The notes beneath the pieces are model-generated. The model made no database searches, was not told the origin of the DNA, and saw nothing but the letters and a program-made list of their open reading frames with translations. The translations under genes and the position numbers were made by a program. Positions 1-64,000 of a stretch of DNA of 64,000 nt are shown here, piece after piece (the stretch's first letter is position 1; every line of letters begins with the position of its first letter). Source of the stretch: Halobacteroides halobius DSM 5150 (GTDB lineage: Bacteria > Bacillota > Halanaerobiia > Halobacteroidales > Halobacteroidaceae); the NCBI RefSeq assembly GCF_000328625.1, contig NC_019978.1, positions 1,612,001 through 1,676,000 of the forward strand, given 5' to 3'.

Positions 1-127
1 CCAAGGTAAGATGAACCAAATACCCCCGCGGATAACCTGGATACTGTCTATAATCTACTCGTAAACTAAATAACCGGGCCAATGCTCCTAAACAGACACC
101 TAATAAAATCATAGACCCATATTTCAA
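1..127 (-). CDS. YIEGIA-type membrane protein, N-terminal fragment
   Basis: The gene runs off the left edge, so only about 42 codons are visible. A TTG start at 127 is chosen because GGAGGGG lies eight bases before it; the ATG at 112 is too far from that site. The visible residues include LGVCLGALARLF followed by SLRVDYRQYPGYPRG, which I recognise as the start of the YIEGIA family of membrane proteins found in spore-forming Clostridia. It follows the DUF1614 gene on the same strand, and the two are probably co-transcribed. The biochemical role is unknown. The family call rests on a short fragment. Confidence 0.6.
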   Translation of the reverse strand, partial: MKYGSMILLGVCLGALARLFSLRVDYRQYPGYPRGYLVHLTL

Positions 128-237
128 TTATTCTTCCCCTCCCAGTTTAGATTATAATTTTCTCTTTTGATATATCATTCCATTATCCTTATTTTTATTT
201 CGAATATAACCTCTCGTGTTTTCTCATCAATTACCAA

Positions 238-846
238 CTATTCATTAAACAAATCTAAATCTTCTTTGGTCTCCCCTATTAATTCAACTAATAATATAGC
301 TAAAGATCCACTAATTACTATAGAATCGAGGATACCAGCCCCTCCAATAGTAATATTAGTAGGTACTCCAGCATTAATAACTTGTAATAAAACAAGTACA
401 TCATAGACTAAAAAACCTAATCCTCCCGCTACAAAAGCAACTTTACGCGACCGTCCAGTTAAATATGCTACTATAGCTGCTACTATAGGAAATAAATAAT
501 TACTGTCAATTACTGTATATCCTTCTTCAAATTGATATAATTTAGTTAAAAAAAAGATTGTTAAACCAGTTATTAAAATAGCTACAAAAGATTTAAATAA
601 TTTAGCTGTTTTTATTTTACTTAAAATAAAAACAGCTAATATAATTGGTACAACAGCGCCTCCTACATTTATTTCAACCTCTGGGGTATTACTAATAGGA
701 AAATTAATAAAGCTTCCTATTAGCATTGCAGTTAAACCAAACAATAATTCCTTTTTATTTAAACCAATTTGCTTAATAGCTTTTTCACTAATAAATAAAT
801 AAATAAATAGTTCTAACCCAACAAGAATAATAACTCCCATAGGCAT
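238..846 (-). CDS. DUF1614-type integral membrane protein
   Basis: A protein of about 202 residues that is almost entirely hydrophobic, with five to six predicted membrane segments. It contains a conserved-looking EINVGGAVVPIILAVF stretch near residue 60 and GIPTN-like and GGAGILDSI segments near the C-terminus, which fit the DUF1614 family. An upstream in-frame TTG would give 208 residues, but GGAGG is better placed for the ATG at 846 (11 bases, somewhat long). It lies between spoVS and the YIEGIA gene, all on the minus strand, which suggests a sporulation or envelope role by context only. No catalytic motif is visible. Confidence 0.7.
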   Translation of the reverse strand: MPMGVIILVGLELFIYLFISEKAIKQIGLNKKELLFGLTAMLIGSFINFPISNTPEVEINVGGAVVPIILAVFILSKIKTAKLFKSFVAILITGLTIFFLTKLYQFEEGYTVIDSNYLFPIVAAIVAYLTGRSRKVAFVAGGLGFLVYDVLVLLQVINAGVPTNITIGGAGILDSIVISGSLAILLVELIGETKEDLDLFNE

Positions 847-925
847 ACTATAATACACCTCCAAGCACTTAAAGCTTTATTAGTTAGTTTTGGATTATAG
901 TAGAAAAAATATGCACTTAAAATAA

Positions 926-953
926 AAAAGCAGCCTATTAATAGGCTGCTTTT
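926..953 (-). terminator. Terminator after spoVS
   Basis: A perfect inverted repeat, AAAAGCAGCCTATT with its complement, followed on the minus strand by a T-rich run. It separates spoVS from the DUF1614 gene. Confidence 0.8.
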
Positions 954-982
954 CAAAAGGCAATTTATAGTCTGAATTTAAA

Positions 983-1243
983 TTATCTTGATTCCACAAT
1001 TAACTTGATAGCAGTTCTTTCCTCACCATCAATTTCAATATCTGTAAAAGCCGGAATGCAAAATAAATCTTTCCCACTTGGAGCTACATAACCTCTAGCA
1101 ATAGCTACTGCTTTTACTGCTTGGTTTAATGCACCTGCTCCTATAGCTTGTAGTTCTGCCCCCTCCCTTTCTCTTAATACTCCAGCTAGGGCTCCTGCTA
1201 CTGATTTAGGACTTGATTGAGATGATACCTTTAGTACTTCCAT
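983..1243 (-). CDS. spoVS: Stage V sporulation protein S
   Basis: SpoVS is a small Alba-like protein needed for normal spore development in Bacillus and Clostridia. The 86-residue product has the family length and runs from MEVLKVSS to KLIVESR, with the characteristic segment GALNQAVKAVAIARGYVAP. The start is supported by AAGGAGG ten bases upstream. It lies directly downstream of rny, but the rny terminator and a sigma-H-like promoter between them make it a separate unit. Its presence indicates that the organism, or its recent ancestor, makes spores. The protein is cytoplasmic and probably binds nucleic acid. Confidence 0.95.
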   Translation of the reverse strand: MEVLKVSSQSSPKSVAGALAGVLREREGAELQAIGAGALNQAVKAVAIARGYVAPSGKDLFCIPAFTDIEIDGEERTAIKLIVESR

Positions 1244-1294
1244 GTTTGTATACCTCCTTAAGTATTTTTTGTTAAATATCTTGTTCTATATATA

Positions 1295-1323
1295 TATTTC
1301 AATATTTACAAAAAAATTCCTTC
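1295..1323 (-). promoter_or_regulatory. Sigma-H-like promoter of spoVS
   Basis: On the minus strand GAAGGAATT is followed after 11 bases by ATTGAAATA. The Bacillus sigma-H consensus is RnAGGAwWW, 11-12 bases, RnnGAATww; only one core base differs (GAAA for GAAT). It lies about 50 bases before the spoVS start. B. subtilis spoVS is sigma-H dependent, which supports the reading. Confidence 0.5.
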
Positions 1324-1484
1324 TTTTTATGTAAGAATTTTTCTTTAACAGGACACCATTTATTATTTTACTTTTATTTGATATTTATACATCTTTTAAA
1401 TAAAAATATTTATCCCTTATTATTTATTTGAATACTTAGCAATCAATTCCTGCTTTGAATAAAGAAAAATAATATTAATTAAAA

Positions 1485-1510
1485 AATGGTGACCATAACT
1501 GGTCACCATT
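1485..1510 (-). terminator. Terminator after rny
   Basis: A 10-base-pair perfect stem AATGGTGACC / GGTCACCATT with a six-base loop, followed on the minus strand by TTTTT. It lies immediately downstream of the rny stop codon. Confidence 0.85.
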
Positions 1511-1513
1511 AGT

Positions 1514-3043
1514 TTATTTAGCATAATTAACAGATCTAGTCTCTCGAACAACTGTAATTTTAATTTGACCTGGATACTCTAAATTATCCTCTATTTCTTT
1601 AGAAACCTCATAAGAAATCTTACTAGCAATATTATCATCGACTTCGTCCGGTTCAACTATAACCCTTACTTCACGTCCAGCTTGAATAGCATAGGCTTTT
1701 TCTACCCCATCAAAGGAATCAGCTATACTTTCCAATTTTTCCAACCGTTTAATATAAGATTCTAAAGTTTCTCTTCTAGCACCTGGTCTAGCTGCTGAAA
1801 CAGCATCAGCCGCAGCAACTAGTACTGCTACTATAGATTCCGCTTCTATATCACCATGATGAGCAGCAATAGCATGAATTACATCCTCATTCTCACCATA
1901 TTTTCGGGCCAAATCAACACCAATTTGAGTATGAGGACCTTCTACTTCATGATCAATAGCTTTCCCTAAATCATGCAATAATCCGGCTCGCTTAGCTACA
2001 TCAACGTTAACTCCTAACTCAGCAGCCATTATGCCTGATAAATGAGACACTTCAATAGAATGTTGTAATACATTTTGACCATAACTTGTCCGATACTTCA
2101 ATCTACCTAGTAATTTAATAATCTCTTTATTTAATCCATGCACTCCAGTATCAAAAGTGGCTTGTTCTCCTACATCATAAATTCTATCATCAATTTCTTC
2201 TCTAGCTTTCTCAACCATCTCTTCAATTCGAGCTGGATGAATTCTACCATCATCAACTAATTTCTCTAAAGCAATTCTAGCTGTTTCCCTTCTAATTGGA
2301 TCAAAACCAGACAAAATTACCGCTTCTGGAGTATCATCAATTATTAGATCAATTCCTGTTAAACTCTCTAAAGCTCTAATATTCCTTCCTTCTCTACCAA
2401 TGATTCGACCTTTCATTTCATCATTAGGTAAATTTACAACTGAAACAGTTGTTTCAGCCACATGGTCAGCAGCACAACGTTGAATAGCAGAAGAAATTAT
2501 CTCTCTAGCTTTTTTGTTAGCTTCTTCTTTAGTTTGAGCTTCCATATCTTTAATCTTTTTAGCTTTTTCATGTTTAATCTCATCTTCTAATCGATTTAGC
2601 AACAATTGCTTTGCTTCTTCAGTAGTCAAACCAGATAATTTCTCTAGTTTTTGTGCATGTTCTTCGTGTAATTTTTCAATTTCTGCTTCTTTTTGCTTAA
2701 TATTTTTCTTTCTTTCTTTAATATCTTTTTCTTGCTGGGTTAACTGATTAGATTTTCGTTCTAAATTATCTTCTTTTTTTACTAATCTACTCTCAAACTT
2801 CTGTAATTCATTTCGTCGCTCTCGACATTCATTTTCAACTTCTTCTTTTATCTCATGAGCTTGTTCTTTGGCTTCAACCAATGCTTCACGCTTTGTAGAT
2901 TCTGCCTCACGTTTTGCATTTTCTATAATTTTCTCTGCTTCTTTTTCAGCAGATCCGATCTTACTTTCACCAATATATTTTCTAATGGCAAAGCCAATAG
3001 TACCCCCCATTATTAAACTAACTATTATTAGTACATATTCCAA
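1514..3043 (-). CDS. rny: Ribonuclease Y
   Basis: RNase Y is the membrane-anchored endoribonuclease that starts mRNA decay in Firmicutes. The 509-residue protein has the full family layout: an N-terminal membrane segment (residues 1-20), a long charged coiled coil (about 25-190), a KH RNA-binding domain with [12 protein letters not shown] near residue 213, and an HD domain with HDLGK near residue 356. Translation starts at TTG: GGAGG lies eight bases upstream and no in-frame ATG is near. It ends in its own terminator just before spoVS. Confidence 0.97.
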
Positions 3044-3169
3044 CTACCACACCTCCATTCATTATTTAATTGTTACAGTAACTTTATTAACAGCAAGTTT
3101 ATATTCAAAACTAACTATTAAGCATCTACTGACCTAATATACTGTTATCATTTTAACTTTTTCTACTCC

Positions 3170-3823
3170 TTATGTCAAGCTAGTTATCTGACTCTTTCCA
3201 GTTTCCATTTTTACCTTAAAAGCTTGGTCTGCAATTTGACTTAAATGTTGTTGATGAGTAACTGTAATAATTTGGCGCTGAAAACGATCATTTACTGTTT
3301 TAAGAAATTTAGCTACATCAACAATATATTCTTCACTAACATGTTTAGCTGGTTCATCTAAAACTAACGGCCCACCTATTTTAGGTCGTTGTAGAGTTTC
3401 TAAAATAGCTACTCTTAATCCTAAAGAAACTACATCAACTACTCCCCCGCCTCTTGCATCTTGAGGAATATTTTTAATTTCTTGTTCACCAGCTTGAGAA
3501 ACAACATAAAACTCCGCTGAAAAACTATTTCGTTTCTTCTCAATCTCTATCTCAAAACTAAATTGAGCACCAAATACAGCTTGTAAAGCTTGGGTCACTA
3601 ATAATTCTATCTGTTGTCTAGCTTGTTCTCTAGCATATTCAGAAACCTCTTGTAAAAAAATATTTACTTGGTCTAACAATTCTTTTTCTTCTTGATACTC
3701 AGTTAACTCTTTTTCCTTCTTTTCCCGAACCTTTTTTAATCTCTTTTCTTCTCCCTTGCGCCTATGATATTCTTCCTTTTTAATCTCAATATCTTTTTCT
3801 AATTGCTTAATAATATCTTCCAT
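3170..3823 (-). CDS. SbcC/Rad50-type ATPase, C-terminal (Walker B) half
   Basis: The 217-residue protein begins with a charged coiled coil (residues 1-80). It then carries the C-terminal nucleotide-binding lobe of an SMC/Rad50 ATPase: an ABC-signature-like ARGGGVVDVVSLGLRVA near residue 122, Walker B plus D-loop LVLDEPAKHVSEEY near 153, and an H-loop-like ITVTHQQHL near 190. There is no Walker A. It is the natural complement of the protein at 4091-5539, separated only by the short coiled-coil gene at 3825-4088. The ATG follows the upstream stop codon by one base, so the genes are probably translationally coupled. It should pair with the N-half and the SbcD-like nuclease in DNA-end processing. 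Confidence 0.8.
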   Translation of the reverse strand: MEDIIKQLEKDIEIKKEEYHRRKGEEKRLKKVREKKEKELTEYQEEKELLDQVNIFLQEVSEYAREQARQQIELLVTQALQAVFGAQFSFEIEIEKKRNSFSAEFYVVSQAGEQEIKNIPQDARGGGVVDVVSLGLRVAILETLQRPKIGGPLVLDEPAKHVSEEYIVDVAKFLKTVNDRFQRQIITVTHQQHLSQIADQAFKVKMETGKSQITSLT

Positions 3824-3824
3824 C

Positions 3825-4088
3825 TTATTTCTTCCTTGTCTGGTCTAATATTTGATCATCAGGCAATAATTCTTGAGCCTTAGCTAAAGATGCTTGTAAT
3901 TTATTCTCTAATTCTTTAATCTCATCTTCTAACTCTTCAGGCTTAATACCATAATCTTCAATCTGCTTTAATAATTCTTTCTTTTTTTCTTTTAAATTAT
4001 CCAATCTATCCTCTGCTACTGCTTTTTTACGATTAGCCTTGTCTAATTTATCCTTTAATTGATTTATTTGCTTTTTATAATCACTCAT
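3825..4088 (-). CDS. Small coiled-coil protein between split SbcC halves
   Basis: An 87-residue, highly charged protein that is almost entirely heptad-like helix (KKQINQLKDKLDKANRKK and onwards). No catalytic motif is visible. It sits two bases after the N-terminal half of the split Rad50-like ATPase and one base before the C-terminal half. Its length and composition would fit a piece of the coiled-coil arm or a linker that helps the halves associate, but this is inference from position. I do not recognise a named family. Confidence 0.7.
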   Translation of the reverse strand: MSDYKKQINQLKDKLDKANRKKAVAEDRLDNLKEKKKELLKQIEDYGIKPEELEDEIKELENKLQASLAKAQELLPDDQILDQTRKK

Positions 4089-4090
4089 TA

Positions 4091-5539
4091 TTATTCCTCC
4101 CTATAATTATTAATAATTTGCTTTATTAGCTTTTGATCAACATTACTAAAACAGGTTGGACACTCACCTTTTTCTTTTAATAAATCACTATATTGCATAA
4201 GTAATCTTTCTCTTCTTTGACTCACATTTTTTAAATCCGCTACTACTTCTTCTAAACCTTGGTTAAGCTTCTTATTTTGTCTCTTAAAATCCATTGCTTG
4301 TTCTAACCTTTGAGTATACTTTTTTAAATTATTTAATAATCTTTCCTGCTGCTTAGCCGTCGGAAATAAAGTAAGAAAATTAGTTACTTCCTTTATTTTA
4401 ATCTGATAGTTATTTAAATCCATTTCTAACTTCTGTAACTTATCTAGATTATCCCTTAAATCTAAAGCTAAATTCAGCTCTTTTTTAACTTCTTTAGTGT
4501 TTTTTAACTTATCTAACAATTTAATATTATTCTTTAGTTCCAGAGTGGCTTGTTGATAATTACCCTCAACTTGTTTTAAATTAATTAAATCCTTAGCTGT
4601 AGCTTCAATTTTAGGTACTAGGTTAATTACTTGAGTTAAGTTTTTAAAATGGGCCAAGTATTCTTTACCTAACTTTAACCTTTGAGTAGTTTTATCAAGC
4701 TCCCCTTTAATCTCTTTTAAATTAGTCAACTGATCCATTTGTTGCTGAGAATCAACTAATAACTTCTTTATCTGTTTTAAATCATCTAATTGTGCTAATA
4801 ACTCTCTTAAACTTTCTTGTTCTTGTTTAATAGACTTCCAGTCTTGATAAAGAAGAGTTACCTGCTCTAATTTAGTCTTAGTCTCTTTTATCTCATGTAA
4901 TAACTTCTTTTCTTCTGTAATCTGTTGTGATAACTTGGGTAAGTCAGAAAATTCCTTTAATTCTTTATCACACTCATCTATTTCTGTAGTTAACCTTTTT
5001 TCCTCTTGTTGATATTGACGAATATCCTTATTAGTTTCTCGACTTGCTGAATCAACTAAATGAATATCTAATAACCGACCTAAAGCCTTAGCTCGAATAC
5101 TACCAGTTTGGTTTAATAAAAAAGCTCCATCCAATTGATAGTCTAAATTTATAGTTGTTTCGTAGTCTGTATCTAACTCAATTTTAGGCATTTGATGTAA
5201 CTTAGTAATCTTTTGTGGTACATCACGCCCAATTCTTTCAAAGACTTGCTTTTCACCTTGGGTATCAATTATTATATAGCCATTTTTACTAGGGGTTCGT
5301 CGTCTTACGATCTTAAATCCATTCTCTAGCTCAACTGTTACCCTACAGCTTTTATTTCCACTTCGAATATAATCATCACCCAAGGGCTCATTATACAAAA
5401 CCCACCTTAAAGCTCTAACAATAGCCGATTTCCCCTGGTCTGATGGACCAGTAATTACATTAAATCCTGAAGAAAACTCTAATCTAGTATCTTCATGTGA
5501 CTGAAAGTTCTCAAGTTCAATTGCTTTTATCATTTGCAT
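4091..5539 (-). CDS. SbcC/Rad50-type ATPase, N-terminal half ending at a zinc hook
   Basis: The 482-residue protein opens with IKAIELENFQSHEDTRLEF and a Walker A GPSDQGKSA near residue 32, typical of Rad50/SbcC. A very long coiled coil follows (about 160-450), and it ends 19 residues after CPTC (460-463), a CxxC zinc-hook motif. In ordinary SbcC the chain turns back after the hook and reaches Walker B; here the reading frame stops. The missing half is encoded at 3170-3823. GGGGGGAG lies nine bases before the ATG. It is directly downstream of the sbcD-like gene, as expected for an SbcCD pair that processes DNA ends and hairpins. Confidence 0.85.
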   Translation of the reverse strand: MQMIKAIELENFQSHEDTRLEFSSGFNVITGPSDQGKSAIVRALRWVLYNEPLGDDYIRSGNKSCRVTVELENGFKIVRRRTPSKNGYIIIDTQGEKQVFERIGRDVPQKITKLHQMPKIELDTDYETTINLDYQLDGAFLLNQTGSIRAKALGRLLDIHLVDSASRETNKDIRQYQQEEKRLTTEIDECDKELKEFSDLPKLSQQITEEKKLLHEIKETKTKLEQVTLLYQDWKSIKQEQESLRELLAQLDDLKQIKKLLVDSQQQMDQLTNLKEIKGELDKTTQRLKLGKEYLAHFKNLTQVINLVPKIEATAKDLINLKQVEGNYQQATLELKNNIKLLDKLKNTKEVKKELNLALDLRDNLDKLQKLEMDLNNYQIKIKEVTNFLTLFPTAKQQERLLNNLKKYTQRLEQAMDFKRQNKKLNQGLEEVVADLKNVSQRRERLLMQYSDLLKEKGECPTCFSNVDQKLIKQIINNYREE

Positions 5540-5545
5540 TCCTAC

Positions 5546-6505
5546 TTACTCCCCCCCTAATTTCTCTTGGGCTTGAGAGATTCTATTTAGGGCTTCTTTT
5601 TTTACATTATCATCAATTTGTTCATTACTAGCTACTTGTTCTAATATCTGCTCTACAGAGAAATATTTAAATTCACCTGCTGCTTTAATTGTTTGTGTGA
5701 AATCAGCTAATTTCTTTTCTCTAAATTTAGCAGCCTCTAAAGCACTTCTATCTAATACATCTCCCCCCGGTTTAGCCGAAGTTAATTTTCTAAACTTAAC
5801 CATAATTTCAGAATCTAATTCTATAATTGCAACTTGTGGTTGACGATTAATTTCTTTAATATCAGCACTCATTCTTACTAAAGAACCTGGATTAACAAAC
5901 TTAGTCCCATTAAATTCCTGTTCGCCAAAACCTAAGTGATAATGACCGGATATAATAATATCCGCTTCTGTTGTTACATCTTCAATTAAAGTATATCCTT
6001 GATCAAAGAATGGTCGATCTAATAACATACCATGAATCATATGTAATGCATAATCAACTTCTTGCTCCTTATTTATCATATAGGCACTGCCATCAGTATC
6101 AACATTATAATCAAAATGCTTCCCTGATAATTGCAATTTTAATTTGTCTTTTGTTAGTGTAATCGGTTCTTCAATTAAGTTTAATACTCCTGAATTAATT
6201 AATACCCCTAACATTGTTCGAGATAATGTATCAGGATTATGACCGTATAAATCGTGGTTCCCTGCTACTACATAGATTGGTATAGGATAACTACTTAAAA
6301 CCTTTAAGAAATCATTTACTACTGAGGGAGCTGGGTTAGGACGGTCAAAAACATCTCCAGCATGTAAAATAAAATCAATCTTCTCTTCTTGGGCTATCTC
6401 TTTTACTTCTTGTAATTTATTAATTAGCGTCTTTTTAAAATTATCCGTTCTCCTACTTGGAGTTGTACCTCTTATATGAGTATCAGACATTACTAATACC
6501 TTCAT
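5546..6505 (-). CDS. sbcD: SbcD/Mre11-type metallophosphoesterase
   Basis: Nuclease subunit of an SbcCD/Mre11-Rad50-like complex. The 319-residue protein carries the calcineurin-like phosphoesterase motifs in order: SDTHIRG near residue 7, AGDVFDRPNP near 49, AGNHDLYG near 81, an HGML histidine near 140 and GHYHLGFG near 187. These bind two metal ions, usually Mn2+. It lies between recX, which it nearly touches, and the split SbcC genes. The C-terminal 100 residues are helical and charged and probably form the ATPase-binding region. It is somewhat shorter than E. coli SbcD. The family assignment is firm; the exact substrate is inferred. Confidence 0.88.
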   Translation of the reverse strand: MKVLVMSDTHIRGTTPSRRTDNFKKTLINKLQEVKEIAQEEKIDFILHAGDVFDRPNPAPSVVNDFLKVLSSYPIPIYVVAGNHDLYGHNPDTLSRTMLGVLINSGVLNLIEEPITLTKDKLKLQLSGKHFDYNVDTDGSAYMINKEQEVDYALHMIHGMLLDRPFFDQGYTLIEDVTTEADIIISGHYHLGFGEQEFNGTKFVNPGSLVRMSADIKEINRQPQVAIIELDSEIMVKFRKLTSAKPGGDVLDRSALEAAKFREKKLADFTQTIKAAGEFKYFSVEQILEQVASNEQIDDNVKKEALNRISQAQEKLGGE

Positions 6506-6506
6506 C

Positions 6507-7148
6507 CTAGTCCTCCCCTACTAAATCTTCTAAAACCAGATCAATAACCTGGAATGAAAATCCTTTTCTTTTTAAAACTTGCTTTAACTTCCCCTTTTTT
6601 TCCCAAGTGGACAAACTACAATATCTAGCTTTCTTTTTATTAGCCAACTTAAAAGCCAATTGATACTCTAATTCAAAATTATATTCCTTATCTATTTCTT
6701 CTTCTATAATCTCTTTACTAATTCCTTTTTCTTGTAACTGTCTTCGTACCTTATAAGGGCCAAATCCTCTGGTGATTCTATCCCTTATCCAACTACCTGC
6801 AAATTCGCGATCATCGATATAATCTAGTCTATCCAAAATTTTAATAACTCTATTAATTACTTGTCCGTTAAATCCTTTCTTAGCTAATCTGTTTTTTAAC
6901 TCTTGGCGACTGCGCTGGCGATAAGATAATAATTTAAATGCAGCTTGCTTAGCCTTTCCTAATTCTTCTTCAACTAATAATTGCTCTAATAGCTCTTCGG
7001 TTAACTTTTGGCCCTTGCTTAATTTATATTCGTAGACTAATTTAGCATCTATCCCCAACAAAAATTGGCCATCTACAAAAATAGAACATCGTTGTTGATT
7101 ATTCTTCTGCTTTTTAATCTTAGTAATAGTTCCTTCTTGTTTAGTCAT
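6507..7148 (-). CDS. recX: RecX regulatory protein
   Basis: RecX modulates RecA by binding the RecA-DNA filament. The 213-residue protein has the usual repeats of three-helix units, including LLSYRQRSRQELKNRLAKKGF and DRLDYIDDREFAGSWIRDR, followed by a GFGPYKVRRQLQEKGI segment. The N-terminal 40 residues (IFVDGQFLLGIDAKLVYEY) match the Firmicute form. It lies 101 bases downstream of recA, beyond the recA terminator, so it relies on read-through or its own promoter. It is followed at once by sbcD. Confidence 0.93.
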   Translation of the reverse strand: MTKQEGTITKIKKQKNNQQRCSIFVDGQFLLGIDAKLVYEYKLSKGQKLTEELLEQLLVEEELGKAKQAAFKLLSYRQRSRQELKNRLAKKGFNGQVINRVIKILDRLDYIDDREFAGSWIRDRITRGFGPYKVRRQLQEKGISKEIIEEEIDKEYNFELEYQLAFKLANKKKARYCSLSTWEKKGKLKQVLKRKGFSFQVIDLVLEDLVGED

Positions 7149-7221
7149 ATTTAACCCTCCCTCAAAATCGATTTCAAAGTGAAACTTAATTAAGAAGTTA
7201 ACTATAGATCAATAAAATAAA

Positions 7222-7244
7222 ACCCCCTTCGATTAAGAAGGGGT
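7222..7244 (-). terminator. Terminator after recA
   Basis: Stem CCCCTTC / GAAGGGG with a six-base loop; on the minus strand it runs into GGGGTTTTATTTTATT. It lies between recA and recX and probably attenuates recX. Confidence 0.8.
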
Positions 7245-7249
7245 GTTAT

Positions 7250-8302
7250 TTAAGCAGACTCTTTTTCAGTTTCTTTATTCTCATCTGCTTCTTCTACTTC
7301 ATCTTCATCTAAAAAGCCTAACTTAACTTTGATTTTATTTTCTATTTCTTCTTTCATCTCTGGATTTTCATCTAAAAATTCTTTAGAATTAGCTCGACCT
7401 TGACCTAATGTAACATCATCACCATATGAATACCAAGCACCAGCCCGCTCAATAATACCATGTTCTTCTCCTAAATCTAGAACACAACCGGTTTGAGAAA
7501 TCCCTGTACCATACATAATATCAAATTTAGCTGTTTTAAAAGGAGAAGCTACCTTATTTTTAACTACCTTAACTTTAGTTCTATTACCTTGGTAGTCATC
7601 TCCATCTTTAATTGTTTTTCTCCGTCTAACATCTAATCTAACAGAAGAATAAAACTTAAGTGCTCGACCACCAGGAGTTGTTTCTGGATTTCCAAATCTA
7701 ACTCCAACTTTCATTCTAATTTGATTAATAAAGACACAAGTACATTTAGTCTTATTAAGGACTCCTGATAACTTACGCATTGCCTGAGACATTAATCGGG
7801 CTTGTAAACCAACATGAGCATCTCCCATTTCACCTTCAATTTCAGCTTTAGGTACTAAAGCAGCCACTGAATCTATCACAATTAAATCAATAGCACCACT
7901 TCTAGCTAATGCTTCACAAATTTCTAAAGCATCTTCACCAGTATCTGGCTGTGAAACAAGTAATTCTTTAGTATCCACTCCTAAATTCTTAGCATATTTA
8001 GGGTCTAAAGCATGTTCAGCATCAATAAAAGCAGCAACTCCACCTTCTGCCTGTAACTCAGCAATCATATGTAAAGCTACTGTTGTTTTTCCTGAAGACT
8101 CTGGGCCAAAAAGTTCAATAATTCTTCCTCTTGGAATACCTCCAACACCTAATGCTGCATCTAAAGATAAAGCTCCTGTTGAAATTGTCTCTACATCCAT
8201 TGCTTGGGCATCTTCTAATTTCATAATAGAGCCTTGTCCAAATTCCTTTTCGATATGATTTAAAGTCCGGTCTAAAGCCTTCTGTTTTTCATTCTTTGAC
8301 AT
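7250..8302 (-). CDS. recA: RecA recombinase
   Basis: RecA forms filaments on single-stranded DNA and drives homologous recombination and the SOS response. The 350-residue protein has Walker A GPESSGKT near residue 66, the Walker B segment [10 protein letters not shown] near 140, loop L1 around [12 protein letters not shown], and loop L2 near [20 protein letters not shown]. The C-terminal 25 residues are acidic ([16 protein letters not shown]), as is common in salt-adapted proteins. It has its own promoter (8354-8382) and terminator. I found no LexA/DinR box (GAAC-N4-GTTC) in the 96 bases upstream. Confidence 0.99.
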
Positions 8303-8353
8303 ATATATTCACCTCTTATAATTTGAGTCTGCTTTTAACTCTAACGTATAATA

Positions 8354-8382
8354 ATTATAAAACAATTAACCCTAAAAAGCAA
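8354..8382 (-). promoter_or_regulatory. Sigma-A promoter of recA
   Basis: On the minus strand TTGCTT, 17 bases, TATAAT. It lies 52 bases before the recA start codon. The spacing is optimal and the -10 is perfect. Confidence 0.7.
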
Positions 8383-8398
8383 TTATCAAATTCAACCA

Positions 8399-8974
8399 TT
8401 ATTCTAAATCAAATTCTGATAATGACTGATAAATTGGCCCTTTAGGAGTTAACGTACTTTTAATTAAAGTAATTTTATCCACTACTTCAGGAATCTCAAT
8501 TTTAAAAGGAAATTCTTTAAGTTTTTTACTAAGTAGTTGTAAATTATTTTCCTTAGGATTAACCCTCCCTAAAGTAATATGTGGTGTATATTCATGGTGC
8601 TTTTTTTTAAATCCTAAACTAATTAACTCATTTTCAATCTCTTGATTTATCTGCCCTAATTTCTGACTTCCTTTTTCTATTCCAACCCACATTGTTCGAG
8701 GATAATTCAAATTAGGAAAAGCACCTAACCCTTCTATATTAATAGTAAATGGTTTTTTATTATTCTGAGCAATTTTCTCTAATACTTGTCCTACTTCTTC
8801 TATTTCAGGTTTAGTTAACTCACCTAAGAACTTAATAGTAATATGAAAATTATACTTTTCCACCCACTTAACTTGTAATGAACAATCACGTAGTATATTT
8901 TTTACCTTATCTATTTTTTCTTTCGTAATCTCACTTAATTGAATCCCAATAAAGCACCTTATTTTATCACTCAT
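8399..8974 (-). CDS. thpR: RNA 2',3'-cyclic phosphodiesterase (LigT/2H family)
   Basis: A 191-residue 2H phosphoesterase. The two HxTxL-type catalytic motifs are visible: FHITIKFLG near residue 43 and HITLGRVNP near residue 131. Family members hydrolyse 2',3'-cyclic phosphates on RNA and can ligate tRNA halves in vitro. The start overlaps the end of the membrane phosphoesterase gene by eight bases (ATGAGTGA), so the two are translationally coupled. This cinA-side position upstream of recA is shared with other Halanaerobiales and Clostridia as I remember them. The physiological role is uncertain throughout the family. Confidence 0.9.
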   Translation of the reverse strand: MSDKIRCFIGIQLSEITKEKIDKVKNILRDCSLQVKWVEKYNFHITIKFLGELTKPEIEEVGQVLEKIAQNNKKPFTINIEGLGAFPNLNYPRTMWVGIEKGSQKLGQINQEIENELISLGFKKKHHEYTPHITLGRVNPKENNLQLLSKKLKEFPFKIEIPEVVDKITLIKSTLTPKGPIYQSLSEFDLE

Positions 8975-10370
8975 CTTGCTCCTCCTTTCTTTTATTTTTT
9001 ATCTGCTGCTTAATTAACTTTCTCTCTAACATAAATCCACCACGCCTACTATAAAATTTAATAATATCAATTGCTTTTAATTGATTACCAACTTTAGACT
9101 GATTATAATGCAATAAAGCAACAGAATAAGGAATCTCCTCTTTAGCTTCAAAACCTCTAATTCCTGCTGCACCAGTAGTACCTGCATCAACTACCATAGT
9201 TCCTTCTTTATTATAAATCTTAAAACTATGATCATGACCATGTAATAAAAGTGGGATTTCTCCTAATACACTTATAGCTTGTCTAAATTCATGAACTACT
9301 ACAATATCAGGAGATTTTTTTAGTTTAGTAACTAATTTATTGACAGTCTGTCTAGATTCCTGCATCTTTTCTCCTGTTAATGGCTTCATTTGTTTACTAT
9401 CAGCTGCTGGATCATCTACCCCCACAATCTTTAACCCTTTAATATTTATTACATTAGATTCTATAATAATTACATTATCAAATTCCTTCATTTGTTTAAT
9501 GATTGCAGGTGAATCATGGTTACCAGCTACAAAAATATAAGGAACCTTTAACTGATCTATCTTAGTCAATAAATTACCTTCTATAGGAGTTCCATAATCA
9601 GTGATATCTCCTGAGTCAATTACTAAATCAACATTAAAACTATCTACTAGTTGCATAACATATTTTAAAGCCACAGGGTTATTATGTATATCTGAAATAT
9701 GTAATACCTGCAAATCCCCTGTCACTTGATTTAGAGGTTGTAAAGTATCGACTCTCTTAAAAAGTTGTGCCATATTAGAAGCAATCAATTGAACTTCTGC
9801 TCCTAATTGCTCAATATTATCAATACCTTCTTGAATCAAACTAATCATCCAAGGGGCTGCTTCTAACATTCCTACAAAATTAGGATCATCAAAGGCAGAT
9901 AAATTATAAGTATAATAAGTTCCTAACCCTAAAGATAAAACAACAACTACTCCAATTACTAATCCTTTCATTACAGTAGCATGTGTTAATTCAACTGTCC
10001 CTGCCCCTACCATGCCTGCTAAAGCAGATAGTATCAATAATCTAATAATAAATAACTGCAGAATCTGTTTGGCCCTCTCTTTTAATAAAACAACCAATTC
10101 TTCTTTTTGTTGTACATTCTCAATAATAGAAGCTAGCTTTTCTTGGTGAATCGACTGCAAAGTTACCTCTAGGTCTAAAGGAGTTAGATGAGTATCAGCT
10201 ACTATCTTACCAATTGGAGGAAAATTTATTGTTGTAGATGGATGATAAGACAACTTTAAATCAAGTTCAATATTAAAAGCATTCAATTTATAAGTTTTAG
10301 TTGCAGCAAAATTAAGGATTAATAATACACCAAGCATTGACATAAATACTTTAATTACTAACTCCTGCAT
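8967..10370 (-). CDS. Membrane-anchored calcineurin-like metallophosphoesterase
   Basis: The 467-residue protein has two parts. Residues 1-215 hold an N-terminal membrane segment (5-25), an extracytoplasmic stretch, and two more membrane segments near 108-130 and 135-155. Residues 220-430 form a metallophosphoesterase with ISDIHNNP, DSGDITDYG, VAGNHDSP and LLHGHDHS in order, all the metal ligands of the family. The last 25 residues are very basic (KLIKQQIKNKRKEEQDE). It sits between cinA and thpR with short or overlapping junctions, so it belongs to that operon. The substrate is unknown. The intact active site argues for a real enzyme. Confidence 0.85.
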   Translation of the reverse strand: MQELVIKVFMSMLGVLLILNFAATKTYKLNAFNIELDLKLSYHPSTTINFPPIGKIVADTHLTPLDLEVTLQSIHQEKLASIIENVQQKEELVVLLKERAKQILQLFIIRLLILSALAGMVGAGTVELTHATVMKGLVIGVVVVLSLGLGTYYTYNLSAFDDPNFVGMLEAAPWMISLIQEGIDNIEQLGAEVQLIASNMAQLFKRVDTLQPLNQVTGDLQVLHISDIHNNPVALKYVMQLVDSFNVDLVIDSGDITDYGTPIEGNLLTKIDQLKVPYIFVAGNHDSPAIIKQMKEFDNVIIIESNVINIKGLKIVGVDDPAADSKQMKPLTGEKMQESRQTVNKLVTKLKKSPDIVVVHEFRQAISVLGEIPLLLHGHDHSFKIYNKEGTMVVDAGTTGAAGIRGFEAKEEIPYSVALLHYNQSKVGNQLKAIDIIKFYSRRGGFMLERKLIKQQIKNKRKEEQDE

Positions 10371-10401
10371 AGAATCGTCCTTCCTAGAAAAAGTATATTA
10401 T

Positions 10402-11640
10402 CTAATTCAATAATTCCAAACGTAATAAATTTAAAATAGTCTGTGCAGTTAAGTATTTAACTCTATATCTACCACCATTGAATTTAAACTGATAACTTTT
10501 TACATCATCATTAATAGCTAGGGCCATATAAACCAATCCAACTGGCTTTTCTTCTGTGCCACCACTTGGCCCGGCAATTCCTGTTGTTGCTAATCCAATA
10601 TCAGTTTTAGCTAAATTTTTAACTCCAAGTGCCATCTCTTGAGCTACTTTTTGACTTACTGCTCCAACTTCTTGTAGTGTCGTTTTCTTAACATTTAGTA
10701 ATTCTTGTTTAGCCTGATTACTATAACTAACTACTCCTCGTTCAAAATAAGCGGAACTTCCTGGTACATTAGTTAATCTATGTCCTACCAATCCTCCTGT
10801 GCAAGATTCTGCTACTGCTACTGTTAAGTCTTTATCCCATAATAAATCAGCCACTACTTTTTCTAATGTATCATCATCATACCCATAAATATACTCCCCA
10901 ATTCTTCCTTGTAATTTCTGTTCTTCATGTCTAATTAATTCTTTAGCTGCTTGTTTGGTATTTGCTTTAGCTGTTAATCTTAATTTAACTTCTCCTTGGC
11001 TAGCTAAAGGAGCAATAGTTGGATTTTCTTGTTCTCTTAAAATATCAGCAATCTTTGTTTCAAGACTTGATTCTCCAATCCCACACGTCTTAATTACTTT
11101 AGAATAAATCCGTTCATCATCTAGAAATTTTTCTTTTAAATAAGGCAAGATACTCTCTTTCATCATTGCTTTCATTTCTAAGGGAACTCCTGGTAAGGAT
11201 ACGATCACCTTATTATCTTGTACTACTAATATACCTGGTGCAGTGCCTTGATTATTCTTAATTATTTTAGCTCCTTGAGGTAAATAAGCTTGTCTAAGAT
11301 TATTATCTGACATTGGTCTATCTGCTTGCTTAAAATAACTTTTTACCTGGGCCAAAGCTTCTTGAGATTTAACCAGTTCTAAGTCTAACACTTCTGCTAC
11401 TACTTCTCTAGTTATGTCATCTTGGGTTGGCCCTAGCCCACCAGTAGTAATAATTAAATCAGAACGTTTTAAACCATTAGATAATGTCTCTATCATCCGT
11501 TCCTTATTATCCCCGATAGTTGCTTTATAATACAGGTTAATTCCATATCTTGCTAGTTCTTTAGCTATCCACTGTGAATTAGTATCTACAATTTGTCCTA
11601 ATAATAGTTCTGTTCCAATTGTAATAATCTCTGCTTTCAT
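10402..11640 (-). CDS. cinA: CinA family protein (nicotinamide-nucleotide amidase)
   Basis: The 412-residue protein has the two-domain CinA layout. A molybdopterin-binding-like N-domain carries EIITIGTELLLGQIVDTN at the start and TTGGLGPTQDDITRE near residue 70. A C-terminal amidase domain carries VAESCTGGLVGHRLTNVPGS near residue 280 and GIAGPSGGTEEKPVG near 360. The C-domain hydrolyses nicotinamide mononucleotide in pyridine-nucleotide recycling. The second ATG (11640) is chosen because GGAGG lies nine bases before it; the first ATG abuts that site. In several Firmicutes cinA is co-transcribed with recA during competence. Here it heads the block leading to recA. Confidence 0.95.
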   Translation of the reverse strand: MKAEIITIGTELLLGQIVDTNSQWIAKELARYGINLYYKATIGDNKERMIETLSNGLKRSDLIITTGGLGPTQDDITREVVAEVLDLELVKSQEALAQVKSYFKQADRPMSDNNLRQAYLPQGAKIIKNNQGTAPGILVVQDNKVIVSLPGVPLEMKAMMKESILPYLKEKFLDDERIYSKVIKTCGIGESSLETKIADILREQENPTIAPLASQGEVKLRLTAKANTKQAAKELIRHEEQKLQGRIGEYIYGYDDDTLEKVVADLLWDKDLTVAVAESCTGGLVGHRLTNVPGSSAYFERGVVSYSNQAKQELLNVKKTTLQEVGAVSQKVAQEMALGVKNLAKTDIGLATTGIAGPSGGTEEKPVGLVYMALAINDDVKSYQFKFNGGRYRVKYLTAQTILNLLRLELLN

Positions 11641-11678
11641 ATTTTTCATCCTCCATTTAATAATCTTTGCTCCTTTTT

Positions 11679-11707
11679 AGAATACCAAATTCCAACTAGC
11701 TATTCAA
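11679..11707 (-). promoter_or_regulatory. Candidate sigma-A promoter of cinA
   Basis: On the minus strand TTGAAT, 17 bases, TATTCT, about 38 bases upstream of the chosen cinA start. The spacing is good and the -10 is weak. Confidence 0.4.
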
Positions 11708-11736
11708 AAAAATCTCATCTCTTCTCAAAAGAAAAA

Positions 11737-11760
11737 CAGGTCAGCTAACTAGCTAACCTG
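11737..11760 (-). terminator. Terminator after the HhH-DUF4912 gene
   Basis: Imperfect stem CAGGT-C-AGCT / AGCT-A-ACCTG with one internal mismatch, followed on the minus strand by TTTTTC. Confidence 0.7.
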
Positions 11761-11774
11761 AAAAAGTAATAAAT

Positions 11775-12686
11775 TTATTTAACTTGCTCACTAGAGCCAC
11801 TTAATAGTTCAGATGAACCTAGCAAATTCATTGAACTATATCTCTCATTTAAACTAGATGCTAAATTAGCCAATTCACTAAATTCTTCTAACTTTCTGAC
11901 TACATCTACAGAACTATTACCTTCCCCTGCCAATAAGCCACCTGATAACATATAGATCTTTTCTACTCTCTCTTCAACTGTCATCCACTTTTCACTAAAC
12001 TCATCACTTACAGTATTATTAGGCATTGTAATCTGATTAGACTTAATTACAGAATGAAATTTATTAGTTTTATCTATAATTCCTAATTCTACCTTATAAT
12101 TATGATTAGGTTCTAAGTTATTTAGATACCAATTATCATTATCTAAACCAATAGTGATATTTCTTTGTTGAGTCGTATCTAAATCATAAATCCGAAGGGC
12201 CAATTCTACTTCATTAATACTATTATAACCAGCTGCAAAAACTATTTTGTTTATCTCCTCTGTTGTATATTCCCAATACAAATGAGCAGTTTCAGGATTT
12301 TTAACCTGTAAAACTAATTTATTATCATTATAGTTAGTTGGCAAAGAATATATATTCATAATATCCTCTGTAACTTCTTTATCATCCTCTTTATTCTTTT
12401 GGGCCAACTCACTAGTCTGAGCAGAACTGATACCCTCCTCAACTGCTAACTGCTTTAAATTAGTCTCCTCCATTTGAGTAGTAATTTCTTTTTGAATACT
12501 AGCAAATAATTTCTTTCCAATCCCCTTTACCTTTCTTAAATCTCCTAGACTAGTAAATGAATCTTTTGATGTACGATAATCAACTATTCTTTGAGCCAAA
12601 GTAGAGCCAATCCCCTTTAAAGACATTAATTTTTCAACTTGAGCCGTATTAATATTAACTTGAGAAGATTTGGTGTCTGACTTCAT
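11775..12686 (-). CDS. Helix-hairpin-helix plus DUF4912 protein
   Basis: The 303-residue protein starts at the second in-frame ATG, which has GGAGG nine bases upstream. Residues 5-70 form a ComEA-like double helix-hairpin-helix (VNINTAQVEKLMSLKGIGSTLAQRIVDYR split by GDLRKVKGIGKKL), a non-specific DNA-binding fold. Residues about 105-215 match DUF4912 (VLQVKNPETAHLYWEYT, LALRIYDL). The rest is low-complexity and rich in Ser and Glu. No signal peptide is present, so unlike ComEA it should be cytoplasmic. DUF4912 proteins are common in Halanaerobiales and have no known activity. The fusion suggests a DNA-associated role, but that is inference. Confidence 0.75.
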   Translation of the reverse strand: MKSDTKSSQVNINTAQVEKLMSLKGIGSTLAQRIVDYRTSKDSFTSLGDLRKVKGIGKKLFASIQKEITTQMEETNLKQLAVEEGISSAQTSELAQKNKEDDKEVTEDIMNIYSLPTNYNDNKLVLQVKNPETAHLYWEYTTEEINKIVFAAGYNSINEVELALRIYDLDTTQQRNITIGLDNDNWYLNNLEPNHNYKVELGIIDKTNKFHSVIKSNQITMPNNTVSDEFSEKWMTVEERVEKIYMLSGGLLAGEGNSSVDVVRKLEEFSELANLASSLNERYSSMNLLGSSELLSGSSEQVK

Positions 12687-12797
12687 TATTTTTAACCTCC
12701 TTAAAATCAAAAAATATACTATAAATCCTTAGCCTATAACAATTCTATCAATAATAGTAAAAAAATACAAATATAACAGTAATTTATTTACCAAATA

Positions 12798-13454
12798 TTA
12801 AAATTTGTAGGTAATCCCCATACTCGCTCGTAGCCCTTGGATATATAACAAGTCATCTTTTCTATTAGCCACTAACTCTTTTGTGTAACTATTATACTCC
12901 TTCCTTAAATCAATCCTAGCCACCCGATAATTAAGACTTGTTACAATAGATAAGTTATCAGTAATAGAATGATTATTCTTAGTTCCTAATAAAAAGCCCA
13001 ATCCCCTTCCTGTTTTATAATAATTATCAATATACTTAGTTTCATAGCGATAATCACTATAGTAATAATACACACAGCTTAAGCCTAATTCTGTGCTCCT
13101 ATTTAACTTATAGATTACCTTCGTGTAAGGGCCAACTAATTGCCGAGTATATCTACGTTCAATTAATCTTCCAATTCCTTGTATAGTATCCTCCCACTTA
13201 GCTGTAACTTGATCGACTCCAATTCCAACACCAAATCTCTTCACTGGCCAATAGATAGCTTCTCCATAGTAACCTAATCCTTCATTTAAGCTTTCTCGTA
13301 ATGCAAAGTTATTATCTATTTGCCCCTGCTTAATCGTAGAATAAAGGAGATTATTATATGTAAGCCCACCAACAAAAACTATATTCGACTGGGCTAACGC
13401 AGTCAGATTAAAAGAAAAAACTATTATAAATATCAACACTACATAATTTTTCAT
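12798..13454 (-). CDS. Secreted outer-membrane beta-barrel-like protein
   Basis: The 218-residue protein starts at MKNYVVLIF, where GGAGG lies five bases upstream. A signal peptide with a hydrophobic core and an AxA-like TALAQ cleavage site occupies residues 1-22. The rest alternates polar and aromatic residues (YYYYSDYRYETKYIDNYYKTGRG), as in short beta-barrels. It ends in GITYKF with a terminal phenylalanine, the classical outer-membrane protein signature. This fits a diderm Firmicute. No family is recognised. It follows the lipoprotein gene on the same strand but behind a perfect terminator hairpin. Confidence 0.65.
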   Translation of the reverse strand: MKNYVVLIFIIVFSFNLTALAQSNIVFVGGLTYNNLLYSTIKQGQIDNNFALRESLNEGLGYYGEAIYWPVKRFGVGIGVDQVTAKWEDTIQGIGRLIERRYTRQLVGPYTKVIYKLNRSTELGLSCVYYYYSDYRYETKYIDNYYKTGRGLGFLLGTKNNHSITDNLSIVTSLNYRVARIDLRKEYNSYTKELVANRKDDLLYIQGLRASMGITYKF

Positions 13455-13475
13455 AAAATCCTCCCTAATATACAA

Positions 13476-13501
13476 AAGGTCAGGAATTAATTCCTGACCT
13501 T
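13476..13501 (-). terminator. Perfect palindromic terminator after the lipoprotein gene
   Basis: A 26-base perfect palindrome (AAGGTCAGGAATT and its complement). It lies ten bases after the lipoprotein stop and just before the ribosome site of the beta-barrel gene. The minus-strand T-run is short, so it may attenuate rather than stop. Confidence 0.6.
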
Positions 13502-13510
13502 GTTGACTAC

Positions 13511-14968
13511 TTACTTTCTATTCATTATCTCTCCAGAAGAATCTAACTTAAGTACATAAGCGTCTTGATCACCATCACCAAACTCATTATTTTGAGCATA
13601 ACCAGCTGCAAAGTAATTACCATCTTCAGCTATTGCTACTGCATCAAATCTCTTAGCATAGACACTCTTAGTAGAATCTGCTTGATAAGACCAGTCTATA
13701 GCTCCATCAGCATGAACTTTTATTATTGTACCAACACTACCTTTAGTTCCAGCTAACACGTATTTATTATTGTTTTCATCCCAGTTAACATCTCGCAATA
13801 CAGTTGCAGTACTAGTACTATATTGCTTACCAAAAACTTTAGCTAAATCAGCATCTATTTTAACTAGATAACCTTTATTTTCATCAGTACCAGCTAGCAC
13901 ATAATTATTATCCTTAACTTGCTCAATAGTATATAGCTTAGTTTGAGCAGTAGTACCAAAGTACTTTTTATCTTTTATTTCTAAATTAGAATCTAGCTTA
14001 AATACAACACCTTTCATATTAGCATCACTACCACTATTACCTACATAGCCTACTACTAAATAATTCTCTTTCTTAGTTTCAACTACTGATCGTAAATTAA
14101 TATAATCATAACCAGTTACTGGGATCTTTTTATTTATTCTCTCTCCACTCTCTAGATTAACCTTAGCTACATATCCCTTAGCCGACTGGCTAGAACCATC
14201 ATTACCAACGACTACTAAATAATCCTCAGTTTCTGTAACCACAGCCGATCTAAAGAAGACCCTATCAGATACAAAACCTATATATTCATTAACTACTTCT
14301 CCAGATTCATCAACCTTTCTTACATATCCATCGTATGTTCCATTACCTACTCCTTCATAACCAACTAATAAGTATTCATCACCAAGTAAGTTGACTATAT
14401 CCTCTACCGCAGTAAAGCGGTCTGGATACCTTTTATTTCCAACCTCTATGGCCCAGTCCTTTAATCCAGCCTGATCTCCTTTTACTGCATAAGCCTGTTT
14501 AGTAAAAGCACTATCATATCCAGCTGCAAGATAACCTCCATCACTAGTAGCTAAAATAGCATGAAACCCATCATTACCATAACCACCATAAGTACTCTTA
14601 AATTTTTTCGATAAGACTTTGATTCTTCGGCTACTAAATATTTTTTTATCATCTGTTCTAACTCGAACTGTAATTGTTCCTTGGCCCGGCTGTAGAGCCT
14701 TAAATGTAGGTGTAGCTGTAGTATTATTTCCAAAGCTACCTATATTAGTATTTCCTTTAAGAGCCCAAGTATAATCTAGTTTACTTTCTTTAGTATTAGC
14801 TACTTCAACAGAAAACTTAGTCTCTTCTCCTTTAATCATCATCTCTGGAATATCCACCTGAGTAATTACCTGTTGGTCATTACTTGTTAGTTGATTCTTT
14901 GTGCAGCCAACTGCTACTAAAGACATTATAATTACTAACAATATTATTATTTTTTGCTTATAATTCAT
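13511..14968 (-). CDS. Lipoprotein with repeated beta-propeller-like units
   Basis: The 485-residue protein has a lipoprotein signal (hydrophobic residues 6-20, lipobox LVAVGC with Cys22). Residues 35-120 resemble an Ig-like or PKD-like extracellular domain (LDYTWALKGNTNIGSFG, GTITVRVRTDDK). From about 125 to the end there are six to seven repeats of about 55 residues with the pattern SDGGYLAAGY and KVDESGEVV, as in delta-60 or PQQ-like propellers. It is presumably anchored in a membrane and exposed outside the cytoplasm. No enzymatic motif is seen. It has its own strong promoter at 15008-15036. Confidence 0.75.
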   Translation of the reverse strand: MNYKQKIIILLVIIMSLVAVGCTKNQLTSNDQQVITQVDIPEMMIKGEETKFSVEVANTKESKLDYTWALKGNTNIGSFGNNTTATPTFKALQPGQGTITVRVRTDDKKIFSSRRIKVLSKKFKSTYGGYGNDGFHAILATSDGGYLAAGYDSAFTKQAYAVKGDQAGLKDWAIEVGNKRYPDRFTAVEDIVNLLGDEYLLVGYEGVGNGTYDGYVRKVDESGEVVNEYIGFVSDRVFFRSAVVTETEDYLVVVGNDGSSQSAKGYVAKVNLESGERINKKIPVTGYDYINLRSVVETKKENYLVVGYVGNSGSDANMKGVVFKLDSNLEIKDKKYFGTTAQTKLYTIEQVKDNNYVLAGTDENKGYLVKIDADLAKVFGKQYSTSTATVLRDVNWDENNNKYVLAGTKGSVGTIIKVHADGAIDWSYQADSTKSVYAKRFDAVAIAEDGNYFAAGYAQNNEFGDGDQDAYVLKLDSSGEIMNRK

Positions 14969-15007
14969 TCTTCTTCCCCCTCTTTTAATTTCTCTAATTA
15001 TGATTAA

Positions 15008-15036
15008 ATTATATCAAAAGAAAAAAACTATTGCAA
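15008..15036 (-). promoter_or_regulatory. Sigma-A promoter of the lipoprotein gene
   Basis: On the minus strand TTGCAA, 17 bases, TATAAT, about 40 bases before the start codon. Confidence 0.6.
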
Positions 15037-15070
15037 AACAGCTTATAATTTCCTAAATAATGCAAAATAA

Positions 15071-15100
15071 AACAGACTAGCTTAATTAAGCTAGTCTGTT
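15071..15100 (-). terminator. Perfect 30-base terminator palindrome after the FtsH-like gene
   Basis: AACAGACTAGCTTAA with its exact complement, overlapping the stop codon of the FtsH-like gene, followed on the minus strand by TTTATTTTGC. Confidence 0.8.
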
Positions 15101-16593
15101 TAGGCCACCTCTTTAGTTTTATTCATCTCTAACCTTGTTCTAAATTCATCTCCTGTAATACTTTCTGTTTCTAACAATTCTTCTGCTATCGCACTAATAA
15201 ATTCTTTATTAGCTTTAATTTTTTCTGTAACTCTTTCTTCCTGGTATTCAATGATCTCTGAAACCGTCTCATGTAGTTTGGATTTTGGTAAGTTATTTTT
15301 ACTTACTACTCCTAACTTGGACATTCCAGAGAAAACAATTTTTTCAGCTAGTTGATTAGCCTTCTTAAAGTCATTATTGGCCCCAGTACTCCGACTACCT
15401 AGTAGTTCTTCTTCTACTATAGAACCAGCAATTAAAACAGCAATTTGATCTTGTAAATAATCAATAGTCTGTAAATAATAATCATCTTGAGGATTATGAC
15501 GGACATAACCTAAAGCCTTTCCTCGAGAAGTAATAGTAATATTAGATACAGATTTAGGATTTACTAACTCCCCAATTAAAGCATGACCCGTTTCATGACA
15601 AGCAATACGGTGTAGTTCTTCTTCTTTAGGTTTCCGATTTAATTTTTCACCCATCATTACCTTATCAATAGCTTCTCTAAAGTGCTCACTACTAATCTGA
15701 TCAGCTTCTTCACGTAAAGCCATAATAGCAGCTTCATTAGTTAAGTTCTCTAATTGAGCTCCAGAAAATCTGAATGTCTCCTTAGCAAGTTGCGTTAAAT
15801 CAACTTCAGTTGCTAATGGTTTATTTCTTGTATGAATCTTTAAAATATGCTCTCTTCCTTCTTTATCTGGTAGATCAACCTTAACAACCCGATCAAATCT
15901 ACCTGGCCTTAATAGTGCTTTATCTAAGATATCTATTCTATTTGTAGCTCCAATTACTAATACATTGACTTGATCATCAACAGAAATACCATCTAATTCA
16001 GTTAAAAGTTGGTTTAAAGTTTGATCATACTCCATATGACTACTATTTTGGCCCCGTTTACTTCCTAATACATCTATTTCATCAATAAAAATAATAGCAT
16101 TATTCTTATCTGATTTTTTAGCTTTTTCTCTAGCTTCTTTAAATAATTTTCTAACTCTCTTAGCCCCTACTCCTGCATACATCTCAATAAACTCACTACC
16201 AGAAGTAGAAATAAATACAGAATCAATATAATTTGCTGCTGCTTTTGCCATTAAAGTCTTTCCCGTTCCAGGAGGACCACTTAATAATAATCCTTTAAGA
16301 GGTCTAATTCCTAGATCTTTAATCTGTTGTTTACTCTTTACAAAATTTAATGCTTCTAATAATTCTTGCTTAGCTGCATCTTGTCCACCAATATCCGAAA
16401 AATCAACCTCAGGAATCATAGACTTATCCCCACTACCAATTGATAATTTTTTTCCTAAACTCTTCTTATCTATCACATTAAATAAATAATATCCGATTCC
16501 ACCCAACAATAGAACTGGAAGTAAATTAATTCCTTGGGCAGCTAAGAATATAACCACTGCTAATCCAACACCCAACCCTAATTCTTTAACCAT
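15100..16593 (-). CDS. Compact FtsH-like AAA+ zinc metalloprotease
   Basis: The 497-residue protein carries Walker A GPPGTGKT (106-113), Walker B IIFIDEID (167-174), the second region of homology LLRPGRFDR (near 227), the protease motif HETGH (333-337) and GANNDFKKANQL, which supplies the third zinc-ligand aspartate. The N-terminus has two adjacent hydrophobic segments (about 7-42) and no extracytoplasmic domain, so it is over 100 residues shorter than housekeeping FtsH. The ATG at 16593 has GGAGG eight bases upstream; the GTG at 16602 does not. It overlaps the end of the preceding membrane-protein gene by eight bases. It is probably a specialised paralogue, not the housekeeping FtsH. Confidence 0.85.
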   Translation of the reverse strand: MVKELGLGVGLAVVIFLAAQGINLLPVLLLGGIGYYLFNVIDKKSLGKKLSIGSGDKSMIPEVDFSDIGGQDAAKQELLEALNFVKSKQQIKDLGIRPLKGLLLSGPPGTGKTLMAKAAANYIDSVFISTSGSEFIEMYAGVGAKRVRKLFKEAREKAKKSDKNNAIIFIDEIDVLGSKRGQNSSHMEYDQTLNQLLTELDGISVDDQVNVLVIGATNRIDILDKALLRPGRFDRVVKVDLPDKEGREHILKIHTRNKPLATEVDLTQLAKETFRFSGAQLENLTNEAAIMALREEADQISSEHFREAIDKVMMGEKLNRKPKEEELHRIACHETGHALIGELVNPKSVSNITITSRGKALGYVRHNPQDDYYLQTIDYLQDQIAVLIAGSIVEEELLGSRSTGANNDFKKANQLAEKIVFSGMSKLGVVSKNNLPKSKLHETVSEIIEYQEERVTEKIKANKEFISAIAEELLETESITGDEFRTRLEMNKTKEVA

Positions 16594-17113
16594 TATTTTC
16601 ACCTCCTGTCTTTCGGTTAATTACTTTATAAATCTCATCATTTCCTTTAACCAAGCTTAAATAAATATAGCTAGCATCCACTTGTACTTTGGCTTTTTTT
16701 AAATCATATCTTTCTTGATAAATTGACATCCTTTCTTCTAATTCTAAAAATTTTCCTGTCTCTATAGCTGCATAAAGGGCCAAGTTAACCTTATTAGATA
16801 ATTTCTCAAATTTAAAATAATCCTCTGAAACAAAAGTCATTTTATACTCTTTTTCTGGTAAAGATTCTTTAACCCGGCTTTTAATCTGATTAAAAGTCTG
16901 TTGTAAGTTCTCTACTCTATTTAAAGAGATCTCTAATTTATATTTAGTCTCCAGCTTAGTAATCTTAACTTTTTTTACCCCAGAAATAGCTACTAAATCC
17001 CCTTGTAAAGCGTAATTGATTTGATAATAATTTACTAAATAATTTCCAGCAAAAAAGACTACTAAAGATACTACTACAACTAAAACTAGTACTTTCAGAT
17101 TTATTTTCTTCAT
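16586..17113 (-). CDS. Single-pass membrane protein preceding the FtsH-like protease
   Basis: The 175-residue protein has one strong membrane segment (residues 6-28) and then about 145 residues of charged mixed alpha/beta sequence, probably extracytoplasmic. It contains KVKITKLETKYKLEISLNRVEN and helical stretches near 95-135. I recognise no family. It is translationally coupled to the compact FtsH-like protease, which lacks the extracytoplasmic domain usual in FtsH. One possibility is that this protein supplies that part of the complex or acts as its adaptor. That is a structural inference only. Confidence 0.6.
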   Translation of the reverse strand: MKKINLKVLVLVVVVSLVVFFAGNYLVNYYQINYALQGDLVAISGVKKVKITKLETKYKLEISLNRVENLQQTFNQIKSRVKESLPEKEYKMTFVSEDYFKFEKLSNKVNLALYAAIETGKFLELEERMSIYQERYDLKKAKVQVDASYIYLSLVKGNDEIYKVINRKTGGENNG

Positions 17114-17252
17114 TTATTTCCCTCCCTTCACTGAAGACAACTTTTGTAAGTTTCAAGACAAAAATCATTATAACACAGTTATTAATAGGAATCTAATGTA
17201 AATATCATGTAATTTATGACAAATACCGGTCTGAATACACTTAAACAAAAAA

Positions 17253-17285
17253 AGAGTGTAAACCACATTAATTAGGTCTACACTC
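17253..17285 (-). terminator. Terminator after the Gfo/Idh oxidoreductase gene
   Basis: Stem GAGTGTA-(AA)-CC / GG-(TC)-TACACTC with a loop, followed on the minus strand by a T-run. Confidence 0.65.
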
Positions 17286-17296
17286 AAATTCAAGAT

Positions 17297-18199
17297 TTAA
17301 TTTTTAATTTCCTGTACAATATTTTCACATAATTCATGAGTTGCTAAAGCATCTTTAGCTAACTGAGTTGTGTCTTGGCCCTCTTTAACTATCTCCAAAA
17401 ATTCATCGATTAATTGCACAAATCCTCGGTTATACAAAGTTGAATCCCATGAAGGTACTTTACTTCTTTTTTCTTCTCCATTTTGATATTTAATTAATTC
17501 TGTCATCCCTTTAACTATCAACTTCTGTTTACTACCTATTACTTCAGCCAATTCTTCATTAATGCCACTGTCACGGTTCATAATTCCGATAGCTTTAAAA
17601 TCTACTCCTGTAAGAGTTAACATTACTTGGTATAATAGGCCGTCATCTACAACAGCCTCAACAGCAAATTCTTTAACTTGATTATCAGCTAGAAATCTTA
17701 GTGTATCCACCACATGAATGAAATCATCAAAAATTACTTCTCTTACCTGTCGAGGATTATTAAAGCGATTCTTTTGAAAGTTAATAATAGTTGGCCCGTT
17801 AACTTTCTTTAGTTTCTGATACATTGGTGCTCTTCTCCGATTAAATCCTACTAATAACTTTAAGCCTCTTTTTTGGGCCAAATTAACTAATTCTTTAGAT
17901 TGTTGATAAGAATTAGTAATTGGCTTATCAACATATACATGAATATCATTTAGTAATAATTCTTTAACAATCTTTTTATGAACTACTGTAGCTGCATGAA
18001 CAAAGACTGCCTTAACATTTTTAGAGATTAATTCTTCTACACTCCTAGCTGTTTCTTTTATACTATATTTATTAGCTAAATAATTAAGTTTCTCTTGATT
18101 TCGAGTAGCAAAGACTAGTTCAATATCTCCCTTATCTCCTATTACTGGCAAATAAGCCTTTTGAGCAATATCACCTAATCCTATAACACCAATCTTCAT
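17297..18199 (-). CDS. Gfo/Idh/MocA-family NAD(P)-dependent oxidoreductase
   Basis: The 300-residue protein has an N-terminal Rossmann fold with GVIGLGDIAQKAYLPVI (residues 3-19). The family signature segment DKPITNSYQQSKELV near residue 91 supplies the catalytic lysine of the EKP-like motif. A C-terminal alpha/beta dimerisation domain follows (FDDFIHVVDTLRFL near 158). Such enzymes oxidise or reduce sugar and cyclitol hydroxyls. Nothing in the neighbourhood points to a substrate. The product is somewhat shorter than the usual 330-360 residues. It stands alone between terminators. Confidence 0.85.
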   Translation of the reverse strand: MKIGVIGLGDIAQKAYLPVIGDKGDIELVFATRNQEKLNYLANKYSIKETARSVEELISKNVKAVFVHAATVVHKKIVKELLLNDIHVYVDKPITNSYQQSKELVNLAQKRGLKLLVGFNRRRAPMYQKLKKVNGPTIINFQKNRFNNPRQVREVIFDDFIHVVDTLRFLADNQVKEFAVEAVVDDGLLYQVMLTLTGVDFKAIGIMNRDSGINEELAEVIGSKQKLIVKGMTELIKYQNGEEKRSKVPSWDSTLYNRGFVQLIDEFLEIVKEGQDTTQLAKDALATHELCENIVQEIKN

Positions 18200-18249
18200 C
18201 TTATCTCCTCCTACTTTTATCTTGCTTCAATATTTATTATCTAACTTTA

Positions 18250-18386
18250 ATTGATATTAAGTGCAATTGACAATGTGCAATTTACAATGTACAATTAAAA
18301 ATCAAAACCGTGTAATCCCTTGGTTTATAAAGGTTTTAAGGGGTTCTAATTGTCAATTGTTAATTGTTAATTGTAAATTAAAAGTG
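18250..18386 (+). repeat. 137-base MITE-like inverted-repeat element, copy 1
   Basis: A non-coding element whose reverse complement matches 50554-50690 over its full 137 bases, with about 14 differences by eye. Both ends carry tandem heptamers related to ACAATTG in opposite orientation, so the element can fold into a long hairpin. The centre also has a CCCTT/AAGGG pair. It lies between the Gfo/Idh gene and the pgpA terminator. It has no open reading frame. Confidence 0.8.
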
Positions 18387-18412
18387 CCACTATATATATC
18401 AATGATACAAAA

Positions 18413-18439
18413 AGAGTACAACATTTAATGTTGTACTCT
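18413..18439 (-). terminator. Terminator after pgpA
   Basis: A 12-base-pair perfect stem AGAGTACAACAT / ATGTTGTACTCT with a TTA loop, overlapping the pgpA stop codon. A T-run follows on the minus strand. Confidence 0.85.
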
Positions 18440-18887
18440 AAACAAAATAAATAATTATTCTTAATAATAAATTGGCTACAATTCCAGCTGCAATATCATC
18501 TAACATAATACCTAATCCACCTTTAAACTCTTGCAACTTATTTAAGGGAACAGGTTTTAAAATATCAAATATCCTAAATAAAATAAAAGCTGGAATTAAC
18601 ATACTAATCTGCAAACCATACATAGCAATCACGAACCCTACAATTTCATCAATAACAATTTGTGGAGCATCCTTCTCACCATAGATATCCTCAGCCTGAT
18701 CAGCAATATAAATTCCTGGTAGTAATAAAATAAAGACTAAAGGAAAACCAACTTCTGGTACTAAACCAATCTTTATCACTAAAGCTAACAAAACTGCCCC
18801 AGCTATAGTTCCTACTGTTCCAGGTGCAATTGGACTTAAACCACTATTAAAACCAGTCGCTAATAATTTAGTCCATTTATCATTCAT
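18438..18887 (-). CDS. pgpA: Phosphatidylglycerophosphatase A
   Basis: PgpA removes phosphate from phosphatidylglycerol phosphate to give phosphatidylglycerol. The 149-residue membrane protein has the family N-terminal motif GFNSGLSPIAPGTVGTIAG and a central conserved DQAEDIYGEKDAPQIVIDEIVGF. The latter holds the acidic metal-binding residues. It has about four membrane segments. The ATG at 18887 overlaps the pgsA stop codon and follows AGGGTG; a GTG nine bases earlier is less likely. It lies directly downstream of pgsA, the preceding step in the pathway. Confidence 0.93.
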   Translation of the reverse strand: MNDKWTKLLATGFNSGLSPIAPGTVGTIAGAVLLALVIKIGLVPEVGFPLVFILLLPGIYIADQAEDIYGEKDAPQIVIDEIVGFVIAMYGLQISMLIPAFILFRIFDILKPVPLNKLQEFKGGLGIMLDDIAAGIVANLLLRIIIYFV

Positions 18888-19416
18888 TATTATCACCCTT
18901 AATTACTTCTTTAGAATTAATTAAATAATCAGCTCCCGATACTATCGTTAGAAGTACAGCAATCCACAGTAATATTAAATCAAATGATAAATTAAGTACC
19001 AAGGCAATAATAGCAAAAATCTGAGCATTGGTTTTATACTTTCCTAAATTACTAGCAGCTATTACAATCCCTTCGGAAGCTGCTAAAACCCTTAACCCAG
19101 TAACAGCAAATTCCCGAGCAATAATAATCATTACTGGCCAAGCTGAAATAACATCTAAATCAACAAAAGAAATTAACGCAGCAGAAATTAATAATTTATC
19201 TGCTAGTGGATCAACAAACTTACCAAAATTAGTAACCAACCCTCTTTTACGTGCAATATAGCCATCTAAGCCATCAGTTGCTGCCGCAATAATAAAAATT
19301 GCTAGAGCTATATATTCTTCATAACCTAACCCAAAATCAACCAATAAAAAAGCCATAAAAATAGGAATTAATATAATCCTAGCTAAAGTGATCTTATTTG
19401 GTAAATTAAAAGTCAT
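18880..19416 (-). CDS. pgsA: CDP-diacylglycerol--glycerol-3-phosphate 3-phosphatidyltransferase
   Basis: PgsA condenses CDP-diacylglycerol with glycerol 3-phosphate to make phosphatidylglycerol phosphate in the membrane. The 178-residue protein has the CDP-alcohol phosphatidyltransferase signature DGLDGYIARK followed by TNFGKFVDPLADK (residues 48-72), giving the DGx2ARx8Gx3Dx3D pattern, and four to five membrane segments. Its ATG overlaps the rimO stop codon by four bases (ATGA). The next gene, pgpA, performs the following step. The rimO-pgsA linkage is common in Firmicutes. Confidence 0.96.
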   Translation of the reverse strand: MTFNLPNKITLARIILIPIFMAFLLVDFGLGYEEYIALAIFIIAAATDGLDGYIARKRGLVTNFGKFVDPLADKLLISAALISFVDLDVISAWPVMIIIAREFAVTGLRVLAASEGIVIAASNLGKYKTNAQIFAIIALVLNLSFDLILLWIAVLLTIVSGADYLINSKEVIKGDNNE

Positions 19417-20741
19417 TTTACTTCCACTCCCGTTAAGTCATATTCATACCCATTAGTTAGTTTAACCTTAATCATTTCTCCTACTTTTGCTTCAGTATCC
19501 TCCACATAAATTACTCCATCAACATCTGGTGCTTCTCTTTGACTTCTCCCTACCATAATCCTAGGCTCTTTGGAATGTACTTCTTCTAAAAGCACCTTGA
19601 CTTCTTTTCCAATCAAATTTTGATTGTGTCGTTGAGAAATTCTTTGTTGCAGCTGCATTACTTTTTTATAGCGTTCTTCTTTTCTTGGTTCTGGAATTTG
19701 ACAAGACATTTGTGCTGCTGAAGTCCCTTCTTCTTGTGAATAAGTGAAAGCACCTAGCCGATCAAATTCTGCTTGTTCAATAAAATCTAATAAATTTCTG
19801 AAATTATCTTCAGTCTCACCCGGAAAACCTACAATCACAGAGGTTCTTAAAGCAATATTAGGTATTCTATCCCGTAATCTATTAACTACATCTAATATTG
19901 CTACTTTATCTCCTCTTCTATTCATCTTTTCTCTAATCTCTTGGTCTGCATGTTGTACTGGTAAATCAAGATAATTACAAATCTTATCCTCAGTTGCTAT
20001 TAAATTAATCAACTCATCAGATACACGCGTTGGATAAGCATATAATAATCTAAACCACTTGATTTCTGCGACTTTTACTAACTCTTTTAATAAATCAACT
20101 AACCTTGCCTCTCCGTATAGATCGATCCCATACTGAGTTATATCTTGAGCAATAATATTAACTTCCTTAATTCCTTGCTTCGCTAAGTTTTTTACTTCCT
20201 TCACTATATTTTCTATAGAACGGCTTCTTAGTCCTCCTCTTAACTTAGGTATCACACAATAAGAACAACAATTATTACAGCCCTCTGCAATCTTAACATA
20301 AGCAGTAGCACCTGTAGTTAAATTATTTTTAGGTAAATTTCGATCATAATCAAAATCTGGATTGCTAACCTTTAATTTTTTAGCTCCTTCTAAAGATTCT
20401 TCAATTACCTCTACAATCTGATCAAAATCTCCAGTTCCTAAAAAAGCATCTATCTCAGGAATTTCATCTGCTAACTCCTCATTATAACCTTGGGCCAAAC
20501 AACCAGTTGCAATTAATAACTTACAATTTCCTTCTTCTTTATAATGAGCTAACTGTAAAATGCTTTCAACTGATTCTTCTTTAGCATCTGAAATAAAACC
20601 ACATGTATTAACAATTAAAACATCAGCTTTTTTATACTCATCTATAATCTGATATCCTGCCTTTTGTATTAAACCTAACATGATTTCTGAATCAACTTGA
20701 TTTTTAGCACAACCTAATGTTAATAAGCCAACTTGTAGCAT
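19413..20741 (-). CDS. rimO: Ribosomal protein S12 methylthiotransferase
   Basis: RimO is a radical-SAM enzyme that methylthiolates an aspartate of ribosomal protein S12. The 442-residue protein has an N-terminal UPF0004 domain (GLLTLGCAKNQVDSE with its cluster cysteines), a radical-SAM CxxxCxxC motif in CNNCCSYCVIPKLRGGLRSR near residue 152, and a C-terminal TRAM domain ending near residue 440. LGCAKNQVDSE and the LRGGLRSR form favour RimO over MiaB. It heads the rimO-pgsA-pgpA operon and has a promoter at 20765-20793. Confidence 0.96.
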   Translation of the reverse strand: MLQVGLLTLGCAKNQVDSEIMLGLIQKAGYQIIDEYKKADVLIVNTCGFISDAKEESVESILQLAHYKEEGNCKLLIATGCLAQGYNEELADEIPEIDAFLGTGDFDQIVEVIEESLEGAKKLKVSNPDFDYDRNLPKNNLTTGATAYVKIAEGCNNCCSYCVIPKLRGGLRSRSIENIVKEVKNLAKQGIKEVNIIAQDITQYGIDLYGEARLVDLLKELVKVAEIKWFRLLYAYPTRVSDELINLIATEDKICNYLDLPVQHADQEIREKMNRRGDKVAILDVVNRLRDRIPNIALRTSVIVGFPGETEDNFRNLLDFIEQAEFDRLGAFTYSQEEGTSAAQMSCQIPEPRKEERYKKVMQLQQRISQRHNQNLIGKEVKVLLEEVHSKEPRIMVGRSQREAPDVDGVIYVEDTEAKVGEMIKVKLTNGYEYDLTGVEVK

Positions 20742-20764
20742 TTTTTCACCCTTTCATAATGATC

Positions 20765-20793
20765 ACTATATTTCTTATTGTTTTACATATCAA
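20765..20793 (-). promoter_or_regulatory. Sigma-A promoter of rimO-pgsA-pgpA
   Basis: On the minus strand TTGATA, 17 bases, TATAGT, about 24 bases before the rimO start. Confidence 0.55.
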
Positions 20794-20969
20794 TAGAGAC
20801 TATAACAATCATACTTTATAATATTAATCTATTATTTTCAACATTAATAATAAAATTCTTTTTTAGCTATTATTCTATCATATTTAACTATTTTTTCTAA
20901 CATGATTAACTTTCTTCTGGCTAATAATATAAATAAGCCTCTTACTCTAATCTTAAGGAGGTAACAAAA

Positions 20970-21146
20970 ATGCTAGATTATACTGACCTCGATGGACTAA
21001 AAAAAATAGCAGGAGATTTAGAAAAAATCAAAAATGACAAGTTCAATGATGTAGCATATATCAAAGATGATGAATTAGAAGGTGTAATTAGCCTCCTTAA
21101 AGCAATTATTAATACCAAAGAATTTAATCAAAAAATAAGAAGGTAG
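20970..21146 (+). CDS. Small 58-residue hypothetical protein
   Basis: An open reading frame of 58 codons with a strong ribosome site (AAGGAGG nine bases before the ATG), followed directly by a terminator hairpin, so it looks like a real gene. The product is acidic and helical (MLDYTDLDGLKKIAGDLEKI at the start, ending NQKIRR) with no membrane segment. I recognise no family. It stands alone between rimO and a membrane-protein gene read the other way. Confidence 0.7.
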   Translation: MLDYTDLDGLKKIAGDLEKIKNDKFNDVAYIKDDELEGVISLLKAIINTKEFNQKIRR

Positions 21147-21163
21147 CCTAAGAAAGGCTACCT
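21141..21163 (+). terminator. Bidirectional terminator
   Basis: Stem AGGTAGCCT / AGGCTACCT with a five-base loop, followed by TTTCTTT. It overlaps the stop codon of the 58-residue ORF and can also end the converging gene at 21176. Confidence 0.8.
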
Positions 21164-21175
21164 TTCTTTAGCCTA

Positions 21176-21625
21176 TTAATAATAGAAACTAATTAAAGAT
21201 AAAGCATTAAAAGCATAAGCAAACTCAATTAATCCCAATATAAAATTAAATTTACGCTTTTTATCATAACTTTCCTGTTTGATTTCAATTGATCTTTCAA
21301 AATCATCTACTGAATTAATTAAAAACTTTTTAGTTAATTTGAAAACTCCTAAAATAATTAAAGCAAGACTAATTATATCTAATAAAGGATAATCATTAAA
21401 TAAGATTACATTTGCTATATAATAAAGAATTAAGAAAAAATAAAAAACAAAACTAGTAAATTTCATCATAATAAAAGGATTCTTTTGCTCACTTATCATC
21501 TTTAACTGAGCCTTCATCTCTTTAAACTCTTCTCTATGTCTATAGAAACTTTTTTTGGCATCCTTTAGCTTAACTATACTTATTATAATATAAATTATTG
21601 ATAACACTCCAATATACTTTTCCAT
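21176..21625 (-). CDS. Hypothetical membrane protein
   Basis: A 149-residue protein with about four hydrophobic segments (near residues 3-20, 55-75, 80-98 and 128-147). Charged loops between them include KDAKKSFYRHREEFKEMKAQ and ERSIEIKQESYDKKRK. A GGAGGG site precedes the ATG. No family or catalytic motif is recognised. It ends at the shared terminator with the 58-residue gene. Confidence 0.6.
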   Translation of the reverse strand: MEKYIGVLSIIYIIISIVKLKDAKKSFYRHREEFKEMKAQLKMISEQKNPFIMMKFTSFVFYFFLILYYIANVILFNDYPLLDIISLALIILGVFKLTKKFLINSVDDFERSIEIKQESYDKKRKFNFILGLIEFAYAFNALSLISFYY

Positions 21626-21692
21626 ATTCGCCCTCCTAAATAGTCATGTCTTAAAATACACTCCTACCACAATGATGTTTTTTTAACAATTC

Positions 21693-21721
21693 TTAACAAA
21701 TAACTTTTTATTTTGTATAAT
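21693..21721 (+). promoter_or_regulatory. Sigma-A promoter of the 71-residue ORF
   Basis: TTAACA, 17 bases, TATAAT, 41 bases before the start codon; close to consensus. Confidence 0.6.
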
Positions 21722-21761
21722 ATTATGTAATAGTTTAAAACAAATTTAAGGAGGAGAAAAT

Positions 21762-21977
21762 ATGCCCCATCTAATAAAGCAGACTCGTCACTATCTATAC
21801 CAACGCTTAAATACAATCAAACAAATTAATAATTGTTTTATTAGATTTGAAGCACTACAAAAATTACAAACTGAAGTAGAAAATTCATGCCTTTATTATC
21901 GGATGAAACAAAATCTATTAACTAAAATTGAAGCAGAAATCAAACAAGCAGAAAATGATTACCTTAGTTATTCATAA
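21762..21977 (+). CDS. Small 71-residue basic hypothetical protein
   Basis: A 71-codon frame with AAGGAGGAG and a near-consensus promoter (21693-21721), both arguing for a real gene. The product is basic and helical (HLIKQTRHYLYQRLNTIKQI), with two cysteines in the middle and no membrane segment. Its last ten bases overlap the end of the LysM gene on the opposite strand. No family is recognised. Confidence 0.6.
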   Translation: MPHLIKQTRHYLYQRLNTIKQINNCFIRFEALQKLQTEVENSCLYYRMKQNLLTKIEAEIKQAENDYLSYS

Positions 21978-23134
21978 GTCAGTGGGTCATCACTTACATC
22001 ATAATTTTTATTAGTTTTACTATTATTAAGATCAAATTCATGATCATTATTTGATTTATCTTCTTGTTTTGTTTCTTTAAAATTAGATTTGATTTTTTGT
22101 AATTGATATAATAATTGATTATATTTCTCTTTTAGTAATTCAAGTTTTTTATTTTGCTTTTTAATTAATCTAGATTGCTTCTGAAATTTATTTTTATATT
22201 GATCTAAATTAACTTCGTCAGCTAATCGCTGAGCTTGTTTATCAATTGGTTCCTCTTTATTAGTTAAATGATAAGCTTTGACTACTAATCTCATAACAGC
22301 TTCTCTTCGTTTAGGATTGACTTGATAGCAAAGCTCTGATAAATAATAAAAATAAGCTGGATAATTAATATAAGTACTACTAGTTTGAGGAAGATATATC
22401 TTTTGCCCCGGATAAATTTCACTAGGATTTTTCAACTGATTATTCACACTTAAAACTAGATAAAATGGCAATTGATAATCTTTAGATATACTATATAAAC
22501 TATCTCCTTTATCAGCTCTAATAGTAGAAACATTATTAAATCCTCTTACTCCTAAAGTCATCTTTAAATAATGATTAATCTTTTTAGCCAATAAATCTTC
22601 TTCTGATTTTTTTAAGCTACTTTGTTTAGGCATGGTTCCTGATTTAATCTGAGAGAGTCGTGCTGCATCATAATTTCCTACATTATATGAGTAATTTAAA
22701 TTCATCTCCACCGGTGGTAGATTAGATACTAAATAATTAGCCAAACCTACTAAGGTATCGACTTTTCGATCAGCTGCTAATTGATAATTATTTAACTTAT
22801 TCTCAAACTTGGCCCTTTGTTGTTGAGCAGAAAGAGCTATATTACTCCTGCCGATTTTAAAAACTTTCTTTAGTTCCATATTTCTTTCTATTTCAGCAGC
22901 CAATATAATCGTCTTTAGATAGATTGCTTTGGCTAAATAATTTGAGTAAGTTAAATCATTTAAAATAATTTGATCTAAATACTGCTTTGTTTTCTCTAAA
23001 TTCTTTGCTTCAAAAGACTTAACAGCTAATTTATAATTTTGAAAAGGCAATAAATTATTAGCTAACATAGTAGAATTAAAGGTAAATAAACAACTTAGTA
23101 AAATTATTATAATAACTAATTTTGACTTATTCAT
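21968..23134 (-). CDS. Exported LysM-domain protein
   Basis: The 388-residue protein has a signal peptide (hydrophobic 6-23, SCLFTFNSTMLAN). A helical TPR-like region follows (about 30-130, with KAKNLEKTKQYLDQ-type segments). One LysM domain near residues 205-250 (ADKGDSLYSISKDYQLP, NPSEIYPGQKIYLPQ) binds peptidoglycan glycan chains. The C-terminal 90 residues are coiled-coil and then Asn/Asp-rich. No hydrolase domain is present. It probably acts as a cell-wall-associated structural or scaffold protein. I recognise no named family. Confidence 0.75.
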   Translation of the reverse strand: MNKSKLVIIIILLSCLFTFNSTMLANNLLPFQNYKLAVKSFEAKNLEKTKQYLDQIILNDLTYSNYLAKAIYLKTIILAAEIERNMELKKVFKIGRSNIALSAQQQRAKFENKLNNYQLAADRKVDTLVGLANYLVSNLPPVEMNLNYSYNVGNYDAARLSQIKSGTMPKQSSLKKSEEDLLAKKINHYLKMTLGVRGFNNVSTIRADKGDSLYSISKDYQLPFYLVLSVNNQLKNPSEIYPGQKIYLPQTSSTYINYPAYFYYLSELCYQVNPKRREAVMRLVVKAYHLTNKEEPIDKQAQRLADEVNLDQYKNKFQKQSRLIKKQNKKLELLKEKYNQLLYQLQKIKSNFKETKQEDKSNNDHEFDLNNSKTNKNYDVSDDPLTYE

Positions 23135-23249
23135 ATTAGCCCCCCTTTTTTATAAAAGATGATTCATACATACTCACATAATTAATTCTATAATAAATTA
23201 TTAATCCCTGCAAAGAAAAATTACAATTGACCACAAAGGGGGACTAATT

Positions 23250-23549
23250 TTATTTAACTAGTTTTTTCTGTTTCATTAATTTAATGGCTTGCTCAGAATC
23301 ATCTGTTACTACAAAAACTTCCTGCACAGAAGAACTATTTTTAGCTAAAATCTTAATTCCACTTGGTGTATCATACTTAAGTTTTAAATGAGCTGGCATA
23401 CCACTGCCACCTCGCCGATTAATTCTCCCGGGAATAATACTCTTTATAATAGATAGTTTCGATAATTTCTTTAATAAAGGCAACACATCTTCAATAATAG
23501 TGTGCTCTTGTTTGATCTTATCACTTCTATACTTATTATCTTTAGCCAT
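23250..23549 (-). CDS. DUF2103-like small protein
   Basis: The 99-residue protein reads HTIIEDVLPLLKKLSKL, then KSIIPGRINRRGGSG and KYDTPSGIKILAKNSSSVQEVFVVTD. This pattern resembles DUF2103, a small family described as a predicted metal-binding or RNA-binding protein. It is basic and cytoplasmic. It sits between the LysM gene and the group II intron with no obvious functional partner. The family call is from memory of the pattern. Confidence 0.55.
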   Translation of the reverse strand: MAKDNKYRSDKIKQEHTIIEDVLPLLKKLSKLSIIKSIIPGRINRRGGSGMPAHLKLKYDTPSGIKILAKNSSSVQEVFVVTDDSEQAIKLMKQKKLVK

Positions 23550-23660
23550 AACATTTCTCCTTTCTATTCAATACTGACTAACATTATATAACAAAAGAAT
23601 CATTTTTCCAAATTGATAGACATAAATAAAGTAGGACCAGCCTCACGGCTGGGACCTCTT

Positions 23661-23695
23661 GTCAAACTGCACGTACGGTTCTCCCGTATACAGCT
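23661..23695 (-). ncRNA. Group II intron domain V
   Basis: The catalytic hairpin reads AGCTGTATACGG, a GAGA-type tetraloop region, then CCGTACGTGCAGTT, with the AGC triad near 23693-23695. It is the most conserved part of the ribozyme and defines the 3' side of the intron. Confidence 0.8.
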
Positions 23696-23771
23696 TTCGG
23701 TCATTGTTGCTCCTTAACAGAGAGTAAGTTATCGTCTTTGTGTTGCCACAAATGTATATGTTTACTCTTGT

Positions 23772-24893
23772 CTAAAGCACATCGGTAAGCAGTGATTCTA
23801 GTCCTAAATCTCTTAATATTTTATTAGGAAGGCGATAATTCTGCCCTTTCGCCTTCTTTCCTTCTATAAAACAACGTAATCTCATTCTTATCCAACCATC
23901 TAACCTTTTATATAGTCCTTTAACATTTCCTAGTAGAAAACTATTACCCCAACCTCTAATAATTAAATTAAGCTCATCAATCATTACAGCTACTCCTATT
24001 GACCTATTCCTTTTAGTTTTCTTTCTTACTTTGTCCTTGAAACTTTTAATAGAGCTCTCTTTTGGCTTTTTGTAATCACAATTATAAAATTTAAATTCTA
24101 GAAATTTAAATCCATCATTAAAATTCGTAATTACTGTTTTCCGAGGATGTAGTCTTAAGTTTAATTCATTTTCTATAATCTGGCGAGTTACTTCCAAAGC
24201 ACGTTCTGCTTTAGCTTTACTCTTAGCCATAATTATAAAGTCATCGGCAAATCTAACTATCTTATATCCTCGACACCTCATTTTCTTATCAAAATGATGT
24301 AGGTAGATATTTGCTAAAAGTGGAGAAATTACGCCTCCTTGTGGAGTTCCCTCCGTTGTTTCTTCTCTTCCTTGCTCAGTCATGACACCTATAGTAAGCC
24401 ACGACCTAATAATATCTAATACCCAACCATCACTTACTTCCTCTGCTATCAGCTCCATTAAAATTTCATGATCTATTGTATCAAAGTAAGATTTGACATC
24501 TGCGTCTAATACCCAATTATAACCTTGTTCTTTATATTCTTCTACTTTCTTAATTGCATCTTCGGTTGACCTATTAGGTCTAAAACCATAAGAACAGTCG
24601 CAGAATATTTCTTCAAAGTGTATCTCTAGAATCTGTTTCACTGCTTGTTGGGCAATTCGGTCTTTAATTACTGGAATACCTAGTGGTCTTTGTTCTCCAT
24701 TTCCTTTTGAGATATACGTTCTTAGAACTGGTTGTGGCTCATATCTATCTTCTGTTAACTGGCGATATAAAGCACTCATATTCTTAGTGTAATTTTCTCT
24801 AAATTCTTCAACTTCTACACCGTCAATCCCTCCACAACCACCATTATTCAAAACTTTCTGAGCTGCACAATGTAAATGTCTTTTCTTAGTCAC
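23772..24893 (-). CDS. ltrA: Group II intron reverse transcriptase/maturase
   Basis: The 373-residue protein has reverse-transcriptase blocks in order: GIDGVEVEEF (RT0-1), RPLGIPVIKDRIAQQAVK, SYGFRPNRSTEDAI, DADVKSYFDTIDH, TPQGGVISPLLANIYL and the catalytic RFADDF near residue 216. A maturase (X) domain with LNLIIRGWGNSFLLGNVKGLYKRLDGW follows. No H-N-H endonuclease is present, as usual for class C. The start is uncertain: GTG at 24893 is the first conventional codon, but the frame stays open upstream through ISSLYSIKDL to an A12 tract, and that stretch resembles the start of RT0. The protein helps the intron splice and move. Confidence 0.9.
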   Translation of the reverse strand: MTKKRHLHCAAQKVLNNGGCGGIDGVEVEEFRENYTKNMSALYRQLTEDRYEPQPVLRTYISKGNGEQRPLGIPVIKDRIAQQAVKQILEIHFEEIFCDCSYGFRPNRSTEDAIKKVEEYKEQGYNWVLDADVKSYFDTIDHEILMELIAEEVSDGWVLDIIRSWLTIGVMTEQGREETTEGTPQGGVISPLLANIYLHHFDKKMRCRGYKIVRFADDFIIMAKSKAKAERALEVTRQIIENELNLRLHPRKTVITNFNDGFKFLEFKFYNCDYKKPKESSIKSFKDKVRKKTKRNRSIGVAVMIDELNLIIRGWGNSFLLGNVKGLYKRLDGWIRMRLRCFIEGKKAKGQNYRLPNKILRDLGLESLLTDVL

Positions 24894-25732
24894 TAAATCT
24901 TTTATACTATATAGCGAACTAATTTTTTTTTTTTCTACCTATCCTACCTCACGACTTACCAGTTCTTCCTATCCTGTCTTAATATCTAAACCCCTATATT
25001 CGTAGCATTCCTAAGCACGTCTTCTAAGCTCTCGCCAATCGCACCTCTTAGTTTACTACTACTTAGGTCATGGTTTTTCTTAAATTCATCACGCTTCCAG
25101 TTATGATTTTCTGTCCGCTATTTCTTTTAAGACTTATTGTCTTTAACAATGTTTAAACCATTTTGATTTAAATACCATCAACACTCAATTCTAAACTTCA
25201 ATAACCTGGCTATCCTTCACTGTAATCAACTTTCATTGATTTTTTTTCACTACTATGATAGCTTCTGAACTCTAATATTTCATCGCTTTGACTTTCCCTA
25301 TTCAGGTTATATCATCACTTATCTTTATAGATTTCTATAAAGACCATATTAGAGCATCCTCTGGTCACCTATGCTATATTCCAATCATTCCGACCATAAT
25401 CACACTCATTAATCTAACATACTCCAATGGTCTGTAAGTCAGCTTTGGACTTCTCCATCCTTTTGGTAGATCGTCACTAATGAATGCCACCTTCAGTTCA
25501 CATATTGTTCCGGACTGATTTTTCGCCTCAAACTCTTCAGATTACATCTCACGATGAACACCCTGTTACTGTTGGCTTCATATCCTGTTCTTTATTAACT
25601 TAGGTTGACGTTTGTTTTCTCCGTTTGCTCACCCATTTCGTCTGTGAGTGCCACAATATCTCAACCATATTATCCATTCTTCCAGAATAGGCAGGACTTA
25701 CACCTACTATCAGCATAGACTACAGAGCACAC
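24894..25732 (-). other. Non-coding 5' part of the group II intron
   Basis: These 839 bases hold no gene. They correspond to ribozyme domains I to IV upstream of the maturase frame. A run of twelve A residues (minus strand, about 24923-24934) lies just before the maturase frame. Confidence 0.7.
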
Positions 25733-25737
25733 AAAAA

Positions 25738-25761
25738 GACTACAGCTTTAAATCTGTAGTC
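25738..25761 (-). terminator. Terminator of argH, target of the intron
   Basis: Stem GACTACAG / CTGTAGTC with an eight-base loop, followed on the minus strand by TTTTT and then the first base of the group II intron. Confidence 0.85.
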
Positions 25762-25767
25762 TAATAA

Positions 25768-27141
25768 TTAATTATTAAGTAATTTCTGCTCTCTTTTAAT
25801 TACTCGTAATACCTCATCCTTTGCTGGTCCACCAACTACATTACGGTTATCAACACAGTTTTTTATATCTATTACCTGGTAGATATCTTCATTAAAAACT
25901 TCAGAGAATTGGCCCCACTCTTCTAAGCTTAAATCTGATAACTTTTTATCTTTCTCTAAACAATAAAATACTAACTCTCCTACTATTTCATGAGCCTGAC
26001 GGAAAGGAATATCTTCTTCAACTAAATAATCTGCTACATCAGTTGCGTTGACAAAACCTTTCTCAGTTGCCTCTATCATTTTATCTCGATTAAACTTAGT
26101 ATTAGCTAACATTCTACTCATAACCTCTAAACTAACCTTTAGAGTATCTACAGTATCAAATAAACCTTCTTTATCCTCTTGCATATCCTTATTATAAGCT
26201 AGAGGTAAGCCTTTCATAGTAGTTAATAGCTGAATTAGATTTCCATAAACTCGACCTGTCTTACCTCTTACCAATTCAGGAATATCTGGATTTTTCTTTT
26301 GGGGCATGATACTACTTCCGGTACAGAAAGCATCAGCTATTGCAATAAATTGAAATTCTGATGAAGACCACAAAATAAGTTCTTCACTAAAGCGACTTAA
26401 ATGCATCATAATTGTAGAGGCTGTAGATAAAAACTCAATTACAAAATCTCGTTCACTGACTGCATCTAGAGTATTTTGGCTAATTTGGGAAAAACCTAAC
26501 TCTTGTGCTACAAAATCCCTATCAATATCGAATTTAGTTCCTGCTAAGGCACCTGAACCTAATGGTAAGATATCAACCCGTTGATAACAATCATCTAGTC
26601 GCTGATAATCCCGCTTTAGCTTCTGTTGATAAGCTAGTAGATGATGACTAGCTCTAATTGGTTGAGCACGTTGTAAATGTGTATAACCAGGCATAATTAA
26701 ATCTATATTCTTTTTTGCTAAATCTAGTAAAACATCTTGAAATTGCTTAATTAAATTTTGTATCTGCTCTATTTGATCTTTTAAATATAATCTAACATCT
26801 AAGGCAACTTGATCATTTCTACTTCTTGCTGTATGTAACTTACCTCCTACCGGGCCAATCTTTTCGGTTAAGTAATGTTCTATATTCATATGAATATCTT
26901 CAAGCTCAACCTTAAACTCAAACTCATCATTTTCTACTTCTGCTAAAATTTCTTTTAATCCTGCTATGATTTTCTCTTTGTCTTGCTTAGTAATAATATT
27001 ACATTTAGCTAACATCTTAGCATGAGCAATACTACCTTGAATATCATATTTAGCTAATTTATAATCAAAACCGATTGATGCATTAAATTCTTCTAATAAT
27101 TTATCAGTTGCTACTTTAAATCGACCATCCCACATCTTCAT
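25768..27141 (-). CDS. argH: Argininosuccinate lyase
   Basis: ArgH cleaves argininosuccinate to arginine and fumarate, the last step of arginine synthesis. The 457-residue protein has the fumarase/aspartase signature SSIMPQKKNPDIPE near residue 277, the N-terminal MWDGRF, and HTARSRNDQVALD near residue 104. It overlaps the GNAT gene by four bases and forms the operon argG-GNAT-argH. Its terminator has been invaded by a group II intron but the T-run is retained. Confidence 0.98.
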   Translation of the reverse strand: MKMWDGRFKVATDKLLEEFNASIGFDYKLAKYDIQGSIAHAKMLAKCNIITKQDKEKIIAGLKEILAEVENDEFEFKVELEDIHMNIEHYLTEKIGPVGGKLHTARSRNDQVALDVRLYLKDQIEQIQNLIKQFQDVLLDLAKKNIDLIMPGYTHLQRAQPIRASHHLLAYQQKLKRDYQRLDDCYQRVDILPLGSGALAGTKFDIDRDFVAQELGFSQISQNTLDAVSERDFVIEFLSTASTIMMHLSRFSEELILWSSSEFQFIAIADAFCTGSSIMPQKKNPDIPELVRGKTGRVYGNLIQLLTTMKGLPLAYNKDMQEDKEGLFDTVDTLKVSLEVMSRMLANTKFNRDKMIEATEKGFVNATDVADYLVEEDIPFRQAHEIVGELVFYCLEKDKKLSDLSLEEWGQFSEVFNEDIYQVIDIKNCVDNRNVVGGPAKDEVLRVIKREQKLLNN

Positions 27142-27635
27142 GTTATCACCTCAACCTTTTGCGATTTATAATTTAATTGTTTTTTTAATTTGGCCCTCAT
27201 ATAATCATTATCATTTCTAATTTTAACTATTTGATAACCTAAACTTTGGTAAAAATTAATTAGTTCTTTCTTTCTATAAGCTGAATAAAGTATTATTTCT
27301 TGCCCACCCTTTTCTATTACTCTTTTTTCAACTGCTTTAATTAACTCTTTTCCTACCTGTTGGCCCTGATATTCATCTAAAACTCCTAATCGGCTTAAAC
27401 AATACTGACTCTCAGTTAAAAGAGAAAAACGAACTGAACCAGCGGCTTTTCCATCTAGATAAGCAATTAATACTTCCTTTTTCTTAATCTCCTCTGCTAC
27501 ATCTCCTATACTCTCTTGTAAAGCAGGTACTAAAGAAGAAAAAGCAGGGCCAAGGTAATCTTGAAAAGCCTGCTTAGTTAAATTAAATACTAGCTTACAA
27601 TCCTCAGTCCCTGCTTTTTTAATTTCACACTCCAT
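27138..27635 (-). CDS. GNAT acetyltransferase between argG and argH
   Basis: The 165-residue protein is a single-domain GNAT. The acetyl-CoA-binding segment is SRLGVLDEYQGQQVGKELIKAVEKRV (about 80-106, with the Q/RxxGxG/A-like QGQQVGK), followed by FYQSLGYQIVK. It overlaps argH by four bases and follows argG after 37. Arginine synthesis begins with glutamate N-acetylation, so this could be a short ArgA-like N-acetylglutamate synthase. The sequence alone does not show the substrate, and GNATs are promiscuous in annotation. Confidence 0.8.
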   Translation of the reverse strand: MECEIKKAGTEDCKLVFNLTKQAFQDYLGPAFSSLVPALQESIGDVAEEIKKKEVLIAYLDGKAAGSVRFSLLTESQYCLSRLGVLDEYQGQQVGKELIKAVEKRVIEKGGQEIILYSAYRKKELINFYQSLGYQIVKIRNDNDYMRAKLKKQLNYKSQKVEVIT

Positions 27636-27672
27636 CTTTATTACCCCTTAATTTTAGTATCGCCATTAGTTA

Positions 27673-28878
27673 TTAATTATTATGCACTTTACCATTAACT
27701 TTAAGTGGTAAACCAAATAATTCAATAAATCCTTCTGCTGCCTCATGACTGAATGTATCTGACTTTTCATAAGTTGCTAGATTTTCTTGATATAATGAAT
27801 TATCCGATTCTCTACCTACTACCGTACAACTTCCTTTATATAATTTAACCTTAACAGTTCCATTAACATACTGTTGCGTCTGCTTAACAAAAGCATCTAA
27901 AGCCTCTTTAAGTGGTGAGAACCACTGTCCATAATAAACTAACTCTGCATACTTATCAGCTACTGATTGTTTATAATGAGCTGTTTCTCTATCTAATACT
28001 AAATCTTCTAATCCACTGTGAGCCTTTAATAATACTGTATAAGCTGGAACTTCATAAATTTCACGTGATTTAATCCCTACTAATCTATTCTCTACCATAT
28101 CAATTCTACCTACGCCATGCTTAGTTGCTTTTTCATTTAGTTGATTAACTAAACTAACTGGATCTAATTCTACTCCATTTAAAGTAACTGGATCACCATT
28201 TTTAAATCCAACCTCTACATATTCTGCCTTATCTGGCGCTTGTTCTGGGGCAGTAGTAATTTGGTATGCTTCTGCTGGTGGTTCACAAGCTGGGTCTTCT
28301 AACACACCACATTCAATACTAACTCCTAACATATTTCTATCTATACTATAAGGGCTTTCTTTAGTAGCTCCTACTGGAATTCCCTTTTCTTGGGCATAAT
28401 CAATCTGCTCTGTTCGAGAACCAAACTCCCACTCTCTTAAAGGAGCCACAATCTCAATCCCAGGACTTAAAGCCTGAAACGATACATCAAATCTAACTTG
28501 GTCATTTCCCTTGCCAGTACATCCGTGAGCTACTGCATCTGCTCCTTCTTTTTTAGCGACTTCAATCATCTTTTTGGCGATTAATGGTCGAGAATAAGCT
28601 GTAGTGAGTGGATATTTATCTTCATAAATTGCTCCTGCTTTTAATCCTTTAAAAGCATACTCAGTTAAAAACTCCTCTTTTAAATCAGCAACATAAGCCT
28701 CAACTGCTCCTGTCTCTAATGCCTTCTTCTTAACTGGTGCTAATGGTTCATTCTGTCCTACGTCAGCCGAATAAGTCACAACCTCTACGTCATATTTATC
28801 TTGTAACCATTTAATTGCTACTGAAGTATCTAGGCCACCCGAATAAGCCATAACGACCTTATTAATGTTATCTTTCAT
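27673..28878 (-). CDS. argG: Argininosuccinate synthase
   Basis: ArgG joins citrulline and aspartate with ATP to give argininosuccinate. The 401-residue protein has the N-type ATP pyrophosphatase P-loop AYSGGLDTSV (residues 10-19), a GCTGKGNDQVRFD segment near 117 and SPYSIDRNMLG near 178. A GAGGAGG site precedes the ATG. It heads the operon with a GNAT and argH, and a sigma-A promoter overlapped by an ARG box lies 70-95 bases upstream, so arginine repression by ArgR/AhrC is likely. Confidence 0.98.
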   Translation of the reverse strand: MKDNINKVVMAYSGGLDTSVAIKWLQDKYDVEVVTYSADVGQNEPLAPVKKKALETGAVEAYVADLKEEFLTEYAFKGLKAGAIYEDKYPLTTAYSRPLIAKKMIEVAKKEGADAVAHGCTGKGNDQVRFDVSFQALSPGIEIVAPLREWEFGSRTEQIDYAQEKGIPVGATKESPYSIDRNMLGVSIECGVLEDPACEPPAEAYQITTAPEQAPDKAEYVEVGFKNGDPVTLNGVELDPVSLVNQLNEKATKHGVGRIDMVENRLVGIKSREIYEVPAYTVLLKAHSGLEDLVLDRETAHYKQSVADKYAELVYYGQWFSPLKEALDAFVKQTQQYVNGTVKVKLYKGSCTVVGRESDNSLYQENLATYEKSDTFSHEAAEGFIELFGLPLKVNGKVHNN

Positions 28879-28946
28879 TTTAATTCCTCCTCGATTTATA
28901 TTAAATATTTAACTTAAAATTCATTTTTATTAGCTTCGTTAGTATG

Positions 28947-28976
28947 ATTATACATCCAAATGAATAAAAATACAAC
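28947..28976 (-). promoter_or_regulatory. argG promoter with overlapping ARG box
   Basis: On the minus strand TTGTAT (28970-28975), 17 bases, TATAAT (28947-28952). The sequence TGAATAAAAATACA at 28961-28974 matches all fixed positions of the ArgR/AhrC core TGnATwwwwATnCA and overlaps the -35 element. ArgR binding there would block polymerase. Confidence 0.75.
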
Positions 28977-29026
28977 ATGATTATTAAAGTTTTAATTTTC
29001 AGAAAATAATCAGTGAATAATAAAAG

Positions 29027-29042
29027 GGCCAAAACTGGCCCT
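29027..29042 (-). terminator. Terminator after ablB
   Basis: Stem GGGCCA / TGGCCC with an AAAC loop, then TTTTATTATT on the minus strand. The stem includes one copy of the iterated 7-mer (GGGCCAA) and a near copy in inverse orientation. Confidence 0.8.
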
Positions 29043-29047
29043 ACTAC

Positions 29048-29890
29048 TTAAATTACTTTACACCATAGATTCATATCTTCTAAACCACCAGCAATCTCAC
29101 AATTCTTAACCAAAGTTCCTGTATATTCATAACCTGCTTGACTGAATATTTTATTAATCCCCATAACTTTAGCTCTCGCAATAGTATATAAGGAACGATA
29201 ATCTCTCTTCTTTAATTCAGCTTCTAATCTTCGTAATAAATAAGCTGCCAAACCTTGGCCCCGGTACTCTGATAAAGTAGCAAAATCAGTCATCTCCGCA
29301 TTCTTATAAGCAGGCACTGTTTCTGCTGAAGCAGCAGCTACTAATTGATCATCATCATAAATCAGACCATAAATCACATCAGATTCTATCATTTTCTGTA
29401 AGTAACTAGGATTATCAATTGGATACGGATAAGAATTAAATACTTTATCATATAATTTAGCTAACTGACTAACATCCTCTTGACCAGCAATTTTAAATTG
29501 GTAGTCACTAGTTAACTTACTACTTTCTTTAACCTCTAGACCGGTTACTTTATCTAATAGATCTTCTTTTTGAGCTTTATTATTCATTTTACTACGCTTG
29601 TCACTTAAATAATAAGCCATAGATAAAGCATCATCTGTAGGATAGAACTCTGTAATAACTGCCTCAGTTAAGAAACCAGCCTTTTCAAATGCTGCTTGAT
29701 CTTTACTATAAGCCTTGGCCCAAATTTTAGTAAAATCATTTTCTCTAGCTAATTTAATTAATTTATCTGCTAATGCAACCACATCTCCCTGGTATTCTTT
29801 AATTACTATCCGCTTATTGACCGGGGATAAATTAACTAGTGCTTGATAATTAGTCCCTCCAACCTTAATTTTATTATCTTTATTCATCAT
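29048..29890 (-). CDS. ablB: Beta-lysine N6-acetyltransferase
   Basis: AblB acetylates L-beta-lysine on its side-chain nitrogen to give N-epsilon-acetyl-beta-lysine, a compatible solute of methanogens and some bacteria. The 280-residue protein has the AblB layout: an N-terminal domain (about 1-130) with KIWAKAYSKDQAAFEKAGF, and a C-terminal GNAT domain with FATLSEYRGQGLAAYLLRRLE near residue 203. Its start overlaps the end of ablA by 11 bases. The strict pairing with lysine 2,3-aminomutase supports the assignment. Confidence 0.9.
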   Translation of the reverse strand: MMNKDNKIKVGGTNYQALVNLSPVNKRIVIKEYQGDVVALADKLIKLARENDFTKIWAKAYSKDQAAFEKAGFLTEAVITEFYPTDDALSMAYYLSDKRSKMNNKAQKEDLLDKVTGLEVKESSKLTSDYQFKIAGQEDVSQLAKLYDKVFNSYPYPIDNPSYLQKMIESDVIYGLIYDDDQLVAAASAETVPAYKNAEMTDFATLSEYRGQGLAAYLLRRLEAELKKRDYRSLYTIARAKVMGINKIFSQAGYEYTGTLVKNCEIAGGLEDMNLWCKVI

Positions 29891-31163
29891 AATTTGTGTA
29901 ATCCCGTTTACTATGTTGTAAACTTACCGTATCATTATCTTCAGAGAATAACTGTTGTAAACCAATTTCTGATTGTTCAGCTTCTTCATCAACTAGTGGA
30001 TTATCACAAATAGTACATTCTGGAGGACAATTACACTCCTGATCCTTTGGCTCTGTATAGACAGTAATTGTTCCCTCAAAGTTTCTTAAAATAGTCTTGC
30101 GATTTGAATTAGATAATAAATAATTAGGCGTTAGTGGAATCTTACCTCCTCCACCAGGAGCATCAACAACAAAGCGAGGGACAGCAAATCCAGATGTATG
30201 ACCAATTAAGTGTTCCATTATTTCTATTCCTTTAGAGATTGGGGTTCTAAAGTGTTCAATTCCTCTTGATAAATCACACTGGTATAAATAATATGGTCTT
30301 ACTCGATTTTGAACTAATTTATGCATTAAATCCTTAATAATTTCTGGACAATCATTAACATCTTTTAGTAATACTGTTTGATTTCCTAACGGAATTCCTG
30401 CATTAGCCAATTTAGCTAAGGCTTCTTTTGCTTCTGGGGTAATTTCTTTTTCGTGATTGAAGTGAGTATTAATCCAAATTGGCCCAAATTCATCTGTTAT
30501 CTCTTTAAATGTTTTTACTAATGAATCATCAATTCGTTGGGGTAAAACCACTGGTAATCTACTTCCTACTCTTACGACTTCTACGTGAGGAATCTTATAT
30601 AATTTAGTGATAATTTCTTTTAAAATATCTTCATCTACTAGTAACGGATCTCCACCAGATAATAAAACATCTCTTACTTGAGGAGTCTTTTTGATATACT
30701 CAATCCCTTTTTCTATCTGTTCTAAATCAACTGTTTGCTCTTGATCCCCTACTTTCCGCTTTCTAGTACAGTGGCGACAAAACATTGAACATTCGTTAGT
30801 AACTAATAATAATACTCTATCTGGATAACGATGAGTTAAACCATCAACCGGAGAATCCTCATCTTCATGTAAGGGATCTTCCATTTCATAAGCTGATTTC
30901 TTTAACTCAAATCGATTCGGAACTGCTTGTTGCTTAATAGGACATAACTCATCATCAAAATCAATCAGTGAAGCATAATAAGGAGTAATTGACATCGGAA
31001 ACATATCAGCTGCTTCTTTAATCTTACTAGCTTCTGTATCAGAAATAGAAAATTTATCTTTTAACTCTTGAACACTAGTAATACTATTTTCTAACTGCCA
31101 CTGCCAATCATTCCATTCCTCTTTAGTACAATCCCAAACTTGACTAACCTTAGCAAAATCCAC
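29880..31163 (-). CDS. ablA: L-lysine 2,3-aminomutase
   Basis: A radical-SAM, PLP-dependent enzyme that converts L-lysine to L-beta-lysine. The 427-residue protein has the CxxxCxxC cluster motif in NECSMFCRHCTRKRKVG near residue 124, SGGDPLL near 167, and the PLP-lysine region VDAPGGGGKIPLTPNY near 330. Extra C-terminal cysteines (CNCPPECTIC) probably bind zinc. It starts at GTG with GGAGGAG eight bases before it. The partner ablB indicates osmolyte synthesis rather than lysine fermentation. A glutamate 2,3-aminomutase is the main alternative. Confidence 0.92.
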   Translation of the reverse strand: MDFAKVSQVWDCTKEEWNDWQWQLENSITSVQELKDKFSISDTEASKIKEAADMFPMSITPYYASLIDFDDELCPIKQQAVPNRFELKKSAYEMEDPLHEDEDSPVDGLTHRYPDRVLLLVTNECSMFCRHCTRKRKVGDQEQTVDLEQIEKGIEYIKKTPQVRDVLLSGGDPLLVDEDILKEIITKLYKIPHVEVVRVGSRLPVVLPQRIDDSLVKTFKEITDEFGPIWINTHFNHEKEITPEAKEALAKLANAGIPLGNQTVLLKDVNDCPEIIKDLMHKLVQNRVRPYYLYQCDLSRGIEHFRTPISKGIEIMEHLIGHTSGFAVPRFVVDAPGGGGKIPLTPNYLLSNSNRKTILRNFEGTITVYTEPKDQECNCPPECTICDNPLVDEEAEQSEIGLQQLFSEDNDTVSLQHSKRDYTNYDE

Positions 31164-31228
31164 TTTAATATCTCCTCCTAATAAGGTTTAGATAATAAAG
31201 ATATACCTTTCCTCTAATTTCCACTAAA

Positions 31229-31257
31229 ATAGTAACAAGGCTCTAATAAAATGTCAA
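31229..31257 (-). promoter_or_regulatory. Sigma-A promoter of ablAB
   Basis: On the minus strand TTGACA, 17 bases, TACTAT, about 65 bases before the ablA start. The -35 is perfect. Confidence 0.6.
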
Positions 31258-31319
31258 ACCAAAAATATCGATTAGAACAAGTTAGCTCACTTTTTCTTAA
31301 AATTTACTTAAGGGAGTTT

Positions 31320-32951
31320 TTATTTATTATCTTCTGCTGATTTGACTGCTTCAATAGTAGAGGATAATAATTCCTCTTTTGAATGAAAAATATTATCTTC
31401 TCCAATCATATCTATTATTCCTAAATTATCTAAAACTTCATAATGTTCTTCTTCTATCCCAGATAGAAATACTTGTTTTTCATTTTTTTGTACCTTAGTA
31501 ATAAACTTCTCTAATTCTTTCACAGTAGTTATATCGATCCGACCAATATTCTTAATCCTAAATATAAATCCTTTAGCTGTTACTGAATTCAACTCTTCTT
31601 TAAAATTTTCTGCTGCACTAAAGTTTAAATCTCCTATTAGATCAATAACTATGTACTCATCCTCTGTTATTTTTTCTGGCTCTGTATAAGATAGTTTAGT
31701 ATCAGACTCCTCATCATAACTAATATGGGACATATTAACCTTACTACTTTCTCTTAATACAATGCCTAATGAAATTAATACTCCCAAGTAAATTGCATAC
31801 TCCAAACGAGGAAGTCCAATTGTAGCCAAAAGAGTAACACTAAAGATAAGCAAATCCGACTTAGTAGCTTTAAAAATTTGAATAACCTCATCTAAATCAA
31901 TCATTCGCATTGCTACTACTATTACTAAAGCAGCTAGACTAGCAATTGGAATATACTTTAAAATTGGATTAAAAATTATAATAAATAAAATAATAATAAT
32001 TGCTGTAAGAGTCTGGGCCAATTTAGTCTTAGCCCCTGCCTGATAATTAATAAAAGAATTAGTAAACGAGCCTGCACTCGCAAAACCATTATAAAAAGAT
32101 GTACCTAAATTAACTAAGCCTTGGCCCAAAAACTCTTTATTTACTTTAACCTCTTCACCAGATCTATTCTCTAGTGATTTAACTACTGCCAAAGTCTGAA
32201 TTAAACCTACAATAGCTACTGATAATGCCTTAGTATATATCTCACTTATAAATGTAAAATCAAACCTTGGAAGATCAAATTGAGGCAAAGATCCAGGTAA
32301 TTTTCCTATCACTTTAATCTGATCAACTAATCCAAAGTAATAAACTACTAAAGTGGAAATAGCAATTGCTACTAAATAAGTAGGATATCTTTCATCAATT
32401 ATTTCGCTAATTATAATACTAATAATTGTTACCAAACCTAAACTTAAAGCTATAGGATTAATAGCCTCTAAATGACCAAAAATGAAATATAAGGTCATAA
32501 AGATATTAGCTGTATTAGGGATTGATAATTGAAATAAATTACTTAATTGTCCTACCCCAATAATTATAGCTGTCCCAGTTGTTAAGCCAACTATAACAGG
32601 ATGTGAAATATAATTTACTAATTTCCCTAATTTAAAGAGCCCAAAAAGAATTTGGAAGACACCTACTAAAAAAGTTAAGACTAATACAGCTGAAAAATAA
32701 TTATCATCAGCTACAAAATCTAAGTTACTTGCTATAGCCATAGACATTAGATTTGTAGGGCCAACTATCATATGATTAGAAACTCCAACCAGAGAAGCTA
32801 TTAACTTAGATACAACCGAAGTATATATTCCATAGATTGGATTAACCCCTACAATTAAAGCATACGCCATATTTTGAGGAATAGATAAAGCTGCTACCGA
32901 GGCTCCAGCAGTAATATCATCCTTAAAAGAAGTTAAATTATAATTTTTCAT
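31320..32951 (-). CDS. SulP-family anion transporter with STAS domain
   Basis: The 543-residue protein has about 11-12 membrane segments with the SulP signature near the N-terminus (DDITAGASVAALSIPQNMAYALIVGVNP, residues 11-38). A C-terminal STAS domain (about 430-535) contains YIVIDLIGDLNFSAAENF. Family members move sulfate, bicarbonate or dicarboxylates. Nothing nearby indicates sulfate metabolism. It lies ten bases after the fur-type gene, so it may share metal-responsive or constitutive expression with it. Substrate unknown. Confidence 0.88.
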   Translation of the reverse strand: MKNYNLTSFKDDITAGASVAALSIPQNMAYALIVGVNPIYGIYTSVVSKLIASLVGVSNHMIVGPTNLMSMAIASNLDFVADDNYFSAVLVLTFLVGVFQILFGLFKLGKLVNYISHPVIVGLTTGTAIIIGVGQLSNLFQLSIPNTANIFMTLYFIFGHLEAINPIALSLGLVTIISIIISEIIDERYPTYLVAIAISTLVVYYFGLVDQIKVIGKLPGSLPQFDLPRFDFTFISEIYTKALSVAIVGLIQTLAVVKSLENRSGEEVKVNKEFLGQGLVNLGTSFYNGFASAGSFTNSFINYQAGAKTKLAQTLTAIIIILFIIIFNPILKYIPIASLAALVIVVAMRMIDLDEVIQIFKATKSDLLIFSVTLLATIGLPRLEYAIYLGVLISLGIVLRESSKVNMSHISYDEESDTKLSYTEPEKITEDEYIVIDLIGDLNFSAAENFKEELNSVTAKGFIFRIKNIGRIDITTVKELEKFITKVQKNEKQVFLSGIEEEHYEVLDNLGIIDMIGEDNIFHSKEELLSSTIEAVKSAEDNK

Positions 32952-32961
32952 CTATTATCAC

Positions 32962-33390
32962 TCAGCTTTCCTTATTTTCTTGACACTTAGGACATAAGCC
33001 ATAAAATTTTATCCGATGCTCTATAATTTTATAACCTGTCTTAGTACTTAATTGATTATCAAATTGTTCTAAAGGGCACTCTAAAGGGCGAACCTCATCA
33101 CATTCTAAACAGACTAAATGATGATGATGGTCATCAACTAGTTCAAATTTATTCTTCTGATCAGCAAAATTCAATTTGCGAACAATACCCTCGGCTACAA
33201 ATTGATTTAAATTGCGATAAACTGTAGATAACCTTACTTTAGAGTTACTATCATCTAATTGACTAAATATTTCTTGAGCTGATATAGGGGTATCACTAGT
33301 AATTAATATCTTTAAAATAGCAATCCTTTGTTTAGTACATCTAATGCCCTTATTTTTTAATCTTTCTTCCCAATTTAATAATTGCTCCAT
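32962..33390 (-). CDS. Fur-family metalloregulator, probably Zur
   Basis: The 142-residue protein has an N-terminal winged helix (GIRCTKQRIAILKILI, STVYRNLNQFVAEGIVRKL) and the Fur metal-binding motif DDHHHHLVCLECDEV near residue 83. Two CxxC pairs (CLEC, CPKC) hold structural zinc. It lies just downstream of znuACB, whose promoter carries a perfect 7-1-7 Fur/Zur-type operator, so a zinc-sensing Zur is the best reading. PerR or Fur remain possible. It has its own promoter (33413-33441) and is followed by sulP. Confidence 0.88.
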   Translation of the reverse strand: MEQLLNWEERLKNKGIRCTKQRIAILKILITSDTPISAQEIFSQLDDSNSKVRLSTVYRNLNQFVAEGIVRKLNFADQKNKFELVDDHHHHLVCLECDEVRPLECPLEQFDNQLSTKTGYKIIEHRIKFYGLCPKCQENKES

Positions 33391-33412
33391 TTAATTCACT
33401 TCCCCCTACCTA

Positions 33413-33441
33413 GTTATATTATAAAAATAAATAAATATCAA
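33413..33441 (-). promoter_or_regulatory. Sigma-A promoter of the fur-type gene
   Basis: On the minus strand TTGATA, 17 bases, TATAAC, about 22 bases before the start codon. A TACAATTGTA palindrome lies just upstream at 33444-33453. Confidence 0.55.
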
Positions 33442-33470
33442 GCTACAATTGTAATTATCTTAATTTGATA

Positions 33471-34280
33471 TTATAGATTAAACTGTTTAAAGCTCTGATA
33501 TCCAATAACTATTAATAAACAACTTACACTAGATAAAATAATAGTACCTCCTGGGGCCAAATCTTGATAAAAAGAAATAAACAATCCCACATTAACAGCT
33601 AATAAGCCAAAAATAACACTATAAATGATTGTTTCCTTAAAACTTTTAGCCACTTGTAAGCTAGCTGCTACTGGTAAAGTTAACAATGATGAAACTAATA
33701 ATCCGCCAATAATTCTCATTGAGATAGAAATAGTAATAGCTACTAAAATAATAAATAATAAATTAAGCAAAGTAACTGGTACCCCCACTAATTTTGCTTC
33801 TCCTTCATTGAAAGTTAAGAAGAAAAAACCATAATAAAAAGTAAAAATAACCCCCACAATTATAACTCCTAAAGGAATTATGGTTAATAAATCCTGCCTT
33901 GTAACTAAAGAAATACTACCAAACAAATAACTAAAAATTCCTGAACTGTTATTAGATAGACTAATCAATACTGTAGCTACTCCTAAGCCAGTAGCTAAAA
34001 TAATAGATAATGATAATTCAGCATAGTCTTGATAATTCTTTCTTAATTTCTCAATACCTAAAGCTGCTATAACAGAAATTAGCAAAGCCATATAAACTGG
34101 ATAAACTCCTAATATTATACCTAAGGCTACCCCTGCTAAAGCAACATGAGATAAAGTATTCCCAATTAATGACAATCTTTTTAAAACTAGAAAAACTCCA
34201 ATCAAAGGACAAATAACAGCTATAATATTTCCTGCTATAAAAGCCCGCTGCATAAATGAATAAGTAAAAATCTCTAGCAT
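33471..34280 (-). CDS. znuB: Zinc ABC transporter permease
   Basis: The 269-residue membrane protein of the ABC-3 family has eight to nine membrane segments and the conserved start MLEIFTYSFMQRAFIAGNIIAV. Central PLIGVFLVLKRLSLIGNTLSHVALAGVA is the family signature. An upstream in-frame start would give 298 residues, but it would extend deep into znuC; the ATG at 34280 gives the family length. It forms the transmembrane channel with ZnuC as ATPase and ZnuA as binding protein. Zinc rather than manganese is inferred from the Zur-type operator. Confidence 0.92.
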   Translation of the reverse strand: MLEIFTYSFMQRAFIAGNIIAVICPLIGVFLVLKRLSLIGNTLSHVALAGVALGIILGVYPVYMALLISVIAALGIEKLRKNYQDYAELSLSIILATGLGVATVLISLSNNSSGIFSYLFGSISLVTRQDLLTIIPLGVIIVGVIFTFYYGFFFLTFNEGEAKLVGVPVTLLNLLFIILVAITISISMRIIGGLLVSSLLTLPVAASLQVAKSFKETIIYSVIFGLLAVNVGLFISFYQDLAPGGTIILSSVSCLLIVIGYQSFKQFNL

Positions 34281-34290
34281 TATTCCATTT

Positions 34291-34998
34291 TCACCGCCTA
34301 AAATAGTCATTATAATTAAAGTTTTCTGCTTGATGAGTAAATACTTGGCCCTTTTTAAAACACACAATTTTATCAGCCTGATTACTAATTACATGAATAT
34401 CATGAGAAATCATTACTATTGTTATATCAAGTTCTTGACTTAAATTATTTAGCAACCTATAAAATTCTTCTTGTGCCTTAATATCTAATCCAACCAATGG
34501 TTCATCTAACAAAATAATTTCTGGTTGATTAATTAAAATCCTGGCAATAAAAATCCGTTGTTGTTGACCACCTGATAAGTTACCAATTTGTCTTGCTTTA
34601 TAATCAAGCATACCTACTAAATCCAAAACCCGATCAATTTCATTCTCTAACTTATTAGTTAATAACTTAAAAAAACCCATCTTACGATATAAACTAGCTC
34701 CAATTATTTCTCTTACAGTAGCAGGAAAGCTATCATTAAAAGATCTTACCTTTTGAGAGACATAGCCAACTTTGGCCCAATCATTAAATTCTTCTACTGG
34801 AGTATTAAATAATTTTATTTGCCCCTGCATTGGTTTTAAAGAACCAGTTATTAACTTTAAAAGTGTACTCTTTCCTGAACCATTAGGGCCAATAAAAGCA
34901 GCAAAGTCCCCTTGATTAATTTTTAAATTAATCTTATTTAAAATAGTATCCTCCTTATAAGCAAAACATAAATTATTTATCTCTATTATTTCTTTCAT
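34291..34998 (-). CDS. znuC: Zinc ABC transporter ATP-binding protein
   Basis: The 235-residue ABC ATPase has Walker A GPNGSGKST (near residue 38), the signature LSGGQQQRIFIAR (near 140), Walker B IILLDEPLVGLD (near 160) and the H-loop ISHDIH (near 198). Its start overlaps the end of znuA by 26 bases and its end abuts znuB, so the three genes form one operon. It powers metal import across the cytoplasmic membrane. Confidence 0.95.
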   Translation of the reverse strand: MKEIIEINNLCFAYKEDTILNKINLKINQGDFAAFIGPNGSGKSTLLKLITGSLKPMQGQIKLFNTPVEEFNDWAKVGYVSQKVRSFNDSFPATVREIIGASLYRKMGFFKLLTNKLENEIDRVLDLVGMLDYKARQIGNLSGGQQQRIFIARILINQPEIILLDEPLVGLDIKAQEEFYRLLNNLSQELDITIVMISHDIHVISNQADKIVCFKKGQVFTHQAENFNYNDYFRR

Positions 34999-35962
34999 TT
35001 TGACTCACCAAAGCCTTCTTTAGATTATTAAGATTTTCTTTCATCAATGAAAAATAATCTGCGCCTGCTACCTTTTCTTCTTGAGTTAAACCTGCTATTG
35101 GATTAAGGGGTAAAACTTTTAATCCAGCTTCTTGAGCAAGTACATTAACTGTTTTAGGGTTAGCTAGTGTCTCCATAAAGATATACTCTAAATTGTACTC
35201 TTTAGCCTTATCAGTTAGTTTTGCTAAAGTACTTAAGGAAGGTTCTTGATGAGGAGCCACACCTGTGACAGACAATTGTTTAAACCCATATCTATCAGCT
35301 AGATAACCAAAAGCAGCATGAGATACTAAAATATAATTTTGTTTTACTCCTTTTAAAGTAGATTTATATTCTTGATTAAGCTCTTCTATCTTATGAATAA
35401 CTTGCTGATAATTAGCTTGATAAACTTTTTTATTTTTAGAGTCTAAACTAACAAATTGATTCTTTATTTTTTTAGCGATTTTTTTCATATTGATAGGATC
35501 TAACCAGATATGAGGATCATAACTGCCCTCTTTTTCTTTGTGTTCATGAGCTTTATGTTGCTCCCCAAAAGTTCTTAAATTTACTATCTGACTAATCTTT
35601 ATTGTCTTAACACCCACATTTGTTAAATTTTGTACTGCTTTAGGAGCCCAAGATTCTACCCCCAACCCAATATAAAAAAACAAATCTGCTCTCTCCAGTT
35701 GGGCTATTTTTCGTGGAGAAGGCCGGTAACTATGTAATTCTGCTCCATTAGGAACAACCAAATTCACTTCTAACTTATCGCCAGCAATCTTACTCGCTAA
35801 ATCGTATAGTGGATAAATACTAGTATAAACAGTTAATTGGCCTTTATTGATTCTTTGCGCATCAGATTTTAGTAAATTATCAGTTGAATTAGTACTTATC
35901 AATAATGAACCTACTACTAAAAATACTGCTATAAAGAAAATTAAAAACTTTTTCTTCATCAT
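34973..35962 (-). CDS. znuA: Zinc ABC transporter substrate-binding protein
   Basis: The 329-residue exported protein has a signal segment (residues 4-24) and the cluster A-1 metal-binding fold. Ligand histidines are visible in NGAELHSYRPSPR near residue 77 and YDPHIWLDP near 151. A histidine- and acid-rich loop EQHKAHEHKEKEG lies between them and is typical of zinc-specific ZnuA proteins. A late HAAFGYLADRYG segment supplies a further ligand. It heads the operon under a promoter whose start region carries a perfect Zur-type inverted repeat. Confidence 0.94.
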   Translation of the reverse strand: MMKKKFLIFFIAVFLVVGSLLISTNSTDNLLKSDAQRINKGQLTVYTSIYPLYDLASKIAGDKLEVNLVVPNGAELHSYRPSPRKIAQLERADLFFYIGLGVESWAPKAVQNLTNVGVKTIKISQIVNLRTFGEQHKAHEHKEKEGSYDPHIWLDPINMKKIAKKIKNQFVSLDSKNKKVYQANYQQVIHKIEELNQEYKSTLKGVKQNYILVSHAAFGYLADRYGFKQLSVTGVAPHQEPSLSTLAKLTDKAKEYNLEYIFMETLANPKTVNVLAQEAGLKVLPLNPIAGLTQEEKVAGADYFSLMKENLNNLKKALVSQNERNNRDK

Positions 35963-35981
35963 TCAAACCTCCTAATTTTAT

Positions 35982-35996
35982 TGCAAATGATTTGCA
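35982..35996. promoter_or_regulatory. Zur/Fur-type operator
   Basis: A perfect 7-1-7 inverted repeat, TGCAAAT-G-ATTTGCA, the geometry of Fur/Zur/PerR boxes. It lies just after the -10 element (36009-36014), overlapping the start of transcription, so bound Zur would block znuACB. Confidence 0.8.
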
Positions 35997-36008
35997 TCTA
36001 GCATCATA

Positions 36009-36037
36009 ATCATACTAAAAAAGAACTATAGTGTCAA
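36009..36037 (-). promoter_or_regulatory. Sigma-A promoter of znuACB
   Basis: On the minus strand TTGACA, 17 bases, TATGAT. The Zur-type operator follows at once. Confidence 0.7.
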
Positions 36038-36178
36038 ATACATCTTTATTTTTTACTTACTACAATTATTTTTTCCATATAACCTACTGCTATGCATCAT
36101 TTACCATTGGGATGAATCCTCAACCTATCTTTTTTATGTTAAATAATAGTCGGCTAAGCTTATTACAAAAAATAAAAA

Positions 36179-36200
36179 AAGAGTGGGATTACCCACTCTT
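36179..36200 (-). terminator. Terminator after the M23 peptidase gene
   Basis: Nine-base-pair stem AAGAGTGGG / CCCACTCTT with an ATTA loop, then TTTTTTATTTTTT on the minus strand. Confidence 0.85.
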
Positions 36201-36205
36201 TCTCT

Positions 36206-37249
36206 CTAATTTAAATATTGCATTGGATTAACTGGCTCACTATCAATTAAAATTCTAAAATCAAGATGTGGTCCAGTACTTAAACCAGTATTACCTGATT
36301 TAGCAATAACCTCTCCTTGCTTAACATACTGACCAGCTCTAACTACTAATTCTGAATTATGAGCATACAAAGTAACTACTCCATTTCCATGGTCAATAGT
36401 AACCGTTCTACCAAACCCTTTAATCCAACCACTATGTAATACTGTACCTGCTTTAGCAGCTTTAACCGCTGTTCCTCTTCCTACAGCAACATCAATTCCA
36501 CCATGAAAATCTTTCTTCTGTAAAATAGGATGAGTTCTCCAACCATAATCGGAGCTTATTCTCCCATTAACAGGCCAGATAAAATCTTTATCTACAGCTC
36601 TAACATTTTTAGAACTACCTGATAAGTCAATCACTAACTTAGGCATTGTCAATTCTTGACCAATCCTAATTCTATTACTGTTAAGATTATTTACTCTTTT
36701 AATTGTTCTAACTGTAGTATGAAATCTTTTAGCTAAGCTCTGTAAAGAATCACCAGATTGTACTGTATAAGGAACCATTTTATAAAAATCGGTTACTATA
36801 GCTCCTCCTAAAGCACTTTTAGGGATAATTAATTCTTGCCCCGGTCGAATCAAGTTAGAATCCAAATCATTAGCTTTTTTTACAACTTCTACTGTGATTC
36901 CATAGTCCTGAGCTAAATCGTATAAGGTATCTCCTGCTCTAACAGTATAGTTTTCATAACGAACTGCTTTTAGCAACTCTGTCCAGGTCTCTTCTCCTAC
37001 AACCCCATCGGCTGGTAAACCACTCTGCTTTTGAAACTCTTCTATAGCATCTTCAGTACTTGGCCCAAAGATCCCATCAATCATTACCTTCTTTCCTAAC
37101 ATTACTAAATCTTCTTGCAATTTACGTACTGCTCGTCCATACATTCCCCGTTCTAAAATACGATAATTAGCTTCTGCAGTCTTAATAGTAAAGGAGCAAA
37201 TCAACATAGTTAAAATAAATATTGCTGCTAGTTGTTTCTTTTTCACCAT
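36206..37249 (-). CDS. Exported M23 peptidase with peptidoglycan-binding and two LysM domains
   Basis: The 347-residue protein has a signal peptide (to about residue 27), a PG_binding_1 domain (30-90, YGRAVRKLQEDLVMLGKKVM and DGIFGPSTEDAIEEFQ), two LysM domains (near 100-145 and 160-205, each with AGDTLYDLAQDYGI-like starts) and a C-terminal M23 lysostaphin-type domain. The last carries HPILQKKDFHGGIDVAVGRG, VTIDHGNGVVTLYAH and GPHLDFRI, including the HxH-like zinc ligands (final motif HLDF). It probably cuts peptide cross-bridges in peptidoglycan, perhaps during sporulation or division. ATG (37249) or the next GTG is the start; both follow GGGAGG. Confidence 0.92.
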   Translation of the reverse strand: MVKKKQLAAIFILTMLICSFTIKTAEANYRILERGMYGRAVRKLQEDLVMLGKKVMIDGIFGPSTEDAIEEFQKQSGLPADGVVGEETWTELLKAVRYENYTVRAGDTLYDLAQDYGITVEVVKKANDLDSNLIRPGQELIIPKSALGGAIVTDFYKMVPYTVQSGDSLQSLAKRFHTTVRTIKRVNNLNSNRIRIGQELTMPKLVIDLSGSSKNVRAVDKDFIWPVNGRISSDYGWRTHPILQKKDFHGGIDVAVGRGTAVKAAKAGTVLHSGWIKGFGRTVTIDHGNGVVTLYAHNSELVVRAGQYVKQGEVIAKSGNTGLSTGPHLDFRILIDSEPVNPMQYLN

Positions 37250-37341
37250 CCTACCTCCCATTTAATTAATAATCTGCATTGATTGCCAGATACAAATTAA
37301 TTCTATCAAAATCATCGCTAAAATTAAATGGCAATCTTATC

Positions 37342-37827
37342 CTATCGTATAGTATTCCTATAAGCTTCTAAATTTATAACTTTATTGGAATTAGTATTTT
37401 GAGGTGGCGAATTAAACTCTGAATCTGATTCTAAGAAATCAGAAAATAAATCTTCTATATTCACTTCCTCCATTTCTGTTATATCTTCCATTTTAACCAG
37501 TTCAGTCTGATAATTAATTCGTCTGTATAATTCTTTTTCTTTAGCAGACAAATTATTTTCAAACTCTTCCATTTGCTTCTCTTGTTTAACTTGGATTTCC
37601 TTAAGTAACATCTTTTCTGCTGGAGGTAATTGTTCTTTAATTTGTTCCATAAAAATTTGATCCAAAATAAATTTTGTTTCTGCTAATTCTTCTAAACTCC
37701 AATCTCCTATAAATAGTTGTTCTAATTCTTCTCTAACATCATTATTCTGCACTGAAGCAATTAACTTATCACATTGAATCATCTCTCCACTGGGAAATAT
37801 AATTTTAATCTTATTAGATTTAACCAT
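37342..37827 (-). CDS. Hypothetical acidic helical protein
   Basis: The 161-residue cytoplasmic protein has a short beta-like start (KIKIIFPSGEMIQCDKLI) and then mostly charged helix, including a likely coiled coil around 75-105 (LLKEIQVKQEKQMEEFENN). It ends in a polar tail with NKVINLEAYRNTIR. GGAGG precedes the ATG. I recognise no family. It lies between the M23 peptidase and the PilZ gene on the same strand with gaps of about 90 and 160 bases, so co-transcription is uncertain. Confidence 0.6.
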   Translation of the reverse strand: MVKSNKIKIIFPSGEMIQCDKLIASVQNNDVREELEQLFIGDWSLEELAETKFILDQIFMEQIKEQLPPAEKMLLKEIQVKQEKQMEEFENNLSAKEKELYRRINYQTELVKMEDITEMEEVNIEDLFSDFLESDSEFNSPPQNTNSNKVINLEAYRNTIR

Positions 37828-37987
37828 ATGAATCCTCCTTAATTACTGTCATTATTCAAAAGTTAACTACTAATTAATTTATTAGATAAACCTAATCCTT
37901 ATACCTGCTAATTAAAAAATATTCTATTTAAATTCATTTTAAAAACAAAAAAACTGACCTGTTATTTTGGCCAGTAAAAAATTATAA

Positions 37988-38626
37988 TTAAATTTTTCCT
38001 CTCTTTCTTAATTTTCTTTGTTCTTTAAATACCCATTCGATTATTTCTTCTTTCCAGACTTCTGGTAAATCAACGAATTCTACTCCTACATCATAAACTC
38101 GTTTCTCAGCCTCTGGATCTTGATTTGCTGTTATCCTCACAATCTCCACATCAATTATATTTACTGCTAAAGGAAGGAAATCTGATCTAACCTCTATCTT
38201 ACTTCCTAACTCCAATCCAGCTAACTCTTTTATTCTAATCCTCATTCCTCCACCACTAATATCAAGTACTATTCCTTTTTTGTATCTGCTTTTTTTACTT
38301 TCTTTATATTCAATTTCTTGTTGAATAGGTACTCTGACATGCTTACGGCGTTGGATTCTTGTAAAGCCTCCCTGCTTTACTACCCAACAAGAATTATTAA
38401 GTCCATCTATATTTTTTACTTTTACATTTAACTTATATAAAGCACCATTCTTAATTAAAGACAACTTTAAAATTTGGCCCTGTTGAATAAAACCTACCTT
38501 TTCAACAGCACCAAAGAATCTCAATCTTATAGTATCTCGTTTTAAATTAATTATTTTAGCTCTGTACTCCTCTGTTTCCTGTTTGCTTATCTTAACAGAT
38601 TGTCCAATAAAAACTTTATTTAGCAA
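37988..38626 (-). CDS. PilZ-domain cyclic-di-GMP-binding protein (YcgR-like)
   Basis: The 212-residue protein has an N-terminal beta domain (YcgR_2-like, about 5-90) and a PilZ domain with the ligand motifs RIQRRKHVRVP near residue 93 (RxxxR) and LDISGGGMRI near 122 (D/NxSxxG). These bind cyclic di-GMP. YcgR/MotI-type proteins slow flagella or control exopolysaccharide. Translation starts at TTG with GGAGG seven bases upstream. No motility genes are in the window, so the target is unknown. Confidence 0.9.
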   Translation of the reverse strand: MLNKVFIGQSVKISKQETEEYRAKIINLKRDTIRLRFFGAVEKVGFIQQGQILKLSLIKNGALYKLNVKVKNIDGLNNSCWVVKQGGFTRIQRRKHVRVPIQQEIEYKESKKSRYKKGIVLDISGGGMRIRIKELAGLELGSKIEVRSDFLPLAVNIIDVEIVRITANQDPEAEKRVYDVGVEFVDLPEVWKEEIIEWVFKEQRKLRKRGKI

Positions 38627-38712
38627 TAAATTACCTCCTTTCTAAACTTCCTTCTAAGGCCTATTATTCATATTTATGTTATCCATTTACTTATTATACC
38701 ATACATTCAAGA

Positions 38713-40551
38713 TTAATGAAAATAATTTTTAGGGAGCTTAAATTTAAATTTGCTTCCTTCTCCTTTGGTACTATCAACTTCTATTTTTCCTCCTAATCCC
38801 TCAACTATTTCCTTAACTATTGCTAATCCTAATCCAGTTCCTTCTTTATTGGGTTTACGTGCTCTATCAACTTGATAAAATCTCTCCCAAATATAAGATA
38901 ATTCAGCTTTAGGAATTCCAATTCCATTATCAATAATGCCCACTACAACTTGATTTTTATTGTCTTTAATCTGTACCTTGATTTCTCCGTCGGAATCTGT
39001 AAACTTAATTGCATTACTAATTAAATTAATAACAACTTCTTTTAATTTGCTAGCATCGGTTTTAATAATTAACTCTTTAGATCCTTCAATAATAATTTCT
39101 CTTGCCTCTAATTTAGATTCTAGATTAATTATCACAGACTTAATCAAACTAATTAAATTCACCTCTTCTATTTCAAAATCAATTTGTCCTGCTTGTAAAC
39201 GTGATAAATCTAAAATATCAGTTACTAAATCAGACATCCGATTTGTTTCTTTTAATACCCGATCTAAATATTCTTCTTCTAACTCTCTACTATTTACTAC
39301 CCCATCTAAGATTGCCTCTAAATAACCTCGCACCGCTGTTAATGGAGTTTTTAATTCATGAGAAACATTTGCTACAAATAGCCTCCTCATTTGATCAAGC
39401 TTTCTAATTTCAGTTACATCACGTATTAAAATGATAATCCCCCATAATTGACCATCCCCACCCTTAACCGGAGCAGCCTGAGCTGTAATAATCTGGTCTT
39501 GCCATTCAAACTCTCTTTTAATCTCTTTTTTGTTAACTAGCACTTCTTCTACCAGATCAATTAACTCATTTGGAAAATAATCCGAAAAATTATAATTTAT
39601 TATTTCTTCTTCAAGCGAAAAAATCTCTTTTAACTTAGGATTGGCTAACATAACCTTTTCATTAGCTGCAATTCCTAATACTCCTTCTGTCATACTAGTT
39701 AACATCTCTTTCATTCTAGTCTTTTCTTTAGCTAAAGCATTTATATTTTGGGCCAACTTTTGAGACATATAATTAAAACTAACTCCTAATTCTCCAATCT
39801 CATCATTTGGTAAATCACTTAACTGTTGATCAAAGTTACCCGCAGCTATCCTTTGAGCTTGTACTTTCATCTTTTGTAAAGGACGGGTAATTCCTCGAGT
39901 AATAAAATAACCTAATAACAAGGCTACTATAATCGCCCCTAAAGTAATTCTTAAAGTTAAATTTCTAATCTTAACTGCCATCTCTTGCAAACCATAAATA
40001 GGGGCTATTAAAAATAAAGCTAGCCTTTTGTCAGTCTCTACAGGAATCCCAACAGTAATTACGGGTTGACCTAACATAGGACTCATCCCTTTAAATACCA
40101 CCTTTTCTCCTGCTAATACTTTATCTAATTCTTCTTTTAAACCTAGAGGATTATTTCTCATCATACCTTGGCCCATCATGCCATGGTTTTTCATTCCTAA
40201 ATCCTTCATCATACCCTGCATCATTCCGTGGCCCATCATACCATTTACCATGCCCTGCATCATCCTACCCATCTGCCGACCTTGATTCACAATTTCTCCT
40301 GCTTGATCTATAACAACTAAACTAGTGTTTAACATCTTCTCTAGATTAGATAGTAGCTGGTTAATATTACCACTTTGGTCCTGTTTAATTAGGCGAGTAA
40401 CTAATTTGCTCTTTCTTATTAATTCTTCTTGTTTAGCCTCAACAAAATAATCTTCTAAATACTGGGGAAGAAAAATAACCAAAACTGCTAAAATTAAAAT
40501 AGGCAATAAAATATAACTGCCCATAATCTTATTAAATAAATTATTTATCAT
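38713..40551 (-). CDS. Sensor histidine kinase with methionine-rich sensor region
   Basis: The 612-residue kinase has membrane segments at about 10-30 and 200-220, an extracytoplasmic sensor between them, HAMP (220-272), PAS (about 280-380), HisKA with VSHELKTPLTAVRGYLEA and HATPase_c with NLISNAIKFT, GIGIPKAEL and GTGLGLAIVKE. The sensor has an extraordinary stretch at 94-131: 15 methionines in 38 residues with two histidines (MMQGMVNGMMGHGMMQGMM). Such patterns bind Cu(I) or Ag(I) in other proteins. The gene overlaps the response regulator, and ATG 40551 is the likelier start. A WalK/PhoR-like domain layout is retained. Confidence 0.9.
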   Translation of the reverse strand: MINNLFNKIMGSYILLPILILAVLVIFLPQYLEDYFVEAKQEELIRKSKLVTRLIKQDQSGNINQLLSNLEKMLNTSLVVIDQAGEIVNQGRQMGRMMQGMVNGMMGHGMMQGMMKDLGMKNHGMMGQGMMRNNPLGLKEELDKVLAGEKVVFKGMSPMLGQPVITVGIPVETDKRLALFLIAPIYGLQEMAVKIRNLTLRITLGAIIVALLLGYFITRGITRPLQKMKVQAQRIAAGNFDQQLSDLPNDEIGELGVSFNYMSQKLAQNINALAKEKTRMKEMLTSMTEGVLGIAANEKVMLANPKLKEIFSLEEEIINYNFSDYFPNELIDLVEEVLVNKKEIKREFEWQDQIITAQAAPVKGGDGQLWGIIILIRDVTEIRKLDQMRRLFVANVSHELKTPLTAVRGYLEAILDGVVNSRELEEEYLDRVLKETNRMSDLVTDILDLSRLQAGQIDFEIEEVNLISLIKSVIINLESKLEAREIIIEGSKELIIKTDASKLKEVVINLISNAIKFTDSDGEIKVQIKDNKNQVVVGIIDNGIGIPKAELSYIWERFYQVDRARKPNKEGTGLGLAIVKEIVEGLGGKIEVDSTKGEGSKFKFKLPKNYFH

Positions 40552-41236
40552 CTTTAGCACCAACAAATTTATATCCTACACCCCAGACAGTTTGGATATA
40601 ATCAAGATCTAATTTATCTCTTAACCAATTAATATGTACATCAACTGTTCTCATATCTCCATAATGATCCATCCCCCAAATTCTATCATATAATCTTTCT
40701 CGCTTAAAAACCTGATTAGGATGCTGAGCTAATAATAACAATAACTCATATTCTTTAGGAGATAATTCAATTTCTTCCCCCTTTACTTTTACTTCTCTAT
40801 TAATAGGATCAATCGCTAAATTAGAATAGATAACTAAATCTCTTTGAGGCTCATTATTCTGTTTACTTTGCTTTATTCTTTTAAAAATAGCCTTGGCCCT
40901 TGCTATTATCTCTCGGGGACTAAATGGCTTAGTTACATAATCATCTGCCCCTAATTCTAAACCTAATATACGATCAAATTCTTCACTTTTAGCTGATAAG
41001 AAAATAACCGGAACATCATTATTTTGCCTAATATTCTTAATCACTTCTAAACCATCTAATTTAGGCATCATTATATCTAAAATAATAAGATCTGGTTCAT
41101 TGTTATCGGCTTTTTCTAGAGCCTCTGCTCCATCATTAGCTACCAGCACACTGCAACCTTCTTTTTTGAAATATAAACTAAGAATCTCATGAACATTCTG
41201 ATCATCATCAACAATTAAAATTTCTTTATCTTCCAT
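40541..41236 (-). CDS. OmpR/PhoB-family response regulator
   Basis: The 231-residue protein has a receiver domain with the acidic pocket DDD (residues 9-11), phosphoacceptor Asp in DLIILDIMMPKLDG near 54, and Lys in VTKPFSP near 104. A winged-helix Trans_reg_C DNA-binding domain follows, with LSPKEYELLLLLAQHPNQVF and RTVDVHINWLRDKL. It is the first gene of the pair with the methionine-rich kinase, overlapping it by 11 bases at the chosen kinase start. Target genes are not evident nearby. Confidence 0.95.
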   Translation of the reverse strand: MEDKEILIVDDDQNVHEILSLYFKKEGCSVLVANDGAEALEKADNNEPDLIILDIMMPKLDGLEVIKNIRQNNDVPVIFLSAKSEEFDRILGLELGADDYVTKPFSPREIIARAKAIFKRIKQSKQNNEPQRDLVIYSNLAIDPINREVKVKGEEIELSPKEYELLLLLAQHPNQVFKRERLYDRIWGMDHYGDMRTVDVHINWLRDKLDLDYIQTVWGVGYKFVGAKDDK

Positions 41237-41390
41237 TTTTTATCACCTCGAAACCTATTAGTCCAATCAATTTATTTCTAGTATAACAAAGAACTATTAA
41301 GAAAATATTAAAAATAAAACTTTATTTATCTAATCTACTAATTTATAATTTACAATAAAGAATAAACATCTATAGAAAAGGAGATCTAAT

Positions 41391-41912
41391 ATGAATAAAG
41401 CTGTATTTTTAGACCGTGATGGTGTCATAAATAACTTTAAAAAACCTGTTAATACCCCCCAGGAATTAGAACTATACCCTTGGACTGCTAAAGCAATCAA
41501 GAAACTTAATCAAAGTGGTTATCAAGTCTATATTGTAACTAATCAAGGTGGCATTGAGTGTGGCTACCTCTCAGCAAAAGACTTAGCTAGGATTCATCAA
41601 CACTTAATTATCACACTAAAGGAAGATAATGCTATAATAGATGATATTGAATATTGTCCGCACTTTAAAACCAAATGTGAATGTCGTAAACCTAATCCGG
41701 GTATGATCCTTAAATTAGCTAATAAATATAATATTGATTTAGACTTATCATTTATGGTTGGGGATCGTAAATCAGATATTATTGCAGGCCAAAAAGCTGG
41801 TTGTAAAACTATTAAAGTGGGAAGCAAATACCCCCAAGCTGATTTTTCCGTTGAAAACTTAGCTGCTGCTGTTGATATTATCCTAAAAGTTAAAACTCCT
41901 ATATCTAACTAA
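41391..41912 (+). CDS. HAD-IIIA phosphatase, GmhB-like
   Basis: The 173-residue protein has the HAD motifs FLDRDGVIN (residues 6-14), VTNQGG and the acidic GDRKSDI near 130. A zinc-binding cluster CPHFKTKCECRKP near residue 90 is the mark of GmhB-type D-glycero-manno-heptose 1,7-bisphosphate 7-phosphatases. GmhB makes a precursor of heptose in lipopolysaccharide or S-layer glycans, which fits a diderm. No other heptose genes are nearby, and histidinol-phosphate or other substrates are possible. GGAGA precedes the ATG. Confidence 0.85.
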   Translation: MNKAVFLDRDGVINNFKKPVNTPQELELYPWTAKAIKKLNQSGYQVYIVTNQGGIECGYLSAKDLARIHQHLIITLKEDNAIIDDIEYCPHFKTKCECRKPNPGMILKLANKYNIDLDLSFMVGDRKSDIIAGQKAGCKTIKVGSKYPQADFSVENLAAAVDIILKVKTPISN

Positions 41913-41914
41913 AC

Positions 41915-43384
41915 CTATACTAAAGGCAGTACTGAATTATCCCAAGTATCATCTTCTTTATCATTTAACTTTTGTTGTAATAAGGCCCCTAACCTCTTGA
42001 CTCCTTCTTTAATTTCTTGCTTATTAACTGCTGCTATGCTTAATCTAATTTTATTTACCTGGGGTTGATTAGAATAAAAAGCAGCCCCAGGAGCAATATT
42101 AACTCCTTTTTTTAAAGACTTATCCTTAATTTTACTAGCAGATATACCTCTAGGTAACTCTAGCCATATATTAAGTCCACCGTTAGGTTTTGCAAACTCA
42201 ATCTGATTGGGTAAATATTCCCTTAAAGCAACAATCATACTTTCATAGCGGACCTGATACGTCTCTTTTAGTCTAATTAATTGCTCTTCCCAAACTTCTT
42301 CTTTAAAATAAAGATCTAATACCCTTTGTACCAACCCATCAGTAAAAATATCAGACATATATTTAGATAATAAAATATCATTAAAATAGCAATCAGGAAT
42401 AATCAAAAAAGCTAGTCTTAAACCCGGCATAAAGATTTTAGAGAAACTTTTAATATAAATTACTCTATCTGCTTTATCTAATGATTTTAGAGCATTACTT
42501 TCTTGGTCACTATAATTTAAATCACTTAAACAATCATCTTCAATAATCAATAGATCATGTTGATCAGCTAATTTGATAAGCTTCTCTTTCTTAGTTTGAG
42601 AATAACTATAACCTGTTGGATTTTGAAAATTAGGCATTAAATATAGAAATTTAGGCTTTATTTCTTTTAATTTAGCCTCTAAGTAAGTAATATCTATCCC
42701 ATCTTCTTTTAGTGGAATCTCTACTATATTAGCCTGGCGGGATTTAAAAACAGAAATAGCTCCAGGATAAGTTGGTCGTTCTACAAAAACTGTATCTCCA
42801 TAATCTAAAAATGTCTTGGCTAGAATATCAATTCCTTGTTGAGCTCCAGATACTATCTGTATCTCCTCTGGATTGGCACTTATATTATATCGATTTGCAT
42901 AATTACTTATTGATTCTCGTAAAGGAAGATACCCTTGACTCTTTTGATAACCAAAAGCATACCCTCTATCTCTCTCTAAAACTTTATTTAACAATTTCTT
43001 AAAAGGAGCTATGGGAAATAAATCAGGAGTTGGAGCAGCAGTAGCAAAGTTAATCTCACCTGCTCGATCTAATTTAGTATCTTCATCAATATAAATTTGT
43101 TGATCCAAATCAGCTGCTTCTGCCTCTATTTTTATTTTTTTAGCTGGTGCTACAAAAGTTCCTCTACCTACCTTTTTATAAATTAGTTCTTCCTCTTCTA
43201 ATAAATCATATCCTTTAACTACTGTTACATTATTGACTCCTAACTGTTTAGCTAACTTTCTAATAGGTGGCAACTTAGTATTAGGACTTAGTTTCCCTGC
43301 TTTGATTAAATCTCTAACTTGATTATACAATTGTAAATAAAGATAAATTGAAGATGATTTATCTAATTGTATGTCTTTTAGCAT
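41915..43384 (-). CDS. pdxR: MocR/PdxR-type regulator (GntR plus aminotransferase fold)
   Basis: The 489-residue protein has an N-terminal GntR winged helix (LYNQVRDLIKAGKLSPNTKLP, RKLAKQLGVNNVTVVKGYDLL, residues 20-70). A fold-type I aminotransferase-like domain holds the PLP-lysine motif KSFSKIFMPGLRLAF near residue 320. It is transcribed divergently from pdxST across about 210 bases, the arrangement of PdxR, which senses PLP and activates pdxST. ATG 43384 is preferred over a GTG nine bases upstream because of the AAGGAG position. Confidence 0.92.
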   Translation of the reverse strand: MLKDIQLDKSSSIYLYLQLYNQVRDLIKAGKLSPNTKLPPIRKLAKQLGVNNVTVVKGYDLLEEEELIYKKVGRGTFVAPAKKIKIEAEAADLDQQIYIDEDTKLDRAGEINFATAAPTPDLFPIAPFKKLLNKVLERDRGYAFGYQKSQGYLPLRESISNYANRYNISANPEEIQIVSGAQQGIDILAKTFLDYGDTVFVERPTYPGAISVFKSRQANIVEIPLKEDGIDITYLEAKLKEIKPKFLYLMPNFQNPTGYSYSQTKKEKLIKLADQHDLLIIEDDCLSDLNYSDQESNALKSLDKADRVIYIKSFSKIFMPGLRLAFLIIPDCYFNDILLSKYMSDIFTDGLVQRVLDLYFKEEVWEEQLIRLKETYQVRYESMIVALREYLPNQIEFAKPNGGLNIWLELPRGISASKIKDKSLKKGVNIAPGAAFYSNQPQVNKIRLSIAAVNKQEIKEGVKRLGALLQQKLNDKEDDTWDNSVLPLV

Positions 43385-43435
43385 AACAATCACTCCTTAG
43401 TTTAAGATTAACAGCAAATATTTATCCAGTAATTA

Positions 43436-43552
43436 CACCCATACAATCATTAATTATGAATAATCATTGTACCCCTCTTGACAATACAATATAAGGTTAA
43501 TATAATCTATTATAGGTACAATAGTAAATTTTATTCTATTGCACCCATACAA
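43436..43552. promoter_or_regulatory. Putative PdxR operator array between pdxR and pdxS
   Basis: The 11-mer CACCCATACAA occurs exactly twice, at 43436-43446 and 43542-43552, 106 bases apart (about ten helical turns). Two related sites lie between: ATTGTACCCC (43467-43476, inverse) and GGTACAAT (43515-43522). They bracket the pdxS promoter at 43478-43506. MocR regulators bind such repeated sites. Confidence 0.6.
43478..43506 (+). promoter_or_regulatory. Consensus sigma-A promoter of pdxST
   Basis: TTGACA, 17 bases, TATAAT: a perfect match in both hexamers, 88 bases before the pdxS start codon. Confidence 0.85.
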
Positions 43553-43594
43553 ATTATACTTTAAATTAAATTCACTGTAAAGGAGTTGAGTAGT

Positions 43595-44473
43595 ATGAGT
43601 AACAGATATGGATTAAATAAGAATTTGGCCCAAATGTTAAAAGGTGGAGTAATTATGGATGTAACTACTCCCGAAGAAGCAAAAATTGCTGAAGAAGCGG
43701 GAGCAGTAGCAGTTATGGCTTTAGAGAGAGTTCCAGCTGATATCCGTAAAGAAGGTGGAGTAGCTAGGACATCAGATCCAGCTATGATCAAACAAATTAT
43801 TGATTCAGTTTCTATTCCGGTAATGGCTAAAGCTAGAATTGGACACTTTGTAGAGGCACAAATCTTAGAAGAAATTGGAGTTGATTACATAGATGAAAGT
43901 GAAGTATTGACTCCAGCTGATGAAGATAATCATATTGACAAAACAAAATTTGATGTACCTTTTGTCTGTGGAGCTACAAGCCTAAATGAAGCTTTACGCA
44001 GAATTGGTGAAGGAGCAAGTATGATGCGTACAAAGGGTGAGGCAGGAACTGGTAATGTAGTAGAAGCAGTTAGACATATGAGAAAAGTAAATTCTCAAAT
44101 TAGACAATTAACTACTATGGATAGCGAAGAATTAATGGCTGCAGCTAAAGAAATGAGGGCACCATTTGATTTAGTAAAGTATGTAGCAGAACATGGTGAA
44201 TTACCAGTTATCAATTTTGCTGCTGGTGGAGTTGCTACCCCAGCTGATGCTGCAATGATGATGCAACTTGGTTGTGATGGTGTATTTGTTGGCTCTGGAA
44301 TCTTCAAATCTGGAGATCCTGCTAAGCGAGCTGACGCAATTGTTAAAGCTACTGCTCATTATGATGATCCAGCTATCATAGCAGAAGTATCTGAAAATAT
44401 TGGTGAAGCAATGGTTGGTATTAATATCGATACCTTAGATGAAGATGAAAAATTAGCTCACAGAGGATGGTAA
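43595..44473 (+). CDS. pdxS: Pyridoxal 5'-phosphate synthase subunit PdxS
   Basis: PdxS makes PLP from ribose 5-phosphate, glyceraldehyde 3-phosphate and ammonia supplied by PdxT. The 292-residue protein contains [40 protein letters not shown] and the catalytic lysines in VMAKARIGH (near residue 79) and [11 protein letters not shown] (near 147). GGAG lies nine bases before the ATG at 43595; an upstream TTG is possible. It is followed after six bases by pdxT. Confidence 0.98.
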
Positions 44474-44479
44474 TTTATT

Positions 44480-45061
44480 ATGATCACAGTAGGAGTACTA
44501 GATCTACAAGGAGGGGTTGCAGAACACCTTAAATCATTGGAGCAAATTCCAGAAGTCAATCCCATCCCAGTTAAAAAAAAAGAAAAACTAAATAACTTAG
44601 ATGGATTAATTTTACCTGGTGGCGAAAGTACAACTATGGGAAAATTGATCAATATTTTTAATCTCAAGGAACCTATCATTAAATTAGCTAAACAAGGCAC
44701 CCCGATTTGGGGAACTTGTGCAGGTATGATTTTATTAGCTCAAAAAATAAAAGACGAAACAAATCATCTAGGTCTAATGAATATTACAGTCCAAAGAAAT
44801 GGTTATGGTAATCAATTAGATAGTTTTGTAGTTAAAAAAGCAATCCCTGAAATTTCTGATAAGAAGATTCCATTAGTCTTTATTAGAGCACCATATATTA
44901 CAGAAGTTGGCCCTAAAGCTAAGATATTACTTAAATTAAATAATAAAATCGTAGCTGTTGAAGAAGATAATTTATTAGTTACTTCTTTTCATCCGGAATT
45001 AGAGGATGATTTAACTATGCATCACTACTTTATAGAAAAAATTAAAAATAATTCTATATAA
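44480..45061 (+). CDS. pdxT: Pyridoxal 5'-phosphate synthase glutaminase subunit PdxT
   Basis: The glutaminase that feeds ammonia to PdxS. The 193-residue class I amidotransferase has GVLDLQGGVAEHLKSLE at the start, LPGGESTTMGK near residue 46, the nucleophile Cys in IWGTCAGMILLA near 79, and the His/Glu pair in TSFHPELEDD near 172. It ends in a strong terminator shared with the converging kinase gene. Confidence 0.97.
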   Translation: MITVGVLDLQGGVAEHLKSLEQIPEVNPIPVKKKEKLNNLDGLILPGGESTTMGKLINIFNLKEPIIKLAKQGTPIWGTCAGMILLAQKIKDETNHLGLMNITVQRNGYGNQLDSFVVKKAIPEISDKKIPLVFIRAPYITEVGPKAKILLKLNNKIVAVEEDNLLVTSFHPELEDDLTMHHYFIEKIKNNSI

Positions 45062-45068
45062 TCTTTCT

Positions 45069-45102
45069 AAAGAAGAGATCAACTTAGTTGGTCTCTTCTT
45101 TT
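45069..45102. terminator. Bidirectional terminator between pdxT and the PfkB kinase gene
   Basis: A long stem AAAGAAGAGATCAAC / GTTGGTCTCTTCTTT with one wobble pair, followed by TTT on the + strand and a T-containing run on the minus strand. Confidence 0.8.
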
Positions 45103-45106
45103 TAAA

Positions 45107-46030
45107 TTACAATTCTCTAATCTTAACTTTATCCATCCATTTTCCTACTTTAGATAATATAGGTGTCTCTGTTCCAACCTCTAATATAGTTGCTACACTA
45201 ACAGCTATAGTAAACCTAAAACTTTCTACAATATCTTTATTTGATAAATAACTAAGTGCCATTGCAGCTACCATACTATCCCCAGCCCCTACTGTACTTA
45301 CTGGTTTAACTTTAGGTGGGATTGCTTGGATTACCTTTTTATCTGTAACTAAAAGAGCTCCCCTGGCTCCCATAGAAACTACTACCATTTCAATACCATC
45401 CTTAACTAATCCTTTACTTGCTTTAATAACTTCATCTAATGATAGGTTTGAACCATAAACAGACTCTAGTTCATAAATATTTGGTTTTATCAAAGTAGGT
45501 TTAGCTTGCAGGGCCAACCTTAGTGCTTCCCCAGAAGTATCTAAAAAAACTTTGGTTTTAGTATTATTAAGTTTTGTAATTAGTTCCTGATAAATATCCT
45601 GTGGTACACTAGAAGGTAAACTTCCTGATAATATAATAATCTCACTATTAGAAGCTGCTTGTAAGGTTTTATCTTTAACCTCCTCGATTGTTTTTGACGA
45701 GATAATTGGCCCTCCTTGATTAATCTTGGTCTCTATTCCCGATTTATCAATTACCTTCATATTGACTCGGGTTTCATTATCTATCCAACTAATATCTGAT
45801 TCTATTCCTTTCTTTTCTAATGCATCAGCAATATATTGACCACTTGGCCCACCTAAACAAGCAATTGCCTTGGCCTTACCTCCTAACTTAGTAATATCTT
45901 TAGCTACATTAATTCCTTTTCCTGCTGCACTCTTCCAAGAAAATTCTACTTCATTTTCTTGACCCGGCTTTAACTTTTTAGCCTTTACGGTATAATCTAC
46001 TGCTGCATTAATAGTTAAAGTTGTAATCAA
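45107..46030 (-). CDS. PfkB-family sugar-phosphate kinase (1-phosphofructokinase-like)
   Basis: The 307-residue protein starts MITTLTINAAVDYTV and has the N-terminal PfkB motif GKGINVAKDITKLGG (near residue 38) and the C-terminal PfkB signature STVGAGDSMVAAMALSYL with catalytic Asp (near 250). The layout matches the LacC/FruK branch (1-phosphofructokinase or tagatose-6-phosphate kinase). No PTS transporter or fru regulator is present here, so the substrate is open. It starts at TTG with GGAGGAG upstream. It follows the nhaC gene on the same strand, behind a strong terminator. Confidence 0.85.
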   Translation of the reverse strand: MITTLTINAAVDYTVKAKKLKPGQENEVEFSWKSAAGKGINVAKDITKLGGKAKAIACLGGPSGQYIADALEKKGIESDISWIDNETRVNMKVIDKSGIETKINQGGPIISSKTIEEVKDKTLQAASNSEIIILSGSLPSSVPQDIYQELITKLNNTKTKVFLDTSGEALRLALQAKPTLIKPNIYELESVYGSNLSLDEVIKASKGLVKDGIEMVVVSMGARGALLVTDKKVIQAIPPKVKPVSTVGAGDSMVAAMALSYLSNKDIVESFRFTIAVSVATILEVGTETPILSKVGKWMDKVKIREL

Positions 46031-46094
46031 AGTCTTTTCTCCTCCTTTATCTTTCTTATTTTTTTCGAGATTGCAGACTTTAATACATTAAAAA

Positions 46095-46120
46095 GAGCAG
46101 GATCTAATTAGATCCTGCTC
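46095..46120 (-). terminator. Terminator after nhaC
   Basis: Ten-base-pair perfect stem GAGCAGGATC / GATCCTGCTC with a TAATTA loop, then TTTTTAATG on the minus strand. Confidence 0.85.
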
Positions 46121-46134
46121 AATATTTTGCACCA

Positions 46135-47637
46135 CTAACATAAGACAGCAGTAAAAATAGTATACAAGACCATTGATAATCCAGCTGCTACACTAGCCTG
46201 TGGCAACTGAGTATATACGTGATCCATTAAATCAGCTCCACACGCTAAAGAAGACATAATTGTAGTATCAGAAATTGGAGAACACTGGTCACCATAAATT
46301 GATCCTCCTGTTACAGCAGAAAAACAAAGAGTTACAAACATAGGGTCTGGGTTAACTGCATAAGCTAATGGCATAGCAATTGGAAACATTACTGCATAAG
46401 TTCCCCAAGAAGTCCCCACAGCAAAAGCAATTAACATACACAACGCCATATAAATAGCCGGCAATAAAGTTGGAATAATAATTGCTTTAGTTGCTTCTAC
46501 AATATAAACTGCTGTACCTAAACTTTCCGAAACATTTCCTAAAGTAACAGCAAGCCCTAATATAATGGCACCTATTGTTACTCCTTTAGCTCCATCAACA
46601 AATCCATCAATTATATCATCTAAATTCATTCCTTTAACTCCTGCAGTAATCATAGCCATAATTACACTTAATAAAAATGCTTCTGAAATATACATTTCAC
46701 CAACTAAGAATTTAGGAATAACTCCAACTCCTAATAAGGTTCCAATTGGAATAATAAAGTCAAGCAAACTAGTCTCATAATTTTCAGGAACGTGAACTTC
46801 TGTTAGCTCTTCAGCAGTTAATGGTTCAGCCCCGTCTCGATTTAATTTACCTGTCTCTTTAACTCTTTTCATTGCTTCTTTCATTCTTTTACCAACAAAA
46901 GGAGCCTTCTCCCAAGCTAATAAAAAAGTAAAAGTAATAGCTATCCAAGCATAAAAATTAAAAGGAATTGCTCTAAAGAAAAATTCAAGTCCTACTTCTT
47001 CATTAGGAATCAACGGAATGGTTCCTGCCACTAATCCAGCTATATATAAGGGCCAAGCATTGAAAGGAATCAAAGTTGCAATTGGTGATGCTGTAGAATC
47101 TACTATATATGATAACTCTTCGTGAGAAACTTTTTCTTCATCACAAATTGGCCGCACTGTAGAACCAGCTAAAATAGTACTAATAGTTCCTCCTTGATGA
47201 AATAAAACTCCCATTAACCAAGCAAAGAATTTAGCTGACCTTCTACCTGTTACTATTTTTTGTCCAGCCCATCTAGCAAACTTTTGGGCACCACCTGTTT
47301 TAGTCCAAATACCAATTAATCCTCCTAAACACCATAAATATACTAATAATATTTTAGCATAACCAGCTGAACCTAAAGAAGGGATTAAAAAAGCCTGAAC
47401 TATATTAATATTACCACTAATAATCCCCCCAGCTACTACACCTAAAAATAAAGAGGGGACTACCCGCCGAGTTATAAAAGCTAATGACAAAGATAATACA
47501 GCAGGCACTAATGATAATATCCCAAAATGTTTAGAGGTACTTTCATTAGCAAATCCTACACTACTAAGTAAAAAACTAAATGATACTACACCTACAAATA
47601 TAAAAAACCATCTTTTCCATTCTTGTTTTTTCATCAA
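46135..47637 (-). CDS. nhaC: NhaC-family Na+/H+ antiporter-like protein
   Basis: The 500-residue membrane protein has about 12 membrane segments and NhaC-superfamily features: PAVLSLSLAFITRRVVPSLFLGVVAGG near residue 45, a GGTISTILAGSTVRP segment near 155, and GTSWGTYAVMFPIAMPLA plus GGSIYGDQCSPISDTT in the last third. Relatives exchange Na+ for H+ or couple Na+ to organic acids such as malate/lactate. The start is TTG (47637) or the next ATG. A candidate sigma-54 promoter lies about 220 bases upstream (47856-47872), linking it to the neighbouring activator and glutamate fermentation. Confidence 0.88.
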   Translation of the reverse strand: MMKKQEWKRWFFIFVGVVSFSFLLSSVGFANESTSKHFGILSLVPAVLSLSLAFITRRVVPSLFLGVVAGGIISGNINIVQAFLIPSLGSAGYAKILLVYLWCLGGLIGIWTKTGGAQKFARWAGQKIVTGRRSAKFFAWLMGVLFHQGGTISTILAGSTVRPICDEEKVSHEELSYIVDSTASPIATLIPFNAWPLYIAGLVAGTIPLIPNEEVGLEFFFRAIPFNFYAWIAITFTFLLAWEKAPFVGKRMKEAMKRVKETGKLNRDGAEPLTAEELTEVHVPENYETSLLDFIIPIGTLLGVGVIPKFLVGEMYISEAFLLSVIMAMITAGVKGMNLDDIIDGFVDGAKGVTIGAIILGLAVTLGNVSESLGTAVYIVEATKAIIIPTLLPAIYMALCMLIAFAVGTSWGTYAVMFPIAMPLAYAVNPDPMFVTLCFSAVTGGSIYGDQCSPISDTTIMSSLACGADLMDHVYTQLPQASVAAGLSMVLYTIFTAVLC

Positions 47638-47993
47638 ATATTCATCCTCCTTATATCAAAATAATTTTACTTTTCAAAAAAAGACATAATAAATATTTCT
47701 TTCAATCTGATGTTAGCATATTATAAATTATAAGGGGCCAAGCTATTCTTGTCAAGAATAACTAACATGAAGTTAACACTTGGTTAATCTCCTTTTAAAT
47801 CACCTCTTTTTATTTATCTTAATTTTCAGACAATTAACCTTTGTTAATTATTATATGCAATTTTTATACCAAAAACATTTATCACTAAAAAAGTAATTTT
47901 TATCTTGAATATTGACTTAATTTCCTGTTTAATAAATCATTTTAAGTCTATAACAGGTTAAAATATATATATATACTTCTTGATTTGAACCTA
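47638..47993. other. Intergenic region upstream of nhaC with several palindromes
   Basis: This 356-base region holds no gene. It contains an 8-1-8 palindrome TATTCTTG-T-CAAGAATA (47744-47760), a 7-4-7 repeat AATTAAC/GTTAATT (47832-47849) at the predicted transcript start, a -24/-12 candidate (47856-47872), and an inverted repeat TAACAGGTT / AACCTATTA (47951-47996) reaching the activator stop codon. One iterated 7-mer lies at 47735. Confidence 0.6.
47856..47872 (-). promoter_or_regulatory. Candidate sigma-54 (-24/-12) promoter for nhaC
   Basis: On the minus strand TTGGTATAAAAATTGCA, with GG and GC ten bases apart as in TGGCACG-N4-TTGCA. Two -24 positions differ from consensus. A TATAAT follows directly, but without a good -35, so a sigma-A reading cannot be excluded. 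Confidence 0.4.
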
Positions 47994-50057
47994 TTAACCC
48001 ATTAATTTATTTAATTGATTTAAAATTCTAACCCCTCTTGGGGTAATCCTTGTACCTTGTCTTCCAGTACCAATCTTAACTAAATCTAATTCTTCTAATT
48101 TATTAAATCTAGTTCTTACCATTTGAGCTGAAAGATATAAGTTACTGATCTTAGCATTCTTAGCTATTTCACGCCGCCCTATATGCTCCCCTAATTGTTT
48201 TGCTAAATAAAGTTCATTCAAAATAAAAATATATTCTTCTATATCCCCTAAACTTTCTAACTTTGATTTTATCTCTCTTATTTCTGTCTCTGCTTTATTC
48301 TTCTCAACCCTAAGATAAGAAGGCAAATCTTTTATTTGGACTGCTTGTTGACAAGTTTGAGTAATAAATTCTATACAATTTTCTAATTCTCTCACATTCC
48401 CCTGCCAATTATAATTGTATAACCTACTCATAACCTCTCTTGAAATCTTTAAACCTGTTTTACTAAATTTATTTAGAAAAAATTCAATTAACAAAGGAAT
48501 ATCTTTTCTTCTCTTTCTTAATGGAGGTATTTCTAGAGATAAAACATTTAATCTATAATAAAGATCCTCCCTTAACTTATTTTCACTAACTAATTGTTTT
48601 AAGTTTTTATTAGTAGCCGCTATTATTCTAATATCTACTGGAATAATCTTAGTACCGCCAATTCTCATAACTTCTTTTTCTTGTAATACCCGCAATAGTT
48701 GAACTTGTATACTAGATGGTATATCGCCAATTTCATCTAAAAATATAGTCCCTGTATGGGCCTGCTCAAAGACTCCAGGTTTCCCATCTTTTTTAGCACC
48801 TGTAAATGCTCCCTTAGCATAGCCAAATAATTCACTTTCTAATAGCCCTTCTGGTAACGCAGCACAATTAACTGCTACAAATGGAGCTTTACTTCGTTTA
48901 GAATAACTGTGTATTGCTTGTGCAAAAAGCTCTTTTCCTGTTCCACTCTCTGCTTGAATTAATATAGTTGACTTACTTGTAGCTAACTGCTTAGCTTGCT
49001 TAATTGTCTCTTTTATTTCTTTACTTTGCCCAATTATGTCATCAAATGAATACTTTGCTATATGACCTTTATTCTTTAATTTTCTTCTTAAATCTTGCTC
49101 CAATTTTTTTATCTCAGTTATATCTTTAAAAGTAGCTAATGCTCCTATTATTTTATTATCTTTCTTGACTGGTACTCTATTAGTAACTATCTTTTTATCT
49201 CCTACATTTTGAAGAGCATTTAATTGCTTAACATCATTATCTAAAACTTGTGTTAAATTACTATTTGAAATCGTTTCTTCAATTTTACTACCTATTACCT
49301 CACTAGCCTTCATTCCAAAAATTTCTTCAGCCATCTGGTTAAATACTTTTATTTCTTGGTTTTGATTGATATAAATTATTCCATCATGAACATGATTGAT
49401 AATTGTGTCTAATTTTTTATTAATCTCTTCTAAATTTTTCATATTTCTATTTAATCTTTTACTTAAATTAACTAATTGACGTATCTGTTTAGAGGTTAAT
49501 AAATTTGCTTTGGCCCCTAATAAATCTAATCTAATTAATATTTCTACAATTGTTGTTAGATCAAGTATTCTACTACCTATATTAATCACTTTATTAATTG
49601 TGCTAGGAATATACTTCACTTCACCTAAATTAATAGCTAAATCAATATCTTTAATACTTTTTCTATCTTTGCCTGGATAAAAAGGAATTAACTCAATATG
49701 ATCAATTCCAACTTCCTTTAACAAAGATTTTGTTTCTAATGTAGCTAACTTGGTATTATTAACTAGTAAGGTCTTTTTATTATGGGGTAGCTTAATCAGT
49801 TTTTCTAATGTGGCCACTTCCAAAGCTCTCCTAGCAAAGATGATATTACTTGTATCAGCTATATAGTTATCTATTTGGTTTAAAAGAGACTTAGTTGTTA
49901 AAATTAAATCTGCCTCAATAATATTATCAGGCGTTAGACTTGTAATAGAATAGCCTTTTATATTAATTTGTCCTTTTAATATTTGAGATAATTGTTGTCT
50001 GAATAATTTATTAGTTGCATCACTCATAGTTATAATTACTAACTTTTTTTCTTTCAT
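47994..50057 (-). CDS. Sigma-54-dependent transcriptional activator with PAS and winged-helix domains
   Basis: The 687-residue protein has an unrecognised N-terminal domain (1-200), a coiled linker, a PAS domain (about 212-315, DGIIYINQNQEIKVFNQMAEEIFG) and a sigma-54-activator AAA+ domain. The last carries Walker A ESGTGKE (370-376), the sigma-54 contact loop GAFTGA (416-421) and Walker B FLDEIG (439-444). The C-terminus (about 605-687) is a winged helix (REIAKNAKISNLYLSAQMV, RITPRGVRIL) instead of the usual Fis helix-turn-helix. It lies just behind the glm operon, which has a -24/-12 promoter, so it is the likely glm activator. The effector is unknown. Confidence 0.92.
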   Translation of the reverse strand: MKEKKLVIITMSDATNKLFRQQLSQILKGQINIKGYSITSLTPDNIIEADLILTTKSLLNQIDNYIADTSNIIFARRALEVATLEKLIKLPHNKKTLLVNNTKLATLETKSLLKEVGIDHIELIPFYPGKDRKSIKDIDLAINLGEVKYIPSTINKVINIGSRILDLTTIVEILIRLDLLGAKANLLTSKQIRQLVNLSKRLNRNMKNLEEINKKLDTIINHVHDGIIYINQNQEIKVFNQMAEEIFGMKASEVIGSKIEETISNSNLTQVLDNDVKQLNALQNVGDKKIVTNRVPVKKDNKIIGALATFKDITEIKKLEQDLRRKLKNKGHIAKYSFDDIIGQSKEIKETIKQAKQLATSKSTILIQAESGTGKELFAQAIHSYSKRSKAPFVAVNCAALPEGLLESELFGYAKGAFTGAKKDGKPGVFEQAHTGTIFLDEIGDIPSSIQVQLLRVLQEKEVMRIGGTKIIPVDIRIIAATNKNLKQLVSENKLREDLYYRLNVLSLEIPPLRKRRKDIPLLIEFFLNKFSKTGLKISREVMSRLYNYNWQGNVRELENCIEFITQTCQQAVQIKDLPSYLRVEKNKAETEIREIKSKLESLGDIEEYIFILNELYLAKQLGEHIGRREIAKNAKISNLYLSAQMVRTRFNKLEELDLVKIGTGRQGTRITPRGVRILNQLNKLMG

Positions 50058-50092
50058 CACTATCACCTATCTATTTAATTCTCTTACTACTT

Positions 50093-50121
50093 AATTTCAA
50101 TAAATAAATCATAATTCCTCT
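50093..50121 (-). promoter_or_regulatory. Candidate promoter of the sigma-54 activator gene
   Basis: On the minus strand AGAGGAATT, 11 bases, ATTGAAATT resembles a sigma-H site with the same one-base change as spoVS. The same region also offers a weak sigma-A reading (TTGAAA, 17 bases, TAAATA). Either would place the start of transcription just ahead of the gene. Confidence 0.3.
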
Positions 50122-50158
50122 TTTTACCACCTACCTTTCCTTAAACCTCAATAAAAAA

Positions 50159-50178
50159 GGTTGCGATAAATCGCAACC
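50159..50178 (-). terminator. Terminator of the glm operon
   Basis: Eight-base-pair perfect stem GGTTGCGA / TCGCAACC with a four-base loop, then TTTTTTATTG on the minus strand. It separates the DUF4387 gene from the activator gene. Confidence 0.88.
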
Positions 50179-50180
50179 AA

Positions 50181-50504
50181 CTACATCAATATTTTTAAAC
50201 TTAATAATGGAGCATGTTGTTGAGCTCCATAAACATCTGTTTCTCCAATAGCTCCTGCTGAACAAGGGCGCTCAATAGTTGCTTTAATGGCCTTAGCAGG
50301 ATCATAATTTATTACTGAAATTACTTTATTTTCATCAATATCATATAATTTAGCTATTAATGATTTATTAATCACACCAGAAGATTTTACCGCTTCATAA
50401 GTCTTAAAATCCTTAAAAATCAAATCAAAAGTTAATTCATACGGACCAGCATTTTTACTCCTAATTACATCTACTAATTCTTTAATATTTCTCTTCTCTG
50501 TCAT
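50181..50504 (-). CDS. DUF4387 protein, last gene of the glm operon
   Basis: The 107-residue protein reads DVIRSKNAGPYELTFDLIF and later PAKAIKATIERPCSAGAIGETDVYGAQQHAPL, the pattern of DUF4387. This small family is normally encoded next to, or fused with, DUF1446/AtuA-like proteins, as here. A single conserved Cys (PCSAG) and the GETDVYGAQQHAP segment look like active-site or interface residues. It follows the DUF1446 gene after about 200 bases that contain a MITE-like repeat, and precedes the operon terminator. Function unknown; the operon suggests a step after methylaspartase. Confidence 0.8.
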   Translation of the reverse strand: MTEKRNIKELVDVIRSKNAGPYELTFDLIFKDFKTYEAVKSSGVINKSLIAKLYDIDENKVISVINYDPAKAIKATIERPCSAGAIGETDVYGAQQHAPLLSLKILM

Positions 50505-50553
50505 TTATGCTCCCCCCCTTTAAATAAAGTAAAAATCAATTGATATAAAGCTT

Positions 50554-50690
50554 CACTTTTAATTTACAATTAACAATTGACAATTGACAATTAGAACCCC
50601 TTAAAACCTTTCTAAATCAAGGGTTTATACGATTTTGAAGTTTAATTGTAAATTGTTCATTGTCCATTGTCAATTGCTCTTAATATCAAT
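50554..50690 (-). repeat. 137-base MITE-like inverted-repeat element, copy 2
   Basis: The inverse copy of the element at 18250-18386, of equal length and about 90% identical by eye. The left end has tandem heptamers (ACAATTA, ACAATTG, ACAATTG, ACAATTA) and the right end their inverse. It lies inside the glm operon between the DUF1446 and DUF4387 genes, so its RNA hairpin would be part of the operon transcript. Confidence 0.8.
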
Positions 50691-50705
50691 ATAACTTCAA
50701 TTTAA

Positions 50706-52064
50706 TCATACCTCTTTTATCTTAATCGGAAATAACTCACAAGGATCATCTACTTCAATTAAATGATGAAGATTAAACTCATACACTTCTCCTGCTTTTA
50801 AATCAGAAGGAGAATAAGGAAAAGCTAAATTCCCAGCTGTAGCTACTCTTCCAGGATATCCATAATGTAACATCGTCGATCTAGCAAAACTACAAATTGT
50901 ATTAGCTAAATCCTGTGTCTTAGCTATAACTTCAATAATGATCGCTACTTCGTGGGATTTAATCTCAGAATTAGGTTCTAATTGGCCCATGACCCCATCT
51001 TTACCATATACCCTAAAAATCAAATCATAATCAGCTTCAGATAAATCAGTAAAATTATCTTTGACTGTATCTTTAACAACCTCAATTGTATGATCTAATT
51101 CCTTAATCATAATTGGATCTCTAGTTCCTGCAATTGATATCGTTCTATATCCTATTTTTTTAGCTCCTTCTAATTTAATAGTATACTTATCTCCTTCAAT
51201 AAATTTACTACCACTAACCTTAACACTTCGCTCATCATACTCTTCAAATTCTGTTTCAGTTAAATCAATAATTCCCCCTGGTCCATGTAATTTACGTGGA
51301 TTTGCTTTTTCATAAAGAGTATGGGCTGCTACAGACGTGGTAGTACATTTACGCTCAGGATTTAATGGTTCTAAAATAAAATGATCCTCTCTTAAAATAC
51401 CAAACATACAATCACTTCCACTACCAGGATTAGCTGCAATCGAAGCACACTCCATAATTTTACCCATATGCAGGGCCAACCCAGCTGGAAATCCTTCCTT
51501 AATACACAAACTAGCAAACACAGTTGGATCATAAGCCCTACCTGCTAGAATCACTTCTGCCTCTTGATCTAGAGCTTTAATAATCGGCTCAACCCCCATC
51601 TGCCCTACAATCCTAGTACTCTCTTCTAATTCTTCTTTTGTTATCTCTGAGGCGGGGGCCAACGCAGAAATTCCTCCTGCCTTAAACTTATCCATTATAA
51701 ATTGACGATCCTGTTCGGCCTCAATAGTAGCTAAATTAAATTTTAAATCTTCTTCTTGAGCAATTTCTCGCACTATCTTAGTACACCATTTTAAATGGGG
51801 GGTTCCACCAGCCCCCCCAGCAGTTCCTATAATTACTGGAATACCTTGTTGTTGACCTGCCTTAATCATTAATTTTAGATCCCTCTTAACTGCTGTTTTA
51901 TCAGTAAAAGAAACTCCGGCTCCTAAATAATATGGTCCTGGATCAGTAGAACCTGCATCTACTGCAATCAGATCTGGTTCTTTTTCTAACCCTTTCTTAA
52001 ATGAATCTTCTGGAAATCCATAACCTAAAATTGCTGTGGGAGATAATATCCTCAATTCTCTCAT
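50706..52064 (-). CDS. DUF1446 / AtuA-family protein in the methylaspartate operon
   Basis: The 452-residue protein begins RILSPTAILGYGFP and contains PDLIAVDAGSTDPGPYYLGAG (near residue 30), GTAGGAGGTPH (near 79), AGRAYDPTVFA (near 194), GSGSDCMFGILREDHF and a C-terminal MLHYGYPGRVATAGN. This is the DUF1446 (AtuA N-terminal) family, first linked to acyclic terpene utilisation. The enzyme activity is not established. It follows mal by 18 bases and is paired with DUF4387. In glutamate fermentation the next steps are mesaconate hydration and citramalate cleavage, so a role there is a fair hypothesis. Confidence 0.85.
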   Translation of the reverse strand: MRELRILSPTAILGYGFPEDSFKKGLEKEPDLIAVDAGSTDPGPYYLGAGVSFTDKTAVKRDLKLMIKAGQQQGIPVIIGTAGGAGGTPHLKWCTKIVREIAQEEDLKFNLATIEAEQDRQFIMDKFKAGGISALAPASEITKEELEESTRIVGQMGVEPIIKALDQEAEVILAGRAYDPTVFASLCIKEGFPAGLALHMGKIMECASIAANPGSGSDCMFGILREDHFILEPLNPERKCTTTSVAAHTLYEKANPRKLHGPGGIIDLTETEFEEYDERSVKVSGSKFIEGDKYTIKLEGAKKIGYRTISIAGTRDPIMIKELDHTIEVVKDTVKDNFTDLSEADYDLIFRVYGKDGVMGQLEPNSEIKSHEVAIIIEVIAKTQDLANTICSFARSTMLHYGYPGRVATAGNLAFPYSPSDLKAGEVYEFNLHHLIEVDDPCELFPIKIKEV

Positions 52065-52082
52065 TTGTATCCCTCCTCCAAA

Positions 52083-53327
52083 TTATCTTCGTTTAGCTTT
52101 AATTAAATTCAATACTCTATTCATTTCATTCTTAACTATCATTAATCCTTCATCTACTCCCATACCTGGTTTAGCTAGCATTTGATCAGGTCTAGTAGCT
52201 AAAGCAAGGTTTACACAAACCTGAGCAGAACGATCTGTTTCATTACAAGTTCCTCCTTGGTAAGCTCCAACCCCATTTTTTTTACAATAAAGTACTGCTT
52301 CAATAGTATTATTTATACCACCTAAATCTGGAGTTTTTATCTGTACAACATCTGCTGCTTTTTGATCTACAAATGCTTTTATATCCTCTAATGTATTGCA
52401 CCATTCATCTGCTACCAATTCTACATCTATATTTCTGTTTATCATCTCATCTCTTAGAGCTTTCATATCCTTAATCTGTTTTTCTCTACTTCCAGAATCC
52501 ATTGGCCCTTCAATTCTTAAGGTATAAGGACTAGCTACTTTAGCTAATTTTTCTAAATAATCAGCCATTTTTTCTGAATCATTATCAAAAGCTAAACCTA
52601 TAGTCCCATAAACATCTAAATGGAAAATAGGTTGATAGTCCTGATAATTTTTAAGTTTCTGAACTCTATTCTTTAACCATTTAACATAATCTAATAATTT
52701 ATTCCCATCTGCACCTAATTTTTCTTTTACATTATTTATTAAACCATGTGGCATAACATCAGCTTGTTTAATAATCATTTTATCTACATTTGAATATCTT
52801 TCATCACCGGATTGAGTAAAAATAGGAACAGTTTTAGTAATTAAATCTAATCCATATTCTTTAGCTACTATCTCTGCCATAGTTTTTTTCTCAGCTTTAG
52901 CTACAGCATCTAATAAAGCTTGAGTAAGTCCATACCGAATAGCAGTATGAAGCTTTTCGCCCTTAATCTTAAAATCATCAAATTCTTCAGCTAATTCTTT
53001 AAAACTAGTTAACTCTCTACCTACTAACTTAGGGGCAATCTTTTCTTCTATTACAGAAATAAAATCTTGGGCTAAAAATAAAGGATCTCTACCTCCTGCC
53101 CCAGAATATTGAACTGCTGTACAATCACCATAAGCTACTTGCCCATCTTCTAAAATAACCATAATAGTAATTGATTCACCAGCTTGCCTAATTGAGTCAA
53201 ACCCTTTAGTTACTGGATCTCCTAAATATGAAAAACCATCATGTTTAGCATCTGCTTTAATAGCTTTTTGATCATCAAAATAAAAACCTGTTAACCCTGT
53301 TGAAGTAACTATTTCTTTTATCTTCAT
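52083..53327 (-). CDS. mal: Methylaspartate ammonia-lyase
   Basis: Removes ammonia from (2S,3S)-3-methylaspartate to give mesaconate. From the chosen ATG the protein has 413 residues, the length of the Clostridium tetanomorphum enzyme. The catalytic residues of that enzyme fall at identical numbers: His194 (VMPHGLIN), metal ligands Asp238 (HLDVYG), Glu273 (RIEGPMD) and Asp307 (VADEW), and Lys331 (VQIKTPDLGG). This confirms the start, and the GTG 12 bases upstream is rejected. It is an enolase-superfamily enzyme. It follows glmE by 24 bases. Confidence 0.97.
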   Translation of the reverse strand: MKIKEIVTSTGLTGFYFDDQKAIKADAKHDGFSYLGDPVTKGFDSIRQAGESITIMVILEDGQVAYGDCTAVQYSGAGGRDPLFLAQDFISVIEEKIAPKLVGRELTSFKELAEEFDDFKIKGEKLHTAIRYGLTQALLDAVAKAEKKTMAEIVAKEYGLDLITKTVPIFTQSGDERYSNVDKMIIKQADVMPHGLINNVKEKLGADGNKLLDYVKWLKNRVQKLKNYQDYQPIFHLDVYGTIGLAFDNDSEKMADYLEKLAKVASPYTLRIEGPMDSGSREKQIKDMKALRDEMINRNIDVELVADEWCNTLEDIKAFVDQKAADVVQIKTPDLGGINNTIEAVLYCKKNGVGAYQGGTCNETDRSAQVCVNLALATRPDQMLAKPGMGVDEGLMIVKNEMNRVLNLIKAKRR

Positions 53328-53351
53328 TATTCTCACCACCTATTTTTGAGT

Positions 53352-54800
53352 TCAATTTCTTGGTCTCCCGACTAACATACCTTTTCCAATAGCATAAATA
53401 TCATCTATTACCATCTGAAAACTGGGCTCTCTTGCTTCTTCTTCACCTCTAGCCTCTAGCTTTTGTTTATTAAACTCAACTACTTCATCTGAAAAAGGTA
53501 AATTACCATGATTTAAATAGCGCACTGCCCCATTATCATCTCTAGCCGGTAATAAATTACCAGCATTATATTTACTTGGAGCAAATGGGATATCTAAAAC
53601 TCCAGCTTGAAATGCTTTTACTGTTCCTTGGGCCAAATCTCCAGCCCCTAATTCAAATACACGCTCAAGAATCTGTTTTGTTTCTTTTTTAATCATCTCC
53701 TTTTCTTTAGCTAATTTAGTATTAGATACTAACTCTTGATTTTTTAACATATTAATTAATTGTTTAGTAGCTCTTAAACCTTCAGCATTTGCTTCTTTAG
53801 TAGGAATTCCTAATGCTTCATGAGGAGTCTTAACAATAACCTTGGTTGCCTTACTTAAAGCAGCAGTAGCTGCTCCCCAGGAGATAACACCAAAAGATTG
53901 CGCTTCATCTTGTGGAAAGCCGCCCATCCATTGATGAAATACAGTCGTTAACATTATATTATCATAATCCTTTAAGTACTCTTGGGCTAACTCTTCTAAT
54001 GATTTAATAGCCGCAACATCTTGCACTAAATTACCACACTGTCCATAACCTAAAGTAAGATTTTTAACACCTTGCTCAGCAGCTAATAAACCTTCAATAA
54101 TTGCTATACTATGAGATATAGAAGGAGGAACTAAAGTACCAGTTAAAGGGCCAAAAGGCTCCCGATTAATTCTAACCCCTTGTTCTTGATAATAACCAAC
54201 TAACCTATCAACATATTGCCAATCATATAAAGTCTGCTCAATTGATACATCTTTAGCATACGGAATATTATAAGAGATACCCCCTCCTTCATAATCAGTA
54301 AATCCACCTGCTAAGGTAATCTCAGCTAATAATCTAGCATCAGGTGTTCCGTGTCTAACCTGCAGTGGAGCATCTAAAGCTTCTACAACCTTTCTACAAT
54401 TTATAACACCATGATTAACTGCTGGAAAACCATTTAACATTGACCTTCCTTCATCACTACTTTCTTTAATCCCAGCTTCTGCTTCTTTATAATTATTCTG
54501 TCGCGTGTAACTATCGATAGTGGTTGGCAATAAATCAGTCTTTCCCTTATCCCGCAAAAACTTTAACAATTCAATATGTTCCTCAATTAAAGCTACTCCA
54601 GCTCTAGGCTGAATTAAAGTTTCCTCATTCTCTTTAGCCTCTTGTAGCTTCTCTGCCATAATCTTTTCTTCCCCTAGCTTCTTTTGGTAAGCAATAGCTT
54701 CTTGTAAATCTACCTCTTTTCCCGTTGGCCATTGCTGTAAAACTTCCTTCCGAAATTCCATAAATTTATCTAAATCCCACTTTTTATTCTTTAATTCCAC
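53352..54800 (-). CDS. glmE: Glutamate mutase epsilon subunit
   Basis: Large subunit of adenosylcobalamin-dependent glutamate mutase, which rearranges L-glutamate to (2S,3S)-3-methylaspartate. The 482-residue protein (the clostridial GlmE has about 483) contains [51 protein letters not shown] and [19 protein letters not shown], typical of the TIM-barrel substrate-binding subunit. Its start overlaps the end of glmL by one base. It works with GlmS, which carries the cobalamin. Confidence 0.97.
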
Positions 54801-56203
54801 TATATTTCCCCTCCCAGTTTCTTAAGATGTTTTTTAGCTAATTTAAGAGCTTTAGTTGGTGAAATTTCAGATAATAACCCTACCGCAGCTAAAATATAAT
54901 CTTGATCTAACATTAACCTAGGCTTTATAGGAGCCAAAATCTCAGATCTTGACTCATCAAATAAACCTTCTTTTAGAATTTTATCTGGTTGTTTATTATA
55001 AACTAAAACTCCCCCTGTACCAATGATTAAATCCAAGTTAGTTAAGTCCTTACCATACTGTATATAATTCTCTCCCAAAGGACTATAGACCCTTTCAATT
55101 CGTCCTACGTGACGTTGTACAGCTAATTTAGTTGCTCCTTTAGCAATTGTAAAATCCAATTTTTTCTCTAACTCAGTACCAGGAATATATTCAATATCTT
55201 GACTAATCAACTTGATATAATTTTTAATCTCGTCTTTATTTATTGTATCAGGGAGATAGGCTAATAATTCTTCTAACCCAATTACCTCTAATAATGAAGA
55301 AGCACTATATCTCATTCCTAAATCTCCTTCAACTGTTCTTTTTACATAGGGTTCTTCTAAGCCCCTAAGATTAACTCCTGCTTTGGTAGGTTCTCCACTA
55401 GCTACTGAATGAATATCAGTAGTAGCTCCACCAATATCAACAACCATTAACTCTCCTAATCCATCCTCTTTAGCTGTTCCTTCTGCAATCAACTCTGCTG
55501 CTTTAATTACAGCTGATGGGGTAGGCATAATAACTTGGTCTATATACTCTTTTGCTTTAGATAATCCTTTAGCATAAATAATTCTATCTAAAAAAACCTG
55601 TCTGATATTCTCTCTAGCTGGTACTATATTTAATTTTTCTAACTTAGGCATTACATTTTCAGTAATATAAACTTCCTTTTTTTGTTCTTTTAAAATCTTT
55701 TTTACATCACCTTGTACTACCTTATTACCAGCTACTATTAGTGGAATATTCAGTTTGGATTCCGCTAGGAGTTTTGCATTATGTAAAATTATATCTTCAT
55801 TACCTCCGTCTGTTCCTCCAGCTAATAATATTACATCGGGGTTGTTTGCTATAATTTCTTTTACTTCATCAACAGTTAACTTATACGCATAGGTATTAAT
55901 TAACTTGGCCCCAGCTCCTAGAGCAGCTCGTTTAGCAGCTTCAACAGTTAAATCAGGTACTAAGCCAATCGCTACCATCTTTAGTCCACCAGCTGCACTA
56001 CTACAAGCTAAACGATGAGTAATAGATTCTAAATCAATCCCTCTATCTTCTAGCTTATTAAATACATGTCTAATTCCAATATTTACGTCATCCCACACCG
56101 TTGTTAAGGCCTTTGCTGTGGCTTTTAATTCTATTTTTTCTAAATCTATCACAGTTCCTTTTGTATAAGTACTCCCAATATCAAGTAATAAAGCTGACTT
56201 CAT
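54800..56203 (-). CDS. glmL: MutL/GlmL ATPase associated with glutamate mutase
   Basis: The 467-residue protein has the actin-like ATPase motifs [15 protein letters not shown] at the start, AGGTDGG near residue 128 and [13 protein letters not shown] near 258. It is always encoded between glmS and glmE. Its role is thought to be protecting or reactivating the cobalamin enzyme, by analogy with the hydratase reactivases. It is spaced 15 bases after glmS and overlaps glmE by one base, so the subunits are coupled. Confidence 0.95.
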
Positions 56204-56218
56204 AACTTCACCTCACAG

Positions 56219-56638
56219 TTAACCTTCTATTTTTAAGTCTTCTTTTAAATCAGCAATTGGTTCTTCAGGTAGAGTACCTGGAGGATATACTCTATCAAAG
56301 CCCATATCTAAAAACTTTTCTTTTGTAGATTTCCAATCTTGTTTTCCAACCACTAAATTACCTCCTACATATAATATTGCATCTTTTAATCCAGCTTCTA
56401 TACACTTGTCTTTAAATCCTTTACAATCCATTTCTCCATGACCATAGAGTGAAGAAACTAAAATAGCCTCTGCATCAGTTTCAATAGCAGCATCAATAAA
56501 TTCTTTCTGGGAAGCTAAAACTCCAATATTGACCACATTAAATCCTGCTTCTGTAAATGCCTCTTCTAAAATTCTATTTCCCACCGCATGAACATCTGAA
56601 CCAATAACTCCTAAAACTATTGTTCGCTGCTCTTTCAT
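56219..56638 (-). CDS. glmS: Glutamate mutase sigma (cobalamin-binding) subunit
   Basis: The 139-residue cobalamin-binding subunit (clostridial GlmS has 137). The signature DxHxxG is Asp15-Val-His17-Ala-Val-Gly20, where the histidine ligates cobalt. It is followed by [11 protein letters not shown] near residue 60 and [11 protein letters not shown] near 89. It is the first gene of the operon glmS-glmL-glmE-mal-DUF1446-DUF4387. A near-consensus -24/-12 promoter lies 60-80 bases upstream. Confidence 0.97.
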
Positions 56639-56699
56639 TATTTCACCTCTATTTTAATTTTATTTATTTCTTAACACAAATTTCTTACTATTTATTATT

Positions 56700-56716
56700 T
56701 GCAAGTTTTGTGCCAA
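56700..56716 (-). promoter_or_regulatory. Sigma-54 (-24/-12) promoter of the glm operon
   Basis: On the minus strand TTGGCACAAAACTTGCA. The consensus TGGCACG-N4-TTGCA is matched except for one base, with GG and GC ten bases apart. It lies about 62 bases before the glmS start. A sigma-54 activator gene closes the locus. Confidence 0.85.
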
Positions 56717-56863
56717 ACTTTCCTATTAAATTTATTTTTCCTCCATCTCTTTTAACTGTTTAATTAATTGTAATTTACTTTATATTTTATTCTAATAAAT
56801 GTCATTTATTAGATAAGTTTAGAGATATAAAACTGTTTTTTTAACATCACTAACTAATCAATT

Positions 56864-56908
56864 GGGTTATTTTAATAAAAAATAAAAGAATTTATAAATA
56901 AATAACCC
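56864..56908. promoter_or_regulatory. Putative upstream activator site of the glm operon
   Basis: Perfect nine-base arms GGGTTATTT and AAATAACCC separated by 27 bases, centred about 180 bases upstream of the -12 element. This is the usual distance for an enhancer bound by a sigma-54 activator. Confidence 0.5.
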
Positions 56909-56961
56909 ATTGCTTGCTATAAGTAGAATTTTATAATAATTAACTTAGTATAAAAGAAATA

Positions 56962-56980
56962 CCCTGGATTAATTCCAGGG
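56962..56980 (-). terminator. Terminator after the ABC exporter gene
   Basis: Stem CCCTGGA / TCCAGGG with a five-base loop, then a T-rich run on the minus strand. The right arm runs into an iterated 7-mer (56978-56984). Confidence 0.65.
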
Positions 56981-57001
56981 CCAACTTTCTTCTTATTTTA
57001 C

Positions 57002-58732
57002 TTAAGCAGTTAATTCTTCATCAAATTGTTTTTGATACAAATTACTATAAACTCCATTTGGTTTATTTAATAATTCATTATGTTTACCAGACTCAACAAT
57101 TCCATCAGCAGCTAAAACAATAATTTTATCAGCATCTCTAACAGTAGATAACCGGTGTGCTATTACTAAAGTAGTTCTATCTTGAGCTAATCTTTCTATA
57201 GATTCCTGAATAATCTGCTCACTTTCATTATCTAAAGAAGAAGTTGCTTCATCCAGAATTAAAATTGGTGGATTCTTTAAGAAAGAACGAGCAATTGAGA
57301 TCCTTTGTTTTTGACCTCCTGATAACTTAACTCCTCGCTCCCCAATTTGAGTTTCGTAACCATTCTCTAAATTCATAATAAACTGATGTGCATTAGCCTT
57401 TTTAGCTGCTGCAATAATTTCTTCTTTACTAGCTTTTAAATTACCATATGCAATATTATCTCTTACAGTCCCATTAAATAAGAATACATCCTGTTGAACA
57501 ATCCCTATTTGTTTTCTTAATGACTCTATAGTTAAGTCTTTAATATTTTGACCATCAATTAAAATTTGGCCCTTATCTAATTCATAAAATCTCGGCAACA
57601 ACTTACATAAAGTAGATTTTCCAACTCCAGATGGGCCAACAAAAGCAATAGTTTGACCGGCATTAATTTGAAGATTAACCTCTGATAACACTCTATTATC
57701 TTCTTCATAACTAAAGGAGACATCATTATACTCTATCTTCCCTTTAACAGTAGTTAACTTTTTAGCTTCATCATATTCTTTAATATCTGATTCAATATCT
57801 AATAACTTAGTAAATCTTTGAAAACCAGCCATCCCTTTTTGAAATTGTTCATTAAATTGCATTAACTTTTCGATTGGTTTAATAAATAACTTAATATAAA
57901 AGATAAAAGCTATCAATTCCCCAGTAGTTAATTGTTGTTGATAAATGAAATAACCACCAATTCCTAATGTAACTAAAATAATCATATTACTTAAAAAATT
58001 CATAGTTGAATAGAATTGGCCCATTGTCTTCATAGCTGTTTCACGTGATTGGCGATAATTTTCATTTTCTTGATCAAACTTTTGTTGTTCAAAATCTTGA
58101 TTAGTAAAAGATTTTACTACTCTAACTCCACTTAAACTATCTTCAATTTGGGAGTTCACTTGCCCTAAATCTTCTTTAATTAATTTAAAAGCACGATGCA
58201 TCTTCTTTCCTAATTTAATAGAAAAATAAACCATAATTGGTACAATCAAGAAGGTCAATACAGCCAATTGCCAATTTATATTTGCTAAAATAACAAATGA
58301 ACCTACAAGAGTTACAGTAGAAATTAAAACATCTTCTGGACCATGATGGGCCAATTCAGAAAGATTATGTAAATCATTAACAATCCTAGACATTAAATAT
58401 CCTGTTTTATTATTATCATAGAATTTAAAAGATAATTTCTGTAGATGTTTAAATAAATCTCTGCGCATATCAGTCTCGATTCTAATTCCTACTACATGCC
58501 CCCAATAATGAACTATATACTGCAAAATATACCTTAATAAATATAACCCCAATAGAATAAAAATTAATTTAGTTACAAGCACAAAATTTCTATTAGGAAA
58601 ATGATAATCAACCATCTCTTTAATAAAAAGTGGAAAAACTAAATCTAATCCCGACATAATAAAAGCACTCATTATATCAACTAAAAATAACTGCCAATGA
58701 TTCTTATAATAATAAGCAAATCTTTTTAACAT
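57002..58732 (-). CDS. ABC exporter, fused permease and ATPase
   Basis: The 576-residue protein has an N-terminal type IV ABC transmembrane domain (six segments, residues 10-300). Its ATPase domain has Walker A GPSGVGKST near residue 366, the Q-loop IVQQDVFLF, signature LSGGQKQRISIAR near 472, Walker B ILILDEATSSLD near 495 and H-loop IAHRLST. It is a half-transporter that probably works as a homodimer, of the MsbA/LmrA/BmrA multidrug or lipid type. The strong ribosome site (GGAGGGGG) and the promoter at 58758-58786 support the start. Substrate unknown. Confidence 0.92.
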   Translation of the reverse strand: MLKRFAYYYKNHWQLFLVDIMSAFIMSGLDLVFPLFIKEMVDYHFPNRNFVLVTKLIFILLGLYLLRYILQYIVHYWGHVVGIRIETDMRRDLFKHLQKLSFKFYDNNKTGYLMSRIVNDLHNLSELAHHGPEDVLISTVTLVGSFVILANINWQLAVLTFLIVPIMVYFSIKLGKKMHRAFKLIKEDLGQVNSQIEDSLSGVRVVKSFTNQDFEQQKFDQENENYRQSRETAMKTMGQFYSTMNFLSNMIILVTLGIGGYFIYQQQLTTGELIAFIFYIKLFIKPIEKLMQFNEQFQKGMAGFQRFTKLLDIESDIKEYDEAKKLTTVKGKIEYNDVSFSYEEDNRVLSEVNLQINAGQTIAFVGPSGVGKSTLCKLLPRFYELDKGQILIDGQNIKDLTIESLRKQIGIVQQDVFLFNGTVRDNIAYGNLKASKEEIIAAAKKANAHQFIMNLENGYETQIGERGVKLSGGQKQRISIARSFLKNPPILILDEATSSLDNESEQIIQESIERLAQDRTTLVIAHRLSTVRDADKIIVLAADGIVESGKHNELLNKPNGVYSNLYQKQFDEELTA

Positions 58733-58757
58733 CTATCTATCCCCCTCCATTCGATAC

Positions 58758-58787
58758 ATTGTAGCATACTGTGAAATGAGATACAAT
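58758..58787. promoter_or_regulatory. Overlapping divergent promoters with shared symmetry
   Basis: On the + strand TTGTAG (58759-58764), 17 bases, TACAAT (58782-58787) faces the FMN glutamate synthase-like gene. On the minus strand TTGTAT (58781-58786), 17 bases, TACAAT (58758-58763) faces the ABC exporter. The same 30 bases serve both directions, so only one polymerase could bind at a time. Confidence 0.45.
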
Positions 58788-58918
58788 AACTAAAAAATAT
58801 TATCAATAACCTTATTCCCTAAATAATATTTATTATTAAAAAGTAAATCTAATAAAGGTTTTTTTATCATCATATGCAAATTTATTACATAAAGGGAAAT
58901 TGAGGAGGAGAGTATTTA

Positions 58919-60556
58919 ATGAATTGGAAAAAAAGAAATGATGCTTTAGGAGCAATTAACCGTGGTGACCCTTGTGAATCAGGATTATGTACTTTATGTC
59001 AAGCTGATTGTAAAGGAAAGTGTGAAACTTGGCTATCTTCTTTAAAGGGACGTAAAGTACTATATCCTAGAGACTTTGGAGAAATAACTGCTGGTAGTAG
59101 TAATATATCACCTCAAGGGGTGGGATATCATAGCTTACGGATTCAAGGTTATACTCATGGTGCCCAAGGAATTCCTGAAGAACTTAGTAATAGTGCTGAT
59201 GATTGTATTTTTTCTAATGTAGATACCACTACAGAATTTGGAAATAAAATCAAAACTAAATGTTCTGTACCAATTATGACCGGGGCTTTAGGTTCTACCT
59301 TTATTGCAGAAAAATACTGGGAGTCATTTGCCATTGGAGCTGCTTTAGTTGGCTTTCCAATTGTAATTGGTGAAAATGTTGTTGGGGTAGATCAAGAAGC
59401 CAAAATTGAAAATGGTAAAGTCGTTAAAGCTCCTGAACTAGACTATAGAATAAAAACTTATCAAAAATATGCTGGTGCAGAAGGAGCTATCTTTGTTCAA
59501 TTAAATGTTGAAGATACTAGAAATGGAGTAGCAGAATATGTAATAGATAATTATGGCGATGATGTAATAATTGAATTAAAATGGGGCCAAGGAGCTAAGG
59601 ATATCGGTGGTGAAATCCAAGTTAAAAGTTTGGAGTATGCTCAATTCTTAGCCAATAGAGGTTACGTTGTTGATCCTGATCCAACTATTAAAGCAAATCA
59701 AAAAGCCTTTAAATCAGGTGCAATTAAAAGTTTTGCTCGTCATAGTAGATTAGGTGGCACTACCGCAGATAACCCTGAATCTTTAAAAGAAGACTTTATG
59801 ACTTCAGTTGAGTATTTAAGATCTTTAGGTTACAAACGGATTTCTCTAAAAACTGGTGCCTATGGTATGAAAGGTCTAGCAATGGCTCTACGCTTTGCTG
59901 CTGATGCTAATTTAGATCTAGTTACTATAGATGGTGCTGGGGGCGGAACAGGCATGAGTCCATGGAATATGATGGAGCATTGGGGAATCCCTTCTTTACA
60001 ACTCCACACTAAAGCTATTGAATATGCTGATATTTTAGCTGACGAAGGTATAGAAGTTCCGGACTTATCTTTAGCTGGTGGTTTAGCTAGAGAGGATCAT
60101 ATCTTTAAAGCTCTAGCATTAGGTTCACCTTACGTTAAGATGGTATGTATGGGGCGGGCTCCAATGATAGCTGGATTCTTAGGTTCTAATATTGAAGGTG
60201 TCTTTCACCCAGAGCGAAAAGAAGAGCTTAATGCTCACTGGGATAAACTACCTAAAACAGTTAAAGAAATCGGGGATACTCCAGAAGGTATCTTTGCTGG
60301 ATGGCATGATATAGCTCAAAAAGTAGGTACAGATGAAATGAAAAATATCCCATTTGGAGCTATAGCTCTCTGGAATTTAGCTGATAAATTAAAAGCTGGT
60401 TTACAACAATTTATGGCTGGAGCGAGGAAATTTAACCTACAGGCTCTTGACCAATCTGATTTAATGGCTGGTAATAGAGCCACTGCACAAGAAACTGGTC
60501 TTCCTTATATGACTGAAGCACTTGATCAGGAAGCAAAAGAAATTTTAAGAAAATAA
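58919..60556 (+). CDS. FMN-binding glutamate synthase-like protein
   Basis: The 545-residue protein has a cysteine-rich N-terminus (CESGLCTLCQADCKGKC near residues 19-35, a likely iron-sulfur site). The (beta/alpha)8 glutamate synthase FMN domain holds KSFARHSRLGG, KTGAYGMKGLAMALRFAADAN, TIDGAGGGTGMSPWNMMEHWG and LAGGLAREDHIFKALALG. It lacks the glutaminase and C-terminal beta-helix domains of full GltB. Stand-alone proteins of this type occur in anaerobes and archaea, and their true reaction is often untested. It stands alone, with a strong ribosome site and terminator. Confidence 0.85.
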   Translation: MNWKKRNDALGAINRGDPCESGLCTLCQADCKGKCETWLSSLKGRKVLYPRDFGEITAGSSNISPQGVGYHSLRIQGYTHGAQGIPEELSNSADDCIFSNVDTTTEFGNKIKTKCSVPIMTGALGSTFIAEKYWESFAIGAALVGFPIVIGENVVGVDQEAKIENGKVVKAPELDYRIKTYQKYAGAEGAIFVQLNVEDTRNGVAEYVIDNYGDDVIIELKWGQGAKDIGGEIQVKSLEYAQFLANRGYVVDPDPTIKANQKAFKSGAIKSFARHSRLGGTTADNPESLKEDFMTSVEYLRSLGYKRISLKTGAYGMKGLAMALRFAADANLDLVTIDGAGGGTGMSPWNMMEHWGIPSLQLHTKAIEYADILADEGIEVPDLSLAGGLAREDHIFKALALGSPYVKMVCMGRAPMIAGFLGSNIEGVFHPERKEELNAHWDKLPKTVKEIGDTPEGIFAGWHDIAQKVGTDEMKNIPFGAIALWNLADKLKAGLQQFMAGARKFNLQALDQSDLMAGNRATAQETGLPYMTEALDQEAKEILRK

Positions 60557-60563
60557 ATCTTTA

Positions 60564-60593
60564 ACCCCGCCTTTATAGGTGGGGTGTTTTTTT
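60564..60593 (+). terminator. Terminator after the glutamate synthase-like gene
   Basis: Stem ACCCCGCC / GGTGGGGT with a six-base loop, followed by GTTTTTTT. Confidence 0.88.
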
Positions 60594-60600
60594 GAATAAT

Positions 60601-60629
60601 TTGTAGAATTACTTCTTTCTTGATATAAT
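60601..60629 (+). promoter_or_regulatory. Sigma-A promoter of the PHP gene
   Basis: TTGTAG, 17 bases, TATAAT, 32 bases before the start codon. Confidence 0.6.
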
Positions 60630-60660
60630 AAGGTTACTACTTTTTAAAAGGAGTAAATAA

Positions 60661-61392
60661 ATGTTAGAAAAAAATCAACTTCCTAATTCCTTTACTCAAT
60701 TTTTGCCTAAGAAAACTAAATATATAGATCTTCATATTCATACTACTGCATCAGATGGCCTAATTAAAACTGATTTTTTAATAAAATTTCTCCAAGATAC
60801 TCCACATTTAATCTCCATTACAGATCATAATGCTATTGAAGGTAACCTTGAATTGTATTTTACACCTAACATTAATATTATTCCTGGTATTGAAGTTGGT
60901 TGCAAAGATGGTTTTGAATTATTGATTTATTTTAAAGATGCTTCAGATCTGCAAAAATTTTATAGAACAAATGTTAAACCCTTTAAAAATAAATATAAAA
61001 TTACTAGAACTAAACAATCATATAGCTATTACCTAAAGCAAATACAAAAATATGATGCATTTGTCTCACTTCCTCATCCGGCTGGCTTAGCACAAAAAAA
61101 CTATCTAAAAAACAAATCATATATCAAACAAGTCATTAATAAAATAGATGCTATAGAAACTTATAATCATGCTCTACCTCAAAAAAGAAATTTAACAGCT
61201 TATGAAATAAGAAAGAAGAAAGAAAAATTTGCTACCTTTGGTAGTGATGCTCATATTAAAAAAGAAATATTATCTTTCTATAGATACCAAAATAATAACT
61301 TTTCTAAGTTATCAAGAATAAAGAAGCATCTATATAATTGTTGTTCGGCTGTTGCTTTATTTGGAAAACATCTACACTATCTTTTAAATTAA
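60661..61392 (+). CDS. PHP-domain metal-dependent phosphoesterase
   Basis: The 243-residue protein has the PHP motifs DLHIHTTASDG (residues 23-33), SITDHNAIEG near 57, PGIEVGC near 77, SLPHPAG near 138 and TFGSDAHI near 210. These hold two or three metal ions, as in histidinol phosphatase, YciV and polymerase PHP domains. The C-terminal 30 residues are basic. It is probably a nucleotide or RNA phosphoesterase of the TrpH/RNase AM group, but the substrate cannot be read from the sequence. GGAG precedes the ATG. Confidence 0.85.
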   Translation: MLEKNQLPNSFTQFLPKKTKYIDLHIHTTASDGLIKTDFLIKFLQDTPHLISITDHNAIEGNLELYFTPNINIIPGIEVGCKDGFELLIYFKDASDLQKFYRTNVKPFKNKYKITRTKQSYSYYLKQIQKYDAFVSLPHPAGLAQKNYLKNKSYIKQVINKIDAIETYNHALPQKRNLTAYEIRKKKEKFATFGSDAHIKKEILSFYRYQNNNFSKLSRIKKHLYNCCSAVALFGKHLHYLLN

Positions 61393-61483
61393 TCTATTAT
61401 GCGACTAATCATTTCTTCTATTTTTAATTCAATCAGTCTTTTTAATATAAGCATGCATATAATAATACTATAAAGGAGAGGAA

Positions 61484-61723
61484 ATGATGAAAAAATTATA
61501 TTTATCAGAAAAGAATAAAAAAATTGCTGGGGTCTGCAGTGGCCTTGGAGAGTATTTTAATATTGATCCAGTTATTATTAGATTAGGCTTTATATTATTT
61601 AGCCTTCTAAATCCACTTACCATTATCCTTTATTTAATAGCTACATTAATCATTCCTCAACGTAATAACCACACTAAAAAAATTGCTCCCCCAAAAAATG
61701 ATTCTGAATCTAAAGAAAAATGA
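61484..61723 (+). CDS. PspC-domain membrane protein
   Basis: The 79-residue protein is a minimal PspC: KKLYLSEKNKKIAGVCSGLGEYFNIDPVIIRLGF followed by a hydrophobic stretch (LFSLLNPLTIILYLIATLIIP), then a short charged tail. PspC domains take part in envelope-stress responses. No other psp genes are nearby. GGAGAGG precedes the ATG pair. It ends in a perfect palindromic terminator shared with pepF. Confidence 0.9.
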   Translation: MMKKLYLSEKNKKIAGVCSGLGEYFNIDPVIIRLGFILFSLLNPLTIILYLIATLIIPQRNNHTKKIAPPKNDSESKEK

Positions 61724-61725
61724 TG

Positions 61726-61749
61726 AAACGGGCCAAGCTTGGCCCGTTT
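61726..61749. terminator. Bidirectional terminator built from an inverted pair of the iterated 7-mer
   Basis: A perfect 24-base palindrome, AAACGGGCCAAG with its complement. It contains GGGCCAA at 61730 and TTGGCCC at 61739. It ends pspC on the + strand and overlaps the pepF stop on the minus strand. Confidence 0.85.
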
Positions 61750-63550
61750 AAATTAATTCCTTCATCTTACCAACTGAATCAGCAAAAATATTAACTGCCT
61801 TTTCTATAGGTTCTGGAGAACTCATATCCACCCCTGCTTTTTTTAGTATCTCTAGTGGATAGTCAGAACTACCGCTCTTTAAAAATTCTAAATAACTCTC
61901 TACTGCCTTATTTTCTTCTTCTAAAATTTGTTCAGATAAAGCAACAGCAGCAGAAAAACCTGTTGCGTACTGATAAACATAAAAATTATAATAAAAATGG
62001 GGGATTCTAGCCCACTCAATATCAATTTTATCATCTATAACTAAATTATCTCCATAATACTTCTCATTTAAATTATGATAACGCTTTGACAATAAATTAG
62101 GAGTTAAAGCTTCACCTTCTTCAGCTAATTGGTGAATCAACTGTTCATAATCAGCAAACATAGTTTGTCGATATACTGTACCTCGAAATTGTTCTAAGTA
62201 ATGATTCAAAAGATATTTCTTCTTAGTTTCATCATCTGTTTTCTTTAATAAATGCTGAATTAATAATGACTCATTAACTGTAGATGCTACCTCTGCTACA
62301 AAAATACTATAATCAGAATAAAGATAAGGCTGTTCTTGGTTAGAGTAATAAGAATGCAAAGCATGCCCTAACTCATGAGTTAAAGTAAATAAATCATTCA
62401 TTTCTCCAGTATAATTTAATAGAATATAAGGGTGGGCATCATAACACCCTGCAGAATAAGCCCCACTTCTCTTGCCTTTATTTTCATAAACATCGATCCA
62501 ATTACTCTCAAATGCTTTATTAACAACCTCTAAGTATTTATCCCCTAATGGTTGTAAAGCTTCTAAAACAATTTCTTTTGCTTCTTTATAATCAATCTTC
62601 ATTTCTACATCCTTAACCAAAGGAGTATATAAGTCATAAATATGTAACTCATCAACTCCTAAAGCTTCTCTTTTCAAATCAACATAATCATACATGGGGT
62701 CTAAATTACCTTTTACTGTTTTTAGTAAATTATTATATACTTCAACCGGAATATTATTAGCATCTAAAGCTGCTTCTAAACAACTAGAATAATCTCTAGC
62801 TCTCATTCTAAACAAATCTTTTTTAATATTAGTACTTAAAGTAGTAGCAATAGTATTTTTTTGTTTTTGGTATTGTTCATAATAAGCTTCAAAAACATCT
62901 TTTCTCACCTGGCGACTATCACTCTTTAATAACTCAACATAACGACCATGAGTGACTTTAACTTCTTCTCCAGCTTCATTTTCGATAGTTGGAAATTCCA
63001 TATCAGCATTATTAATCATTCCAAATATATTTTCGGGTCCCTGGGCCAATTCTCCAGTTAAAGCCATAATCCGTTCCTCTTCTGGAGATAAAAAATGTTC
63101 CTTCCTACGTATAATATCATCTAAATACTGTTGATATAATTTCAAATCTTCATTATTAGCTAAAAACTCTTCTAACTTATCTACTGGAATTTGAATAATT
63201 TCAGGAACAATAAATGCAGTAGCACTAGAAACTTGATTACTTAAACCTTGTATTTTAGATACCAAAGCTTGATATTGGTTATTAGTTGTATCCTGGTCAT
63301 TTTTACGTTGCGCATAAGTAAATAATCTAGCTAAAACTCTACTTAATTGGGTACTTAAATTTAACAACTGTAATAAATCCTCTGCTGAATTACCCAATTG
63401 TCCTTGGTACTTCTTAATCTCTGCTACCTTGCCCTTGACTTGATTAAACTCTTCTTTCCATTCTTCTTCACTTTGATAAACGTCAGTTAAATCCCATTTA
63501 AATTGGTCATTGATTTCATCTCTTGTTGGTAATCCCTTACCTTGTGCCAT
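61748..63550 (-). CDS. pepF: Oligoendopeptidase F
   Basis: A cytoplasmic M3 zinc peptidase that cuts peptides of about 7-17 residues. The 600-residue protein has the zinc motif HELGHALHSYY near residue 388 with the third ligand Glu in the following helix (FVAEVASTVNE). It also has the PepF N-terminal region WDLTDVYQSEEEW and a C-terminal YYNFYVYQYATGFSAA. In B. subtilis excess PepF delays sporulation, probably by degrading signalling peptides. A perfect sigma-H-type promoter lies 31 bases upstream here. Confidence 0.96.
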   Translation of the reverse strand: MAQGKGLPTRDEINDQFKWDLTDVYQSEEEWKEEFNQVKGKVAEIKKYQGQLGNSAEDLLQLLNLSTQLSRVLARLFTYAQRKNDQDTTNNQYQALVSKIQGLSNQVSSATAFIVPEIIQIPVDKLEEFLANNEDLKLYQQYLDDIIRRKEHFLSPEEERIMALTGELAQGPENIFGMINNADMEFPTIENEAGEEVKVTHGRYVELLKSDSRQVRKDVFEAYYEQYQKQKNTIATTLSTNIKKDLFRMRARDYSSCLEAALDANNIPVEVYNNLLKTVKGNLDPMYDYVDLKREALGVDELHIYDLYTPLVKDVEMKIDYKEAKEIVLEALQPLGDKYLEVVNKAFESNWIDVYENKGKRSGAYSAGCYDAHPYILLNYTGEMNDLFTLTHELGHALHSYYSNQEQPYLYSDYSIFVAEVASTVNESLLIQHLLKKTDDETKKKYLLNHYLEQFRGTVYRQTMFADYEQLIHQLAEEGEALTPNLLSKRYHNLNEKYYGDNLVIDDKIDIEWARIPHFYYNFYVYQYATGFSAAVALSEQILEEENKAVESYLEFLKSGSSDYPLEILKKAGVDMSSPEPIEKAVNIFADSVGKMKELI

Positions 63551-63580
63551 CTTTAGCCTCCTAGTAATCTTTAAATATAC

Positions 63581-63609
63581 TAATTCTACATATGGATAAA
63601 TATTCCTTT
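63581..63609 (-). promoter_or_regulatory. Sigma-H-type promoter of pepF
   Basis: On the minus strand AAAGGAATA, 11 bases, GTAGAATTA. It matches every fixed position of the B. subtilis sigma-H consensus RnAGGAwWW, 11-12 bases, RnnGAATww, and lies 31 bases before the start codon. Confidence 0.6.
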
Positions 63610-63624
63610 AAATTTAAATTAAAA

Positions 63625-63652
63625 AGGCACCTCTATATATAAGGTACCCTCA
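63625..63652 (-). terminator. Probable terminator after metA
   Basis: Imperfect stem on the minus strand, AGGGTACCT / AGGTGCCT, followed by TTTTTAATTT. Confidence 0.55.
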
Positions 63653-63663
63653 AACTAAAAAAA

Positions 63664-64000
63664 TTATTTAATTTTATTAATATTATATGGAGTAACTTGA
63701 TAAACATAGTAATTAAGCCAATTAGAAAATAACAAATGTGCATGACTACGCCAAGTAACTACGGGCTCTTTAGTGGGGTCATCATTAAGAAAATAATTTT
63801 TAGGTTTTGCTATATCTAATCCTTTCTTTAAATCTCGTTCATATTCCCTCTTTAAGGTATTTCGATCATACTCCGGATGTCCTGTAACAAAAATTTGTCT
63901 CCCATCCTTAGTAGCTACCATACAAATTCCTGCTTCTTTCGATTCCGATAAAATCTTTAGCTTAGGAATCTCTTCAATATCTTCTCTTTTAATCTCTGTG
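63664..64000 (-). CDS. metA: Homoserine O-acyltransferase (MetA family), C-terminal fragment
   Basis: MetA acylates homoserine (acetyl- or succinyl-CoA) in the first committed step of methionine synthesis. The gene runs off the right edge; about 112 codons are visible. The frame reads through [20 protein letters not shown], then [21 protein letters not shown], which holds the catalytic His and Glu, and ends with [22 protein letters not shown], all typical of MetA. A shorter frame from an internal ATG (63921) is not the true start. The acyl donor cannot be told from this part. Confidence 0.93.

Follow-up and report, generated by a model that had tools for sequence, protein, structure and literature searches.

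A Rad50 divided among three genes beside an Mre11-like phosphoesterase in Halobacteroides halobius

In Halobacteroides halobius, the ATPase Rad50 (SbcC) is encoded in three separate genes that follow a gene for an Mre11/SbcD-like metallophosphoesterase (MPE). The split is real, widespread and old, and the split Rad50 is apparently working. We consider it probable, with a confidence of about 80%, that these genes encode an Mre11–Rad50-type end-processing nuclease with a three-piece Rad50, which stands in for canonical SbcCD.

The locus and its reading frames

The window, meaning the whole stretch of 64,000 nucleotides that was analysed, contains the following series of genes.

7250-8302, minus strand: recA
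6507-7148, minus strand: recX
5546-6505, minus strand: MPE, Mre11/SbcD-like metallophosphoesterase, 319 aa (Pfam PF00149, 9e-18)
4091-5539, minus strand: Rad50 N-half with N-lobe, long arm and terminal zinc-hook motif, 482 aa (PF13476; phrog_16465, 7e-77)
3825-4088, minus strand: cc, the third piece, a coiled-coil protein of 87 aa (conservation; phrog_18563, 3e-8; HMM and reciprocal HMM)
3170-3823, minus strand: Rad50 C-half with root coil and C-lobe, 217 aa (phrog_15167, 8e-63)
1514-3043, minus strand: rny

Only 6 bases separate MPE from the N-half, 2 bases the N-half from cc and 1 base cc from the C-half. Shine–Dalgarno-like sequences can be read directly before cc (GGGAGG, 4096-4101) and before the C-half (AGGAAG, 3831-3836). 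The frames of the N-half, cc and the C-half are shifted relative to one another, so that one sequencing error could not join them. The sequence-only reading of this locus had described intact frames with good junctions behind an sbcD-like gene, and the gaps, the Shine–Dalgarno-like sequences and the position of MPE upstream of the N-half agree with this. It had also described SbcC as split into two genes. The split stands, but it is three-way, as the 87-aa cc between the halves had been overlooked. Likewise, the proposed three-gene arrangement recurs in relatives with MPE, N-half and C-half, but cc makes it four genes.

Two further minus-strand genes lie near recA. A 467-aa protein encoded upstream of recA (8967-10370) combines N-terminal membrane-type segments with a C-terminal calcineurin-like phosphoesterase domain, and a 191-aa protein encoded next to recA (8399-8974) looks, by motifs read by eye, like a LigT/ThpR-type 2'-5' RNA ligase or phosphodiesterase.

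Homology of the parts to Mre11 and Rad50

Each part of the set finds its counterpart among solved structures. In profile searches, the N-half matches the Rad50 N-lobes 5f3w and 3aux, its last 70 residues match the Rad50 zinc hook (1l8d, 6zff), and the C-half matches the Rad50 C-lobes 3aux, 1ii8_B and 1f2t_B. The best matches of MPE in a single-sequence search are Mre11 structures, and MPE carries the phosphodiesterase motifs DTH, GDVFDR, GNHD and GHYH. The AlphaFold model of the C-half (pLDDT 95.3) consists of an 83-residue helix and the C-lobe and matches Rad50 1f2u_B in a fold search (TMt 0.82). For the N-half, the AF2 model (pLDDT 81.5, pTM 0.38) contains an N-lobe that matches Rad50 and SMC heads (Z 11-14), followed by helices at residues 159-195, 200-295, 308-345, 348-390 and 395-457, the hook and a short helix. 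The motifs and the arm are located as follows.

5426-5449, minus strand: Walker A GPSDQGKS, N-half residues 31-38 (GxxxxGK in 66/66 aligned N-halves)
4184-4948, minus strand: arm of five 47-residue modules and a partial one, residues 198-452 (autocorrelation)
4151-4162, minus strand: CPTC hook motif, N-half residues 460-463 (CxxC in 66/66; matches the Rad50 hook 1l8d/6zff)
3443-3454, minus strand: non-canonical signature RGGG in place of SGGE/Q (alignment to Rad50)
3350-3373, minus strand: Walker B GPLVLDEP (D156 and E157 in 85/85 C-halves)
3335-3346, minus strand: rewired D-loop KHVS (K160 in 85/85, S163 in 82/85 C-halves)
3254-3256, minus strand: H-loop His190 of VTH (84/85 C-halves)

The conservation of CxxC, Walker A GxxxxGK and Walker B DE goes far beyond chance, and Q135 of the Q-loop is likewise present in 66/66 aligned N-halves. 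The description of an N-half with Walker A that ends 19 residues past CPTC was right in motifs and coordinates; across loci, 4-44 residues follow the hook. The C-half indeed has Walker B and an H-loop and lacks Walker A, but its reported 'signature-like motif', RGGG, is strongly non-canonical. The features of the Mre11–Rad50/SbcCD superfamily are therefore found as Mre11-type phosphodiesterase motifs, an N-lobe with Walker A and Q-loop, a C-lobe with Walker B and H-loop, and a CxxC hook, with the exception of the ABC signature SGG(E/Q) and the D-loop LD.

A rewired ATP site

Both exceptions concern the ATP site. The signature Ser position is occupied by Arg in 53/54 chromosomal C-halves and by Lys in the remaining one, and it is more variable among viral C-halves. 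In the D-loop, Asp is replaced by Ser in 82/85 C-halves. Rad50 with the mutation S793R, in which Arg takes the place of the signature Ser, no longer dimerises or hydrolyses ATP (PMC7049730), so the split family has to run its ATP cycle in another way or compensate for the change. There are two options: the trans ATP contact is formed in another manner, or the enzyme cycles slowly. The unaltered Walker A, Q-loop, Walker B and H-loop speak against a dead enzyme.

Proposed complex

We infer that the split set forms a complex with ATPase and nuclease activity that binds Zn. The gene order would correspond to the order along one Rad50 chain, in which the N-half would provide the N-lobe, the ascending arm and the hook, cc the distal descending coil, and the C-half the proximal descending coil and the C-lobe. 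The N-lobe and C-lobe from two chains would join to one ABC head, an arrangement for which the homology, natural fusions of the lobes and published crystal structures of two-chain heads all argue. Two such heads are predicted to close on ATP over the Mre11-like dimer, and the CPxC motifs of two N-halves would share one Zn ion and so pair the arms at their tips. The predicted complex would replace canonical SbcCD in these cells.

The third piece and the geometry of the arm

The assignment of cc as the distal return coil of the Rad50 arm is the part of this model that has to be weighed most carefully. cc occupies the same place in 13/13 genomes of the order. In a set of short-armed phages the HMM missed it; on re-reading the gaps upstream of the C-half, a coiled-coil gene of 75-100 aa was found in 24/25 such loci and a diverged cc gene slightly further upstream in the 25th. 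An HMM built from the diverged phage cc found known cc genes as its first matches outside its own set. Of 84 such outside matches at E < 1e-3, 79 are known cc genes, and the remaining 5 are similar genes, not marked before, in additional phage loci. An absence of cc from short-armed phages was rejected on the basis of this gap reading, and the early idea that cc is confined to long arms was dropped. The only complete loci that lack cc belong to three genomes of a single family, which encode a fusion protein of ~700 aa.

Searches detected no sequence homology of cc to the Rad50 descending coil, the matches being generic coiled coils. It is therefore possible, if doubtful, that an Mre11–Rad50 head forms while cc is an accessory subunit, clamping for instance the arm root or the hook, and the N-half arm folds back on itself. 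The constant length of cc (about 77-85 aa), set against arms of about 150-360 residues, speaks for such a role, as does its loss exactly where arm and hook are lost. Against it, wherever all three genes are present they follow the order of a single Rad50 chain, and in the shortest-armed phages cc and the C-half root together equal the arm in length.

The arm itself is repetitive. Its modules start at N-half residues 198, 245, 292, 339 and 386, the hydrophobic autocorrelation is 0.74 at lag 47 and 0.71 at lag 94, and 0/2000 heptad-block shuffles reached the leucine signal. Distances between hook and Walker A cluster in steps near 383, 430 and 478 and are shorter in phages. For comparison with the arm we defined the return coil as the sum of C-half root, cc and post-hook tail, with head and arm boundaries taken from alignment to Rad50 structures. 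While the arm rises from 152 to 360 residues, this return coil stays at 146-161 residues (slope 0.04). Only at the short end do arm (mean 152 residues, n=3) and summed return coil (146) match; longer arms surpass the return coil by about 58, 106, 153 and 209 residues. In the class to which the window belongs, an N-half arm of ~314 residues is about double the available return coil of ~160 residues. The earlier proposal that the strand return is fixed at the hook by the split is not supported in that form, as the return is constant while the arm changes in steps of ~47 residues.

Since the return remains constant as the arm grows, the extra modules lack a correspondingly longer partner chain to pair with, and must either fold back or bind additional cc. 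With an arm that exceeds its return coil by ~150 residues in the window class, a plain two-stranded arm is an incomplete account. A modular arm, in which the N-half gains or loses 47-residue units, several cc line up as an exchangeable return strand and arm length changes, by evolution or by adjustment, independently of the ATPase, is a tentative idea that we regard as unlikely. If it were true, the family would, together with its rewired signature and D-loop, represent a Rad50 of different arm design and ATP cycle.

Mutual exclusion with canonical SbcC

A canonical SbcC is a single chain with both lobes, and here three open frames are found instead. A full-length SbcC elsewhere in the genome would have spoken against a functional split, and profile searches of the H. 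halobius genome with TIGR00618 and TIGR00619 revealed no second SbcC or SbcD. The sole TIGR00618 match in the genome lies elsewhere and scores 57.8 bits against a cut-off of 478.5, which few genomes reach; for SbcD, TIGR00619 gives 58.9 bits against the curated 77.65. A 650-aa partial SbcC match, the best other AAA_23 match, was rejected as a second SbcC because it is PbeC/DndD-like and lies beside PbeA. Its surroundings (contig 1, 2160500-2167500), with this PbeC/DndD-like ATPase (650 aa) and a PbeA-like helicase (720 aa), are a candidate anti-phage defence island, which would explain the partial match.

Across 398 genomes of the phylum, 64 carry the split family (threshold < 1e-20, all but one < 1e-35 as full rows) and 166 carry canonical SbcC (E <= 1e-25). 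Both systems occur together in 2 genomes compared to 26.7 expected. Canonical SbcC is present in 2/64 genomes with the split family and in 164/334 others (Fisher 5e-14, with P inflated by shared ancestry). In one of the two genomes with both systems (G153; the other is G430), the split copy lies in a phage-like gene order.

The exclusion also bears on whether the set does the work of SbcCD. A Rad50-like complex with another job, such as phage-derived recombination, replication support or defence, could merely resemble SbcCD; the family is abundant in phages and prophages, many lineages of the C-lobe tree are viral, signature and D-loop are non-canonical, and the curated SbcC and SbcD cut-offs are not reached. 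We regard this as quite improbable, given that the chromosomal copies, which avoid canonical SbcC, lie either upstream of addB or together with recA, recX and rny, and that no PADLOC model matched well, the best matches being weak and partial (LmuB for the N-half, 4e-16; mad3 for the C-half, 5e-10).

Separate genes, unlinked halves and fusions

The order MPE-N-cc-C is found between recA and rny in 13/13 genomes of the order. Relatives with the set include Halanaerobacter, Natroniella, Orenia, Tepidanaerobacter, Thermoactinomyces, Caloramator, Tissierella, Shouchella clausii and Alkalihalophilus pseudofirmus. HMMs recognise all four parts in 139/189 loci from chromosomes, phages and plasmids. 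The main gene orders are MPE-N-cc-C (88 loci), N-cc-C-MPE (37) and N-MPE-cc-C (11), and N precedes cc and cc precedes C in every cluster carrying all three.

Five Clostridia, namely Acetivibrio, Pseudobacteroides and three known from metagenomes, carry the C-half at a separate place, away from MPE-N-cc. It follows folD in all five and precedes rny in four, which means that both halves persist unlinked. In Pseudobacteroides, MPE-N-cc and the C-half lie about 1.09 Mb apart on one contig. The N-half and C-half matches of Microbacterium phage Magritte are also far apart. A viral scan with the C-half sequence alone gave no matches, and an alignment query was needed to find the viral copies.

In three chromosomal relatives, the N-half lies in two open frames (L240, 1926-3440; L241, 4247-5699; L246, 4161-5620), which are either sequencing errors or real breaks. 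Although these cases could be taken to favour it, a sequencing error, frameshift or decaying sbcC as the origin of the split itself can be dismissed, as the same layout in 13/13 genomes of the order and >120 other loci, the unlinked halves in five genomes and the strong conservation of the motifs rule it out and uphold the sequence-only reading of a stable natural split.

Three genomes of one family encode MPE, N-lobe and C-lobe in a single chain of ~700 aa that is devoid of arm, hook and cc.

L250, 4152-6254: ~700-aa fusion
L251, 2764-4818: ~700-aa fusion
L252, 4083-6170: ~700-aa fusion

This protein is a minimal armless Mre11–Rad50. It connects the three domains as members of one complex and associates cc with the arm, although the three fusions count as a single lineage. 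The L250 fusion, the one fusion locus examined by Pfam, lies upstream of addB. Fusions of MPE and N-half are found in L012, L060 and L062.

A quick C-lobe tree, in which many forks are open, sets the family apart from canonical SbcC. Viral lineages show the greater diversity in this tree, the chromosomal copies mostly group close together, and the ~700-aa fusions fall inside the split family. These observations fit an old split, possibly phage-born, that later became fixed in chromosomes and was followed by a single secondary fusion. In Bacillus phage vB_BboS-125, an AP2-domain gene (L009, 6416-6988) lies between the N-half and cc and is perhaps a homing endonuclease. Such elements are able to fragment genes, but the case stands alone.

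Relation to known systems

The split set shares with canonical SbcCD/Mre11–Rad50 an MPE nuclease and an ABC ATPase built from N-lobe, arm, CPxC hook and C-lobe, encoded in adjacent genes. It differs in that its ATPase is distributed over three polypeptides, whereas SbcC of E. coli is one chain (TIGR00618, with TIGR00619 for SbcD), and in its 47-residue modular arm, R-GGG signature, K-H-V-S D-loop and scores below the curated SbcC and SbcD cut-offs. It would work like Mre11–Rad50, yet lies outside the SbcC equivalog. The Rad50 heads used in crystallography (1f2t, 1f2u, 1ii8) likewise form one ABC head from separate N- and C-lobe chains. Those heads are laboratory-made, with the arm largely or fully removed and the hook missing, whereas the split described here is natural and keeps arm and hook. 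T4 gp46/gp47 is also a phage-encoded Rad50/Mre11 pair, but gp46 is a single chain, and the N-half matches the phage SbcC-like PHROG 77 much more weakly than PHROG 16465. PHROG 16465, 18563 and 15167 represent the same three proteins (e.g. gp32, gp34 and gp35 of vB_BboS-125), but are catalogued apart as 'exonuclease', unknown and 'ATPase' and not as one Rad50. In the literature searched, with most subscription papers outside its scope, we found no description of a split SbcC/Rad50.

The L062 sequence (218,948 bp), which we take to be Bacillus phage 0305phi8-36, encodes its MPE–N-half fusion followed by a separate cc and C-half (2636-6672). Fusions of nuclease and ATPase, as they occur in the split family, are also known from the Mre11/Rad50 fusion proteins of Yoshida et al. 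2011 (PMC3175470), who described for phage 0305phi8-36 a fusion without one P-loop segment. The C-half of L062 is likely the segment reported missing in 2011, and the split thus offers an explanation for it.

In a single-chain Rad50, the arm has to ascend, turn at the hook and run back. Here, the strands are separated and kept apart in many lineages. With arm, hook and strand return in separate genes, the contribution of each becomes testable with ordinary genetics. One lineage has shed arm, hook and cc yet kept nuclease and head. These findings further suggest that the split version may exist in many Bacillota that are scored as being without SbcCD.
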